DNA of 54,844 bases from Chitinophagaceae bacterium. Lineage in GTDB: Bacteria; Bacteroidota; Bacteroidia; Chitinophagales; Chitinophagaceae. The notes under the pieces were generated by a model. The model made no database searches. It saw only the letters and a program-made list of their open reading frames with translations, and had not been told where the DNA came from. The stretch is taken from positions 1-54,844 of the forward strand of contig JAIXWH010000126.1 of NCBI GenBank assembly GCA_027484165.1. Direction: 5' to 3'. The position numbers were made by a program, and so were the translations under genes. Shown here piece by piece: positions 1-54,844 of the stretch (within the stretch, counting starts at the first letter, position 1; the number at the start of each line of letters is the position of its first letter).

Positions 1-317
1 TGAATCATTGCATCTTTTGCCATTTTAGAGGTATACCTCTCATCAACATCTTTAACCGGAATCGCAGGAAATTCTTTTTTCACTTTTTCGATAGCTTTTC
101 TGGCAAGTGGAGTTCCATGTGTATCTGATTCATCCCAGTTTTTTGGCAAACCGATTATGATTAATTCAACCGCTTCTTCTTTGGTATATTTCTTTAAAAA
201 AGGAATTAAATCTTCTGAAGCTATTGTTGTAAGTCCAGTAGCAATAATTTGCAAAGGATCAGTAACGGCTATCCCTGTTCTTTTGCCTCCATAATCTATT
301 GCCAGAATTCGTGCCAT
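1..317 (-). CDS. ruvX: Putative Holliday junction resolvase RuvX/YqgF (3' end outside window)
   Basis: The reading frame opens with ATG at 317 and runs off the left edge, giving about 105 residues. The N-terminus MARILAIDYGGKRTGIAVTD is the RNase H-like strand of the YqgF family with its metal-binding Asp8. A second family segment, GLPKNWDESD, and DVDERYTS further on carry the remaining conserved acidic and Arg positions. The family resolves four-way junctions and/or helps mature the 5' end of 16S rRNA in the cytoplasm. It follows the prenyltransferase gene by 6 bases on the same strand, so it is probably the last visible gene of the pyrG operon. The family call is firm; the exact biochemical role of this copy is not settled by sequence. 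Confidence 0.9.
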   Translation of the reverse strand, partial: MARILAIDYGGKRTGIAVTDPLQIIATGLTTIASEDLIPFLKKYTKEEAVELIIIGLPKNWDESDTHGTPLARKAIEKVKKEFPAIPVKDVDERYTSKMAKDAMI

Positions 318-323
318 TTACTT

Positions 324-1193
324 TTATATTTTATGTTTTAGAAACAAATCAATTATAACAAATATAGAAAACACTACAGATGCAATTCCGTTCGCTGTCA
401 TAAATGCAAGATTAACTCTGCTTAAATCATTTGGCTTTACAATTGACTGCTGATAAACCAACATTCCGCAAAAAACAATTAACCCTATATTATACCACAA
501 ACCAAAACCTGCTATAAAACCTGCATATATAACTAGCGTTGCAGCTAGCAAATGAAAAAGTCTTGAAATCAGCAAAGCTTTCTTTTTACCAAACAGAGCA
601 GGAATAGAATGAAGTTTATTGTTCTTGTCAAATTCTTCGTCTTGCAATGCATAGATAATATCAAATCCGCTAACCCAAAATAAAACTATAAATGAGAAGA
701 GCAAAGGCAAGAAATCAAATTTGCCTACAATTGCAAGATACGCTCCTATTGGAGCTAGACTTAACCCCACACCCAAAACCAAATGGCAAAGAGCTGTAAA
801 TCTTTTAGTATAACTGTAAAATAAAACAACAAACAGAGCCACAAAGCTCAGGTAGAAACATAATAGATTTATAAAGTAAGTTGTTGTAATAAAAGCAACT
901 GAAGAAAAAATGGTAAATAATAATGCATGTTTGGATTGAATGATACCAGCTGGAATTTCTCTTATTGCTGTTCTTGGATTTTTAGCGTCATAATCCTGAT
1001 CCAAAAATCTGTTGAATGACATTGCTGCACTTCTTGCAAAAACCATACATAGAATAACCAGAAGTAATTTTAATAAGGACTGATCAATTGACAATTCCTG
1101 TAATTCAAAAATTCCAATAAAAAAACCAATGAATGCAAAGGGCATTGCAAATATGGTGTGAGAAAACTTGATTAACGAAAGATATTTTTTCAA
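324..1193 (-). CDS. UbiA-family 4-hydroxybenzoate-type polyprenyltransferase (possibly MqnP of menaquinone synthesis)
   Basis: A 289-residue integral membrane protein with eight or nine hydrophobic helices. Two Asp-rich motifs typical of UbiA prenyltransferases are visible: NRFLDQDYDAKNPRT near residue 62 (Mg-prenyl diphosphate binding) and DIIYALQDEEFD near residue 178. These enzymes attach a polyprenyl chain to an aromatic acceptor. The spacing and the ALQDEEFD form resemble the UbiA-like group that acts in the futalosine menaquinone route (MqnP). That assignment is inference, because no other mqn gene is present here. The start is a TTG followed by MKKYLSLIKF; no nearby in-frame ATG gives a complete first helix. 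It lies 13 bases after the TrmH gene and 6 bases before ruvX. Confidence 0.85.
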   Translation of the reverse strand: MKKYLSLIKFSHTIFAMPFAFIGFFIGIFELQELSIDQSLLKLLLVILCMVFARSAAMSFNRFLDQDYDAKNPRTAIREIPAGIIQSKHALLFTIFSSVAFITTTYFINLLCFYLSFVALFVVLFYSYTKRFTALCHLVLGVGLSLAPIGAYLAIVGKFDFLPLLFSFIVLFWVSGFDIIYALQDEEFDKNNKLHSIPALFGKKKALLISRLFHLLAATLVIYAGFIAGFGLWYNIGLIVFCGMLVYQQSIVKPNDLSRVNLAFMTANGIASVVFSIFVIIDLFLKHKI

Positions 1194-1206
1194 AAGAATG
1201 TTAGAT

Positions 1207-1749
1207 TTAATTTTTCTCTGTTTTCATTCTGGTTCTGATAATTTCCCAAAGTACCACTCCAGCAGCAGTAGCGATATTCAAAGAATGTTTCATTCCTAAC
1301 TGAGGAATTTCAATACACCCATCGCACAATAAAATGGTTTCCTGCTCTACACCTGAAACCTCATTTCCAAAAATCACTGCTATTTTTTCATCTGTTTTAA
1401 AATGAAGCTTCTCAAGAGACAAACTGTTTTTAACCTGTTCAACCGCAAAAACAGTATAGCCTTGTGATTTCAAATCCAAAATTGCTTCTTCTGCATTTTT
1501 AAAATATTTCCATTCTACAGTTTCTTCTGCACCCAAAGCAGTCTTCTTTATTTCCTTATGAGGTGGCTGAGCTGTGTAACCGGTAATGTAAATAGATTGC
1601 AATAAAAAAGCATCGGATGTTCTGAACACACTACCTACGTTATACGCGCTTCGTATATTCTCTAAAACAGCAATAACCGGAGTTTTTTCAGACCTTTTAA
1701 ATTCTTCTGGACTTTTTCGTTTTAACTCATCCATGCTTAATTTCTGCAT
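1207..1749 (-). CDS. TrmH/SpoU-family RNA 2'-O-methyltransferase
   Basis: A 180-residue SPOUT-class methyltransferase. Motif 1 (NIRSAYNVGSVFRTSDAF, about residues 31-48), motif 2 (IFGNEVSGV, about 126) and motif 3 (LGMKHSLNIATAAGVVLWEI, about 151-170) are all present. Together they form the knotted SAM-binding site, and the Arg in motif 1 is the usual catalytic residue. There is no extra N-terminal RNA-binding domain, which resembles short TrmH/TrmL-type proteins. The substrate (tRNA or rRNA position) cannot be read from sequence. The ATG start at 1749 follows pyrG by 41 bases on the same strand. Confidence 0.88.
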   Translation of the reverse strand: MQKLSMDELKRKSPEEFKRSEKTPVIAVLENIRSAYNVGSVFRTSDAFLLQSIYITGYTAQPPHKEIKKTALGAEETVEWKYFKNAEEAILDLKSQGYTVFAVEQVKNSLSLEKLHFKTDEKIAVIFGNEVSGVEQETILLCDGCIEIPQLGMKHSLNIATAAGVVLWEIIRTRMKTEKN

Positions 1750-1790
1750 GATGCAAAGTTACTTAAGAATCGAAGATTTTAGTCAATAAA

Positions 1791-3449
<1,659 letters not shown>

Positions 3450-3527
3450 TCAATTGTTAATATAACAATTACCCATAGCCTATTATCAAAGCTTATACTT
3501 TAAAAAATAACCTGATGAAAAATTGCT

Positions 3528-3567
3528 AAAAAATGACCGAGGAATGAAAAAAAATCCTAGAGGTCAT
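3528..3567 (-). promoter_or_regulatory. Candidate attenuator hairpin in the pyrG leader
   Basis: On the minus strand ATGACC (3567-3562) pairs with GGTCAT (3538-3533). An inner AGGA/TCCT stem encloses a loop containing eight consecutive T, and five T follow the outer stem. A transcript started at the -7 box at 3576-3569 would begin almost exactly with this hairpin, about 95 bases before the pyrG ATG. The hairpin plus T-run looks like a terminator; its role as an attenuator is inferred. Confidence 0.45.
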
Positions 3568-3568
3568 G

Positions 3569-3576
3569 CAAAGATA
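3569..3576 (-). promoter_or_regulatory. pyrG promoter -7 box
   Basis: On the minus strand this reads TATCTTTG, an exact match to the Bacteroidota -7 consensus TAnnTTTG. A T-rich stretch (TTTT) lies at the expected -33 distance but lacks the G. The start of transcription would fall near 3563. Confidence 0.5.
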
Positions 3577-3802
3577 ATGTGAAATTGGACGCTAAAAAAT
3601 TTTAATCCAAGTTATTTAAAAAAAAGAAGGATTATTCATTCTTTTTTTTAATGCTAGAGTAAATACGATCTAATAATTCATATTAATCTTTATAATATGT
3701 AATCTTTTGTAATAAATAGATTCGATTTTTTACAGCCTGTTTATTTTTTTTCTTGTTTTTTAGCCAATAAATCCATTATTTTGCCCTTAAAATTAAATTT
3801 TT

Positions 3803-5998
3803 ATGAGTTCTTTACGCTTTACAGCAATTAAAAACATTGCAAAAAATTCAGTAAACTACGAGGTTAAATCTGATGAAAAAGTAACCTCGATCTTTAATGA
3901 AAATGTTTTTACACTAAAAACAGCAAGACATTATTTAAGTGATGATGCCTATAAAAGCTTGTTGGCTTCAACCAAAGGCGGAAAAAAAATTGACCGCACA
4001 ATGGGCAGCAATATTGCCAATGGATTAAAAGCATGGGCTGAGGAAAAAGGGGTAACGCACTTCACACACTGGTTTCAGCCTCTAACCGGATTATCAGCTG
4101 AAAAACATGACTCCTTCTTTACATTAAAAGGTGATGGCACTCCAATTCAAGAATTTGAAGGCGGAGCTTTAATACAACAAGAACCTGATGCCTCTTCATT
4201 TCCGAGTGGAGGATTGAGAGCAACTTTTGAAGCAAGAGGTTATACTGCATGGGATCCCTCTTCTCCTGCTTTCATCATGGATACTCCCGAAGGAAAAACA
4301 CTTTGCATTCCAACCATTTTCGTTTCATACACAGGAGAATCTCTCGACACTAAAACACCATTACTAAAAGCCTGTGTCGCTTTAGATAAAGCCGCTGTTG
4401 ATGTTTGTCAGTATTTTGATAAAAACGTTTCCAAAGTGAACGCCACTTTAGGATGGGAACAAGAATATTTTGTTGTAGATGCGGGATTGGCAACAGCAAG
4501 ACCAGATTTAGTTTTAACTGGAAGAACTGTTTTCGGACATGCACCAGCGAAAGGACAACAATTAGAAGATCATTACTTTGGTGCAATACCTGAGCGAGTT
4601 TATGCATTCATGAGAGACTTTGAAAAAGAATCTTATAAATTAGGTATACCTCTTCGTACCAGACATAACGAAGTAGCTCCTGCTCAATTTGAATGCGCTC
4701 CAATTTTCGAAGAAATGAATTTGGCAGTTGACCATAATACTTTATTGATGGACATCATGACCAGAGTAGCAAAGAGACACAACTTACTGGTACTGTTACA
4801 CGAAAAACCATTTGCAGGAATAAATGGTAGTGGAAAGCATAACAATTGGAGTATGAGCACCGACACCGGAGTTAATTTATTGGCTCCCGGCAAAACTCCA
4901 AAAACCAACTTAATGTTTTTAACCTTCTTTGTAAATACCATCAAAGCAGTTCATGATTATGCAGAATTAATCAGAGCATCGATTGCAAGCGCTGGTAATG
5001 ATCACAGACTAGGAGCAAATGAGGCCCCTCCTGCTATCATCTCTATTTTCATCGGAAAATATTTAACAGATGTACTAAATCAAGTTGAAAAAAGAGTTGG
5101 AGGAAATTTCGATGAAACAGATGAAGCTATCTTAAAACTGGATATTCATAAAAGTATTCCTGAGTTAATGCTTGACAATACAGATCGTAACCGTACTTCT
5201 CCATTTGCTTTTACTGGAAATAAATTTGAATTCAGAGCGGTAGGCTCTGCAGCAAATTGCGCAGGACCAATGACTGTTTTAAATACAGTAATGGCTGAAA
5301 CTTTAAAAAACTTCAAAACAGAAGTTGACACTCTTATTGAAAAAGGTGAAAAGAAAGAGGTTGCTATTATGCAGATTATACAAAAATATATTGTAGATAG
5401 CAAAAAAGTATTGTTTGAAGGTGATGGATATAGTGATGAATGGGAAAAAGAAGCAGCAAAAAGAGGATTACCTAATGTAAAGTCAACTCCTGTTTCTCTA
5501 GATGCATATTCAAGTAAAAAAGCACAAAAGTTATTCGAAGACAATCTTATTTACAACCATCTCGAACTAGAAGCAAGGCATGAGATTATGCTTGAGGCAT
5601 ATATTAAAAAAGTTCAGATCGAAGCAAGAGTTATGGGCGATTTAGCATCTACATTCATCATTCCAGCTGCAGTAAAATACCAGAACAGTTTAATTGAAAA
5701 TGTAAAAGGTTTGAAAGATGCCGGACTAAATTCATCCACTTATGCAAGTCAGATTAGCATAATTGAAAAAATAAGCGAACACGTCAATACAATCAGCGAT
5801 AATGTTGCTGCTATGATTGAGACAAGAAAAAAAGTTAATGAATTAAGCGATAGCAGATCAAAAGCTATTGCGTATTGTGATGAAATCAAAGAAAAATATT
5901 TTGATACCATCAGACGTCATGTAGACAAACTGGAATTAATTATAGATGACAGTTTATGGCCTTTGCCAAAATACAGGGAACTGTTGTTTTTAAGATAA
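3803..5998 (+). CDS. glnN: Type III glutamine synthetase
   Basis: This 731-residue protein matches the size of the GSIII class (about 730) rather than GSI or GSII (about 450 or less). It makes glutamine from glutamate, ammonia and ATP as a large cytoplasmic oligomer. Visible GSIII signatures are GGLRATFEARGYTAWDPSSP near residue 133, the metal-binding WEQEYFVVD, TRHNEVAPAQFE, the ATP/glutamate-site GINGSGKHNNWS, and DRNRTSPFAFTGNKFEFR. It is transcribed away from pyrG and followed immediately by a strong terminator, so it is probably a single-gene unit. No adjacent PII or NtrBC genes are present. The ATG start matches the usual GSIII N-terminus. Confidence 0.97.
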   Translation: MSSLRFTAIKNIAKNSVNYEVKSDEKVTSIFNENVFTLKTARHYLSDDAYKSLLASTKGGKKIDRTMGSNIANGLKAWAEEKGVTHFTHWFQPLTGLSAEKHDSFFTLKGDGTPIQEFEGGALIQQEPDASSFPSGGLRATFEARGYTAWDPSSPAFIMDTPEGKTLCIPTIFVSYTGESLDTKTPLLKACVALDKAAVDVCQYFDKNVSKVNATLGWEQEYFVVDAGLATARPDLVLTGRTVFGHAPAKGQQLEDHYFGAIPERVYAFMRDFEKESYKLGIPLRTRHNEVAPAQFECAPIFEEMNLAVDHNTLLMDIMTRVAKRHNLLVLLHEKPFAGINGSGKHNNWSMSTDTGVNLLAPGKTPKTNLMFLTFFVNTIKAVHDYAELIRASIASAGNDHRLGANEAPPAIISIFIGKYLTDVLNQVEKRVGGNFDETDEAILKLDIHKSIPELMLDNTDRNRTSPFAFTGNKFEFRAVGSAANCAGPMTVLNTVMAETLKNFKTEVDTLIEKGEKKEVAIMQIIQKYIVDSKKVLFEGDGYSDEWEKEAAKRGLPNVKSTPVSLDAYSSKKAQKLFEDNLIYNHLELEARHEIMLEAYIKKVQIEARVMGDLASTFIIPAAVKYQNSLIENVKGLKDAGLNSSTYASQISIIEKISEHVNTISDNVAAMIETRKKVNELSDSRSKAIAYCDEIKEKYFDTIRRHVDKLELIIDDSLWPLPKYRELLFLR

Positions 5999-6010
5999 TT
6001 TGAAACAAAC

Positions 6011-6045
6011 AAAAATAAATCCTCCAAACGGAGGATTTATTTTTT
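6011..6045 (+). terminator. Intrinsic terminator after glnN
   Basis: A perfect stem of about 15 base pairs (6011-6025 with 6030-6044), with core CCTCC/GGAGG and an AAAC loop, runs into a T-tract. It begins 13 bases after the glnN stop codon. Confidence 0.92.
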
Positions 6046-6121
6046 ACTTTTAAACCTAGAACATTTGAATGTGTCTGAATGCAGCTAAACAAAAAATATT
6101 AAAAATCAAATTAACACAAAA

Positions 6122-6520
6122 ATGAAAAAATTAATTTTCGTATTTATAATTGCATTATTCAGTGTAACTGGTTTCTCTCAAAACAAAAAAGCAAAGAAAA
6201 ATTCTAACCCAACTGAAACAAATAATAATGCTCCTGCTGTTGTAATAGAAACTAAGTCAGATGAATCAAAAACTGACAATTCTAATGTTACCGCAGTTGC
6301 TCCGATTACAGAGGAACAAAAGAAAAAAGTAAAAGAAATTAATAAGGAATTTAAAGCAGCAAAAAAAAGAATTGAAAGTGATACTACATTAAATGAAGAA
6401 CAAAAAAAATCACAAATCAAAGCAGCTTCAAAATTGAAATCAAAAAAAATGAAAGAAGTTTTTACTCCTGAGCAATTACAAGAATTAAAGCAAAATCATA
6501 AAAAGAAAAATGAAGAATAA
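6122..6520 (+). CDS. Small secreted Lys/Glu-rich helical protein, unknown function
   Basis: This 132-residue protein has a clear signal peptide (MKKLIFVFIIALFSVTGFSQ) with cleavage likely after SQ. The first half of the mature part is low complexity, rich in Lys, Asn and Ser. The second half (about residues 58-130) is a charged helix with two similar segments, ITEEQKKKVKEINKEFK and FTPEQLQELKQNHKKK. Repeated T-x-E-Q and helix-forming blocks resemble periplasmic Spy/CpxP-type proteins, but I cannot confirm membership. It lies 5 bases upstream of the transglutaminase-fold gene and is probably cotranscribed with it. Confidence 0.75.
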   Translation: MKKLIFVFIIALFSVTGFSQNKKAKKNSNPTETNNNAPAVVIETKSDESKTDNSNVTAVAPITEEQKKKVKEINKEFKAAKKRIESDTTLNEEQKKSQIKAASKLKSKKMKEVFTPEQLQELKQNHKKKNEE

Positions 6521-6525
6521 TTAAT

Positions 6526-7482
6526 ATGCAGAAATTAGTTTTATTTCTATTGATATTTATATCTATTATGGGTAGAGCTCAAACATCCCAAAATAAATTT
6601 GATGCTATTGATCAATATGTAAATCAATTGGGGAAACTCTACAATAATAATGTAGCTGAGATTACTGATACATTAACTCATAATTTAGAATCAAAGGAAC
6701 TTAAATCTAGAGCAATATACAACTGGATCTGCAACAACATTGCTCTAGATCCTAAGTCCACAAGAAATAACGATACTAAAAATTCAAACCCTGAATCTGT
6801 TATCCAACTAAGAAAAGCCTCTCCTATTGGTTTTGCTAAATTATTTCAGGAAATGGCAAGTCAGGCTGGTATAAGATGCTTAATAGTTGATGGCTATTTT
6901 AAATCAAAAACTGATAACATCAACAACAAAGAAGATGAAACCAATTTCAGTTGGAATGTAGTACAACTTGGAACAAGTCCTAACGAATGGCATTATGTTG
7001 ATGCCGCTAACGGAAGCGGATACCTAGATATAAAACAGACAATTTTTACTCCTTCATTCAATCCTGAATATTTTTTTTCCAACAAGTATGTTTTCAACCT
7101 GGATCATTTTGCAAAAAATACTGCTTGGTTATTAGGTGATGGCCCGACATCGCTGAAAGATTTTTATGCTTTACCCATAATCAAAAAAGGATCTTATGAA
7201 TTTATGCTATCGAAAGCTTTACCCTCTTTAGGATTTATGAAAGCAAAATTAAATACTCCTTTCAAATTCAACTTAAGATTCAAATATCAAAACGCTGTAA
7301 ACGAGATATCAGTGCTTTCAGGAGAAGGTCTAAAACAAACCAAGCCTGAACGGATTAATTTTGAAGTTAAAGATGATGAAATTTATTTTTATTACAAATT
7401 TAAAAAAGAAGACACTTTTCCATTTACAATACTTGTAAATGGAAAAGCAATCCTGACTTATCTTATTGAAGTAAGCGAATAA
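6526..7482 (+). CDS. Secreted transglutaminase-fold protein lacking catalytic Cys and His
   Basis: A 318-residue protein with a signal peptide (cleavage near GRAQ, residue 19). Residues 60-210 follow the transglutaminase-like fold of the kyphoscoliosis-peptidase type: SRAIYNWICNNIALD, then LRKASPIGFAKLFQEMASQAGI, NFSWNVV and HYVDAANGSG. In active members the second block reads C-x-G-Y-A and the third N-H-A-W-N. Here Cys is replaced by Pro100 and His by Phe141, while Asp159 is kept, so the protein is probably catalytically dead. Residues 215-318 look like a separate beta-rich domain. It abuts the convergent PIG-L gene with no spacer. A binding or scaffold role in the envelope is inference. Confidence 0.75.
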   Translation: MQKLVLFLLIFISIMGRAQTSQNKFDAIDQYVNQLGKLYNNNVAEITDTLTHNLESKELKSRAIYNWICNNIALDPKSTRNNDTKNSNPESVIQLRKASPIGFAKLFQEMASQAGIRCLIVDGYFKSKTDNINNKEDETNFSWNVVQLGTSPNEWHYVDAANGSGYLDIKQTIFTPSFNPEYFFSNKYVFNLDHFAKNTAWLLGDGPTSLKDFYALPIIKKGSYEFMLSKALPSLGFMKAKLNTPFKFNLRFKYQNAVNEISVLSGEGLKQTKPERINFEVKDDEIYFYYKFKKEDTFPFTILVNGKAILTYLIEVSE

Positions 7483-9996
7483 TCATTCAGCATTGATTAG
7501 GTTTGCAAATAAACGATAAGCACCTGAAACTCCTGAAGGCAATTGTCTAAATAAAGACAATCCTGTGTAAATAAATTTACCTCTCCCAAATTTTGCCATA
7601 ATGATGCTTCCGTCATCATCCTTTTCATTTGAATCATGCATGCTAATTAATTTTTCATAATGAGAATCTATATCTGTTGCATGATATATGCTTCTCTCCT
7701 GAACCCAGTCTTCAAAATCTGAATTATCAATTTTATTGGGATAATTAAAAATTGAAGCTTTTTCATTCAAAATTTTGACATTTGCTTTCTCATCAGTAAC
7801 TCTGTTTCTTGAAATATTGAAAGGATAAGGACCAATTTTTACTTTTAATGGTCCTATTTGATTATTAGTGTTATACTGAGCAAGTAAAATACCCCCTTGC
7901 TTTATGTAATTCATCAAAATATCATATACCTCATTCATCCAATCATTAGTATTATATGCTCTGATACCTGTAACTATTGCATTAAATTGTTTCAAATATT
8001 CCGTTGTGATGTTTTCTTTTTTTAAGAGAACAACATCATATCCAATCTGAGATAATGATTCATCAACTTTGTCGCCAGCGCCTTCTATGTATCCTATTTT
8101 TTTCTTTCCAATATTAACTTTAATGTATTTGCAATTGACTTCCGCATCTTTAAAATAAGTTATTGAAGGGATATGATCGTAGTTGATTTCTTTAACATAC
8201 TGATCAAATTGGGTTGAATCTTCAAAGGCTGAAAATTTAGTTAACCCATCTTCCAATAAAACTCTGAATTCCTTCTTTTCATTTTTTCTTAACTTCAACA
8301 TTGTGTTTAACAACAATTCTTTGTCATTTGCTTTAAATGAACGTAGTGTAATATTTCTATTAGCAGTGATGGTAAGAGTTATTGAAGGTTTTTGACTGCC
8401 TTTTTTGATTACTAAACTCTGATTGGGTTCAAGATATACAGCAGGAATATAAGTAACCGGCTGATAAATTTCACCTTTTATAGGATCTGTATATTTATAG
8501 TTTAAGTTTTTTTCATAAAACAAGGGAGTACCAGAAATATTCAAATAAAATGATGCACATTTCATTTCACTTTCAGGATTACCTAAATCATTGTAAGAAG
8601 CAATTTGATAACACCCATTTTTTATTTTATTATTTAGCCAATAAGGCTGAGCTATTTTTTCATTTGAATCAACAAATAGAGTATCCATTTTATTGATGGA
8701 CTGATTGTATTTAGAGATATCGAAAATATATTTATGTCCATTAAAATTGACGTCAGCTTTGTCTATTTTGATATTGGATCTGTTGATAAATGAATAATTC
8801 AAATAAACACTATCTCCAATTACTATTTTGGGAGTAGTTGTTGTTGCCTCCATATAAAAACCTCCACATTTTTCGATCAATGAAGCAATTTCATGGCATT
8901 TAATATTTGACCAAACGCTTAATGGACTTAAAAATTTGGCTTGTTGATTGAAAAGTAAATTATATAAACTCAGTAGTTGATTAATGGATTCGTATGGTTT
9001 TTCAGGATTAAATTTTATTACTAAGGAATCAATTCTATTTTGAATATTCTGAGAAGGAAATAATTGCCATGGTGATTTATCTTCCAAATCAAAAATATCT
9101 TTTATAAGTCTTGTACTGTCTTTCAAAAATCGATTCCAGTTTGACTGAATTCCATCAAACAATTCATTGACAGGACTTGTTCCTTTTATTGTCTTAAAAT
9201 ATTCTATACTGCTTCCTCGTTGAGCTGAAACTCCAAAGCCCTGACTTTTGTGTTGACTTCTACTCTCAGCAGCAATCTCTCCATAACCCTTTCCCAGTAA
9301 GGGATTAAATGTACCAATGTCTATTTTGATTTGATCTTCTTTTTGTGTATTTACTGTGCCAAAATTAAAAGTATTCCACAATAATCTTTTTGCCTGCCAA
9401 ACTGAAACTCCCTGCAAAAACTGTTCTTTAAATTTTGTGGTATCCGCTGCTGCATCAAATGCTTCTTCAGCAAGTATTGCAGATGCAGTATGTTGCCCAT
9501 GCCCCCCTTCTCCAGTGGTGGGAAAACGGCAAATTATAATATCTGGTCTGAATTTTCTGATTACCCAAACCACATCACTTAACAATTGATCGTGATTCCA
9601 AATACTCAGGGCTTCCTCAGGATTTTTGCTGTATCCAAAATCAAATGCACTAGAAAAGAATTGTTCTGCTCCATCTATTCTTCGAGCTGCCAATAATTCC
9701 TGAGTTCTAATCAAACCTAATTCCACCCCTTGTTCATCTCCAATTAAATTTTGTCCGCCATCACCTCTTGTTAAACTTAGATAACCAGTTCTGTATTTTT
9801 TTTCATTGGAGAGATAGGCAAGTAATTTGGTGTTTTCGTCATCGGGATGTGCTGCGATATATAAAACTGATCCAATTATACTTAATTTTTTAATTTGCGA
9901 TAAAATTTCGGAAGAAGTATATATTATTGGCTTTTGAGCATTCATTTGAAATGAAGCAACAATAAGACAAATCAGACCTAATGTATATTTTTTCAA
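7483..9996 (-). CDS. Secreted PIG-L (LmbE-like) family deacetylase with C-terminal amidotransferase-fold domain
   Basis: This 837-residue protein carries a signal peptide ending at FQMNAQ (residue 21). Residues 40-265 form a PIG-L zinc deacetylase domain: AAHPDDE (residues 48-54) gives the His-Asp-Asp metal and base motif, LTRGDGGQN follows, and the third ligand is in GEGGHGQHTAS. Family members remove N-acetyl groups from GlcNAc-type sugars or related amides. A long middle region (about 330-630) looks beta-rich. The last 200 residues contain YIKQGGILLAQYN and FGRGKFIYTGLSLFRQLPSG, typical of a class I amidotransferase/ThuA-like fold. The start is TTG followed by MKKYTLGL. It lies 14 bases downstream of the M14 peptidase gene, so the two are likely one operon. 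The substrate is unknown. Confidence 0.85.
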   Translation of the reverse strand: MKKYTLGLICLIVASFQMNAQKPIIYTSSEILSQIKKLSIIGSVLYIAAHPDDENTKLLAYLSNEKKYRTGYLSLTRGDGGQNLIGDEQGVELGLIRTQELLAARRIDGAEQFFSSAFDFGYSKNPEEALSIWNHDQLLSDVVWVIRKFRPDIIICRFPTTGEGGHGQHTASAILAEEAFDAAADTTKFKEQFLQGVSVWQAKRLLWNTFNFGTVNTQKEDQIKIDIGTFNPLLGKGYGEIAAESRSQHKSQGFGVSAQRGSSIEYFKTIKGTSPVNELFDGIQSNWNRFLKDSTRLIKDIFDLEDKSPWQLFPSQNIQNRIDSLVIKFNPEKPYESINQLLSLYNLLFNQQAKFLSPLSVWSNIKCHEIASLIEKCGGFYMEATTTTPKIVIGDSVYLNYSFINRSNIKIDKADVNFNGHKYIFDISKYNQSINKMDTLFVDSNEKIAQPYWLNNKIKNGCYQIASYNDLGNPESEMKCASFYLNISGTPLFYEKNLNYKYTDPIKGEIYQPVTYIPAVYLEPNQSLVIKKGSQKPSITLTITANRNITLRSFKANDKELLLNTMLKLRKNEKKEFRVLLEDGLTKFSAFEDSTQFDQYVKEINYDHIPSITYFKDAEVNCKYIKVNIGKKKIGYIEGAGDKVDESLSQIGYDVVLLKKENITTEYLKQFNAIVTGIRAYNTNDWMNEVYDILMNYIKQGGILLAQYNTNNQIGPLKVKIGPYPFNISRNRVTDEKANVKILNEKASIFNYPNKIDNSDFEDWVQERSIYHATDIDSHYEKLISMHDSNEKDDDGSIIMAKFGRGKFIYTGLSLFRQLPSGVSGAYRLFANLINAE

Positions 9997-10010
9997 TGAG
10001 ATTTAATTAT

Positions 10011-12491
10011 TTATTGTCCTACAAAAAAGACTGCATTAGCTAACATTAATTTGCCATTTTCCCAAAAGCTTCTGAAAATTGGATTGTCCGCAAAGTAAAC
10101 AATACTACCACTTCCGAAATCCTGAACTGCTAATACAGTACCATCCTTAATTTTATTTTTGATTGCATTCCCAACGAAGCCTGAGATTTGATTTTCTTGT
10201 TTAATTACTCCTACATTCCATCCATCTTTCATGAATTCAAAAACGTTGGTGTTCATTTTTAATGAAAAGTAATAATCAGGATATCCGAAGCATAATGGAT
10301 GAGTATCATCAACAGTTAATTTATAAATCGCTCCTGAAATGTAAGCACTCACACTTTGGCGTTCTCTGTTCTCATACTTTTTGATGTCATCATAAGAAGT
10401 AGATTTATTTTCATCATCCTCTTTTTTTTGCTTGATACCCCAGTCACCCATAGCCATTTGACTTACTGCCGATTCCATGGCAATTAATTTGCCTCCCTGT
10501 TTAACCCAATTTTTTATATTACTTTCTTTATCTGTAAGCATTTTATAATTTCCATCAGGAAATATCAATACATCAATAGTTTTTAAATCAATGCTAGCAA
10601 GTGAGCTTGAATTGATTAACACGATTGGATAGTCTAACTGTTGTTCGAAAAGATGCCACACTTCTCCTGCTGCTGTGCTTGAAACATCGCTTCCAGTAAC
10701 TAATGCAACAGTTGGCATTTTTATCTTATGAACTTTTTCAGATCCAAAATCAAAACCGGCATCCATAAATCCTGAAGAAATTCCCTGTATTTTCGAATTG
10801 AATTTTTTTGATAAATCCATTAGCTCGTCGATTTTATTGAGATTTTGATTTTTTAAAATGATAAGTGTACCTCTTTTGTAATTTTTACTATTGCAAACAA
10901 AATCCCTTTCTGCATATTTAACTTTGATTCCATTGGATAACATTTGAGACAATAACTTTGCATCATTAAATGAGTTGTATTCAATTAAATAAGCATAGCT
11001 ATCATTTTGTGGGAAATCCTTTTTAAAATCTGAATCTGGGAAAGTTGCTATCTTCTCTTTAACTGCATAGCAATCCAATCCGAATGCATAAGGTACAGCC
11101 CATGCGGTAATGTCGTAAGTAACCGAATCAGAAAGTTTTGATTGAGGCTCAAACAGAACTTTTACTAATGAACCTTTAGATTGAAATGTTGACACCACCA
11201 GATCATGCTGCCCTGTTATGAAATTTTCTTCTTTTCCAGAATTATAGTGTAGTCCTTTTGCAGAAATACCTGATTTTGAATAACCGTATTCTATTTTATT
11301 ATTATCTAGAAACTGTTTTAAAGCATTTAATTTGTTGCTGTTAGAACCATCAATCACGTATGACTTATAAATACCGCTTCCATTTGATTTATTATTATTA
11401 AAATAATTTCTGAATTCTTCATTTATTTTTTTACTATTTTTTGAAACGATTTCAATTGTGCTGATACTTGTTGAATAATGGTGGGCTATTCTATCATATA
11501 GCGTTAAAGTATCTTCATCTACCTTTATAGAAAGTCCACCCATAGAATGTCCTGCTTGTTCGTAGGTCATTCCAATAGAACCATTGTATATTGGATAGGT
11601 GTCGCCGTAAGAAGGATAAAACAAATCAAATATCTCCTTAGTAAAATACAACCATCCGTTTGCATCAAAATACTTTGCGTGATTTTTCCCAATTGTTGTT
11701 TGAAAGCTTCTTTGCCATGGAGTAATAATCTCATGAAAAGGTTCTGCAGCTGGAGCAAAATAATAAGGATTGTTTGGATATTGTTCATGAAAATCGCAAT
11801 GAATTTCGGGCATCCATTCATTGTATTTTATAATTCGCTGTTGAGTTTCAACCTGAGTTTGCCATGCCCAATCTCTATTTAAGTCAAAATTATAATGATT
11901 AGTTCTACCTCCTGGCCAAGGTTCATCATGCTCTCTGGATAAAGGATTTGAATTAGGTGATTTACCCACCATTTGATTGTACCAGTTAACATACCTGTCT
12001 CTGCCATCAGGATTTAAACAGGGATCAATTACAACAACTACATTCTTCAACCAGGAAATCAAATTTTGATTTTTACCAGATGCTAATTCATACAAAACTT
12101 TCATTGAAACTTCAGAAGAACTTGCCTCATTGCCATGAACATTATAACTCAACCATATAATTGTAGGCATATTTAAATCTGCTGGCTTATCATTTAATAG
12201 TCCAGCTGAACGTAAATTATTTTTTCTGATTTCATCAATTCTGATCATATTTTCTGGTGAGGAAACAACTGCAATCAATAGTTCCTTGCCTTCATTGGTA
12301 ACTCCATAATTTTGGAGTATTATATTCTTCTCACAACTTTGAGCAACACTTTTAAAATAATCCACAACTTTATAATGTGGGGTAAAATGTTTGCCTAATT
12401 CATAACCTAAAAATGCATCGGGTGATTTCGGCTGCTGAGCTTTTGCTGATATGAAAATTAAAGACAGTAAACTTAAAAAGTAGGTTCTCAT
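10011..12491 (-). CDS. Secreted M14-family zinc carboxypeptidase with C-terminal amidotransferase-fold domain
   Basis: This 826-residue protein has a signal peptide (cleavage near SAKAQQ, residue 19). The M14 domain spans about 40-350. Zinc ligands His119 and Glu122 lie in NVHGNEASS, the substrate Arg region in NPDGRDRY, and the third ligand His234 in CDFHEQY. The catalytic Glu is probably in MTYEQAGH. The C-terminal third resembles the end of the neighbouring PIG-L protein: WVKQGGKLIAMES, then FGSGSIVYFADNPIFRSFWENG. M14 enzymes cut C-terminal residues from peptides, in some bacteria from cell-wall peptides. It is the first gene of a two-gene secreted-hydrolase operon and diverges from the TamB gene. 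The substrate is unknown. Confidence 0.87.
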   Translation of the reverse strand: MRTYFLSLLSLIFISAKAQQPKSPDAFLGYELGKHFTPHYKVVDYFKSVAQSCEKNIILQNYGVTNEGKELLIAVVSSPENMIRIDEIRKNNLRSAGLLNDKPADLNMPTIIWLSYNVHGNEASSSEVSMKVLYELASGKNQNLISWLKNVVVVIDPCLNPDGRDRYVNWYNQMVGKSPNSNPLSREHDEPWPGGRTNHYNFDLNRDWAWQTQVETQQRIIKYNEWMPEIHCDFHEQYPNNPYYFAPAAEPFHEIITPWQRSFQTTIGKNHAKYFDANGWLYFTKEIFDLFYPSYGDTYPIYNGSIGMTYEQAGHSMGGLSIKVDEDTLTLYDRIAHHYSTSISTIEIVSKNSKKINEEFRNYFNNNKSNGSGIYKSYVIDGSNSNKLNALKQFLDNNKIEYGYSKSGISAKGLHYNSGKEENFITGQHDLVVSTFQSKGSLVKVLFEPQSKLSDSVTYDITAWAVPYAFGLDCYAVKEKIATFPDSDFKKDFPQNDSYAYLIEYNSFNDAKLLSQMLSNGIKVKYAERDFVCNSKNYKRGTLIILKNQNLNKIDELMDLSKKFNSKIQGISSGFMDAGFDFGSEKVHKIKMPTVALVTGSDVSSTAAGEVWHLFEQQLDYPIVLINSSSLASIDLKTIDVLIFPDGNYKMLTDKESNIKNWVKQGGKLIAMESAVSQMAMGDWGIKQKKEDDENKSTSYDDIKKYENRERQSVSAYISGAIYKLTVDDTHPLCFGYPDYYFSLKMNTNVFEFMKDGWNVGVIKQENQISGFVGNAIKNKIKDGTVLAVQDFGSGSIVYFADNPIFRSFWENGKLMLANAVFFVGQ

Positions 12492-12662
12492 CTTGATAAA
12501 ATTTGAACGTGAAATTATTAAATCTTGTTCTTAAATGAGTATTTTAAATCGTTTCAAGAGCAGAATATCAAAATATCTGAGTCTCTTTATGACCAAATGC
12601 TATAAAAAGGCAATGATATTGATATTTTATATCTAAAAATGGTCAAATTTGAAGGATATCTG

Positions 12663-12693
12663 TTTGTAGCTAAATGATGTTTAGTTAATTTTA
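12663..12693 (+). promoter_or_regulatory. Promoter of the TamB-like gene
   Basis: TTTG (12663-12666) and TAATTTTA (12686-12693) are separated by 19 bases. This matches the Bacteroidota -33/-7 pattern except for A instead of G at the last position. The TTG start codon follows 16 bases later, giving a very short leader. Confidence 0.5.
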
Positions 12694-12709
12694 CGGACAA
12701 TATACTTTT

Positions 12710-15700
12710 TTGAATAAGATCAAAAAAATAACATCCGTAACATTACTAGTGCTGCTCCTTTTATTGGGCAGCTTATATGGTATTTTACACCTCCCCTCCG
12801 TGCAAACCTGGATTATAAAAAAAGCGACAAATTCTTTATCAAAACAACTCCACACTAAAGTAACTATTGACAAAGTTGATTTTTCATTTTTCTACAAACT
12901 TGAATTTCAAAATCTCCTAATTGAAGACCATCAAAAAGACACGCTACTTTTTGCTGGTGCTGCTAAAATTAATTTAAATGACTGGTTCTTCGCAAAAGAT
13001 AAAATCATTCTAAAATACATTGGTCTTGAGAATACAGTCATCAATTTAAAAAGAACAAACCAAGAATGGAATTATCAATTTCTTTCAGATTATTTTGGGA
13101 AATCATCGGGCACTAAAAAATCAAATCAGATTAATCTTGATTTGCAAAGTTTATATCTTAAAAATATTAAGTTTAATTATATAGATGGCTGGGTTGGAAG
13201 TGATATGATTACAGGACTAGATGAAATGACTGTTGATTTTAATAACGCTGATTTCAATAAATTAAATTTCAACATTAATAATATCAGTTTAATCCAACCT
13301 CGCTTTATTCAAAAAGATTATAATGGTAATCGTCCTCTAAATTATAGAAAGTCAAGAGAAGACATATCAAAATCAGATGTTGATGAAGGGCAAGTAGGAA
13401 TTGAAATTTTAATCGGTAAAATAAAAATAAAAGATGGCTTATATCAAAATGATAAGCAAACTAAACGTCTTCCTTTTCATGATCAATTTGACGCGCTTCA
13501 TTTTCAATTCAACTCCATAACAGGCGAAATCAATAATTTTAGCCTAAAAAATGACAATGTTGAAGGTGATTTAAAATTATCCGGTAAAGAAATAAATGGC
13601 CTTGTTGTAAAAAATATCTCTTCTCAAATCAAATTCACTCCTAAAATAATGGAGTTTAAAAAATTAGATTTGAAAATAAACAACAGCCAAATTGGTGATT
13701 ATTACGCAATGCATTATGAATCATTCAATGATGACATGATTGATTTTATTACAAAAGTGAAAATTGAGGGAAGCTTAAAAAATAGTATTGTTAGTAGTGA
13801 TGACATCTCCATTTTTGCTCCGGAATTGAAAGATTGGAAAAAAACATTTCAAGTAAATGGCGAGATGATCGGCACCATTGATAATTTTATGTGTAATAAA
13901 ATTGACGTCAAAACTGCAAATAGTTTTATAAAAGGGAATTTAATAATGAAGGGAATTCCTAATATCGATTCAACATATATTGTTTTCAATTCAGAAAGTT
14001 CGCAATCAAATTTAAAAGAATTATCGAGTATCGTTCCTACACTCAAAAAAATCAACAATAGCTATTTGAATAAATTAACCAATATTTATTTTAAGGGTAA
14101 ATACGAAGGAACAATAAGTGATTTTAAAATTGATGGATATATTAATTCTTCGATTGGGAATTTGAATGGAAATTTTAAAATAAATATTGCAGACTATAAC
14201 AACGCCGTTTATTCAGGCAAAATCACTAATGGAAATATTGATATCGGAAAACTAACTGATATTCCTTCTCTTGGCAATCTATCATTCAAAGGGAATTTTA
14301 ATGGGAAGAGTTTTGATTCGGAAAATATAAAAATTAATTACAAATTTGACATAAATCAATTTTATGCAAATAAATATGCTTATCAAAATATCAAGTTAAA
14401 TGGGGATTACAATGAAGGGAAATTGTCGAATATCTTAATGATTAATGACAGTAATTTTCGAGTGAATAACTTGGTTGTTAATTTAAATCTCAAAGAAAAA
14501 AGTCAAAATCAACTTACAGGTGAAATTGATTATTTGAATTTTAAACCAATAAATATCTCTGACAGTAACTTGACTTTTTCGGGCAGTATAAATTCGAATT
14601 TCAATGGATTTGACATAAATAATATAGATGGCTTTATTGATGTAAAAAATATCAAGTTTAAAAACAATCAAGATTTACTTTCTCTACGCTATCTCAATCT
14701 AACATCTGAAATTTCAAATGAAAAAAGAAGAAGATTAAGCTTAAAGTCTAATGAAGCAGATGCTTATATAGATGGGGAATTTAAGTTAAATGAAATACAA
14801 GATGCATTCAGTTCGATACTTCATAAATATTATCCTGCTTATGTTCCAGCAGCTACTAAGCTAAACTCTCAACAAGATTTTAGTTATGAAATAAAAACAA
14901 GAAATATTGAAGATTATTTGAGTCTTTTTAACAAACATATAAAAGGGTTTAACAATAGTCATATCAAAGGGTCAATAAATCTGAATGATAAAATCATAAA
15001 ATTAGATGCCAAAGTCCCGGAGCTGAACTATCAGGGAAAAGTATTCTCAAAAATAAATTTACAATTCGACGGCAATAAAGACAGTTTATATACCAATGCA
15101 TCTATCAATGATATTATTTTTTCAGACAGTGTTCATTTTCCTGAAACTAAAATCAATTTAATTTCTACAGAAGACAATACTGAAATCCATATAAAAACAA
15201 GCGCTTCCTCTACTTTGAATAATGCTGATTTTAATGCAAGAGTTCAAACTTTTAATGATGGGATTAATATTCATTTCTATCCATCTTCATTTATTATTAA
15301 TGATAAAAAATGGCTCTTAGAAAAAGATGGAGAATTGTCAATAAGAAAGAATTTTGTTAACGCAAATGAGATCAAATTCAACCACAGAAATGAACAAATA
15401 ATTTTAAGCTCTGAATTAGACGAATTGACAAATGAAAGTCATCTCAATGCACAATTTAAAGATATTGTGATTGAAGACTTTGTTCCTTATTTATTTACGA
15501 ACCCCAATATCAAGGGTAAGCTAACCGGAACAATTAAAATTACAGACCCACTTGGAAATGCAACTGCAAATTTTAAAGGTAGGATTGATAGCTTATTTTT
15601 AGAAAATAAAGCAATTGGAAATATTGAAGCAAATGCAAAAGCCAATACAAACAGCGGAATAATTAATTTCAATGCTTACAACAATGACACAACAAATCTC

Positions 15701-17431
15701 TTTAAAATTGATGGGGCCTACAATTATAAAGACACTTTAAATAACCAGATTGACTTAAGTTTAGAAGGAAAAAAAATAAACTTATCAATTTTAGAACCTT
15801 ATTTAAACGGGGTATTCAGTCAAATAGAGGGAACAGGAACTACCTACTTGATTATTAGAGGTAACAACCTGCACAAGTCATTAACAGGTTTTGTAAAAGT
15901 TAATAATGCCGCCTTGAAAGTAGATTATACTCAATGCCGTTATTTTATTGAAAATCAAAACATAAAATTCGAAGATGGCATTATCAATCTTGATATGCTT
16001 CAAATCAAAGATTCACTGGATAATACAGCTACAGTAAAAGGAAATATCAAACATGACTTCTTTGACCAAATTAACTTTGATAATATCAATATCGAAACCG
16101 GCAAAATTGCATTGTTGAATACTACACAAATTGACAACAATCAATTTTATGGAAATATAATAGGCAAAGCGTTTCTTAAAATTAATGGGCCATTAGAAAA
16201 TTTAAAAATGGATATTAACGGTGAGCCGAGCATTTTAGACAGTAGTCATATTTATTTAAATACCAGCGATTCGAAAGAAAATAGCAGCATTGATTATATA
16301 GATTTTGTTCCATTTGGAACAAAGATGGAAGACATTAAAAATAAAAACAAAAACAATGTAGTTGTTAATTTAAATATTAATGCAAACCCATCCTGCAAAG
16401 TTGATGTAATTCTGGATGAAGAAACAGGTGATATCATTAAAGGGCAAGGAAATGGACTAATCAACATAAAAGTTGGAAATATAGAACCTCTTTCAATAAG
16501 GGGTTCATATAATATTTCCAAAGGCGAGTATACTTTTAATTTTCAAACCTTTCTTAAAAAACCATTTACTCTAAGCAAAGGCAGTATTACATGGAATGGA
16601 GACCCCTATTCAGCCATCATTGATATTGACGCGGAGTATCTTGCAAAAAATGTTGACATCAGCAGTTTATCTCCAAATATAAGTATCAGTAAAAAAGAAG
16701 ACTTAAAAATCATTTCGCACATTACTGGTTATTTACTTCACCCGAATGTTAAATTTGATTTGCAACTTCAGGATAAAAGTGAAACTAAAAGAGATGATAT
16801 TGCTGTTAAAAGACTTGCCGAATTCAAAAACGATGACAATGAAATGAATAAGCAAGTTGCCAGCTTACTTTTATTTAATGCTATCATTGTAAACAATCAG
16901 AATTTTTTGTCTCAAGGAAATGCTAGCTCAATAATTACAAACACAGTTGGTGGAATAATAAGTTCTTTATTGACGAATCTTTTCAACAAAGAACTTGAAA
17001 AAGCTACCAAAGGTATTCTATCTACTTATATTGATATCAATCCCACTTTTGATTTAAAAAAGAGTGCTACTCAGCTACAAGCCAATATCCGTGCTGGATT
17101 AAAGATACTATTAAGCAACAGACTGAATGTACTCGTTGGAGGAAATCTTGACTATAATAATCCCATCTATTTACAACAGTTAGAGAAGAAAGGACTCATT
17201 ACTCCAGATATTATTGTAGAGTGGGTAATTAACAAAGACGGATCTTTGAGAATAATTGGGTTTAACAGAAGCAGCATAGATATTACGATGAATCAAAGAA
17301 ACAGATCTGGGATACAATTGAGTTTCAGAAAAGACGTAAATAAATTAAGTGATATATTAAAAAGCAAAAAGAAAATAGATGCTGAAGAAAAAATGCTTCT
17401 TAATCCCGCGTTAAAACCTAAAGAATACTAA
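12710..17431 (+). CDS. TamB-like translocation/assembly module protein
   Basis: This 1573-residue protein has one N-terminal membrane anchor (residues 8-30) followed by a very long periplasmic stretch of repeated beta segments, alternating Asp/Asn/Ile/Lys-rich strands as in AsmA/TamB lipid-transfer grooves. The C-terminal 350 residues carry TamB-domain features: [53 protein letters not shown] and a final beta-rich region. TamB proteins are thought to move phospholipid or help outer-membrane protein assembly between the two membranes. The TTG start is supported by the promoter just upstream and by the first hydrophobic segment beginning at once. No TamA/BamA gene is beside it. Its 3' end overlaps the ribBA stop codon by 4 bases. 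Confidence 0.87.
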
Positions 17432-18633
17432 AGACCATTTAGAATTTCATGACCTAATTTATCTCTCTTTGTAAATAAATACTTCTTGTTGTGAGCATTA
17501 GGTTCAATTTCGATAGGAATTGTTGAAACCACTTCTAAACCATAGCCATTCATCCCTGCTCTTTTTTTAGGGTTGTTTGTAATCAGATTCATTTTGGTAA
17601 TTCCAAGATGTCTTAAAATTTGAGCACCAATTCCATAATCTCTTTCATCCATTCCAAATCCTAATTTTATATTGGCCTCTACAGTATCAAGCCCCTGTTC
17701 TTGTAACTGATAAGCTTTAAGCTTATTAAGCAATCCTATACCCCTACCTTCCTGATTCATGTAAAGAACTAAGCCTTTACCTTGCTTTTCAATCATTGAC
17801 ATAGCTGCATGTAGTTGTTCGCCACAGTCGCATCTCATTGAACCTAAAATATCTCCAGTAATACAACTGCTATGAACTCTAACCATAACAGAATCAGTCT
17901 TCTCCCACTCACCTTTTTTCAAAGCCAAATGAGTTTCTCCTGTATTTAACTGAGTAAAAGCAATCAAATCAAAATCGCCATATAAGGTTGGCATCTTTAC
18001 TGTTACCTCCTCTCTAATTAGTGTTTCTTTTTCTAATCGATATTCAATTAAATCTTTTATCGAAACAATTTTTAGATTGTGTTTAATTGCAATCTCTTTC
18101 AACTCAGGTAATCGAGCCATTGAACCATCTTCATTCATGATTTCAACCAAAACACCTGCAGGTTCAAATCCAGCAAGCTTTGATAAATCTATCGTAGCTT
18201 CAGTATGACCAGCTCTTCTTAGTACCCCACCACGTTTTGCTCTTAATGGAAAAATATGACCTGGCCTTCCCAAATCCTCAGGTTTTGTTGAAGTATTTAT
18301 TAGTGCCTGAATGGTTTTTGATCTGTCCTGCGCTGATATACCTGTAGTGCAGCCATTTCCATTCAAATCAACACTAACCATGAAAGCTGTTTCATGTAAA
18401 GAGGTGTTTTCCGAAACCATCGGTTGTAAATTCAATTCAATACACCTTTCTTCTGTAAGTGACGCACATATAAGGCCTCTGCCATGAATGCTCATGAAAT
18501 TAATTACTTCAGGTGTGGCATTTCTTGCTGCTGTCACAAAATCTCCTTCATTTTCTCTGTCTTCATCATCTACCACGATGATCAATTTCCCATTTTTTAT
18601 GTCTTCAATTGCTGACTCAATAGAATCTAACAT
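17428..18633 (-). CDS. ribBA: Bifunctional 3,4-dihydroxy-2-butanone-4-phosphate synthase / GTP cyclohydrolase II
   Basis: RibBA supplies both precursors of riboflavin. Residues 1-200 are the RibB half, with [11 protein letters not shown] as the metal and substrate motif and the conserved [14 protein letters not shown]. The rest is the RibA half, with zinc cysteines in [15 protein letters not shown] and the catalytic segment [15 protein letters not shown] start it at the ATG at 18633 ([12 protein letters not shown]). An upstream in-frame TTG at 18654 would lie inside the promoter -7 box and adds only seven poorly conserved residues. The resulting 401 residues match the usual size. No FMN riboswitch is visible upstream. 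Confidence 0.96.
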
Positions 18634-18651
18634 AGTATTTAAAATTTTGAA

Positions 18652-18659
18652 CAAAGTTA
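18652..18659 (-). promoter_or_regulatory. ribBA promoter -7 box
   Basis: On the minus strand this reads TAACTTTG, an exact TAnnTTTG match, 18 bases upstream of the chosen ATG at 18633. It decides the start, because an alternative TTG codon overlaps the box. No exact -33 TTTG is seen at the usual distance. Confidence 0.5.
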
Positions 18660-18709
18660 CTGATGATTCCTGTAAATGAATAGAAACACTTTTAGAGAAT
18701 AAAAACTCA

Positions 18710-18740
18710 TTGTAAAATATCTGATTATACTCTAATTTTA
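18710..18740 (+). promoter_or_regulatory. Promoter of the TPR lipoprotein gene
   Basis: TTG (18710-18712), a 20-base spacer and TAATTTTA (18733-18740) end only 7 bases before the ATG at 18748. The transcript would be almost leaderless. Confidence 0.45.
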
Positions 18741-18747
18741 CAGCACT

Positions 18748-19563
18748 ATGCAGATTTTAAAAAAAACCTTCTTTATTATCATTTTGTTATTCATTTTCAG
18801 CTGTGGCCGCAATAAATTAAAATCTACTAATATCAACGAATCTAAAAATTTAGAAGATTCTACTTTTAAACTGATTGATAAATATCCAGACTCCATTTTA
18901 TTAAAAGAAAATATTATTCAAAAGTATCGAGATAATGAAGACTATAATAATGCAATAATTACAGTGGATAATTTTTTAAAAAAAGACAGTACAAATGGTA
19001 GACTATGGAACATTAAAGCAGTGCTTCATTTCGAAAATGGCGATACGCTAAAATCTATAGAGTCATTTGAAAAAGAATTGATTTATTTGTCTAGTCCAAC
19101 TGACTCCATCTCATTAGCTACACTATACGCTGAAACAAAAAACTCTAAAGCAATAGAAATTAGTAACCAACTGAAAAAATGTTACTTTTTTAAATATGAA
19201 AAAGAAACCGAATTCATAAATGGATTGTATAATTACTACAAGAATGATTATATGAATGCTTTGGTTCATTACGAAAAGTGTATTGCCATTGACTATACAT
19301 TTATGGAAGCTTACAGAGAAAAAGCAATTTGTCTGATGAGTCAAAATAAATTTAAAGAAGCTATTGCAACTTTAAACAAAGCCGTTGTTTTAAAAAACGA
19401 TTTTGATGAAGGTTATTATTATCTGGGGATTTGCTACGAGAAAATAAAAAATATTGAATTAGCAAAACAATCTTATGGCAAAGCGATACTCTACTCTCCG
19501 AATTATATTGAAGCTCAACAAGCCTTAGATAAATTGAATAATTCAAAAATTGAAAATAAATAA
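18748..19563 (+). CDS. TPR-repeat lipoprotein
   Basis: This 271-residue protein has a lipoprotein signal peptide: a hydrophobic stretch to residue 18, then Cys19 in the lipobox IFSC. The mature part is built of tetratricopeptide-like helices. Examples are [19 protein letters not shown] (about residues 70-88), [39 protein letters not shown] and [19 protein letters not shown] near the end. Such repeats mediate protein-protein contacts. It sits between the divergent ribBA gene and rpe, 35 bases upstream of rpe on the same strand. No enzymatic motif is visible and the partner is unknown. Confidence 0.85.
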
Positions 19564-19598
19564 AAGCAATAAACATTTATCTTGCATAAAAAAAAACC

Positions 19599-20246
19599 AT
19601 GGCAATCATAGCACCTTCATTACTCTCTGCAAATTTCACCAATTTAGGTAAAGACTGTAAAATGTTGAATAACAGCAATGCAGATTGGTTCCATCTTGAT
19701 GTGATGGATGGAAGATTTGTTCCCAACATCAGTTTTGGACCTATGATTGTTGAAGCTATTTGTAATACAACAGAAAAATATTGCGATGTTCATTTAATGA
19801 TTGAAGAACCCGAAAAATATGCAGAAGCATTCAAAAAAGCAGGAGCACACAATCTCACTGTTCATTTTGAAGCTTGCACTCATTTGCATAGAAACATACA
19901 ACAAATAAAAAGCTTGGGAATGCATGCAGGAGTTGCAATAAACCCTCATACTCCTATTGATTCTCTAAAAGATATTTTAAAAGAGATTGATTTAGTTTGT
20001 CTGATGAGCGTGAACCCAGGTTTTGGTGGACAATCTTTTATTTCACACACTTTGAATAAAATTAAGCAGTTAAAAGAAATGATAAATGAACAACTGCTTA
20101 ATGTTAAAATAGAGATAGATGGTGGTGTAACTCTTGAAAACGCAGCCTCAATAATTGATGCAGGAGCAGATGTTTTAGTTGCTGGAAATACTGTTTTTAA
20201 ATCAAAAGACCCAATTGCAACGATTGCTGCTCTAAAATCAATTTAG
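19599..20246 (+). CDS. rpe: Ribulose-phosphate 3-epimerase
   Basis: At 215 residues it has the normal length for Rpe, a TIM-barrel enzyme that interconverts ribulose 5-phosphate and xylulose 5-phosphate in the pentose phosphate pathway. Visible signatures are APSLLSANF at the N-terminus, the metal-binding WFHLDVMDGRFVPNISFGP (about residues 30-48), CDVHLMIEEP, the VNPGFGGQSFI phosphate loop and EIDGGVTLENA with the second catalytic Asp. The ATG at 19599 is the only reasonable start. It may be cotranscribed with the preceding lipoprotein. Confidence 0.97.
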   Translation: MAIIAPSLLSANFTNLGKDCKMLNNSNADWFHLDVMDGRFVPNISFGPMIVEAICNTTEKYCDVHLMIEEPEKYAEAFKKAGAHNLTVHFEACTHLHRNIQQIKSLGMHAGVAINPHTPIDSLKDILKEIDLVCLMSVNPGFGGQSFISHTLNKIKQLKEMINEQLLNVKIEIDGGVTLENAASIIDAGADVLVAGNTVFKSKDPIATIAALKSI

Positions 20247-20741
20247 TGCAGCAATATAAATCATGAGATACTCACTTCTAATATGCTGTGCAAATTGTAT
20301 AGCCAAAAAAAACTGTGCCTTCATATCCGCTAAAAATAATTGATGAGAATGAAAATCAAATAAGTAACGTCAGTATTATCATTTTAGGAATGCAAAATGG
20401 GATTATATCTTTAGAGATTTTGATAACATTTGGTTAACATTGAGATTTTCAACCTCATGAACAGAGCCAATAACATCTACTATCAACTGATAAAGGATTT
20501 CTCAAATACTACCTATGCTATTCCCAATAAATTAACACCCATATTGCTTAGTATAAAGCTGATTGCTCATTTTTAAAATCCTATTTTAGAAATTACTTTT
20601 CCACTTATTTTATGAAATTGTTGATAATTAATATGTAGTTTTTTCAAGTCTAATTAATTAAATTTGAATAGATCAATCCAGTACAGTAATTCTATTCATT
20701 AACCATACTGTTTTTATAACAGTAAACTAAAACCGAAAACT
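20247..20741. other. Gene-free stretch before phoH
   Basis: This 495-base AT-rich gap has no supported gene. It contains an exact -7 box TAAATTTG at 20659-20666 (plus strand), probably for phoH. It also holds a perfect 7-base inverted repeat, TACTGTT (20706-20712) and AACAGTA (20718-20724) around TTTAT, 17 bases before the phoH start codon, which would form a small 5'-leader hairpin or an operator. I see no terminator after rpe and no RNA gene. Confidence 0.5.
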
Positions 20742-21722
20742 TTGACAGAAAACATCATTAACCTAGAAACCGTAAACCCTATTGAATTTTTTGGTGTAAA
20801 CAACGGAAAATTAGACATTCTAAAAAAGAAATTTCCCCTTTTAAAAATTTTAAGCAGAGGCACTCAAATTAAATTGAGTGGTGCTCCTGAACAAGTTGAA
20901 CAAGCAAGAGAAAAAATCGAATTACTTGTTCAATATCTAGAAAGAAACGGACATATGAGTGAAAACTACCTGGAACAAATTTTAGGTGGTGACGACGAAA
21001 AAACTATTGATAATTTTATCGACCGAAATCCAAATGACGTATTGGTTTTTGGTCCTAATGGTAAAACAGTAAGAGCAAGAACGGCCAATCAAAAAATGAT
21101 GGTTAATGCTTGCGATAAAAATGATATTGTTTTTGCGATCGGTCCCGCAGGTACAGGTAAAACTTACACAGCAGTTGCACTAGCAGTTAGAGCCCTTAAA
21201 AATAAAGTGGTAAAGAAAATCATTTTAACTCGTCCTGCAGTTGAGGCAGGTGAAAGTTTAGGATTTCTACCGGGCGATTTAAAAGAAAAAATCGATCCTT
21301 ATTTAAGACCATTATACGACGCTTTGGATGATATGATTCCAGCAGACAAGCTGGGTTATTATATGAGTACTAGAACCATTGAAATTGCACCGTTGGCTTA
21401 CATGCGCGGACGTACTTTGGACAATGCATTCATTATTTTAGATGAGGCCCAAAATACCAATGACCTACAAATCAAAATGTTTTTGACTCGTATTGGACCT
21501 AATGCGAAAGCAATTATTACTGGCGATCCAACACAAATTGATTTACCAAAAAATCAACAAAGTGGATTATTTAAAGCAACAAGACTTTTAAAAAACATAG
21601 ATGGTATTTCGCATATTGAATTAGATGAGGAAGATGTTGTAAGACACCGACTTGTTAAGGCAATTATTAAAGCCTATAACAAAGACGATGAGAAAAACAT
21701 GAAAGAATCAGATAAGAAATAA
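20742..21722 (+). CDS. phoH: PhoH-family ATPase
   Basis: This 326-residue protein has an N-terminal KH-like region (about residues 15-70) and a PhoH P-loop ATPase domain from about 110. Walker A is GPAGTGKT (residues 134-141), followed by [22 protein letters not shown], the Walker B DEAQN and the sensor segment [10 protein letters not shown]. PhoH proteins are cytoplasmic ATPases linked to RNA metabolism, and often lie near ybeY and era; the name from phosphate starvation does not define a function. The start is TTG; the next ATG, at residue 72, would remove the KH part. It ends at a terminator at 21737-21761. Confidence 0.93.
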
Positions 21723-21736
21723 TGATTCTTAAGATC

Positions 21737-21761
21737 AAAGCACCTTATCGGGTGCTTTTTT
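21737..21761 (+). terminator. Intrinsic terminator after phoH
   Basis: AAAGCACC (21737-21744) pairs with GGTGCTTT (21751-21758) around a six-base loop, and the right arm runs into a T-tract. It argues against starting the next gene at the ATG overlapping the phoH stop codon. Confidence 0.85.
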
Positions 21762-21811
21762 CATTCCTTTTATTGACTAACTTTACGATTCTATTTTTTA
21801 CAAAAACAATC

Positions 21812-22231
21812 ATGAAATCAACTTTTCTAATTTTATTGCTATTATCTGCTGTTATGATTTTTATTTCTTGTAGTGAAGAAAAAAAAGACAGACCTAATAC
21901 TGCGATTGAAACAGGAACAGCCTTTATAAAAGCAAGTTTAAACGGCGACTTTTCAACCTCGGAATCTTTAATATTAAAAGATTCATCCAATTCAGCACTA
22001 TTCAACGCTTATAAAGAATATTACGAAAAATTACCTGCCGAAAAAAAGCTACACTACAAACAATCCTCTTACGAAATCATTAAACTAGATGAAATTAATG
22101 ACTCTGTAACTATCATTAATTTCTCAAATGATTATATGAATAAACCAATGGATATAAAAATTGTAAGAGTAAAAAACAACTGGTTCATAGATTTTAAATA
22201 TACTTATTCTGGAAATTTACCTATCGATTAA
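21812..22231 (+). CDS. Small lipoprotein, probably DUF4878-like
   Basis: I start this at ATG 21812 (MKSTFLILLLLSAV), giving 139 residues with a lipobox ending in Cys20 (MIFISC). An in-frame ATG at 21722 overlaps the phoH stop but lies ahead of a terminator, so it is unlikely. The mature protein, with TAFIKASLNGDFSTSESLIL and a C-terminal VKNNWFIDFKYTYSG strand, has the alpha-plus-beta NTF2-like pattern seen in DUF4878 lipoproteins. A weak -7 candidate TAACTTTA is at 21778-21785. It is followed 5 bases later by the fluoride channel gene. The function is unknown. Confidence 0.75.
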   Translation: MKSTFLILLLLSAVMIFISCSEEKKDRPNTAIETGTAFIKASLNGDFSTSESLILKDSSNSALFNAYKEYYEKLPAEKKLHYKQSSYEIIKLDEINDSVTIINFSNDYMNKPMDIKIVRVKNNWFIDFKYTYSGNLPID

Positions 22232-22236
22232 ATTTT

Positions 22237-22599
22237 ATGATAAAAAATTTATTAATAGTTGGTTTAGGTGGAGCAATTGGAACTATGGCGAGATTTCTCT
22301 CTTACCAAATGATTAAATCAAATTCATCATTTTTAACTACTCTTGCAATCAATGTCATTGGCAGTTTATTGATTGGTATAGTTTTTGGAATGGGCTTAAA
22401 GAATTCAAGTTTTGAAAATAACTGGAAGTTATTTTTGGCAACTGGCATTTGCGGGGGATTCACAACATTTTCTGCTTTTAGTATCGAAAACATACAGCTA
22501 ATTCAAGAAGGAAAATGGAGCTGGTCTCTGCTCTATATTTCAAGCAGTATTATATTGGGGATCAGTGCAGCATTTTTAGGATTTAAAATAAGTGTGTAA
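22237..22599 (+). CDS. crcB: Fluoride ion channel CrcB/FluC
   Basis: This 120-residue protein has four membrane helices, the normal size of Fluc subunits, which form antiparallel dimers exporting fluoride. Signature positions are GLGGAIGTMARF (about residues 9-20), the pore helix TLAINVIGSLLIGI with its conserved Asn, and GICGGFTTFSAFSIE (about 71-85) with the Phe residues of the fluoride path. No fluoride riboswitch fits in the 5-base gap before it. It sits between a lipoprotein and a TauE-like gene on the same strand. Confidence 0.95.
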   Translation: MIKNLLIVGLGGAIGTMARFLSYQMIKSNSSFLTTLAINVIGSLLIGIVFGMGLKNSSFENNWKLFLATGICGGFTTFSAFSIENIQLIQEGKWSWSLLYISSSIILGISAAFLGFKISV

Positions 22600-22613
22600 T
22601 TATTTCATACAAA

Positions 22614-23057
22614 ATGACCAAACAAAATAAATATAAGATGGATATCAACACGATTATAATTTTAATTATTATTGGATTTGCTACAGGTGTATTAGGTGGT
22701 ATGGTAGGCGTTGGCGGAGGAGTTATATTGGTTCCTGCTTTAGTTTTTATTTTAGGATTTTCACAATTAGATGCTCAGGGAACTTCACTTGCATTGATAA
22801 TGTTCCCAGTAGGACTCTTAGCAGTTATTCAATATTATAAACAGGGGCATGTTGATTTCAACATTGTATTCATTCTGGCAATAGGTTTTGTAATTGGCAG
22901 TTTTTTCGGAAGTAAAATTTCATTGAGCATTCCACAACAAACGGTAAAGAGAATATTTGCAATACTTATGTTAGTTATTGCGGTCAAAATGTTATTTTTT
23001 GATAACAATCAAGAAAAGAAAAGCATTACTACTGATTCAAAAGTAGATTCACACTAA
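22614..23057 (+). CDS. Half-size TauE/SafE-family membrane protein
   Basis: At 147 residues this has four membrane helices, about half of a typical TauE/SafE anion exporter (about 250). The family signature is visible in FATGVLGGMVGVGGGVILVPAL (about residues 22-43) and in GFVIGSFFGSKISLSIP further on. Half-size members probably work as dimers. The substrate (sulfite, sulfonates or others) cannot be inferred. ATG at 22638 (MDINTIII) is an alternative start that removes eight hydrophilic residues. It lies 14 bases after crcB and converges on der. Confidence 0.82.
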   Translation: MTKQNKYKMDINTIIILIIIGFATGVLGGMVGVGGGVILVPALVFILGFSQLDAQGTSLALIMFPVGLLAVIQYYKQGHVDFNIVFILAIGFVIGSFFGSKISLSIPQQTVKRIFAILMLVIAVKMLFFDNNQEKKSITTDSKVDSH

Positions 23058-23071
23058 TTACTATTTTAGAT

Positions 23072-24385
23072 TTATTTTTTTCTGAAAAACAATCTGATAG
23101 GCACTCCCTTAAAATCAAATTGTTCTCTCAATTTATTTTCTAAATAGTTTCTGTAAGGCGCTTTGATATCATCTGGATAATTACAGAAGAAGGCAAAACT
23201 TGGGGTATTGGTTGGAAGCTGAGTTACATACTTTATTTTTATCGCATTACCTCTCACTACTGGTGGATGATAATGTTCAATAGCTTTCAGCATCACATCA
23301 TTTAGTTTTGATGTTGCTACTTTTCTGTGTTTATTGTCATACACTTCAAGTGCCAATTCAATACTTTTAAATATTCTTTGCTTTTCCGTTACAGAAATAA
23401 AAACTAAAGGCACATCATTGAAAGGTGCTAATCTTTGTTTTAATTCTTTTTCGTAATCTCTAGCAGTATTGGTTTCTTTTTCAATTAAGTCCCATTTATT
23501 AACTAAAACTACAATTCCTTTTCCTTTTTTAACGGCTAAAGAGTAGATAGCCAAATCCTGTGCTGTAATTCCTTTACCAGCATCCAGCAAAAATAAACAA
23601 ATATCCGCTTCGTCCATGGCCTTGATGGCTCTGATTACTGAATAAAATTCAAGATCTTCATGAACTTTGTTTTTTCTTCTTATTCCTGCAGTATCAATCA
23701 GTACAAATTCTTTATTAAAAAGATTATAATGAGTATGTATAGTGTCTCTTGTAGTTCCAGCAATGTCACTTACAATAGTTCTCTCTTGTCCTATCAAAGC
23801 ATTCAACAATGAAGACTTCCCAACATTAGGTTGGCCGATAATTGCAAACTTTGGAATATTTTCATCTATATCACTGACGTTTTGTTCATCATCTTTCATT
23901 GATGAATTTACAGCATCCAATAACTCCCCTGTTCCACTACCACTGATTGAGGATATGAAAAAGATATGCTCAAATCCTAGACTATAAAACTCACTAGCCT
24001 CCATTAATCGGTTATGATTATCTACTTTGTTTACCGCAAGTAAAACTGGCTTATTACTTCTTCTTAATAAATCAGCCATTGATTCATCCAAATTGGTAAT
24101 TCCAGTTGATGAATCCACCATGAATATGATAGCATTTGCCTCGTCAATTGCAATATTAACTTGCTTTGCAATTTCAACTTCGAATACATCCTCACTTTGT
24201 GGTACAAATCCACCAGTATCAATTAAATTAAATGATTTACCAGCCCATTCCGCAACACCATATTGTCGATCTCTGGTAACACCACTAACATCATCAACAA
24301 TTGCCTTTCTCTGTTCTAACAATCTGTTGAAAAATGTACTTTTACCAACATTAGGCCTTCCCGTTATTGCTACTGTAAAACTCAT
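23072..24385 (-). CDS. der: Ribosome biogenesis GTPase Der (EngA)
   Basis: This 437-residue protein has the unique two-GTPase layout of Der. The first G domain opens with GRPNVGKS (residue 9), with DTGG and NKVD; the second has GQPNVGKS (about 184), DTAGIRR and NKWD. A KH-like C-terminal domain closes the protein (about 350-437). Der is needed for 50S ribosome assembly. It follows era on the same strand with a 62-base gap, so two ribosome-assembly GTPases are neighbours. The ATG start at 24385 fits the family. Confidence 0.98.
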   Translation of the reverse strand: MSFTVAITGRPNVGKSTFFNRLLEQRKAIVDDVSGVTRDRQYGVAEWAGKSFNLIDTGGFVPQSEDVFEVEIAKQVNIAIDEANAIIFMVDSSTGITNLDESMADLLRRSNKPVLLAVNKVDNHNRLMEASEFYSLGFEHIFFISSISGSGTGELLDAVNSSMKDDEQNVSDIDENIPKFAIIGQPNVGKSSLLNALIGQERTIVSDIAGTTRDTIHTHYNLFNKEFVLIDTAGIRRKNKVHEDLEFYSVIRAIKAMDEADICLFLLDAGKGITAQDLAIYSLAVKKGKGIVVLVNKWDLIEKETNTARDYEKELKQRLAPFNDVPLVFISVTEKQRIFKSIELALEVYDNKHRKVATSKLNDVMLKAIEHYHPPVVRGNAIKIKYVTQLPTNTPSFAFFCNYPDDIKAPYRNYLENKLREQFDFKGVPIRLFFRKK

Positions 24386-24447
24386 GATTTTATTATTATA
24401 ATGCTAATTGTTTGGTTGTAAACAGAATTAAAAATACAAACACTAAT

Positions 24448-25317
24448 TTAATACCCATATTCTTTCAGAAAAGTTTCATTGTCTCTCCACTTGTCTCTTA
24501 CTTTTACAAACAGTTCCAAAAAAACTTTACTTCCTAAAAACGCCTCTATATCTATTCTTGCTAAAGTTCCTAATTTTTTAATCATACTTCCTTTATCACC
24601 AATGATAATACCCTTCTGGGTTTCACGCTGAACGATAATATCAGCAGAAATTTTTATTAGTGTAGTTTTTTCTTTGAACTCTCTCACCAATACCGCACTA
24701 TGATAAGGCAACTCTTCTTGATACAATTCAAATATTTTTTCTCTAATTAATTCACTCACAAAAAATTTCGTAGGCAAATCGCTGATATCATCACCCTCAA
24801 AGAAGGGAGCACCTTCAGGTATATAAGATAAAATGCGATTCAATAATTGATCGATACCTTCCTTATTGATTGCAGAAATGGCAATAACTTCCTTACAGTA
24901 TTTTTTTTCTTTGAAGAATGATTCAATTTCTTCTAGCTTTTTCCTGTCTTTTTGAGTATCAATTTTATTAACAACTATAATTGCAGGAACTTTTAGATGC
25001 AAAGAAGAAAAAATTAAATCTGACTCTTCCGGATTCTCTTTAATATCAAACATCAACAGAGCCAAATCAGCATCTTCAAGACTTCCCTTTACAGCTTGCA
25101 TCATTTTTTCATGAAGCTTGTACTTAGGCTCTATAATTCCTGGAGTATCTGAAAATATAATTTGATAATTATCCTCTGTCAGGATTGCTTTAATACGGTG
25201 TCGGGTAGTTTGTACTTTATGAGATACAATAGCCATCTTTTCACCCATAATAGCATTGAGCAATGTACTTTTACCTGCGTTTGGCTTACCAAAAATATTT
25301 ACAAATCCTGCTTTCAT
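24448..25317 (-). CDS. era: GTPase Era
   Basis: At 289 residues this matches Era: a G domain with GKPNAGKST (residue 10), SDTPGI and NKID, then a type II KH domain (about 200-280) with IIGDKGSMIKKLG, which binds the 3' end of 16S rRNA. Era acts in 30S assembly. Its ATG is at 25317, only 13 bases after the T-rich end of the tRNA terminator. No separate promoter is visible in that gap, so era may depend on read-through from the tRNA promoter. Confidence 0.98.
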   Translation of the reverse strand: MKAGFVNIFGKPNAGKSTLLNAIMGEKMAIVSHKVQTTRHRIKAILTEDNYQIIFSDTPGIIEPKYKLHEKMMQAVKGSLEDADLALLMFDIKENPEESDLIFSSLHLKVPAIIVVNKIDTQKDRKKLEEIESFFKEKKYCKEVIAISAINKEGIDQLLNRILSYIPEGAPFFEGDDISDLPTKFFVSELIREKIFELYQEELPYHSAVLVREFKEKTTLIKISADIIVQRETQKGIIIGDKGSMIKKLGTLARIDIEAFLGSKVFLELFVKVRDKWRDNETFLKEYGY

Positions 25318-25330
25318 TAAAAACTGATAT

Positions 25331-25362
25331 AAAAAATTAAAGGCTCGATCTCTCGAGCCTTT
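25331..25362 (-). terminator. Terminator between tRNA-fMet and era
   Basis: A 10-base perfect inverted repeat, AAAGGCTCGA (25339-25348) with TCGAGCCTTT (25353-25362), has a four-base loop. On the minus strand it is followed by AATTTTTT, so it acts in the tRNA-to-era direction. Confidence 0.85.
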
Positions 25363-25366
25363 TTAG

Positions 25367-25438
<72 letters not shown>

Positions 25439-25441
25439 TTG

Positions 25442-25473
25442 CAAAAATAATGACTTTATCCTTTGAAACCAAA
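25442..25473 (-). promoter_or_regulatory. Promoter of tRNA-fMet
   Basis: On the minus strand TTTG (25473-25470), a 20-base spacer and TATTTTTG (25449-25442) match the Bacteroidota consensus fully. The -7 box ends 3 bases before the mature tRNA 5' end. Confidence 0.75.
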
Positions 25474-25501
25474 AGATATATTTTCAAATGCCAATTTTCC
25501 C

Positions 25502-25509
25502 TATTTTTG
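25502..25509 (+). promoter_or_regulatory. Promoter -7 box for the riboswitch-TonB receptor unit
   Basis: TATTTTTG is an exact TAnnTTTG match about 35 bases before the TPP aptamer. It lies back to back with the tRNA promoter. No exact -33 TTTG is seen. Confidence 0.55.
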
Positions 25510-25540
25510 CATTTCAATCGTTCTTTTCAAAATCGCTAGA

Positions 25541-25620
25541 ATTTCCGGGGTGCTTTCTATTTGAAGGCTGAGATAATACCCGATAACCTGCTCAGGATAA
25601 TGCCTGCGAAGGGAGAAGCT
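25541..25620 (+). promoter_or_regulatory. TPP riboswitch (THI element)
   Basis: The conserved THI core is present in order: GGGGTGC, then GGCTGAGATAATACCC, then AACCTGCTCAGGATAATGCC and GCGAAGGGA. This aptamer binds thiamine pyrophosphate and usually turns the downstream gene off. The P1 helix can be drawn between TTTCC (25542-25546) and GGAGA (25612-25616). Downstream, CACCCGGA (25652-25659) could pair either with the aptamer 5' strand (25544-25552) or with GGGT at 25641-25644, giving a plausible switching platform before the ATG at 25684. I see no U-tract terminator, so control may be at translation. Confidence 0.95.
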
Positions 25621-25683
25621 CCATATTTGGACACAGTTTTGGGTATAATAACACCCGGATGTTCTGCACAAATTTTTATTACA

Positions 25684-27852
25684 ATGTATTATTTAAGATT
25701 ATCCTTATTCTTTGGATTATTCTCTTTTACTTTTTTTGCTTCTGCTCAAAAAAAAGCAGACACCACACTTTTGCAGCCGATTGAAATCAATACGGTTAGA
25801 GCTTCTGATAACACTCCTGTTACCAAAACAAATATTTCTAAAGAAGAAATTGAAAAGAGAAATATTGGTTACGACTTGCCTTTTATTTTAAATCAAACCC
25901 CTTCTGTTCAGGTTAATTCTGATGCAGGTAACGGAATTGGTTATACTGGAATCAGAATCAGAGGAACAGACGCAACGAGAATTAATTTCACCATAAACGG
26001 AATCCCATACAATGACGCTGAAAGTCAGGGTACATTTTTTGTAAACCTTCCAGATATTGCATCTTCTTCAAATTCAATTCAAATACAAAGAGGTGTTGGT
26101 ACTTCAACCAATGGTGCAGGTTCCTTTGGCGGATCCATTAATATCAATACTAATGATATTGATTCCAATAAAAACTTCACCATCAGTAATTCAATAGGCT
26201 CCTATCAATCATATAAAACTACATTAATTGCTAACACAGGATTGATAAATAAACATTTTATTTTTACCGGAAGGCTAAGCAATATTAACAGCGATGGATA
26301 TGTAGACAGAGCCAAAACAAAATTGCAATCCTATTTTGCGAGTGCTTTGTATGTTGATTCAAAACAATCTTTAAGATTCAATACTTTTTCAGGAAGGGAG
26401 AAGACTTATGCAGCATGGTTTGGAATAAATGCTGCAACACTTGACACCAACAGAACCTACAATCCTGCAGGCACTGAAAAATCAGGAGAGCCTTATGATA
26501 ATGAAACTGACAATTATACACAAACTCACTATCAACTATTTTACAACAGAAAAATAAATGAAAGATTAAAGCTCAATGTTGCGCTTTTTTTGACTAAGGG
26601 GAAAGGTTATTTTGAACAATATAAAGCCGGCCAATCTTTTTCAACTTATGGTTTACCTGATTACATCAATAGTAACAACGATACTATTTCTTCAACAGAT
26701 CTTGTTAGACAACTTTGGCTTGATAATAATTTTTATGGAACTATTTTCTCATTACAATATGCTAAAAACAAAACGAGTTTTATTTTTGGAGGCGGATACA
26801 ACAAATATGATGGATTACATTTTGGCGAAATCATAAATGCTGAAATCAGCCAGTCAATCCCAAATCAATACAGATGGTACAACAACGATGCTACTAAAAG
26901 TGATTTATCATTTTATTCAAAATGGAATCAAAAACTAAATGACAACTGGCAAAGTTATGTTGATTTACAAGTCAGAAATGTAAATTACTACATTAATGGA
27001 TTTAGAAACAACCCTCAACTCATCGTAAAGAATAATTACACTTTCTTCAATCCAAAACTGGGATTTACTTATGTAAAAGATAATGACAAATTTTATATTT
27101 CCTACGCCAAATCAAGCAAAGAACCCAACAGAGATGACTTTGAAGCTAAAATAAAAGAGATACCAAAGCCAGAAACATTGCATGATTTTGAGTTAGGCTA
27201 CGAACACAAAAACAAAAATTCAAATTATACGATGAATCTTTTCTACATGCTTTATAAAAACCAACTAGTACTTACAGGAAAGATAAATGACGTTTACGCA
27301 TATACGAGAACTAATATTGACAATAGTTTCAGATTGGGATTGGAATTACAAGGATCAACAGTAGTTAATAGATGGCTCGCATTAAATGCGAATCTTACTT
27401 TCAGCACAAATAAACTCAGAGAATTCTATGAATATATTGATAACTATGACGACGCAAGTGGTACACAACAGAAAAATTATTACCAAACTTCAGACATCTC
27501 TTTTTCACCATCAATCATCGGAGGTGGTTCAATCATCGTAAAAGCTTCAAAAGAAATTGAAATTACCTTCATCGGTAAATATGTAGGGAAACAATTCTTA
27601 GATAATACATCAAACAAAAACAGAATACTACATGATTATTATACGCAAGATGCGAGAATTAATTACAATATTGAATTTAATAAAAGCAGGAAAATGAATT
27701 TATTTTTTCAGGCAAATAATCTCTTTTCAAAAAAATATGTCAGCAACGGATACACCTTTAGTTATATTTATGGAGGAGCATTTACTACTGAAAATTATTA
27801 TTACCCAATGGCAACTTTTAATGTAATGGGAGGATTATCGATTACATTATAA
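25684..27852 (+). CDS. TonB-dependent outer-membrane receptor under TPP control (likely thiamine or precursor uptake)
   Basis: This 722-residue protein starts at ATG 25684 (MYYLRLSLFF) with a signal peptide ending in FFASAQ. The frame remains open upstream, but that part is the riboswitch. A plug domain (about residues 45-155) includes NQTPSVQVNSDAGNGIGYTG, IRIRGTDATRINFTINGIPY and QRGVGTSTNGAGSFGGSI. The rest is a 22-strand barrel ending in an aromatic-rich strand. Such receptors import scarce nutrients using energy from TonB-ExbBD. The riboswitch makes thiamine, its phosphates or its pyrimidine moiety the likely substrate; this is inference from regulation. No cytoplasmic-membrane transporter or thiamine kinase follows; the next gene is convergent. 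Confidence 0.93.
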   Translation: MYYLRLSLFFGLFSFTFFASAQKKADTTLLQPIEINTVRASDNTPVTKTNISKEEIEKRNIGYDLPFILNQTPSVQVNSDAGNGIGYTGIRIRGTDATRINFTINGIPYNDAESQGTFFVNLPDIASSSNSIQIQRGVGTSTNGAGSFGGSININTNDIDSNKNFTISNSIGSYQSYKTTLIANTGLINKHFIFTGRLSNINSDGYVDRAKTKLQSYFASALYVDSKQSLRFNTFSGREKTYAAWFGINAATLDTNRTYNPAGTEKSGEPYDNETDNYTQTHYQLFYNRKINERLKLNVALFLTKGKGYFEQYKAGQSFSTYGLPDYINSNNDTISSTDLVRQLWLDNNFYGTIFSLQYAKNKTSFIFGGGYNKYDGLHFGEIINAEISQSIPNQYRWYNNDATKSDLSFYSKWNQKLNDNWQSYVDLQVRNVNYYINGFRNNPQLIVKNNYTFFNPKLGFTYVKDNDKFYISYAKSSKEPNRDDFEAKIKEIPKPETLHDFELGYEHKNKNSNYTMNLFYMLYKNQLVLTGKINDVYAYTRTNIDNSFRLGLELQGSTVVNRWLALNANLTFSTNKLREFYEYIDNYDDASGTQQKNYYQTSDISFSPSIIGGGSIIVKASKEIEITFIGKYVGKQFLDNTSNKNRILHDYYTQDARINYNIEFNKSRKMNLFFQANNLFSKKYVSNGYTFSYIYGGAFTTENYYYPMATFNVMGGLSITL

Positions 27853-27856
27853 AAAA

Positions 27857-28168
27857 TTAACCCCTACCAAATTTTGTTTCCCAACCTAGCATACCTCCTG
27901 CTAGGTTTTTTACATTGATGAATCCCATCGTTTCTAACATCATGCATGCTTGCATACTTCTTTGTCCACTTCTGCAGTAACAAATTATTTCTTTGTCTTT
28001 TAAATCTTCTATTGCATCTATTTGCATCGCTAAAATCTCTCCTAATGGAATGAGCTGACCACCAATATTAAATTCCAGATGTTCTTCAGGTTGCCTAACA
28101 TCTATTAAATTTAATTGCTCAGAAGCTAACATTCTTTCATTCAATTCTTCTGCTTGAATAATTTCCAT
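27857..28168 (-). CDS. Single-domain rhodanese-like protein
   Basis: This 103-residue cytoplasmic protein has one rhodanese domain: LIDVRQPEEHLEFNIGG near the N-terminus and the active-site loop CYCRSGQRS with catalytic Cys65. The C-terminal LAGGMLGWETKFG is typical. Rhodanese domains carry sulfur as a persulfide. The acceptor is unknown. It lies 10 bases downstream of the PASTA-protein gene on the same strand. Confidence 0.92.
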   Translation of the reverse strand: MEIIQAEELNERMLASEQLNLIDVRQPEEHLEFNIGGQLIPLGEILAMQIDAIEDLKDKEIICYCRSGQRSMQACMMLETMGFINVKNLAGGMLGWETKFGRG

Positions 28169-28178
28169 AAAAATAATT

Positions 28179-28976
28179 TTAGTGAATTGTTGTATCTCTT
28201 TCTACCTTTCTCTCTAAAGAAATCCATAAATCCATGATTTGACCGGCTTGAATAAACTCTGGTTCGTTTTGTTCATTCAGCTTTGGTGGATTCTGTTTCC
28301 AAATATATGCACTCGCCGTGTCAGTTATTCCTGGATCAGCAACAATAGCTCCAATGGTAATTCCATTTTGTTGGAGAATTGAATTGGCTTCTGAAAAAGT
28401 TAAACCCAATAAATCAGGAACCAAAATGGGTTCAAGATTCAAGCCACTTCCTACAACTAAATCTATTGCACTACCCCAAGGAATTTTGGATCCTGAGATG
28501 ATTTTACCACCTCTATACCTCTGCTCAATGATAGAACCTCTCATAAAATCAGGCTTGTATATTGTATCTCCTAATTTTAGATGACTTCTTCTTAAAATAT
28601 CCAATGCAAAATTTAAAGATTTGCCCTCTAATGCAGGCATATCTATTAATGGCAATGTCACTCTATTCACAGTCAATAAAATAGTCCTGTTTATTTTTAC
28701 TGTACTGTTAGGATCTGGGATCTGCCTTAATACAATACCCATCTTTGCAGTATCTGTATATACAGAATCTTGTATTTCAACATCAAACCCCTTACTTTCT
28801 AAAAACTTTATGGCATCAGCAGTTTTTTTACCTACAACAGATGGTACAGTTAAATATCTTCCATGATTGGTTATGCTTCCTAATAACTGAAGAATGGTAA
28901 AAATTAAAATGAAGAAAATCGCAATAGCCACTAAAAGATTTACCCAAAAAGGTTTTTCTGTAATAAATTTAAACAC
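28179..28976 (-). CDS. Membrane-anchored PASTA-domain protein
   Basis: This 265-residue protein starts with GTG, has a short cytoplasmic tail and one membrane helix (about residues 12-34), then three PASTA repeats. They begin near LTVPSVVGKKTADAIKFLES (38), LIDMPALEGKSLNFALDIL (about 114) and LVPDLLGLTFSEANSILQQN (about 185). There is no kinase or penicillin-binding domain. PASTA modules bind peptidoglycan or beta-lactam-like ligands. The gene is 48 bases downstream of ddl, supporting a cell-wall role. The function of stand-alone PASTA proteins is not established. Confidence 0.9.
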   Translation of the reverse strand: MFKFITEKPFWVNLLVAIAIFFILIFTILQLLGSITNHGRYLTVPSVVGKKTADAIKFLESKGFDVEIQDSVYTDTAKMGIVLRQIPDPNSTVKINRTILLTVNRVTLPLIDMPALEGKSLNFALDILRRSHLKLGDTIYKPDFMRGSIIEQRYRGGKIISGSKIPWGSAIDLVVGSGLNLEPILVPDLLGLTFSEANSILQQNGITIGAIVADPGITDTASAYIWKQNPPKLNEQNEPEFIQAGQIMDLWISLERKVERDTTIH

Positions 28977-29024
28977 AGGCTAAATTATTTTTTATTAATA
29001 CAAATCAAACTTACAATAAAATAA

Positions 29025-30002
29025 TTAAAAACATTCCTCAATCAGTGCTGTGTAAAACTCCTTCAGCGACCATCCCATTGCTTTTACTTGCTGTGGCACA
29101 ATACTTGCTGCACTTTGACCAGGAACTGTATTTATTTCCAAGAGGTATGGCTTAGCATATTTTTCATTATAAATAAAATCTATTCTAATCACTCCGTTAC
29201 AATTGAATACAGAATAAGCCTTTTTTGCTTCCTCTCTTATCTTTTCAGCAATGTCTTCTGAAACATCTGCAGGTGTAATTTCCTGACTTGCACCTTCATA
29301 TTTCGCCTGAAAATCAAAGAACTCGTTTTGAGAAATAATTTCAGTAATCGGTAATGTGATGATATTGCCTTTTGATTTAAATACACCAATAGTAAATTCT
29401 CTCCCACTGATAAATTCTTCGACAAGCACTTGTTCATCTTCATTGAATGCTTTTTGTAATGCGATGCTCAATTCATTTTCTTCCTTTACCTTACTGATGC
29501 CTAAACTACTTCCACCATTATTTGGTTTTACAAACAATGGAAGAGTTAACTCTTTTAAAATTTGATTAGGAGTTAAAGGATTATTTTTAAATAAGTGTAG
29601 TGACTTTGCAACAGGTATTCCTGCAAATGCAGCAACAGCAACTGTGTATCGTTTATTAAAAGTTAGCGCAGAACTTGCTGCATTACATGAAGTGTATGGA
29701 ATATTTAAACAATCAAAATAACCTTGCAATTTACCATCCTCTCCTGGTGTGCCATGAAGACCAATTAGAACTGCATCAAATTTTAATTTCTGTCCATTTT
29801 CAGCAATTGAAAAATCATTTTTATCAACAAGCGTTTTTTCTTTTTTTGCATTTACATAAAACCAACCTGATGGATGAATATCTATGATAAAACAATTCCA
29901 TTTTTCAGAATCAATGTTTTGAAAGATACTATCTGCACTTTTATAAGATATTACTGATTCACCTGAGTATCCACCAGTAACAAGGGCTATATTTTTTTTC
30001 AT
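29025..30002 (-). CDS. ddl: D-alanine--D-alanine ligase
   Basis: This 325-residue ATP-grasp ligase joins two D-Ala for peptidoglycan precursor synthesis. Visible parts are VTGGYSGESVISYKSA at the N-terminus, GLHGTPGEDGKLQGYFD (about residue 83), KPNNGGSSLGISKV (ATP loop) and RIDFIYNEKYAKPYLLEINTVPG near the C-terminus with metal-binding Asp, Glu and Asn. Length is normal for Ddl. It is transcribed with the PASTA protein downstream, and a small lipoprotein gene lies 20 bases upstream. Confidence 0.97.
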   Translation of the reverse strand: MKKNIALVTGGYSGESVISYKSADSIFQNIDSEKWNCFIIDIHPSGWFYVNAKKEKTLVDKNDFSIAENGQKLKFDAVLIGLHGTPGEDGKLQGYFDCLNIPYTSCNAASSALTFNKRYTVAVAAFAGIPVAKSLHLFKNNPLTPNQILKELTLPLFVKPNNGGSSLGISKVKEENELSIALQKAFNEDEQVLVEEFISGREFTIGVFKSKGNIITLPITEIISQNEFFDFQAKYEGASQEITPADVSEDIAEKIREEAKKAYSVFNCNGVIRIDFIYNEKYAKPYLLEINTVPGQSAASIVPQQVKAMGWSLKEFYTALIEECF

Positions 30003-30022
30003 AATTTGGATTAAAAATTTAA

Positions 30023-30490
30023 TTATTTACCGATGCCTTCATTTTCAGAATGCAACAACAACTTCCATTTTCCATCATTTTGTTTTTTCCATACACTGCA
30101 GTAAGTTCCATACAAAATGGTATCCTGTTGTTTGGGATGCAAAATATAGATACCATAAGTGTAACCCATCTCACCAGATTCTGAAATTTCTGCATGACGT
30201 GGATCCCAACCTAAAGTATATTCTGCATCATCCTGTTGAATCAGATAATCAATTGCATTTGCACCAATAATTGGCATTTGATTGGACCTCAAAATTGTTC
30301 CATTACTATCCAGGTACTCTATAAATGCTGTTTTCATGCCTTGCTCCTGAATCATTGCAGAAAAAGCACGATCTACTTCAATCAACTCAAAGTTTTTTGA
30401 AACCTGATCTTCTTTTGGAGAAGTAACTTTTTTTGTTTTGCATGATATCAACCCAATAAAAAATAAAATAAAAAATAAATAATATTTCAT
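30023..30490 (-). CDS. Small lipoprotein with SnoaL/DUF4440-like fold
   Basis: I start at ATG 30490 (MKYYLFFILFFIGLISC), giving 155 residues with a lipobox Cys at 17. An upstream in-frame start at 30514 would put eight extra residues before the signal peptide. The mature part has the NTF2/SnoaL pattern: VDRAFSAMIQEQGMKTAFIEYLD, then GWDPRHAEISESGEMGYTYG and CSVWKKQNDGKWKLLL at the end. This resembles DUF4440/ketosteroid-isomerase-like proteins of unknown substrate. It lies between the ferredoxin gene and ddl on the minus strand. Confidence 0.82.
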   Translation of the reverse strand: MKYYLFFILFFIGLISCKTKKVTSPKEDQVSKNFELIEVDRAFSAMIQEQGMKTAFIEYLDSNGTILRSNQMPIIGANAIDYLIQQDDAEYTLGWDPRHAEISESGEMGYTYGIYILHPKQQDTILYGTYCSVWKKQNDGKWKLLLHSENEGIGK

Positions 30491-30538
30491 CCTAAGATTC
30501 TTATGCAACAACAAAAAAATATTTTTAAAAAGATTGAA

Positions 30539-30886
30539 TTACAGATGTAATTTCTCTTTCTTTGACATCAACTCATCTACTGTTTCGCGGTACATTTCAT
30601 CAGGAACACAACAATCGACCGGACAAACCGCCGCGCATTGTGGCTCTTCATGAAAGCCCTGACACTCCGTACATTTATTAGGGGTGATATAGTAGGTATC
30701 ATTACTGATTGGAGAAATTCTTTGATCTGCATCAACACTGGAACCATCCATCAGTGCGTAACTACCTTTCACTGATGTTCCATCAGAAATAGCCCATTCT
30801 ACTCCGCCTTCATAAATAGCGTTATTTGGACATTCGGGTTCACATGCCCCACAATTAATACATTCATCTGTAATCTTTATTGCCAT
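30539..30886 (-). CDS. 4Fe-4S dicluster ferredoxin
   Basis: This 115-residue protein carries two cubane cluster motifs. The first is Cys9-Cys12-Cys15-Cys19 ([14 protein letters not shown]). The second, near residue 73, has CTEC, a longer insert, then [10 protein letters not shown]. About 45 residues separate the two, as in the YfhL type. It probably carries electrons at low potential. It diverges from the LuxC-like reductase gene with only 35 bases between the starts, which hints at a shared role. Confidence 0.93.
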
Positions 30887-30892
30887 CTGTCG

Positions 30893-30900
30893 TAATTTTG
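30893..30900 (+). promoter_or_regulatory. Promoter -7 box for the LuxC-like gene
   Basis: TAATTTTG matches TAnnTTTG exactly and lies 21 bases before the ATG at 30922. It sits within the 35-base space between the divergent ferredoxin and reductase genes. No -33 match is clear. Confidence 0.45.
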
Positions 30901-30921
30901 ATGTAAATTAATGATAACCGC

Positions 30922-31917
30922 ATGAATTTACAAAATCGGATTGATGTATTGGCTTTATTGGGGGAATATCTTCAAAATAATTCACCAGATTGGCAAGAAA
31001 CTAAAAAAGCTGCAACCGCCAAGAATCCTTGGTTTACAGAAGATTTTATTAATAAATCTACAAATGCAATTGCCCATCAATTTTTAGATAAGAATAAATT
31101 AAGAGAATGGACAAATCACTATCATCTTGATGATTTAATAGCTCCTAAAAATTTAGGAATAGTAATGGCAGGCAACATTCCAATGGTAGGATTTCACGAT
31201 TTGCTGAGTGTTTTTATTACTGGTCATAATCAAAAAATCAAACTTTCGTCTAAAGACGATGTATTGATACCCTATCTCATCAAAAAAATAACCGAATGGG
31301 AACCTCAAGTTGTAAATTATATTTCTATAGCAAATCAATTAATAGGATGTGATGCATACATCGCCACAGGTGGAAATCAATCGGCTGTATACTTTGAACA
31401 ATATTTTTCAAAATACCCAAATATCATCAGAAGAAACAGAACTTCAGTTGCCGTTTTGAAAGGAAATGAATCCATCGACGAACTTTTACTTCTAGCCGAA
31501 GACATTCAATCTTACTTTGGGTTAGGTTGTAGAAATGTAACAAAGATTTATGTTCCACAGGGATATGACTTTATTCCCTTTTTGAATTCGTTTAAAAGGT
31601 TTAATTATTTCAGAGAGCACAACAAATACAGCAATAATTATGACTACCAATTGTCAATATTGCTTCTCAATAATATTAAATATATGAGTAATGAAAATTT
31701 ACTTCTGGCAGAAAATGAAAAACTTTTTTCTCCAATTAGTGTTTTACATTATGAGCATTATGAAGATTACTCTAATTTGATGAAAATGCTTTCTGAAAAT
31801 CAGGATATTCAATGTATTGTAGGCATTGATAACATCAAATTTGGACAAAGTCAAAACCCGAATTTATTTTCATATGCAGACGGAGTTGACACCATACAAT
31901 TTTTATTATCCCTATGA
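30922..31917 (+). CDS. Short LuxC-like acyl-CoA (acyl) reductase
   Basis: This 331-residue protein resembles the LuxC reductase family of the aldehyde dehydrogenase fold. It has NLGIVMAGNIPMVGFHDLLS (about residues 77-96) as the cofactor-loop region, DAYIATGGNQSAVYFEQYF, and FGLGCRNVTKIYVPQGYD (about 199-216) with the probable catalytic Cys203. Bioluminescence LuxC proteins are near 480 residues, so this is a shortened form, as is common in Bacteroidota. No luxD, luxE or luxAB is nearby, so bioluminescence is not implied. An NADPH-dependent acyl reduction is the family expectation; the substrate is unknown. Confidence 0.83.
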   Translation: MNLQNRIDVLALLGEYLQNNSPDWQETKKAATAKNPWFTEDFINKSTNAIAHQFLDKNKLREWTNHYHLDDLIAPKNLGIVMAGNIPMVGFHDLLSVFITGHNQKIKLSSKDDVLIPYLIKKITEWEPQVVNYISIANQLIGCDAYIATGGNQSAVYFEQYFSKYPNIIRRNRTSVAVLKGNESIDELLLLAEDIQSYFGLGCRNVTKIYVPQGYDFIPFLNSFKRFNYFREHNKYSNNYDYQLSILLLNNIKYMSNENLLLAENEKLFSPISVLHYEHYEDYSNLMKMLSENQDIQCIVGIDNIKFGQSQNPNLFSYADGVDTIQFLLSL

Positions 31918-31950
31918 TTTTAAAAAGTGTTACTAATTAATTGTTAAACA

Positions 31951-31979
31951 TGTCAGTTTTGTTATACCAATTTGTCAGT
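31951..31979 (+). repeat. TGTCAGT direct repeat upstream of htrA
   Basis: The heptamer TGTCAGT occurs at 31951-31957 and 31973-31979, exactly 22 bases apart, about 70-100 bases before the htrA ATG. The spacing of two helical turns suggests a regulator or activator site. This is inference. Confidence 0.45.
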
Positions 31980-32049
31980 CAAGTATTATTTTGCACCTCG
32001 GCACAAAATTTGAAATTGAGTAATTAAATTAAAAAATAAACCTTTATAA

Positions 32050-33582
32050 ATGAAACTAAAACAAGTATTGGCAACATCAGGGATTAGCGCCCTTACCGCA
32101 TTAGCTGTAGTTTGGGGTTACAGTAGTTATTTAAAAAATAGTAGCAGTTATGCTGGGCAATTCCCCAACAATTTACCCAGCAACTACCGATTGGCCAGCA
32201 TGGGAGAAAATGGTAATCCTCCCGGAGCTATCGATTTTACTCAGCCTTCTGCAGCTGCATTACCGGCAGTAGTTCACATCAAAACAAAAACTAATGCAAA
32301 GCAGGTTACAAACAATCTTCCAAGAATGAGACAAAACCCTTTTAGTGATTTTTTTGGCGGTGATGATATGTTTGAACAATTTTTTGGTGGAGGAAGGATG
32401 AACATTATTCCAGAACAAAAAGCTTCAGGATCAGGAGTAATCATAAGTGATGATGGATTTATTGTAACCAATAATCATGTGGTTGAAAACGCAGATGAGA
32501 TTACTGTAACACTAAACAATAAAAAAACTTTTACTGCAAAAGTGATTGGCGCCGAACCTGCTTATGATTTAGCGGTTATAAAAATCGAAACCAAAAATTT
32601 ACCTTATCTCATTTACGGCAACTCTGATGAAGTTAGAATTGGTCAATGGGTTTTGGCAATTGGCTATCCTTTAAATTTGGAAACTACAGTTACAGCTGGT
32701 ATTGTAAGCGCCAAAGCAAGAAGCTTGGGATTAAACAAAGATAAATCAGGAAACGCTGGTGGAGCAGTTGAATCTTTCATACAAACTGATGCTGCTGTAA
32801 ACATGGGGAATAGCGGTGGTGCATTGATTAATACAGATGGTAAACTTATTGGTATTAATTCTGCGATAGCTTCGCCAACCGGATATTATTCAGGATATTC
32901 TTATGCAATTCCTGTTAATATTGTAAAGAAAGTTGTTGATGATTTAATCAAATTCGGAACAGTACAAAGAGGATATCTTGGTATACAATACAGCGTTGCT
33001 TCGGATATGAATGAAGATCAAAAGAAGAAAGTAGGTATACCCGAATCGGCTTATGATGGTGTTTTTGCAACCGAAGTTCCTACTGATGGTGGCGCCTACA
33101 CAGCGGGTATCCGTAAGGGTGATAGGATTCAAAAAGTAAACGGAATTGAAATCATTGGTGGCGGAGAATTGCAAGAGCAAATTAGTAAATTCAAACCAGG
33201 CGATAAAGTTCCGGTAATGGTGTTAAGAAATGGTAAACCCATGAGTTTTACTGTAACATTAAAAAACAGAGCTGGAAATTACGATATTGTAAAAAATGAT
33301 TCTCAACTCGAATTACTTGGAGCAGACTTTGCAACGTTAGATGCTAAAAAAGCAAAAGAATATGGTATAGAAGGTGGAGTAATAGTCAAAAAAATAAACA
33401 GTGGCGCACTTAATGATCAAACTAGAATGAAAGATGGCTTTGTCATTCTAAAAGTAAATGATAAAGATGTAAAATCTGTTGAAGATATGAGAAAAGCAAT
33501 CGGCAAGGACAAATCTGTTTCAATCAGTGGCTTTTACCCGGGTTATGATGGACTTTACGAATATCCAATAATTCTGGAATAA
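32050..33582 (+). CDS. degP: HtrA/DegP-type periplasmic serine protease
   Basis: This 510-residue protein has an N-terminal hydrophobic signal or anchor (about residues 6-27) and a trypsin-like protease domain. The catalytic triad is His143 (TNNHVVEN), Asp173 (YDLAVIKIE) and Ser255 (NMGNSGGAL). Two PDZ domains follow (about 300-405 and 415-500), as in DegP/DegQ. A Gly/Phe-rich loop (NPFSDFFGGDD) near 96-106 corresponds to the regulatory loop of the family. These proteases remove or refold misfolded envelope proteins. Direct repeats upstream (31951-31979) may mediate stress control. The gene ends at a bidirectional terminator shared with the convergent GH13 gene. Confidence 0.95.
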   Translation: MKLKQVLATSGISALTALAVVWGYSSYLKNSSSYAGQFPNNLPSNYRLASMGENGNPPGAIDFTQPSAAALPAVVHIKTKTNAKQVTNNLPRMRQNPFSDFFGGDDMFEQFFGGGRMNIIPEQKASGSGVIISDDGFIVTNNHVVENADEITVTLNNKKTFTAKVIGAEPAYDLAVIKIETKNLPYLIYGNSDEVRIGQWVLAIGYPLNLETTVTAGIVSAKARSLGLNKDKSGNAGGAVESFIQTDAAVNMGNSGGALINTDGKLIGINSAIASPTGYYSGYSYAIPVNIVKKVVDDLIKFGTVQRGYLGIQYSVASDMNEDQKKKVGIPESAYDGVFATEVPTDGGAYTAGIRKGDRIQKVNGIEIIGGGELQEQISKFKPGDKVPVMVLRNGKPMSFTVTLKNRAGNYDIVKNDSQLELLGADFATLDAKKAKEYGIEGGVIVKKINSGALNDQTRMKDGFVILKVNDKDVKSVEDMRKAIGKDKSVSISGFYPGYDGLYEYPIILE

Positions 33583-33602
33583 TAAAATCAACAATGTCTT
33601 TC

Positions 33603-33634
33603 AAATAAAGCCCGGTTTCAATCGGGCTTTATTT
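33603..33634. terminator. Bidirectional terminator between degP and the GH13 gene
   Basis: AAATAAAGCCCG (33603-33614) and CGGGCTTTATTT (33623-33634) form a perfect 12-base stem with an eight-base loop. Both arms end in A/T-rich tails, so it can stop either convergent transcript. The right arm includes part of the stop codon of the minus-strand gene. Confidence 0.9.
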
Positions 33635-34868
33635 ATTGTAAAAATTTTAAGACTACGAATTCTCCAGGCTCTAATTCTATTTTAATACGGTTTTTGAAAA
33701 CCATTTTCTCTGAAGTAAACAAATTAACATAAACTCTATTTTCATTTGAGGATAGTTGATAGTCGCAGGTAATTTTCTCAAATTCAAAATTCAAAAAAAC
33801 TAAAATGTATTGATTGCCTTCAGATACTTTAAATGAGATTACCTTTTTATCTGTGTCAATAAATTCTATTTTACTGAATATCGGAAGCGATTTTCTTAGC
33901 GTACTTAAGGTTTTGTAAAAATCAAACATATACAAAGGCTTATTCCAATCGATTGCATCTTTTTCAAAAAAAGACAATCTCTTTTCATTTGGAATTTCCT
34001 GACCAGAATAAATTAATGGGACGCCGAATGGATAGAAAAAAGTAAACACTGACATAGCTTTAGCAAATTGACCATACTTTTCAAATTCAGTACCATTCCA
34101 GCTGTTTTCATCATGATTGGAAGTGAAATATAATTGTAGATTTTGGGTATCTGATTTCAAAAAATCCAAGAAATCTCTTTTTGAAATCTCGTTATTGATA
34201 AATTCTTTAGACTTATGCATCCACCTCCATGCATATATTACATCAAATACCTCATAGTAATTTTCATTTTCTGTCTCCCCCAACCAAATCAAATCAGACT
34301 TGATCAATTCTATTTTATGTTTTGCTTTTTTCCAAAAATGTAATGGAGTTAAGTGTGCCATATCTGCTCTGAATCCATCTATATTAAAATTTCGAACCCA
34401 ATTCAACATTGACTCAATCATTGCCTCATGAGCAAAAGTGTTATCATGATTGATTTGTATAACATCAGTCCAATCATTAGGAGAAATAAACTTTTCATTT
34501 TCATCTCTCACATAAAACTCAGGATTTGAAAGGGTCCAAACATGGTCCCAGGAAGTATGATTGGCTACCCAATCCAAAATTATTTTCATTCCATGAGAAT
34601 GAAGGGTGTCTACCAGATTTTTAAAATCTTCTTTTGTGCCATAATCTGTATGAATTTCATTGAATTCCATTATTGAATAGGGGCTGCCCAATGCACCTTT
34701 TCTATTCAACATACCTATAGGTTGAATGGGCATCAACCAAATCACATCTACGCCCATTTTACTTAATCTTGGAATATGGTTAATGAATGAGGGAATATCT
34801 CCTTTTTCAGAGTATTGTCTGAGGTTTACCTCATAAATAGTACATCTTTTATAAAATTCAATATTCAT
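33633..34868 (-). CDS. GH13 alpha-amylase-family glycosidase (cytoplasmic)
   Basis: I start at ATG 34868 (MNIEFYKR), giving 411 residues; a TTG five codons earlier is less likely. The beta-barrel motifs of GH13 are present: ILDWVANHT (region I), GFRADMAH with nucleophile Asp169 (II), WLGETEN with acid/base Glu198 (III) and TSNHDEN with Asp253 (IV). A short beta domain ends the protein. There is no signal peptide, so the enzyme should act on internal alpha-glucans or oligosaccharides; hydrolase or transferase activity cannot be told apart. No susCD or other glycan genes are nearby. Confidence 0.92.
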   Translation of the reverse strand: MNIEFYKRCTIYEVNLRQYSEKGDIPSFINHIPRLSKMGVDVIWLMPIQPIGMLNRKGALGSPYSIMEFNEIHTDYGTKEDFKNLVDTLHSHGMKIILDWVANHTSWDHVWTLSNPEFYVRDENEKFISPNDWTDVIQINHDNTFAHEAMIESMLNWVRNFNIDGFRADMAHLTPLHFWKKAKHKIELIKSDLIWLGETENENYYEVFDVIYAWRWMHKSKEFINNEISKRDFLDFLKSDTQNLQLYFTSNHDENSWNGTEFEKYGQFAKAMSVFTFFYPFGVPLIYSGQEIPNEKRLSFFEKDAIDWNKPLYMFDFYKTLSTLRKSLPIFSKIEFIDTDKKVISFKVSEGNQYILVFLNFEFEKITCDYQLSSNENRVYVNLFTSEKMVFKNRIKIELEPGEFVVLKFLQ

Positions 34869-34935
34869 AAATTCAGCAAACAATTATCAATGTACAAGTT
34901 AAGTGATTATCTTTTCAGAATAGAAGATTGTATCT

Positions 34936-34943
34936 TACCTTTG
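34936..34943 (+). promoter_or_regulatory. ispH promoter -7 box
   Basis: TACCTTTG is an exact TAnnTTTG match, 17 bases before the ATG at 34961. A TTTT stretch lies near the -33 position. Confidence 0.5.
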
Positions 34944-34960
34944 ACATGATATAAATCAAA

Positions 34961-36199
34961 ATGAAAAAGTTTTCAATTCCATTTACTTATAGGAGTTCAT
35001 TAATTTCCTCAATTAAAGAAAAAAGGAAACATGCAGATAAATTAAAAAAAGACTTTACTCCTACCCAATTGGATTTTGGTCCGATTCAGATTAAACTTGC
35101 ACGTCATTTTGGATTTTGCTATGGTGTAGAAAATGCAATAGAGATTGCTTTCAAAACAATTGAAGAAAATCCAGGGAAGAGGATTTTCTTGTTAAGCGAA
35201 ATGATTCACAATCCATTAGTGAATAAAGATTTATTGGCAAGAGGCCTTCAATTTCTTCAGGATACTTCAGGAAAAAACCTTGTTCCCTTTGAAGAGTTGA
35301 CTTCAAAAGATATTGTCATTATTCCTGCATTTGGAACAACTATAGATATTGAGAACAAATTAAAATCTATTGGAATCGCAATAGAGAAATACAACACCAC
35401 TTGCCCTTTTGTAGAGAAAGTTTGGAACAGAAGTGAGCAAATCGCGAAAAAAAACTATACTGTTATTGTTCATGGCAAACCTACTCATGAAGAAACAAGA
35501 GCAACTTTTTCTCATGCTGCGGTTAATACTCCAACGGTGATTGTTAACGATATGAATGATGCTATTATTTTATCGGATTTTATAACAGGTGTTTCTAATG
35601 CTACTGATTTTTATTCCATTTTTAAAGGAAAATATTCTGAAGGTTTTGATATTGATAAAGACTTGACAAGAATTGGTGTTGTAAATCAAACAACAATGTT
35701 AGCAAGCGATACTCAAGCCATTGCGGATTTTCTGAAAAAAGTGATGATAAAAAAACATAACCTATCAGAAGAGAATTGTAGCGAACATTTTGCTGACACC
35801 CGCGACACCCTTTGTTATGCAACAAATGATAATCAGTCTGCTGTATATGGTTTATTGAAAGAAGAAGCCGATTTGGCAATTGTAGTTGGAGGATATAACA
35901 GCAGTAATACATCACATCTTGTAGAATTATGCGAAGAGAAATTACCTACTTATTACATTGATCATGAATCGAGAATTATTTCAAAAGACTCCATAACTCA
36001 TTTTAATTTTCACAACAAAACAGAATTGTTTACTAATAATTTTTTACCTGAAAAAAGGCCTTTTAAAATACTGATGACCAGCGGAGCAAGTTGTCCCGAC
36101 TCTGTTGTAGAAAACGTAATTAAAAAGATTTGCGGTTATTTTATTTCGGAGACTGAATTTGAAGAAGTTTGTTTGAAAACCATAAATGAAGCATTATAA
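34961..36199 (+). CDS. ispH: 4-hydroxy-3-methylbut-2-enyl diphosphate reductase
   Basis: IspH makes IPP and DMAPP in the last step of the MEP isoprenoid pathway. The three cysteines of its iron-sulfur cluster are visible: Cys53 in HFGFCYGVENA, the one in NTTCPFVEKVW, and the one in TSGASCPDSV. Other family segments are GKPTHEETRAT, VNQTTMLASDT and DTLCYATNDNQSAV. At 412 residues it is longer than the E. coli form (about 316), with an N-terminal extension of about 40 residues and insertions, as in other Bacteroidota and cyanobacteria. Its 3' end overlaps the convergent cmk gene by 6 bases. Confidence 0.96.
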   Translation: MKKFSIPFTYRSSLISSIKEKRKHADKLKKDFTPTQLDFGPIQIKLARHFGFCYGVENAIEIAFKTIEENPGKRIFLLSEMIHNPLVNKDLLARGLQFLQDTSGKNLVPFEELTSKDIVIIPAFGTTIDIENKLKSIGIAIEKYNTTCPFVEKVWNRSEQIAKKNYTVIVHGKPTHEETRATFSHAAVNTPTVIVNDMNDAIILSDFITGVSNATDFYSIFKGKYSEGFDIDKDLTRIGVVNQTTMLASDTQAIADFLKKVMIKKHNLSEENCSEHFADTRDTLCYATNDNQSAVYGLLKEEADLAIVVGGYNSSNTSHLVELCEEKLPTYYIDHESRIISKDSITHFNFHNKTELFTNNFLPEKRPFKILMTSGASCPDSVVENVIKKICGYFISETEFEEVCLKTINEAL

Positions 36200-36868
36200 T
36201 TTCTTAGCTACCAATTTTAAAGCAATATCAAGCTGCTCTTCCATCGAAAGATTTGTATTATCTAAAAGTATTGCATCTACTGCTTTTCTCAATGGACTAA
36301 CTTCACGATTAGAATCTATATAGTCCCTCATTTCTAGATTGGCTTTTACTTCATCAATGGTAACATTAGGGTTTTTATCATACATTTCTTTAAATCTTCT
36401 CTCTACCCTAACTAAAATCTCTGCTGTCATAAATAATTTTAATTCTGCGTCAGGAAATACTGTGGTTCCAATATCTCTTCCATCCATTACAATACCTTTT
36501 TCAATGCCCATTTTTTGTTGTTGATCAACAGCAAATGTTCTAACTGAAGCAATTGTTGCCACTTCACTCACTTTCTCGGCCACTACTAAATCTCTGATAA
36601 AATACTCCACATTTTCATCATTCAAATGCATATCAGATTGCAATGATTTTGTATTATGAACAAACTTAAGGTCTATATTTTTTAATGCATTTTGAGTTTG
36701 ATTTTCATCAGTCCAGTCAATATGATTGCGAAGAAAATACAGTGTAATTGCTCTGTACATTGCACCACTGTCAATATATACATAACCCAGTGCCTTTGCT
36801 AGTTGTTTGGCTAAAGTACTTTTACCACATGAAGACCACCCGTCTATAGTTATGATAATTTTATTCAT
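36194..36868 (-). CDS. cmk: Cytidylate kinase
   Basis: This 224-residue protein phosphorylates CMP and dCMP. The P-loop GWSSCGKSTL is at residues 10-19. YIDSGAMYRAITLYFL (about 31-46) and VMDGRDIGTTVFPDAELKLFM (about 127-147) are the nucleotide-binding and lid segments. Its length is usual for the bacterial enzyme. Its 3' end overlaps ispH by 6 bases. The clpC terminator lies upstream, so cmk should have its own promoter in the 120 bases between; I do not see a clear one. Confidence 0.96.
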   Translation of the reverse strand: MNKIIITIDGWSSCGKSTLAKQLAKALGYVYIDSGAMYRAITLYFLRNHIDWTDENQTQNALKNIDLKFVHNTKSLQSDMHLNDENVEYFIRDLVVAEKVSEVATIASVRTFAVDQQQKMGIEKGIVMDGRDIGTTVFPDAELKLFMTAEILVRVERRFKEMYDKNPNVTIDEVKANLEMRDYIDSNREVSPLRKAVDAILLDNTNLSMEEQLDIALKLVAKKL

Positions 36869-36986
36869 CTCTTTTTAAAAATTCTTTCTTTTGTAAAACT
36901 AAACGGATATTTTCTTAAAATTCGAATGTAAAATAAATTAAAACAGGTGAATACATACATTTTTAAAGAAAAGAAAACAGATAAAG

Positions 36987-37013
36987 AAAAACGCCCCAAT
37001 AATTGGGGCGTTT
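36987..37013 (-). terminator. Intrinsic terminator after clpC
   Basis: AAACGCCCC (36989-36997) pairs perfectly with GGGGCGTTT (37005-37013) around a seven-base loop. On the minus strand it continues into TTTTTC, 8 bases beyond the clpC stop codon. Confidence 0.9.
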
Positions 37014-37021
37014 GGAGATTA

Positions 37022-39568
37022 TTATGATGACTTTTTCTCTTTCTTTTTAGGCTCATCTTTGAGCTTAAAGATGATTTTACCGGCTTCTTTGTCCAACTCA
37101 GCTCTCATAGTGTCACCCGCTTTGATTGTCATATTTAAAATCTCTTCAGCTAAAGGATCTTCAAGATACTTTTGAATAGCACGATGAAGCGGACGGGCGC
37201 CAAATTGACTATCATACCCTTTTTCAGCAATGAAATCTTTTGCATCTTCAGCCAATTCCAAGCTAAATCCAAGATTACTCAATCTCTTCATCACACCTTT
37301 CATCAAAATATCGATAATCTGGAATATATTTTCTTTGTTAAGTGAGTTAAAGATGATCACATCATCAATTCTATTCAAGAACTCAGGGCTGAAAGTACGT
37401 TTTAAAGCTTTTTCAATAATCGCCTTATTATTTTCATCTTGATTATCTTGTCTAGACTGGGTAGCAAATCCAACACCATCACCAAAATCTTTCAATTGAC
37501 GTACGCCAATGTTAGAGGTCATGATGATCATGGTATTTTTAAAGTCTACTTTTCTGCCTAATCCATCTGTAAGTTGTCCGTCATCCAAAACTTGTAATAA
37601 AATATTATAAATATCTGGATGGGCTTTTTCAATTTCATCAAGAAGGATTACACTGTATGGTTTTCTTCTAACCCTTTCGGTTAGCTGACCACCTTCCTCG
37701 TATCCAACATATCCCGGAGGTGCTCCTATCAATCTACTCACAGTAAACTTCTCCATATATTCACTCATGTCAATTCTAATCAAAGCATCTTCACTATCGA
37801 ACATATGTTTTGCTAAAGAACGCGCTAACTCTGTCTTTCCAACACCTGTAGGACCTAAGAAAATAAAAGTACCAATAGGCTTTTTGGGGTCTTTTAAACC
37901 GATTCTGTTTCGTTGAATCGATTTCACCACTTTTGCAATAGCCTCATCCTGACCAATTACAGCACCTCTCAAATCATCGGCCATTCTACGTAATTTATCC
38001 GTTTCAGCTTGAACCATCCTCTTAACAGGAATTCCAGTCATCATAGATACCACTTCAGCAATATCTTCTTCTTCAATAGGAAAACGCTTATGCTTACTTT
38101 CTTCTTCCCATATCGCTTTTGCACTTTCCAAATCTTCTTGCAATTTCTTTTCAGTATCTCTCAAAGAAGCAGCTTCTTCAAATTTCTGACTCTTTACAAC
38201 TCTGTTTTTTTCAAGCTTAATGTCTTCAATCTTCTTTTCAAGATCAAGTATATTCTCTGGAACATTAATGTTCTTGATGTGTTTTCTTGCACCAACTTCA
38301 TCCATAACATCAATCGCTTTATCTGGAAGCAACTTATCAGTCATGTATCGATCGCTCATTTTTACACAGGCTTCAATTGCATCTTTACTATAAGTTACAT
38401 TATGATAATCTTCGTATTTATTTTTGATGTTATTGAGAATCTCAATCGCTTCGTCTACAGATGGCTGTTCTACTAACACTTTCTGAAATCTTCTGTCTAA
38501 TGCACCATCTTTTTCGATATGCATTCTGTATTCATCCAAGGTAGAGGCGCCTATACATTGCAATTCACCTCTTGCTAAAGCGGGTTTAAATATATTCGAA
38601 GCATCTAATGACCCACTTGCTCCGCCTGCACCAACAATAGTATGAATTTCATCAATGAACAAAATCACATCTCTGTTTTTCTCCAATTCGTTCATGATTG
38701 CTTTCATTCTTTCCTCAAACTGACCTCTGTATTTTGTACCAGCAACTAAGGCTGCCAAGTCAAGACTTACAACTCTTTTATCAAATAAAACTCTTGATAC
38801 TTTTCTTTGAATGATTCTTAATGCCAATCCTTCAACAATTGCAGTTTTACCCACACCAGGTTCACCAATCAAAATTGGATTATTCTTTTTTCTTCTTGAT
38901 AAGATCTGAGATACCCTTTCTATTTCATGCTCTCTTCCAACTATTGGATCTAAATTTCCATTTTCAGCCAAACGGGTGATGTCTCTTCCAAAATTATCCA
39001 ACACTGGAGTTTTAGATTTAGATACTCCGCCTGCAGCTCCTGACTTAGGATTTTTAGGCTGTTGACCATATTCTTTTCTTTCCTCGTCAAAATCATCATC
39101 TTCATTAAATTCAGCCTTAGGGGGTGGGTTATGTGAAACGAACCCTAACTCACTTTTAAAATTATCATAATCAACTTCATATTGATTTAGAATCTGAGTA
39201 GCAATATTTTCTTTGTTTTTTAAAATGGAAAGCATCAAATGCTCACTTTCAACCATAGCACTTTTTAAAGTTTTTGCTTCCAAAACTGTAATGCGAATTA
39301 CCTTTTCGGCTTGTTTTGTTAATGGAAGTGAATTGATATTTGCAATATTTTTTCCGCTTTTATCTTTTACAGACATTTCAATTTGCTTACGCAATTCATA
39401 TAAATCTATATTCAGATTCTTAAGAACTTTAACTGCAATATTTTCCTCATCACGAATCAAACCTAAAACCAAATGTTCTGTTCCTATAAAATCATTTCCG
39501 AGTCTTAATGCCTCCTCTCGGCTATATGAGATTATTTCTTTTACTTGGGTAGAGAAATTGTTGTCCAT
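37022..39568 (-). CDS. clpC: ClpC-type ATPase subunit of the Clp protease
   Basis: This 848-residue Hsp100 protein has a Clp N-domain double repeat (about residues 1-145), a first AAA+ module with GEPGVGKTA (about 233) and [12 protein letters not shown], a UVR-type coiled-coil insert (about 430-480) and a second AAA+ module with GPTGVGKTE (about 565) and [11 protein letters not shown]. It unfolds substrates for ClpP. The coiled-coil insert is the short ClpC type rather than the long ClpB type. The Lys-rich tail ([12 protein letters not shown]) is unremarkable. An inverted repeat upstream (39597-39615) is a possible operator. No ctsR or mcsAB is adjacent. Confidence 0.95.
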
Positions 39569-39596
39569 GGCTATGAATTTAAATTGTTACAATAAT

Positions 39597-39615
39597 AACG
39601 ATTATTTGAATCGTT
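39597..39615. repeat. Inverted repeat upstream of clpC
   Basis: AACGATT (39597-39603) and AATCGTT (39609-39615) form a perfect 7-base inverted repeat with a five-base centre, 29 bases upstream of the clpC ATG. It may be an operator or a small leader hairpin; no known regulator motif is recognised. Confidence 0.4.
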
Positions 39616-39802
39616 TTAGTTTACGGAATTGGCAAATGTTGATATGTTGAAAAGTTACCAGCTTTTTTCAGTGAATCCAAATGAAATAAATTTTCAAAAT
39701 CAATAAACATCCATTTTATATTTTTCTTTGAAAAAACACCAAATTATCTGTTTTGCTTTAAAATTTAATTATTTTACATTATTATCAAAATATTGTCAAT
39801 AT

Positions 39803-40186
39803 ATGGATGTCAAAATAGATACCAAAGAGAAGTTTTCTGTGATTACACCTAACTTTAATCTCAATTCTGCAAATATGTCAGACGAATTGACTGAATTATT
39901 GAAAACATACTTTGATAAAGATATTCCGCATCTCATTTTAAACATGAAAAATGTTGTAGATGCCGACTTGGAATCACTAACAAAAATTGTAAATCTACAG
40001 GCCTCTTTTTATAATGAGAATTTTTCTTTTGTTATTTGTGAGATGAAGGAATCAATGATACAAATTCTTGAAGATGCTAATTTGATTGACACTATGAATA
40101 TCACTCCAACTGAAAGTGAAGCTTGGGATATAGTGCAAATGGAAGAAATGGAGCGAGAAATGTTAAACGACTTTGATAATAATTAA
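39803..40186 (+). CDS. STAS-domain protein without the phosphorylatable serine
   Basis: I start at ATG 39803 (MDVKIDTKEKF), giving 127 residues, which is one STAS domain. The longer upstream frame is AT-rich and not STAS-like. The domain has PHLILNMKNVVDADLESLTKI, where anti-sigma-factor antagonists carry D-S-S-G, then SFVICEMKESMIQILEDANL. At the usual phosphoserine position this protein has Asp (DAD), so regulation by an SpoIIAB-like kinase is doubtful. An acidic tail (MEEMEREMLNDFD) follows. It lies 14 bases upstream of the RNase Z gene and is probably cotranscribed with it. The partner is unknown. Confidence 0.8.
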   Translation: MDVKIDTKEKFSVITPNFNLNSANMSDELTELLKTYFDKDIPHLILNMKNVVDADLESLTKIVNLQASFYNENFSFVICEMKESMIQILEDANLIDTMNITPTESEAWDIVQMEEMEREMLNDFDNN

Positions 40187-40200
40187 AATCAGACACTATT

Positions 40201-41103
40201 TTGTTTGCAATAACCATACTTGGAAACAATTCAGCATTACCAGCATTTGGAAGAAACCCCACTGCTCAGGTTTTGCAGACAAATGACAATTCCTTTTTAA
40301 TCGATTGTGGAGAAGGGACTCAGATTCAAATGAGCAAATACAAAATAAAGCACAGTAAAATCAGTCATATTTTTATTTCTCATCTACATGGCGATCATTA
40401 TTTTGGACTTATAGGATTAATAACCAGCATGAGTTTGTTAAACAGAGAGCAGGATTTACATTTATTTGGACCATCTCAACTTAAAGACATAATTGACATA
40501 CAACTTAAAGTTGCCAACACCATTTTAAGCTTTGATTTACATTTTCATCCACTTTCTGATGAAGGAGAAATTTGCAACACAAAAAAAATGACTGTCTCTT
40601 CTTTTAAAGTTCAACATCAAATTGACTGTTGGGGATTTTTGTTTAAAGAAAAAAAGAATCCAAGAAGCATAGACATTGAAAAAGCTAAAGCATTTGAAAT
40701 TCCTGCTTCTTTTTATGATAATCTCCAGAAAGGAGAAAGTTATCTGACTAAAAAAGGAACGCTGATTCATAATGATAGCGTAACATTTGCAGCCCCTCCA
40801 CCTAAAACTTATGCTTATTGTGCTGATACTCTTTTTCATACTTCATTAGTAGAAAAAGTTAAGGGTGTTCATTTACTGTACCATGAAAGTACCTACTTGA
40901 AAGATTTAGAAGATCGCGCAACTGCAAGATACCACAGCACTACTACTCAGGCAGCAACAATAGCAAAAATGGCAGAAGTAAAACAATTAATGATTGGACA
41001 TTTCTCTTCAAAATATGAATCCATTGAACCATTTTTGAATGAAGCAAAAGATGTTTTTGAAAACACTATTCTTGCAGTCGAAGGAAGTTGCTATAAAATC
41101 TGA
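40201..41103 (+). CDS. rnz: Ribonuclease Z
   Basis: This 300-residue metallo-beta-lactamase-fold nuclease makes the 3' end of tRNAs. The zinc motif His61-x-His63-x-Asp65-His66 (SHLHGDHYFG) is present, with LIDCGEGTQIQ before it, YCADTLFH and the exosite region HESTYLKDLEDRATARYHSTT, and GHFSSKYE near the end. Length matches the short bacterial form. The start is TTG (MFAITILGNN). It forms a pair with the STAS gene and converges on dapA with only 4 bases between stop codons. The tRNA seen in this window lacks an encoded CCA, consistent with RNase Z processing. Confidence 0.96.
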   Translation: MFAITILGNNSALPAFGRNPTAQVLQTNDNSFLIDCGEGTQIQMSKYKIKHSKISHIFISHLHGDHYFGLIGLITSMSLLNREQDLHLFGPSQLKDIIDIQLKVANTILSFDLHFHPLSDEGEICNTKKMTVSSFKVQHQIDCWGFLFKEKKNPRSIDIEKAKAFEIPASFYDNLQKGESYLTKKGTLIHNDSVTFAAPPPKTYAYCADTLFHTSLVEKVKGVHLLYHESTYLKDLEDRATARYHSTTTQAATIAKMAEVKQLMIGHFSSKYESIEPFLNEAKDVFENTILAVEGSCYKI

Positions 41104-41107
41104 TAAC

Positions 41108-41980
41108 TTATTTTCCTAAATACTTTTTTACACTTTGATGAACATCTTCAGATAATGCAACCAAGGGTAAACGCAGTTCGTTTTCAATAAATCCCATTTC
41201 ATACAAAAAAGACTTTACACCAGCGGGATTGTTCTCTTCAAATAAATATTGATAAGCAGGAATTAAATTGTCATTTATTTTTCTTGCAGCTTCGTAATCA
41301 TAATTCAAACATAATTTAACCAACTGACTAAATTCATATGGAAATGCATTTGCTGCAACACTAATTACACCCTGCATTCCACAAGCAATTTGTGGCAAAG
41401 CCAATGCATCATCGCCACTTACCACAAAAAATCTACTTGGCTTCTTCTTGATGATTTCCATACATTGTAACATATCACCACTTGCCTCTTTGATACCAAT
41501 AATGTTTTCAAAATCATTGGCTAATCTAATAATTGTTGAAGCCGTTATATTTCTACAAGTTCGACCAGGAACATTATAAAGAATTATTGGCTTTGGAGAT
41601 TTGAGAGCAATTTCTTTATAATGCTGATAAATTCCTTCTTGCGAGGGCTTATTATAATTGGGACTTGCACTTAATATTGCACTCACTCCATCTAAAGGAT
41701 AAGTGAGTAAATCATTAACTACTTCTGCGGTGTTATTACCACCAATACCTACAACCAATGGAATGCGTCCATTAATTGCCTCTTTTGTAAAATTGATGAT
41801 TTCTATTTTTTCATCTTTGGACAACACAGGGGTTTCTCCAGTTGTACCTAGAGTAACGATATAGTCAACACCACCTTCAATTATGTAATTTATTAAATTC
41901 TTTAAAGCTTTGTAATCAACTAATTTATTTTTATCAAATGGAGTGATGATGGCAACTCCTGTTCCTTTAAAATCAAACAT
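41108..41980 (-). CDS. dapA: 4-hydroxy-tetrahydrodipicolinate synthase
   Basis: This 290-residue TIM-barrel aldolase condenses pyruvate with aspartate semialdehyde at the entry to lysine and diaminopimelate synthesis. Family signatures are GVAIITPFDK at the N-terminus, VTLGTTGETPVLSKDEK (about 42-58), ILYNVPGRTCRN with the catalytic Tyr, and IIGIKEASGD with the Schiff-base Lys. It lies about 40 bases downstream of the L,D-transpeptidase gene. The aspartate-family genes thrABC are close by on the same strand, but an unrelated gene and gaps separate them. Confidence 0.97.
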   Translation of the reverse strand: MFDFKGTGVAIITPFDKNKLVDYKALKNLINYIIEGGVDYIVTLGTTGETPVLSKDEKIEIINFTKEAINGRIPLVVGIGGNNTAEVVNDLLTYPLDGVSAILSASPNYNKPSQEGIYQHYKEIALKSPKPIILYNVPGRTCRNITASTIIRLANDFENIIGIKEASGDMLQCMEIIKKKPSRFFVVSGDDALALPQIACGMQGVISVAANAFPYEFSQLVKLCLNYDYEAARKINDNLIPAYQYLFEENNPAGVKSFLYEMGFIENELRLPLVALSEDVHQSVKKYLGK

Positions 41981-42022
41981 TCTCTATTTTTTTGTGAAGT
42001 TAATTAAAACCGATTAAAATAT

Positions 42023-42742
42023 TTATGAGTGAAGAAATTTTGATTTTTGCAAATAAGTATCATCATTTCCGTATACAAATAAAACGCTTCCATTTTTTAT
42101 TTGATTAATAATTTGACTGCTTAAATCTGCAGGAAGCGCAGGACAACCCCAGCTTCTTCCGCAATAACCTTGGCTTCGAATGGAGGGCTCCGACACATAA
42201 TCTGCAGGATGAATCACAATGCCTCTTTCATAAGCCTTATCATTAATGCCATTTTCCAATCCAAACAAAGTAAGTGAATATCCGTGTTTTCCTTTATAAG
42301 TTTTACCAGTTTGGTAAAATCCCAAACTGCTTTTCAAACTTGAATTTTCATTTGAAAAAGAAGTAGCATAAAGTTGACCTGAATTGCGTCCATGGGCTAC
42401 ATAAGTATTAAACAATACTTTATTATTCAATAAATCTATAACAAACATTCTTTTTTGATTGGAGGGTTTACTAAAATCAACAATTGTTACAATGGATTTT
42501 ATTTTTTCAGAAGATTGACTTTTAATTTTTTGATAGCCATTTATTGCCAAGAAAAAAACTTCTTTTGATAACCCTAAACTATCTAATTTAACAGTCATGT
42601 AATCAAATTCATTACTTTCAGTTTTTGTATTTACTATTATTTTTTTGAACAAATCATTATTGGCAAAATAAAATTGAAAAGAAAAAAATAAACCGACGGT
42701 GATAAGTGGATAAAGCAGGATCGAATTAAGATAGGTCTTCAT
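42023..42742 (-). CDS. Murein L,D-transpeptidase catalytic-domain protein (YkuD_2 type)
   Basis: This 239-residue protein has an N-terminal signal or anchor (about residues 6-26). The catalytic part includes MFVIDLLNNKVLFNTYVAHG, LGFYQTGKTYKGKHGYSL, RGIVIHPADYV with the conserved His, and the Cys motif RSWGCPALP near residue 200. This matches the YkuD_2 branch of L,D-transpeptidase-like proteins, which may crosslink or edit peptidoglycan stems in the periplasm. The activity of this branch is not well established. It lies 95 bases beyond the thrC stop codon on the same strand. Confidence 0.88.
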   Translation of the reverse strand: MKTYLNSILLYPLITVGLFFSFQFYFANNDLFKKIIVNTKTESNEFDYMTVKLDSLGLSKEVFFLAINGYQKIKSQSSEKIKSIVTIVDFSKPSNQKRMFVIDLLNNKVLFNTYVAHGRNSGQLYATSFSNENSSLKSSLGFYQTGKTYKGKHGYSLTLFGLENGINDKAYERGIVIHPADYVSEPSIRSQGYCGRSWGCPALPADLSSQIINQIKNGSVLFVYGNDDTYLQKSKFLHS

Positions 42743-42837
42743 TGGTTAGTTTGGATTAAAATTTGAACGAAAATAATTTTATAAACGCACTAACAGCTTT
42801 TAATGATGTTAATAGTTTATAAATATTATCACAAAAC

Positions 42838-44139
42838 TTATTTCAAAGTCAACAAATATTGCTTCAAATCGTCATAATTCACCTCCATTTTTTGAGCAAC
42901 CTTCATCTTATTGATAATGGCTCCAACTCCATCTGGTAAAGGAATTTTTCGATTAATTAAGGGTTCTACTACATCATAAAACTTCACAGGATGTGCAGTT
43001 TCAGCAAAAATACCCTGTAAGCCTTCATGCTCGATTAAGTAATTTCTTAAAGCCACGTAACCAACTGCTCCATGAGGATCCAATAAATAATCAAATTCTT
43101 TTTCTACTTCGATAATAGCATTTTTGGTTGTTGTATCATCGATACTCACTGAAGTAAATACCTCTTTTATTTTTTGAAAATTGTTATCAAACAATTGTAG
43201 GATTCTGATAAAATTACTGGGATCTCCCACATCCATTGCATTTGAAATGGTGGCAACAGATTGTTTTGCTTGATATTGATGAGTTAACATATATTGAGGC
43301 ACTACATCATTGGCATTACATGCTGCTATAAAATGATTTATTGGCAGTCCACTTTTCAATGCCAATAAACCTGCACATATATTTCCGAAATTTCCACTTG
43401 GCACACAAATTACAGGAGCATTATTTTTATCCTGCCATTGTTTATACGCTAAAAAATAAAAGAATTGTTGAGGAAGCCATCTTGCAACATTTATCGAATT
43501 TGCAGAAGTTAAAAATAAAGAGGAGCAAAGTTCTTCGTCTGTAAAGGCTTTCTTCACCAATCGTTGACAATCATCAAATGTCCCATTAATTTCAAGGGCA
43601 TGTATATTTTTTCCAAGAGTAGTTAACTGTTTTTCTTGCACACTGCTTACTTTACCACTGGGATATAATATAACAACTTGTACCCCTTCTACACCGTAAA
43701 AGCCATCAGCAACTGCACCGCCTGTATCTCCTGATGTTGCAACCAATACTGTAACTTTTTTATCATTACCTTTTACAAAATAACCCAAACATCTGCTCAT
43801 GAATCTTGCTCCAATATCTTTAAACGCCAATGTATTACCATGAAACATTTCAAGAGCAAACATCTTTGGACTAACTGAAACAACAGGTATTTTAAAATTT
43901 ATAGTTTGTGAAACAATTTCCAACAGCACATCATTCGGAATCACATTTCCTACATAAGGTTTAATTACTCTAAACGCAAGTTCATCATTGGAAATTTGTT
44001 CTATGTTATTGACCAAATCTTTTTCGAGCTGAGGAATAAATTCAGGGAAATAAAGTCCTTTATCAGGAGCCTGACCCTTAATTGTTGCTTCCTTAAAGTC
44101 AACTAAAGGCGCTTTTTTATTTAAACTATAATATTGCAT
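42838..44139 (-). CDS. thrC: Threonine synthase
   Basis: This 433-residue PLP enzyme converts O-phosphohomoserine to threonine. It has the N-terminal YYSLNKKAPLVDFKEA, the PLP-lysine segment GNTLAFKDIGARFM (Lys about residue 107), VATSGDTGGAVADGF and VPSGNFGNICAGLLA. Its form is the bacterial fold type with an N-terminal lid. It is the last gene of the thrA-thrB-thrC operon, 21 bases after thrB. Confidence 0.97.
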   Translation of the reverse strand: MQYYSLNKKAPLVDFKEATIKGQAPDKGLYFPEFIPQLEKDLVNNIEQISNDELAFRVIKPYVGNVIPNDVLLEIVSQTINFKIPVVSVSPKMFALEMFHGNTLAFKDIGARFMSRCLGYFVKGNDKKVTVLVATSGDTGGAVADGFYGVEGVQVVILYPSGKVSSVQEKQLTTLGKNIHALEINGTFDDCQRLVKKAFTDEELCSSLFLTSANSINVARWLPQQFFYFLAYKQWQDKNNAPVICVPSGNFGNICAGLLALKSGLPINHFIAACNANDVVPQYMLTHQYQAKQSVATISNAMDVGDPSNFIRILQLFDNNFQKIKEVFTSVSIDDTTTKNAIIEVEKEFDYLLDPHGAVGYVALRNYLIEHEGLQGIFAETAHPVKFYDVVEPLINRKIPLPDGVGAIINKMKVAQKMEVNYDDLKQYLLTLK

Positions 44140-44160
44140 TTCTCTCTTGTTAGATTTTAA

Positions 44161-45078
44161 TTAAATCACTTCTACTCCACTTTTTGCAACTGTGGAAACA
44201 TAGGTTTTGTAGTCAATACCAAGATGGTTGTAAATCAGTTTCATATCGCTTTCAACTGACTTTGCGATATTTTGATTTTCACTTAACATGAACAATGACG
44301 GACCGCTTCCCGAAATGCCACCTCCAAGCGCACCGGCTTCGATGCCCATTTTCTTCACCTCATCAAAACCCGGTATCAATTTACTTCTTACTGGCTCTAC
44401 AATCACATCTTGCAAAGAACGACTTATCAATTGATAATCATATTTTAAAAAACCGGAAACTAATCCAGCAACATTGGCCCATTGGGTAACCGCACTTTTT
44501 AAGGATACTTCTTTTGGCAGAATTTCTCTCGCATAAGAAGTTTTTATTTCAATTTGTGGATGAACAATAGTAATAAACAAAGGTGGCGTATCTAGCTCAA
44601 TGATATCTAAAGAAGACGTATCTCTGATTAATACCAAACCTCCGTAGATGCATGGCGCTAAATTATCAGCATGTCTTGAACCACTTGCCAATAGTTCTCC
44701 TTCCATTGCAAAAGCGACCAATTGCTTTTTATTAAAAGGCTTTCCCAATAATTCATTAGCTGCAACAACAATTCCAGCTGCACTTGCAGCGCTGGAACCT
44801 ATTCCACTGCCAGGCTTGATTTTTTTCTCAATTATTATATCAAAACCACCTTCATAATTCAAAGCATCCATCATAGATTGCAGCGCTACTCCGGCAATGT
44901 TATGCTTTGGATCGGTGGGTAAATTAAATTCATCAGTATGTCTGATAATAATTTTATGCTCATCTATTTTCGACAATTCAATGATATCATAAGGCTCATT
45001 CAATGCCATTCCTAAAATATCAAAGCCACAACATAAATTTGAAAGTGTAGCGGGCGATTTTACTTTTATACTTTGCAT
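44161..45078 (-). CDS. thrB: Homoserine kinase
   Basis: This 305-residue GHMP kinase makes O-phosphohomoserine. It has the N-terminal KVKSPATLSNLCCGFDILG, the ATP loop KPGSGIGSSAASAAG (about residues 90-104) and the C-terminal GGGISGSGPSLFML. Length is normal. It lies between thrA (3 bases upstream) and thrC, in the enterobacterial gene order. Confidence 0.97.
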   Translation of the reverse strand: MQSIKVKSPATLSNLCCGFDILGMALNEPYDIIELSKIDEHKIIIRHTDEFNLPTDPKHNIAGVALQSMMDALNYEGGFDIIIEKKIKPGSGIGSSAASAAGIVVAANELLGKPFNKKQLVAFAMEGELLASGSRHADNLAPCIYGGLVLIRDTSSLDIIELDTPPLFITIVHPQIEIKTSYAREILPKEVSLKSAVTQWANVAGLVSGFLKYDYQLISRSLQDVIVEPVRSKLIPGFDEVKKMGIEAGALGGGISGSGPSLFMLSENQNIAKSVESDMKLIYNHLGIDYKTYVSTVAKSGVEVI

Positions 45079-45081
45079 AGC

Positions 45082-47547
45082 TTAAAATTTTGAAGCTCTT
45101 ATAATATCGGCAAAAACGCCACTTGCTGTAACTTCAGCTCCGGCGCCAGCTCCCTTTATTACCAATGGCTGCTCTTTGTAACGATCGGTGTAGAATAAAA
45201 CTACATTATCTTTTCCATACAAATGATACAAGTCATTTTGTGGATTAATATGCTGTAAACCTACAGCAGCTTTTCCATTTTCATAGCTGGCAACAAATTT
45301 TAGAATGTTTCCTTTTGAATGCGCATCATCGAAAAGTTGTTTGAAATGATTTTCTTGGTCGTGCATAGAAGCGTAAAAATCTTCCACGCTTCCTTGCATG
45401 CAAGCTTCAGGCATGAAAGAGTTATTTGCAATATGTTCCATCTCTAATTGCATTCCCGATTCTCTTGCCAAAATCATTATTTTTCTCATCACATCCTTAC
45501 CTCCCAAATCTAAACGTGGATCTGGCTCTGTGTATCCTTCAATCTGTGCTTGCTTTACTACATCAGAAAATTTATTCTTTCCATCGTAATTATTAAAAAC
45601 AAAATTCAACGTTCCGCTTAGCACAGCCTCAATTTTATGAATTCTATCACCGCTATGCATTAAATCATTGATGGTACCAATAATCGGTAACCCAGCGCCT
45701 ACATTAGTCTCAAAAAGAAACTGAGCGTTGTATTCTCTTGACAAATCTTTTAATTTCCTGTAGTTATTATATGGTGATGAAGCTGCTACTTTATTACATG
45801 CAACTACCGCAATACTTTTTTGTAATAATTTATGATATACTTCTGCAACCGATTCATTGGCTGTAATGTCAACAAAAATGGTGTTTCTTAAATTGAGTGA
45901 AATTATTTGCTGAACAAATTCACTCAAATCAGCTCTTACCCCTTCATCAACCGATTGCTTCCAATATTCTAAATCAATGCCAGATTCTTCAATTAGCATT
46001 CTAGTGCTGTTAATAATGCCTGTTACCTTTATATTCAACCTCATTTTTTCCTGAAGAAAAGTGGCTTGATGGTGAAGTTGGGCAAGTAGTTTACTTCCAA
46101 CATTCCCAACTCCTGCAATGAAAACATTCACCAACTTATAAGTTGTTTCAAAAAACTCTTCATGCAATACGTTTATTGTTTTTTTAACATCACTGGTATG
46201 TATAACCGCTGAGATATTTTTTTCTGATGAACCCTGGGCTATAGCTCTGATATTAATCCCATTTCTTCCCATAGCGCTAAACATTCTTCCACTAACTCCA
46301 GTATGATTACGCATATTTTCTCCCACAAGTGCCACAATAGATAAATCTTTTTCTATTTTTAAAGAATCTACTTTTTGGAGTGCGATTTCATTAACAAATG
46401 CAGCATCTACAGCTTGAGATGCTTTTGATGCAAACGCTCCATCAATAGCAACTGTAATTGAATGCTCTGAAGAACTTTGAGTAATCAATATCACATTAAT
46501 TTTCTCATTACTTAATGCCTCAAACAATCTTTTTGAAAAACCTGGGATGCCAATCATACCACTACCCTCTAACGTTAGTAAACATATATTATTAACACTT
46601 GAAATTCCTCTTACTATGTTATCTGATTCAGTTTTAGCATTTCCAAAAAGATGCAAGTCATTTGAAATAACTGTTCCATAATCTTCTGGGGCAAATGTAT
46701 TTTTAATCCAAACTGGAATATTTTTACTCATCACCGGCTGAATAGTTGGAGGATAAATGACTTTAGCTCCAAAATGTGATAATTCCATTGCTTCCTGATA
46801 AGAAATCTGAGGAATTATTTTGGCATTACTGCTCAATCTTGGATCTGCGGTCATCATTCCACTAACATCTGTCCATATTTCCAAACTGTTTACATTTAAT
46901 GCAGCAGCCAAAATTGCTGCTGTATAATCTGAGCCGCCTCTTCCCAGAGTAGTCGTGATATCATTTGCATCTGAAGCAATAAAGCCAGGAAAGATATACA
47001 ATTGTTTGTTTGTAGATTTGATATAATCTTTAATTTTAGAATTGGTTACTGTAAAGTCTACAGCTGCAGAACCATAATTGGAATTGGTTAAAATCACTTT
47101 TCTTGAATCTTTCCAAATGGTTTCAATATTTTTATCGTTAAATGCTGCTGCAATAATTTGAGAAGAGAGTTTTTCACCATAACTGGCAATTTTATCTTTT
47201 GACCTTAATGTCAATTCGCCTAACATGAATAAGCCATCACATAAATTATTCAATTCAGTACAAGCTTTTTCTAGTATCTGAATCAGTGGGCTCTTTGCAG
47301 ATTCACCAACAAGATTATTGATACAATCCTTATGTCTCTGTTCTATTAAATTTAATTTTTCGATGTAAGTTTCCTTTCCTTGAGATGCTAAAGTTGCAGC
47401 ATCCAGCAACAAATCGGTAACGCCTCCCAACGCAGAAACTACAACAATGGTTGGCTCCTTTTTAATAGCATCAGAAACGATTGTGATTACTTTTTTTATG
47501 TTTTCTGCATTGGCTACCGAGGTTCCGCCAAATTTTAATACTTGCAT
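45082..47547 (-). CDS. thrA: Bifunctional aspartate kinase / homoserine dehydrogenase I
   Basis: This 821-residue fusion catalyses the first and third steps from aspartate to homoserine. The aspartokinase half opens with VLKFGGTSVANAENI and has the catalytic TLGRGGSDYTAA (about 205). Two ACT regulatory domains (about 310-460) follow, which in E. coli bind threonine. The homoserine dehydrogenase half begins near FIAGVGNVGSKLLAQL (about residue 478) and contains NVGAGLPIIGTINDL and DPRLDLGGKDVMRK. It heads the thrABC operon and is preceded by a threonine-rich leader peptide and promoter (separate entries), so it is probably controlled by charged tRNA-Thr and tRNA-Ile. Confidence 0.97.
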   Translation of the reverse strand: MQVLKFGGTSVANAENIKKVITIVSDAIKKEPTIVVVSALGGVTDLLLDAATLASQGKETYIEKLNLIEQRHKDCINNLVGESAKSPLIQILEKACTELNNLCDGLFMLGELTLRSKDKIASYGEKLSSQIIAAAFNDKNIETIWKDSRKVILTNSNYGSAAVDFTVTNSKIKDYIKSTNKQLYIFPGFIASDANDITTTLGRGGSDYTAAILAAALNVNSLEIWTDVSGMMTADPRLSSNAKIIPQISYQEAMELSHFGAKVIYPPTIQPVMSKNIPVWIKNTFAPEDYGTVISNDLHLFGNAKTESDNIVRGISSVNNICLLTLEGSGMIGIPGFSKRLFEALSNEKINVILITQSSSEHSITVAIDGAFASKASQAVDAAFVNEIALQKVDSLKIEKDLSIVALVGENMRNHTGVSGRMFSAMGRNGINIRAIAQGSSEKNISAVIHTSDVKKTINVLHEEFFETTYKLVNVFIAGVGNVGSKLLAQLHHQATFLQEKMRLNIKVTGIINSTRMLIEESGIDLEYWKQSVDEGVRADLSEFVQQIISLNLRNTIFVDITANESVAEVYHKLLQKSIAVVACNKVAASSPYNNYRKLKDLSREYNAQFLFETNVGAGLPIIGTINDLMHSGDRIHKIEAVLSGTLNFVFNNYDGKNKFSDVVKQAQIEGYTEPDPRLDLGGKDVMRKIMILARESGMQLEMEHIANNSFMPEACMQGSVEDFYASMHDQENHFKQLFDDAHSKGNILKFVASYENGKAAVGLQHINPQNDLYHLYGKDNVVLFYTDRYKEQPLVIKGAGAGAEVTASGVFADIIRASKF

Positions 47548-47621
47548 AGAAATTACTTTTATAAAATGAAATTAGTTTGTGATTGAGTTCAGCAAATGCC
47601 CTTGGGATAATATGATAATGT

Positions 47622-47665
47622 ACAACCCTAGCGGGTTGTTGTTGTAGTTGTTGTAATAAACAACT
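47622..47665 (-). promoter_or_regulatory. Tandem hairpins overlapping the thr leader peptide
   Basis: Two perfect 7-base stems lie on the transcript. Hairpin 1 pairs AGTTGTT (47665-47659) with AACAACT (47652-47646). Hairpin 2 pairs ACAACCC (47639-47633) with GGGTTGT (47628-47622) and holds the leader stop codon. The GTTGT arms can also pair with the repeated ACAAC of the threonine codons, so the folds compete. Hairpin 2 is not followed by a T-tract. Confidence 0.6.
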
Positions 47666-47699
47666 GAAGAGTAGTAATATTTGATATAAACTGATACAT
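47628..47699 (-). CDS. Threonine operon leader peptide (thrL-like)
   Basis: This is a 23-codon frame from ATG 47699 to TAG 47628. Nine codons are Thr (positions 9-10 and 16-22, the latter seven in a row) and three are Ile (5, 8 and 15); the last residue is Arg. E. coli thrL likewise consists mostly of Thr and Ile codons. The frame begins 9 bases after a promoter -7 box and ends 80 bases before thrA. Ribosome stalling on scarce charged tRNA-Thr or tRNA-Ile would change which leader hairpins form. That mechanism is inferred; no canonical U-tract terminator is visible between the leader and thrA, so Rho-dependent or translational control is possible. Confidence 0.85.
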   Translation of the reverse strand: MYQFISNITTLQLFITTTTTTTR

Positions 47700-47708
47700 G
47701 ATCTTTGT

Positions 47709-47739
47709 TAAATATAGTACAGGATTCTTAAAAATACAA
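47709..47739 (-). promoter_or_regulatory. Promoter of the thr operon
   Basis: On the minus strand TTG (47739-47737), a 20-base spacer and TATATTTA (47716-47709) match the Bacteroidota -33/-7 pattern with A for G at the last base. Transcription would start a few bases before the leader peptide ATG at 47699. Confidence 0.6.
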
Positions 47740-47826
47740 TATTGAATTAAAAAGTTTAGAAATTTATCAAAAAACAAGAGACTAAAATGCATAAACCCTA
47801 AAAATGAAAGCTTTATCAGTCAATAT

Positions 47827-47865
47827 TACAAGGTTTTATGTTTATATTTACAAGGCATATTTTTG
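47827..47865 (+). promoter_or_regulatory. H-NOX operon promoter with a TACAAGG direct repeat
   Basis: TATTTTTG at 47858-47865 is an exact -7 match, 22 bases before the TTG start of the H-NOX gene. Just upstream, TACAAGG occurs at 47827-47833 and 47849-47855, exactly 22 bases apart, which is a candidate site for a regulator. Confidence 0.5.
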
Positions 47866-47887
47866 ATTAATCTTAAATTTAAAACTC

Positions 47888-48430
47888 TTGTACGGTATAA
47901 TAAATAAAGCCATTGAAGATCTGGTAAAAGTCAACTTTGGTGAAGACAAATGGGAAGTTATTCTTGAAAAAAGTGGAATCGAAATCGACTATTTCATTAG
48001 TAATGAACCCTATGATGATGAAATTACTTATAAGATTGCAATAGCTGTATCTGAAGTGATGAACATCACTCTTGATCAGGTTCTATTCTCATTCGGAGAA
48101 TGGTGGATTTTAAAAACTACAAAAGAAAAATATGGTGGGATATTAGAAGCTGGTGGAAACAATTTAAAGGAGTTTTTAACCAATCTACCCCAATTACACA
48201 ATCATATAATGTTGATGTATCCTAAACTCACGCCTCCTGAATTTAAAACTAGTAATATAGAATTGAACAGCATTCAAATCCATTATTTCTCAAAAAGAGT
48301 TGGATTGCAAGAGTTCGTTAGAGGACTTTTGTCGGGATTGAGTAAAATGTATGTGTGTGACACAACAATCGAATTGTTATCCTCCAGAAATAGTGGAGAT
48401 AATCATGAAATATTCAAAGTAAGCTGGTAA
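47888..48430 (+). CDS. hnoX: H-NOX heme domain protein (probable nitric oxide sensor)
   Basis: This 180-residue protein matches a stand-alone H-NOX domain, which binds heme b and senses NO. It opens MYGIINKAIEDLVK, the canonical N-terminus, using a TTG start. The proximal heme ligand is His104 in LPQLHNHIMLMYPKLTPPEF, and the propionate-binding YxSxR motif is Tyr133-Ser135-Arg137 (YFSKR). At the distal position corresponding to Tyr140 of the oxygen-binding Thermoanaerobacter protein (Ile145 in guanylate cyclase) there is Phe143, so a hydrophobic, NO-selective pocket is likely. It lies 3 bases before an HNOBA-domain kinase gene, as expected for a sensor and its kinase. Confidence 0.95.
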   Translation: MYGIINKAIEDLVKVNFGEDKWEVILEKSGIEIDYFISNEPYDDEITYKIAIAVSEVMNITLDQVLFSFGEWWILKTTKEKYGGILEAGGNNLKEFLTNLPQLHNHIMLMYPKLTPPEFKTSNIELNSIQIHYFSKRVGLQEFVRGLLSGLSKMYVCDTTIELLSSRNSGDNHEIFKVSW

Positions 48431-48433
48431 TTT

Positions 48434-50803
48434 ATGCATAAGGGCTTTTCATTCAATCCAGGAGAATTTGAAAATATTTTCCCATTCTTCATTGTCATCA
48501 ATGAAAACATGGAGATTTATTCTCTTGGGCCCTCAATAAAAAAAATCCTAAAATCCACCCCAATTTCATTTACCGATACTTTTGAGCTGGAGAGACCAAA
48601 ACTGAATGAAATCAATTTCAATGCTTTGAAAGAATTAAATCACCAGCTTATCTTTCTTCAGATCAAAACCATCAAAAATCTGGTATACAGAGGTCAGATA
48701 GAGTTTCTATCTGCTGAAAATAAAATTTTGATTATTGGAGCTCCTTGGTTCATTACCACTCAGGATTTGAAAAATTCAGGTTTAGCATTGAATGATTTTC
48801 CTGCAAATAACCCGATGATTGACATGCTTCATGTGTTGAAGACACAGGAAATTGCAAATGACGAATTAAAGGAATTGCTCACTAAAGCCGATCAACAAAA
48901 AAATGAATTAAAGGAAGCAAACAAAAAAATACAAAAAATTTCAAAATCTCTTGAGGAGAGCAATCAACGATATGAATTTGTAAATAAAGCAACTTCGGAT
49001 GTTATCTGGGATCTTGATTTGCAAACGAATGAAATGTTTCATGGAGATGGATTTAAACCCATCTTTGGTTATGATTCACCAGCAAATTCAAATGAATCAC
49101 AACAATGGCATAAATACATTCATCCTGAAGATTTTGATAGAATTGAAAATAATTTTAAAAATTTTATTGACAATAATGTGAATTATTGGACGGATGAATA
49201 CAGGTATTTAAAAAGTGACGGGACTTATGCTATCATTCTTGACAAAGCTTATGTAATCAGAGATGAACGAGGAGTTGCGATAAGAATGGTTGGCGCTATG
49301 CAAGATATCACTAAAATAAGAGAAGAAGAAGAACACTTAAGATTGCTTGAATCTGTAATTAAACATACCAATGATGGAGTTATGATTACAGAAGCAAAGG
49401 AAAATCATTCAATTGTTTATATAAATGAAGCTTTTACAAAAGTAACTGGTTATACTATCAATGAAATATATGGTAAAAATCCAAAAATATTTCAAGGACC
49501 TAAAACTGACAAAAGTCAATTTAGTAAAATGAAAGAAGCCATAAAAAATTGGCAACCTTGTGAACTTACTGTAATTAATTATAAAAAGAACGGGGATGAA
49601 TACTGGAATAATTTTTCAATAAGTCCAGTAATGAACGACAAAGGTGAATATACTCATTGGATTTCAGTTGAAAGAGATGTTACAGAACAGATAAAGGCAA
49701 ATGAAGAATTAAACAACCAAAAAAAATTCAATGAGGATATTTTAAATAATATACCAACTGATATCGCTGTATTTGATCCCAATCATAATTATTTATATGT
49801 AAACCCATACGGAATTAAGAATAAAGAAATCAGAGAATGGATTATCAACAAAAATGATTTCGATTATGCAAAGTTGAAAGAAATAGATGACAGTGGAGCC
49901 AGAAAAAGATGGGAACGATTTGAAGAAGCTGTTGAAACCAAAGAGAAAGTGATTTGGATTGATGAGCATCCCAGACCTGATGGAAAAAAAAATTACATAC
50001 TAAGAAACTTCTACCCTTATTTTGAAAACAAAAAGCTGAAGTATGTTATTGGATATGGACTTGATATAACTGATAGAAAAGAAATTGAAATAAAATTAAA
50101 TGACGCTCTTGAATCCGTTCAAAAAACAAACAGCGAGTTAGAGCAATTTGCATATGTAGCTTCTCATGATTTACAAGAGCCCCTCAGAATGGTAACGAGT
50201 TTTTTGACTCAACTAGAAAAAAAATATGGCGATACTCTTGATGATAAAGCAAAAGAATACATCTTTTTTGCTGTAGATGGTGCTAAAAGAATGCGGCAAA
50301 TCATTTTGGATTTACTTGAATTTTCAAGAGTAGGACGAACGGATGAAACACTAAAAGAAGTTAGTATTGACACCATTGTTCATGAAATTATTATATTACA
50401 TGGAAAACAAATTGAAGAATTACATGCATCAATAAAATATGATGAACTCCCAACGATTATAACTCACAAAACACCTATTCGACAGTTATTTCAGAATATA
50501 ATAGGAAATAGTTTAAAATACCATAGATCCGGGGTACCTCCTATTATTGAAATCAAGTGCCATGACAAAAGTGAATACTGGGAATTTTCAATATCTGACA
50601 ATGGAATTGGTATAGAATCTGAATATCATGAGAAAATTTTTGTAATTTTCCAAAGGCTTCATAACAAAGATGAATATTCGGGAACAGGAATTGGATTGGC
50701 TATTTGCAGAAAAATCATTGAATCTTTGGGAGGTAAAATATGGATTACATCTGTTTTAAACGAAGGAAGTACTTTTTATTTTACCATTCCAAAACAGATA
50801 TAA
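48434..50803 (+). CDS. HNOBA-PAS-PAS-PAS histidine kinase, partner of H-NOX
   Basis: This 789-residue cytoplasmic kinase has no membrane segment. Residues 1-165 form an HNOBA domain (heme-NO-binding-associated): NIFPFFIVINENMEIYSLGPS, RGQIEFLSAENKILIIGAPW and SGLALNDFPANNPMIDMLH. A coiled coil follows (about 140-180), then PAS domains at about 180-295, 305-420 and 430-550. The second PAS reads GKNPKIFQGPKTD, like a LOV domain but with Pro350 where the photoactive Cys would be. The kinase core has His578 in FAYVASHDLQEPLRM, Asn692 in GNSLKYH, DNGIGI and GTGIGLA. HNOBA domains are known from guanylate cyclases and bacterial kinases that bind H-NOX, so NO-bound H-NOX probably controls this kinase. 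Confidence 0.92.
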   Translation: MHKGFSFNPGEFENIFPFFIVINENMEIYSLGPSIKKILKSTPISFTDTFELERPKLNEINFNALKELNHQLIFLQIKTIKNLVYRGQIEFLSAENKILIIGAPWFITTQDLKNSGLALNDFPANNPMIDMLHVLKTQEIANDELKELLTKADQQKNELKEANKKIQKISKSLEESNQRYEFVNKATSDVIWDLDLQTNEMFHGDGFKPIFGYDSPANSNESQQWHKYIHPEDFDRIENNFKNFIDNNVNYWTDEYRYLKSDGTYAIILDKAYVIRDERGVAIRMVGAMQDITKIREEEEHLRLLESVIKHTNDGVMITEAKENHSIVYINEAFTKVTGYTINEIYGKNPKIFQGPKTDKSQFSKMKEAIKNWQPCELTVINYKKNGDEYWNNFSISPVMNDKGEYTHWISVERDVTEQIKANEELNNQKKFNEDILNNIPTDIAVFDPNHNYLYVNPYGIKNKEIREWIINKNDFDYAKLKEIDDSGARKRWERFEEAVETKEKVIWIDEHPRPDGKKNYILRNFYPYFENKKLKYVIGYGLDITDRKEIEIKLNDALESVQKTNSELEQFAYVASHDLQEPLRMVTSFLTQLEKKYGDTLDDKAKEYIFFAVDGAKRMRQIILDLLEFSRVGRTDETLKEVSIDTIVHEIIILHGKQIEELHASIKYDELPTIITHKTPIRQLFQNIIGNSLKYHRSGVPPIIEIKCHDKSEYWEFSISDNGIGIESEYHEKIFVIFQRLHNKDEYSGTGIGLAICRKIIESLGGKIWITSVLNEGSTFYFTIPKQI

Positions 50804-50895
50804 TTAAAGAATGCAATAGGATTTAGACTCTTAAATACCGAGATTGACTATATAAGGGCATAACAAGTTTTAAAATTGTAAAATAAACAACACGA

Positions 50896-51330
50896 ATGAA
50901 GCCAATTAAATTATTGTTGATTGAAGATAACGAAGGTGATATTTTACTTACCAAAGAAGCCTTTGAGCAAAGTAAACTCATTGCTAAAATAGATGTTGTT
51001 AAAGACGGTATGGCGGCTATCAATTATTTTAAAGAAATACTAGCTGATGAAAGTTTGAGTTTACCAGAACTTGTGTTACTAGATATAAATCTTCCTAAAA
51101 AAAATGGACAAGAAGTTCTTCAGTATATTAAAAGCAATGAGATTCTAAAACAAATTCCAGTAATCATGTTAACTACTTCTTCCTCTGACAATGATATCAT
51201 AAATTCATACAAAAATCAGGCTAATTGTTACATCATGAAACCTGTTGACATCAACACATTTATGAGTGTAATTTCCAAAATTGAAGACTTTTGGCTTATG
51301 ACAGCAAAAATACCTTTCCATAAAAGATAA
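50896..51330 (+). CDS. Single-domain response regulator (Rcp1/CheY-like)
   Basis: This 144-residue receiver has no output domain. The acidic pocket is in LLLIEDNEGD (residues 6-15), the phosphorylation site is Asp63 in LLDINLPKKNG, the switch Thr is in MLTTSSSD and the conserved Lys115 in IMKPVD. Its form is close to the Rcp1 type that serves phytochrome-like kinases with a QFAYVASHDLQEPL H-box, which the preceding kinase has. It is probably that kinase's target. It lies 92 bases after the kinase and 3 bases before the receiver-kinase gene. Confidence 0.93.
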   Translation: MKPIKLLLIEDNEGDILLTKEAFEQSKLIAKIDVVKDGMAAINYFKEILADESLSLPELVLLDINLPKKNGQEVLQYIKSNEILKQIPVIMLTTSSSDNDIINSYKNQANCYIMKPVDINTFMSVISKIEDFWLMTAKIPFHKR

Positions 51331-51333
51331 GAA

Positions 51334-52749
51334 ATGAATTTAAAATCAACAGAAGATTTAAAGATTCTTGTTATTGAAGACAATATTGGTGATTTCATTC
51401 TAATAAAAGATTACATTGAAGAACAAGTTGAATCACCTCATATTATTAATGCCAAAAGTTATTCAGAAGCAATAGAAGCTTTGAGTAATCAATCAATTAA
51501 TTTTGATGTTGTATTACTAGACTTAACCCTTCCAGACAAAGGTGGAGAAAGCTTAATTACAGATATCATATCTTGTTGCCCCGATACCCCTGTTATCATT
51601 CTGACCGGATATGCTAATGTAGAATTTAGTTTAAAATCGCTTGCTTTAAAAGCTACAGACTATTTATTAAAAGATGATATTAATTCATCTAGTTTATATA
51701 AGAGTATAAAATACAATATAGAAAGAAAGAAAACCAATTTACAACTCGAAGAATCCGAAAAAAGATATAGTGATTTATTTCAGTTAAGTCCACAACCCAT
51801 GTGGATTTTAGACATCGACTCTCTTTCATTTATACAGGTAAATAATTCTGCAATAAGTCAATATGGATATAGTGAGTCGGAATTTTTGAAACTTCAACTT
51901 CCAGATATATTATATAATGAATACGATTTTTCTGACAAAATAAACAAAGACAAGCATTTTATAAATAACCCGAATATTTACAAAGGGAGATTCAAGCATA
52001 AGAAAAAATCTAAGGAAGCCATCGAAGTTGACATTTACAGTACCCTTATCATTATAAACAATAAGAAATGTGAATCTGCCATTGCAATTGATGTAACTGA
52101 CAAAATTATGACAGAATTGAAGATCACAAATGCGATTATAAAAACACAGGAAGATGAACGTTATGAAATAGGAACTGAGCTTCATGACAATGTATGTCAA
52201 ATTCTGGCAAGCAGTCAATTGAGTTTGGAAATGCTGAAAGACCACATTTCAGATGAATCTGTTATTTGGCTAAACAAATCAAAAGAATTTATCAATCTTG
52301 CGCTTAAAGAAATAAGAAGTATTTCTCATCGTTTGGCTCCCTCGTTTTTTGATTTCACAACGATTGAGGATACTTTCAAAGAATTGATGGATACTTTCAA
52401 TATTGATAAAAAATATGAAATCAACTTTAATATCGATTTCTCAAAACTAGATGGCCGAATTAATGTTGATATGCAATTAAATCTTTACCGAATATTGCAG
52501 GAGCAATTAAGAAATATTTCTAAATATGCCAATGCTCAAAAAATTTCTATTGAATCTTTTATTGAAAATGATGAATTTAAATTTTACATCATTGATGATG
52601 GCATAGGTTTTGATTTTCTAAGAGTAAAGAAAGGCATTGGCCTTGCAAATATTAAAAGACGTGCCGAATTATTTTCTGGCAGAATGGATATAGTGTCATC
52701 CAAAGGTATGGGATGCAAATTAATTATAACCTTGCCGCTGCATCCTTAA
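51334..52749 (+). CDS. Receiver-PAS-HisKA_3 sensor kinase
   Basis: This 471-residue soluble protein has an N-terminal receiver (about residues 10-130) with Asp63 in LLDLTLPDKGG, a PAS domain (about 145-260) and a HisKA_3 kinase core with His284 in ERYEIGTELHDNVCQIL. The ATPase part contains LYRILQEQLRNISKYANA, DDGIGFD and KGIGLANIKRRAE. HisKA_3 kinases normally pair with LuxR-type response regulators; none is present here. Having the receiver ahead of the kinase means phosphate on Asp63 could control autophosphorylation at His284, making this a relay stage. It is the last gene of the H-NOX set and converges on a CAP-domain gene with 1 base between. Confidence 0.9.
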   Translation: MNLKSTEDLKILVIEDNIGDFILIKDYIEEQVESPHIINAKSYSEAIEALSNQSINFDVVLLDLTLPDKGGESLITDIISCCPDTPVIILTGYANVEFSLKSLALKATDYLLKDDINSSSLYKSIKYNIERKKTNLQLEESEKRYSDLFQLSPQPMWILDIDSLSFIQVNNSAISQYGYSESEFLKLQLPDILYNEYDFSDKINKDKHFINNPNIYKGRFKHKKKSKEAIEVDIYSTLIIINNKKCESAIAIDVTDKIMTELKITNAIIKTQEDERYEIGTELHDNVCQILASSQLSLEMLKDHISDESVIWLNKSKEFINLALKEIRSISHRLAPSFFDFTTIEDTFKELMDTFNIDKKYEINFNIDFSKLDGRINVDMQLNLYRILQEQLRNISKYANAQKISIESFIENDEFKFYIIDDGIGFDFLRVKKGIGLANIKRRAELFSGRMDIVSSKGMGCKLIITLPLHP

Positions 52750-52750
52750 A

Positions 52751-53428
52751 TCATTTGAAATCAATTACTGAATTGTATTGATATTTTGTGTGATCTTGAA
52801 TTGAAACCCCTACAAAATTATAATCATTTGCCAAACATATTTTTCTATGACCCAGAGAAGGAATGTTATAATCAAGAAGCAACCTAATTACAATACTTAA
52901 TCCATCTGAATAACCATATTGACAACATTCTGCATTAAAATCCTCTCTACAATACTTATTAACTCTTTGATGTCCAACATAACCCTTAATTCCAGAGTAA
53001 TAAGCATGGCAATGTGCACTTACATAACAACTAGAATCTGGCTGTAAAGCTCTTGTAATAGGAATTGTTTGCTCTAATGTTTTTATCAATGACTTATCAT
53101 AACTATTCCTGCTTTTTTCTGATTTATAAAAACTACATTTTGGATTTAATAATACTGTATTCAAAAATAGTTGAGGATTAAGTCTAACCATATTCAATAC
53201 CCAAATTATTTTTTTTTCTTCTTGATTGAGATAAGATATACTTTGCGCGGTATTGCATTTTTGATAAACTGGATCAGACCATTGATTTGAATACACTAAA
53301 AGTGGGTTAATACTTGAGTCGGCAGTGGTGATAAATAAACTGTATTTTTTAAAAGAATCAGCAAATACAAATTGATGAATAAAAATAAATAATAGTGCTG
53401 TAGCAAAAAGTTTCCATTCTTTAATCAT
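52751..53428 (-). CDS. Secreted CAP/SCP-domain protein
   Basis: I start at ATG 53428 (MIKEWKLFATALLF), giving 225 residues; a TTG two codons earlier is less likely. A signal peptide ends near FVFADS. The rest resembles a CAP (SCP/TAPS) domain: EEKKIIWVLNMVRLNPQLFL, then SAHCHAYYSG, GYVGHQRV with a His, a CREDFNAECC segment, and YNIPSLGHRKICLANDYNFV with the second His. Six or more Cys suggest disulfides outside the cytoplasm. The function is unknown; CAP proteins vary widely. Confidence 0.82.
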   Translation of the reverse strand: MIKEWKLFATALLFIFIHQFVFADSFKKYSLFITTADSSINPLLVYSNQWSDPVYQKCNTAQSISYLNQEEKKIIWVLNMVRLNPQLFLNTVLLNPKCSFYKSEKSRNSYDKSLIKTLEQTIPITRALQPDSSCYVSAHCHAYYSGIKGYVGHQRVNKYCREDFNAECCQYGYSDGLSIVIRLLLDYNIPSLGHRKICLANDYNFVGVSIQDHTKYQYNSVIDFK

Positions 53429-53493
53429 AAACAATAATTTAAAGATTTAAAATAGCACTAAATATTTTTTTAGTTGTTAAAGAAATAAAAAAA

Positions 53494-54432
53494 TTAAATT
53501 TCTGATTCAATAACAATCTCTTCCTGATCTCTTTTAATACTATGATTTACAATGTATACACCCAAAATAGTAATTGCGGTTCCAAGTAAAATATTAAGAG
53601 TTATCTTTTCATCCAACACAATACCAGCTGTAATTGTAGCGACTATTGGATTAGCATATGCATAAAGAGACGCCACAGCAGCAGGCAGTACTTTCAAAGA
53701 ATAAATAAATGCTACAAAGCTTATGATGGAGCCAATAATAATCAAATAAAACAAACTCATCCAGGTATTAAAGTTTATTTCCTGCAAAGGCACAACTTGA
53801 GTAGTTAAATTGGTACATACAAAAAGAATAAGTGAACCTATCATCATTTTCCAACCCATTCCATAATATGGATTTATAGACAAATGTTGTTTTGATAAAA
53901 ATACGGTTCCCAAACTCCAGCAAAAAATAGCAAAAAAAGACAATGCCAAGCCGAATAAGGTATCAGCATCTATTTGATTACCCATATTTTCATTAAAAAC
54001 AAAAAATACTCCTAAAATACCAATGAAAAGTCCAATTATCGTTAATTTATTTATATCTCTCTTTTTATAAAAAAACCATTCAATTCCAACAACAATGATT
54101 GGATATAATGCCCCAATTAAAGCTGCTAATCCGGTTGGAAGATATTTCAATCCCCAGGTACTTAAAGCGTTTGCAAATACAAACATCAATATAGACATGA
54201 TTAATAAGGATTTGAAATCTTTTAAGGTAGGTAATGGTTGTTTTTTGTAGCCTATGAAATAAAGAAGAAAGCACCCTCCTGCTATGAATTGACGTAAGTA
54301 AGACAATTGTAATCCTGGCAAAGATTGTAAAGTAAATTTACTGACCACCCAAGTTGTTCCCCATAATAAACTTGTTAGAAATAAAGCAAAATAACCTTTA
54401 TTTCTGCTCGAATTATATACTGACTGATCCAA
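53494..54432 (-). CDS. EamA-family (DMT superfamily) permease
   Basis: This 312-residue membrane protein has ten helices in two EamA repeats. The first begins ALFLTSLLWGTTWVVSKFTL and the second LSFFAIFCWSLGTVFLSKQHL. YAYANPIVATITAGIVLDE near residue 260 is a typical repeat end. Family members export amino acids or metabolites. The substrate is unknown. The start is TTG (MDQSVYNSSRNK), supported by an upstream -7 box; no ATG lies before the first helix. Confidence 0.9.
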   Translation of the reverse strand: MDQSVYNSSRNKGYFALFLTSLLWGTTWVVSKFTLQSLPGLQLSYLRQFIAGGCFLLYFIGYKKQPLPTLKDFKSLLIMSILMFVFANALSTWGLKYLPTGLAALIGALYPIIVVGIEWFFYKKRDINKLTIIGLFIGILGVFFVFNENMGNQIDADTLFGLALSFFAIFCWSLGTVFLSKQHLSINPYYGMGWKMMIGSLILFVCTNLTTQVVPLQEINFNTWMSLFYLIIIGSIISFVAFIYSLKVLPAAVASLYAYANPIVATITAGIVLDEKITLNILLGTAITILGVYIVNHSIKRDQEEIVIESEI

Positions 54433-54461
54433 TTATTAAATAAGTTTGAATTTGATTTGCT

Positions 54462-54469
54462 CAAAGATA
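54462..54469 (-). promoter_or_regulatory. Promoter -7 box for the EamA gene
   Basis: On the minus strand TATCTTTG is an exact TAnnTTTG match, 29 bases before the TTG start at 54432. No clear -33 element is seen. Confidence 0.45.
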
Positions 54470-54590
54470 ACCGAACTATTGTTGAATTTGAATTCTCACT
54501 GATAACATGATAAATGTTATGGAGAGAAGTGAGGAGAATTAAACTTTTTCTATAGAATTTTATCTACACTGCCATCTAAAATAAACTCCA

Positions 54591-54844
54591 ATGAAAAAGG
54601 CACCTTTATTATTCTCATTTATCCTTCTTTTAATTAGCTCTTTTACTATCGCTAATGCTCAAGACTCAATTGAAAAATTGAATTTACCAGGAGACAACCT
54701 TAATTTGTACGCTGTATTAAAAATATTTCAGGAATCTCCTACTTTGGAGTCATTTGAAAAATCATTGAATGATCCTGATTCAAAAGTCAATAATCTTGAT
54801 TTAAATAATGACAATGAAATCGACTATATCAAAGTTATTGATCA
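54591..54844 (+). CDS. Secreted protein of unknown function (3' end outside window)
   Basis: The frame opens at ATG 54591 and runs off the right edge with 84 complete codons. It starts with a signal peptide (MKKAPLLFSFILLL and on to ANAQ, cleavage near residue 23). The visible mature part is acidic and ends in LDLNNDNEIDYIKVID. The D-x-N-x-D-x-x-x-D spacing resembles a calcium-binding loop, but only one copy is visible. I do not recognise the family. Confidence 0.75.
   Translation, partial: MKKAPLLFSFILLLISSFTIANAQDSIEKLNLPGDNLNLYAVLKIFQESPTLESFEKSLNDPDSKVNNLDLNNDNEIDYIKVID

Follow-up and report, generated by a model that had tools for sequence, protein, structure and literature searches.

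What might stop transcription of the threonine operon in a Chitinophagaceae bacterium whose leader carries the threonine codons of an attenuator and no T-tract terminator? The thr operon attenuator of Escherichia coli (RF00506, Thr_leader) joins a Thr/Ile-rich leader peptide and control by ribosome position to a 3:4 terminator with a T-tract. Here, we follow up a sequence-only reading of the window, by which we mean the whole stretch of DNA analysed (54,844 nt; contig JAIXWH010000126.1 of assembly GCA_027484165.1). That reading had proposed a Thr/Ile-rich leader peptide 5′ of thrABC and remarked on the missing classic terminator.

The thr locus of the window

The operon lies on the minus strand in the order thrA-thrB-thrC, with gene identities assigned through NCBIfam. 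In the direction of transcription, the features are as follows.

47737..47739, minus strand: TTG, taken as the -33 element of the leader promoter, read in the sequence
47709..47716, minus strand: TATATTTA, taken as the -7 element, 9 nt 5′ of the leader ATG
47628..47699, minus strand: leader ORF, MYQFISNITTLQLFITTTTTTTR and stop, read in the sequence, with homologous frames in relatives
47682..47688, minus strand: TATATCA, perhaps the leader copy of the CATATYA box in degenerate form, positioned like the leader copy of relatives and weak in the window
47646..47665, minus strand: hairpin 1, AGTTGTT/AACAACT, inside the leader frame, from folding
47634..47657, minus strand: regulatory codon run, codons -9 to -2 (Ile and seven Thr), 85-100% Thr+Ile per position in 67 leaders
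47622..47639, minus strand: hairpin A, ACAACCC-GCTA-GGGTTGT, from folding and covariation
47606..47614, minus strand: box CATATTATC, 7 nt 3′ of the hairpin A stem, conserved in relatives
47590..47601, minus strand: hairpin B, GGGC-ATTT-GCTG, from the covariation alignment; in other families mostly another sequence in the same place
45082..47547, minus strand: thrA, bifunctional aspartate kinase/homoserine dehydrogenase I (NF006959, 1008.9 bits against a cut-off of 726)
44161..45078, minus strand: thrB, homoserine kinase (NF002288 and TIGR00191, both above cut-off)
42838..44139, minus strand: thrC, threonine synthase (TIGR00260, above cut-off)

The leader frame runs from an ATG at 47697-47699 to a TAG at 47628-47630, and its 23 codons include seven consecutive Thr, two further Thr and three Ile codons, with 80 nt between the stop and the thrA ATG. 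TTG and TATATTTA, which we take to be -33 and -7 promoter elements under their consensus names, are separated by 20 nt in the window, and we infer that the thr leader transcript starts with a short 5′ UTR. The promoter, the frame with its Thr and Ile counts, the hairpins and the 80-nt gap had all been placed correctly by the sequence-only reading, on the minus strand. Among relatives, TAnnTT[TCA]G occurs in 40 of 67 leaders compared with 15% of shuffles, and a start codon follows it in 38 of these 40, at a median of 14 nt.

Leaders of the family (L090, L095, L098 and others) carry a recurrent ACTAAC(R)NTTGTTAT that includes an imperfect TAAC..TGTTA palindrome. It is located approximately 25-35 nt 5′ of the -7 box, where in many relatives it overlaps the -33 part of the leader promoter. 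This recurrent sequence, a possible operator, is absent from the window.

Divergent from thrA, the window encodes a haem-NO-binding protein (H-NOX, PF07700; 47888-48430, plus strand), followed by a PAS/histidine kinase (48434-50803, plus strand) and response regulators, together likely a NO-sensing cluster. A TPP riboswitch (RF00059, 60.9 bits) is found at 25536-25631 on the plus strand and a tRNA at 25367-25438 on the minus strand.

Conservation in the family and the order

Two hallmarks by which leader attenuators are recognised were found at the locus, namely a conserved short ORF rich in codons for the end product of the operon and a position 5′ of the matching biosynthetic operon. Across the order, thrA was present in 80 of 149 genomes, and 15 of the 16 thrA-bearing genomes of the window's own family in that sample had a Thr/Ile-rich frame ending in TTR, TIR, TTL, TTP or similar, 80-124 nt 5′ of thrA (240 in one) and with the stop codon in a hairpin; the remaining genome (G020) had no such frame. 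In this comparison of thrA-upstream regions, 4 of 75 loci were dropped as their thrA start could not be aligned. No comparable frame was found near thrA at the 11 loci of a neighbouring family (f8), where thrA is 63-65% identical and the best candidate (L019) lies 346 nt away.

A covariance model of the hairpin and its tail (R1) was built from 14 sequences, those left of 15 once L028 with its degenerate tail had been dropped. In its alignment a double change occurs at one pair only, and RNAalifold predicts five pairs, all in hairpin A. R1 matched 69 of 117 family genomes at E<=0.05. The gene thrA was found in 81 of the 117, and in 66 of these the match lies upstream of it in the right orientation, 59 times at 40-85 nt; the distance between element and thrA varies from 40 to 231 nt and is once 579 nt. 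Ten matches are located away from any detected thrA, two of them strong and near contig ends (G211 and G183) and the other eight with E values of 0.002-0.033. In 15 of the 81 thrA-bearing genomes R1 finds nothing. Among 12 upstream regions from these 15, five by reading have the leader, hairpin and box (G177, G171, G215, G153 and G241), one is ended by the contig end and several have no visible leader. Of 54 model matches in 298 genomes of the order, 53 fall in the window's family, and the exact hairpin pattern had no match in viral contigs. The tail pattern occurs in the window's genome at thrA only, and further matches across the 117 family genomes are scattered, among the matches listed, of which few had their contexts checked.

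Among family genomes with thrA, most repeat the frame, hairpin and tail 5′ of the gene, which is more than chance. The earlier proposal of a Thr/Ile leader peptide is right for a range reaching far beyond the window's genome, and the Thr-rich frame, whose lack in close relatives would have told against that proposal, is present upstream of thrA in relatives.

The codon run itself is conserved as a translated sequence would be. The stop codon occupies the same model position in 67 of 72 leaders; in the other five (L131, L134, L148, L151 and L164) it is displaced and the hairpin is intact. Beyond the regulatory run, the Thr+Ile share falls to 44% at codon -10 in the 67 leaders. At codons -4 to -9 the first base is A in 87-97% of cases and the commonest third base reaches 39-66%, a pattern that, on comparison of the sequences, is as expected for the coding signature of a translated run. 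At codons -2 and -3, which also form a hairpin arm, the third base is always C and is A in 81%, respectively.

Hairpins and the absence of a classic terminator

Hairpin A has a 7-bp stem, with the leader stop codon occupying the loop and the first 3′ base, and is far more stable than shuffles (mean z -3.8 over 72 sequences). In alignment A5, which was fitted to the structure and includes two antisense matches (L245 and L141), one pair of this hairpin has 15 C-G to U-A double changes, and four pairs have double changes. Whole-structure covariation in the fitted alignment is 0.162 compared with 0.093 in shuffles, and none of 500 shuffles reaches it. Over 84 distinct sequences 90.3% of cells can pair and 30 cells are double-changed, where shuffles give 5.7; further pair types are no more numerous than in shuffles (160 of 500).

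The other structures are weaker. In relatives, the region of hairpin 1 shows a moderate gain in folding over shuffles (mean z -1.35, n=72), and for hairpin B the window's group shows no gain in stability over shuffles (mean z -0.20, n=111). The 161-nt leader as a whole has a minimum free energy of -22.9 kcal/mol (z -2.3), and in constrained folds of the window hairpin A is the sole strong structure that changes.

A search for mutually exclusive pairings gave no conserved antiterminator in the window's group. The sequence-only reading had suggested that the hairpin arms could pair with the ACAAC repeats of the Thr codons, which is possible in the window, yet is not conserved (mean z -0.41 for the 5′ arm of hairpin A against upstream sequence and +0.02 for the 3′ arm, n=72), and this pairing was rejected. 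A second candidate, in which the 5′ arm would bind the GGG of hairpin B (mean z -1.10), was likewise discarded: the base preceding this GGG shows no covariation with the 5′ arm, and most of the f25 loci shown have no GGG at that place. For the 3′ arm, no downstream partner is conserved in the window's group (mean z +0.60; +0.28 in a second test of 2:3 pairing, n=111).

The observation that the classic terminator is missing was borne out, as the minus strand of the window has no T-tract after the hairpin that holds the stop codon, and the terminator scan flags the other strand only. In the 12 nt 3′ of the stem, the longest T-run is 1-3 in 62 of 72 sequences. Under a relaxed rule of our own (5 of 8 T, starting 1-3 nt after the stem), 49 of 134 thr leaders qualify and 85 fail, in a set whose sequences may share organisms and are not 134 independent genomes.

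A conserved CATATYAYC box

Downstream of hairpin A, the tail follows the consensus TYCATATYAYC, approximately 4-6 nt, GGGC, a loop and GCYG. The spacing from stem to box is 6-10 nt in 129 of 134 sequences and 4-11 nt in all, in a search that sought the box solely 4-17 nt from the stem and used sequences found by models containing it. The core reads CATAT in 106 sequences, TATAT in 21 and another variant in 7, and ATA is present in 134 of 134. Because the models contain the box, the test was repeated without any model on 80 thrA loci chosen by protein alone, 56 of which have a Thr/Ile-rich frame by a peptide threshold (4.2) that was fixed after the scores had been seen. A stem at the stop codon and a box 5-11 nt later were found in 44 of the 56 leaders. 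The 12 failures comprise five Hymenobacter loci (L268, L269, L276, L286 and L289), Solitalea L299, L282, L295, whose frame is likely spurious, and L226, L238, L245 and L263, which do match R1.

Additionally, 34 of 72 leaders carry a second copy, CATATYAY, inside the leader, compared with a mean of 1.6 when dinucleotides are shuffled and of 2.0 when the codon order is. This excess over both kinds of shuffle argues for a nucleic-acid motif and not merely a peptide motif. In the whole window CATATYAYC is not enriched (4 matches, 2.45 expected). The box, the second hairpin, the spacing and the leader copy are absent from the sequence-only account, as is the contrast with T-tract attenuators in related genomes, and a conserved motif in place of the usual stop signal is apparently undescribed.

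Range across Bacteroidota

A broader covariance model (R2), run on 395 genomes of the phylum, gave matches in 39, of which 11 belong to the window's family (f1), 17 to f24 and f25 and 11 to f44, a family outside the class. Nineteen of the 28 genomes outside the window's family were inspected, and in all 19 the match lies directly upstream of thrA with leader, hairpin and box; hairpin B is mostly of different sequence there. Leader, hairpin and box are likewise found in Chryseobacterium (L292, L302 and L304) and Cloacibacterium (L291). The absence of matches from other groups is no proof of absence, as filters were strict and many genomes have no thrA.

Folding differs between these groups. The f24/f25 group has a strong hairpin B (mean z -2.0, n=17) and a mean z of -0.57 for 2:3 pairing, and at Chryseobacterium-type and f24 loci the 3′ arm of hairpin A can pair downstream (GGGGUACAU with AUGUACUCU in L312). 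These predicted folds hint at a fuller 1-2-3-4 set that is lacking in Chitinophagaceae. An antiterminator is present in Hymenobacter and partial at Chryseobacterium-type loci.

The five Hymenobacter thr leaders resemble that of the window in lying 5′ of thrA, in ending in TTTR or similar and in having the stop codon at the first hairpin. They differ from it in having a 2:3 antiterminator and a 3:4 terminator with TTTT or more, and the CATAT box was not found in them. When arm 1 is masked, four of the five best folds (all but that of L286) lack the stem base of the T-tract terminator; when arm 2 is masked too, all five form it. In unconstrained folds arm 1 pairs with segment 4 and not with segment 2, which makes the free state dependent on the order of folding.

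Leaders of other amino-acid operons

The view, held at first, that the tail is a feature of thr only was contradicted by a his leader from another family of the order (L328, genome G008). This leader, MQFFSIHTSHLFHHSS and stop, lies 5′ of hisG, approximately 80-110 nt before the hisG match, and its stop codon sits in the loop of ATTCCTC-GTGA-GGGGAAT, followed by 9 nt, CATATAATC and a small GAGA/TCTC hairpin. The stop-in-loop hairpin, spacer and box are as in the window, whereas the leader senses His, the hairpin sequence is unrelated, a T-run lies further downstream and the example is single. A scan for geometry alone (a stem with the stop in its loop, 5-11 nt, box) in 347 sequences (1.4 Mb, both strands) gave 60 distinct hits, made up of 58 with a Thr/Ile run, the thr leader L134 with its shifted stop and the his leader L328; one first-order random copy gave none. 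The scanned loci had mostly been fetched for thrA, and the scan is no survey of other operons. Judging from these sequences, the module of stop hairpin and box is not limited to thr.

Of six hisG loci, three have classical-looking His leaders, one is box-type (L328) and two have no leader (L329 and L330); among 11 ilvD-family loci, only L335 has a convincing leader. His-rich (e.g. MKKITHIHHHHLLPTGKLC) or branched-chain-rich leader peptides with classical-looking terminators were seen 5′ of hisG and ilvD in L331, L332, L333 and L335. The trp (L179, L181-L183), his (L331-L333) and ilv (L335) leaders of the order share with the window a leader peptide that carries the regulated residue (WWWH, HHHH). 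They differ in their strong terminator hairpins followed by T-rich tracts (L179 by reading) and in regulatory codons further from the stop. The window's genome (G000), scored as 100% complete, has no hisG or ilvD match, and may be auxotrophic for His and Ile/Val yet keep its Thr leader.

Comparison with described systems

With the E. coli thr attenuator (RF00506) the window has in common the Thr/Ile-rich leader 5′ of thrABC and, as we read it, ribosome-position control. It differs in that the regulatory codons enter the hairpin, the stop codon lies in its loop, a 3:4 T-tract terminator is lacking and an extra box is present. Against Rfam 15, the leader matched no family at gathering scores and no leader family at E<=10, RF00506 included. 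RF01692 (Bacteroid-trp) had no match at the leader locus and none at E<=1 in the window's genome, and its matches in related genomes were all below the gathering score.

Literature searches, which did not extend to attenuator comparisons in subscription journals, returned no description of a thr leader in Bacteroidota. In the portions of the sources that were available, a Bacteroid-trp RNA is named (PMC2864571), a map of B. thetaiotaomicron mentions leader-peptide-like small ORFs (PMC7366714) and strong clues for leader-peptide attenuation before amino-acid operons are reported for Flavobacterium psychrophilum (PMC9723704). The 5′ regions of the latter share such clues with our locus, whereas the available text gives no sequence or thr detail, which its supplement could include.

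A proposed ribosome-sensing attenuator and its alternatives

Comparison among relatives establishes the coding of the leader, its codon bias, the hairpin, the box, the spacing and the operon, and the element is real, conserved and coding. Control through the Thr/Ile leader has strong support, and regulation of the thr operon by threonine supply is highly likely. As to how it works, we lean, with somewhat better than even confidence, towards a ribosome-sensing transcription attenuator whose off-state would be hairpin A at the stop codon together with the box, acting as a U-poor stop or pause signal; a U-poor attenuator variant would then be conserved in several Bacteroidota families. We infer the transcriptional output, hairpin A as the off-state and the box as a pause or termination signal.

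In this attenuator, a transcript with a short 5′ UTR would encode a leader peptide whose last residue is R, L or P, preceded by a stretch of eight codons, mostly for Thr or Ile; the last two of the eight also belong to the 5′ arm of hairpin A, which has the stop codon in its loop. When Thr-tRNA (or Ile-tRNA) is scarce, the ribosome would wait on these codons and cover the 5′ arm, hairpin A would be blocked and thrA would be transcribed; the way in which the codon run abuts and enters hairpin A fits such direct occlusion. When supply is good, the ribosome would terminate and leave, hairpin A would fold behind RNA polymerase, and the polymerase, paused over the CATATYAYC box 6-10 nt past the hairpin, would be stopped or released, possibly assisted by NusA, NusG or Rho. 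The proposed sign is supported by Hymenobacter, where the equivalent segment is part of a classical 1:2, 2:3, 3:4 set.

In terminators, the RNA 3′ end lies 7-9 nt past the stem. The box would place the RNA 3′ end 6-16 nt past the stem of hairpin A, in the region, at its near edge, of terminators and of NusA-stimulated hairpin pauses, for which a hairpin 10-13 nt upstream is described in the available part of PMC12288461, and hairpin A and the box are proposed as a stop or pause signal for this reason. Since terminators that lie near a stop codon are repressed by ribosomes in E. coli (PMC4824070, available in part), ribosome release would have to precede polymerase escape, and a pause at the box would give time for it. 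Several points count against the attenuator as proposed: a fast ribosome at plentiful threonine could also block hairpin A, and, with the footprint assumed, stalling at codons -8 or -9 may leave hairpin A beyond the reach of the ribosome. The lack of any other strong structure that changes in the constrained folds of the window, the leaders that satisfy the relaxed rule, a hairpin B no stabler than shuffles, the further pair types at shuffle level and the thrA-bearing genomes in which R1 finds nothing also weigh against it.

The chief rival, which we think rather unlikely, is an ordinary weak intrinsic terminator, in which hairpin A and a displaced short U-rich spacer suffice and the CATAT box is incidental or shapes the hybrid. 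U-rich spacers such as UACAUUUU(U)A at f25 loci agree with it, and the part of the group that satisfies the relaxed rule may be just that. It leaves unexplained, however, the ATA kept at near-fixed spacing in every sequence and the recurrence of the box behind the unrelated hairpin of a his leader, and the sense strand of the window, like most sequences after the stem, offers no T-tract.

Two further alternatives seem to us quite improbable, each to the same degree. In Rho-dependent attenuation, Rho would act downstream after normal leader termination, with hairpin A, the box and hairpin B setting a loading or pause site. The lack of a canonical terminator in the window and the pyrimidine-C dimers on both sides of the box would suit Rho, but a stalled ribosome also bares downstream RNA, so the direction of control needs an extra switch, and ATAT, which the box conserves, is not known as a Rho feature. 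With the opposite sign, hairpin A would be protective and a ribosome at the stop codon would open it and so cause the stop. Early stalls would indeed leave hairpin A free, and some Flavobacteriales-type loci offer, ahead of a U-run, a segment with which the 3′ arm can pair, but in the window's group that arm has no conserved downstream partner.

Least probable, and to our minds very much so, is an output other than termination, with the leader controlling translation or decay of the mRNA, or the box and hairpin B binding a protein, tRNA or metabolite: the strongly conserved tail, and a hairpin B fixed in position but mostly different in sequence from family to family, fit this, but the distance to thrA is variable where that from hairpin A to the box is nearly fixed, and a box common to a his leader speaks against a threonine-specific ligand.

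Beyond the ribosome-sensing attenuator at thr, we tentatively raise, as a possibility that falls short of even chances, that CATATYAYC is a pause or termination signal of Bacteroidota RNA polymerase for amino-acid attenuators generally. The leader copy would hold the polymerase until a ribosome loads, and the second copy would be a hairpin-dependent, U-tract-free decision point that reads the departure of the ribosome. The box-type his leader slightly raises the odds of both this general signal and the ribosome-sensing attenuator and, with an unrelated hairpin and the same box, would be a first sign of a module exchangeable between amino acids.

Significance

The element provides a defined and widely conserved sequence for asking how transcription in Bacteroidota stops or pauses without a U-tract. 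It also offers a natural contrast between the classical thr attenuator of Hymenobacter and the box-type in Chitinophagaceae and other families, in which the sensor is alike and the output module differs, and his leaders likewise come in box-type and classical kinds inside one order. Further, the element can be used for annotating thr regulation in the phylum, the window element having no match in Rfam 15. If the box is truly a pause or termination signal, the finding would be more than a variant attenuator.
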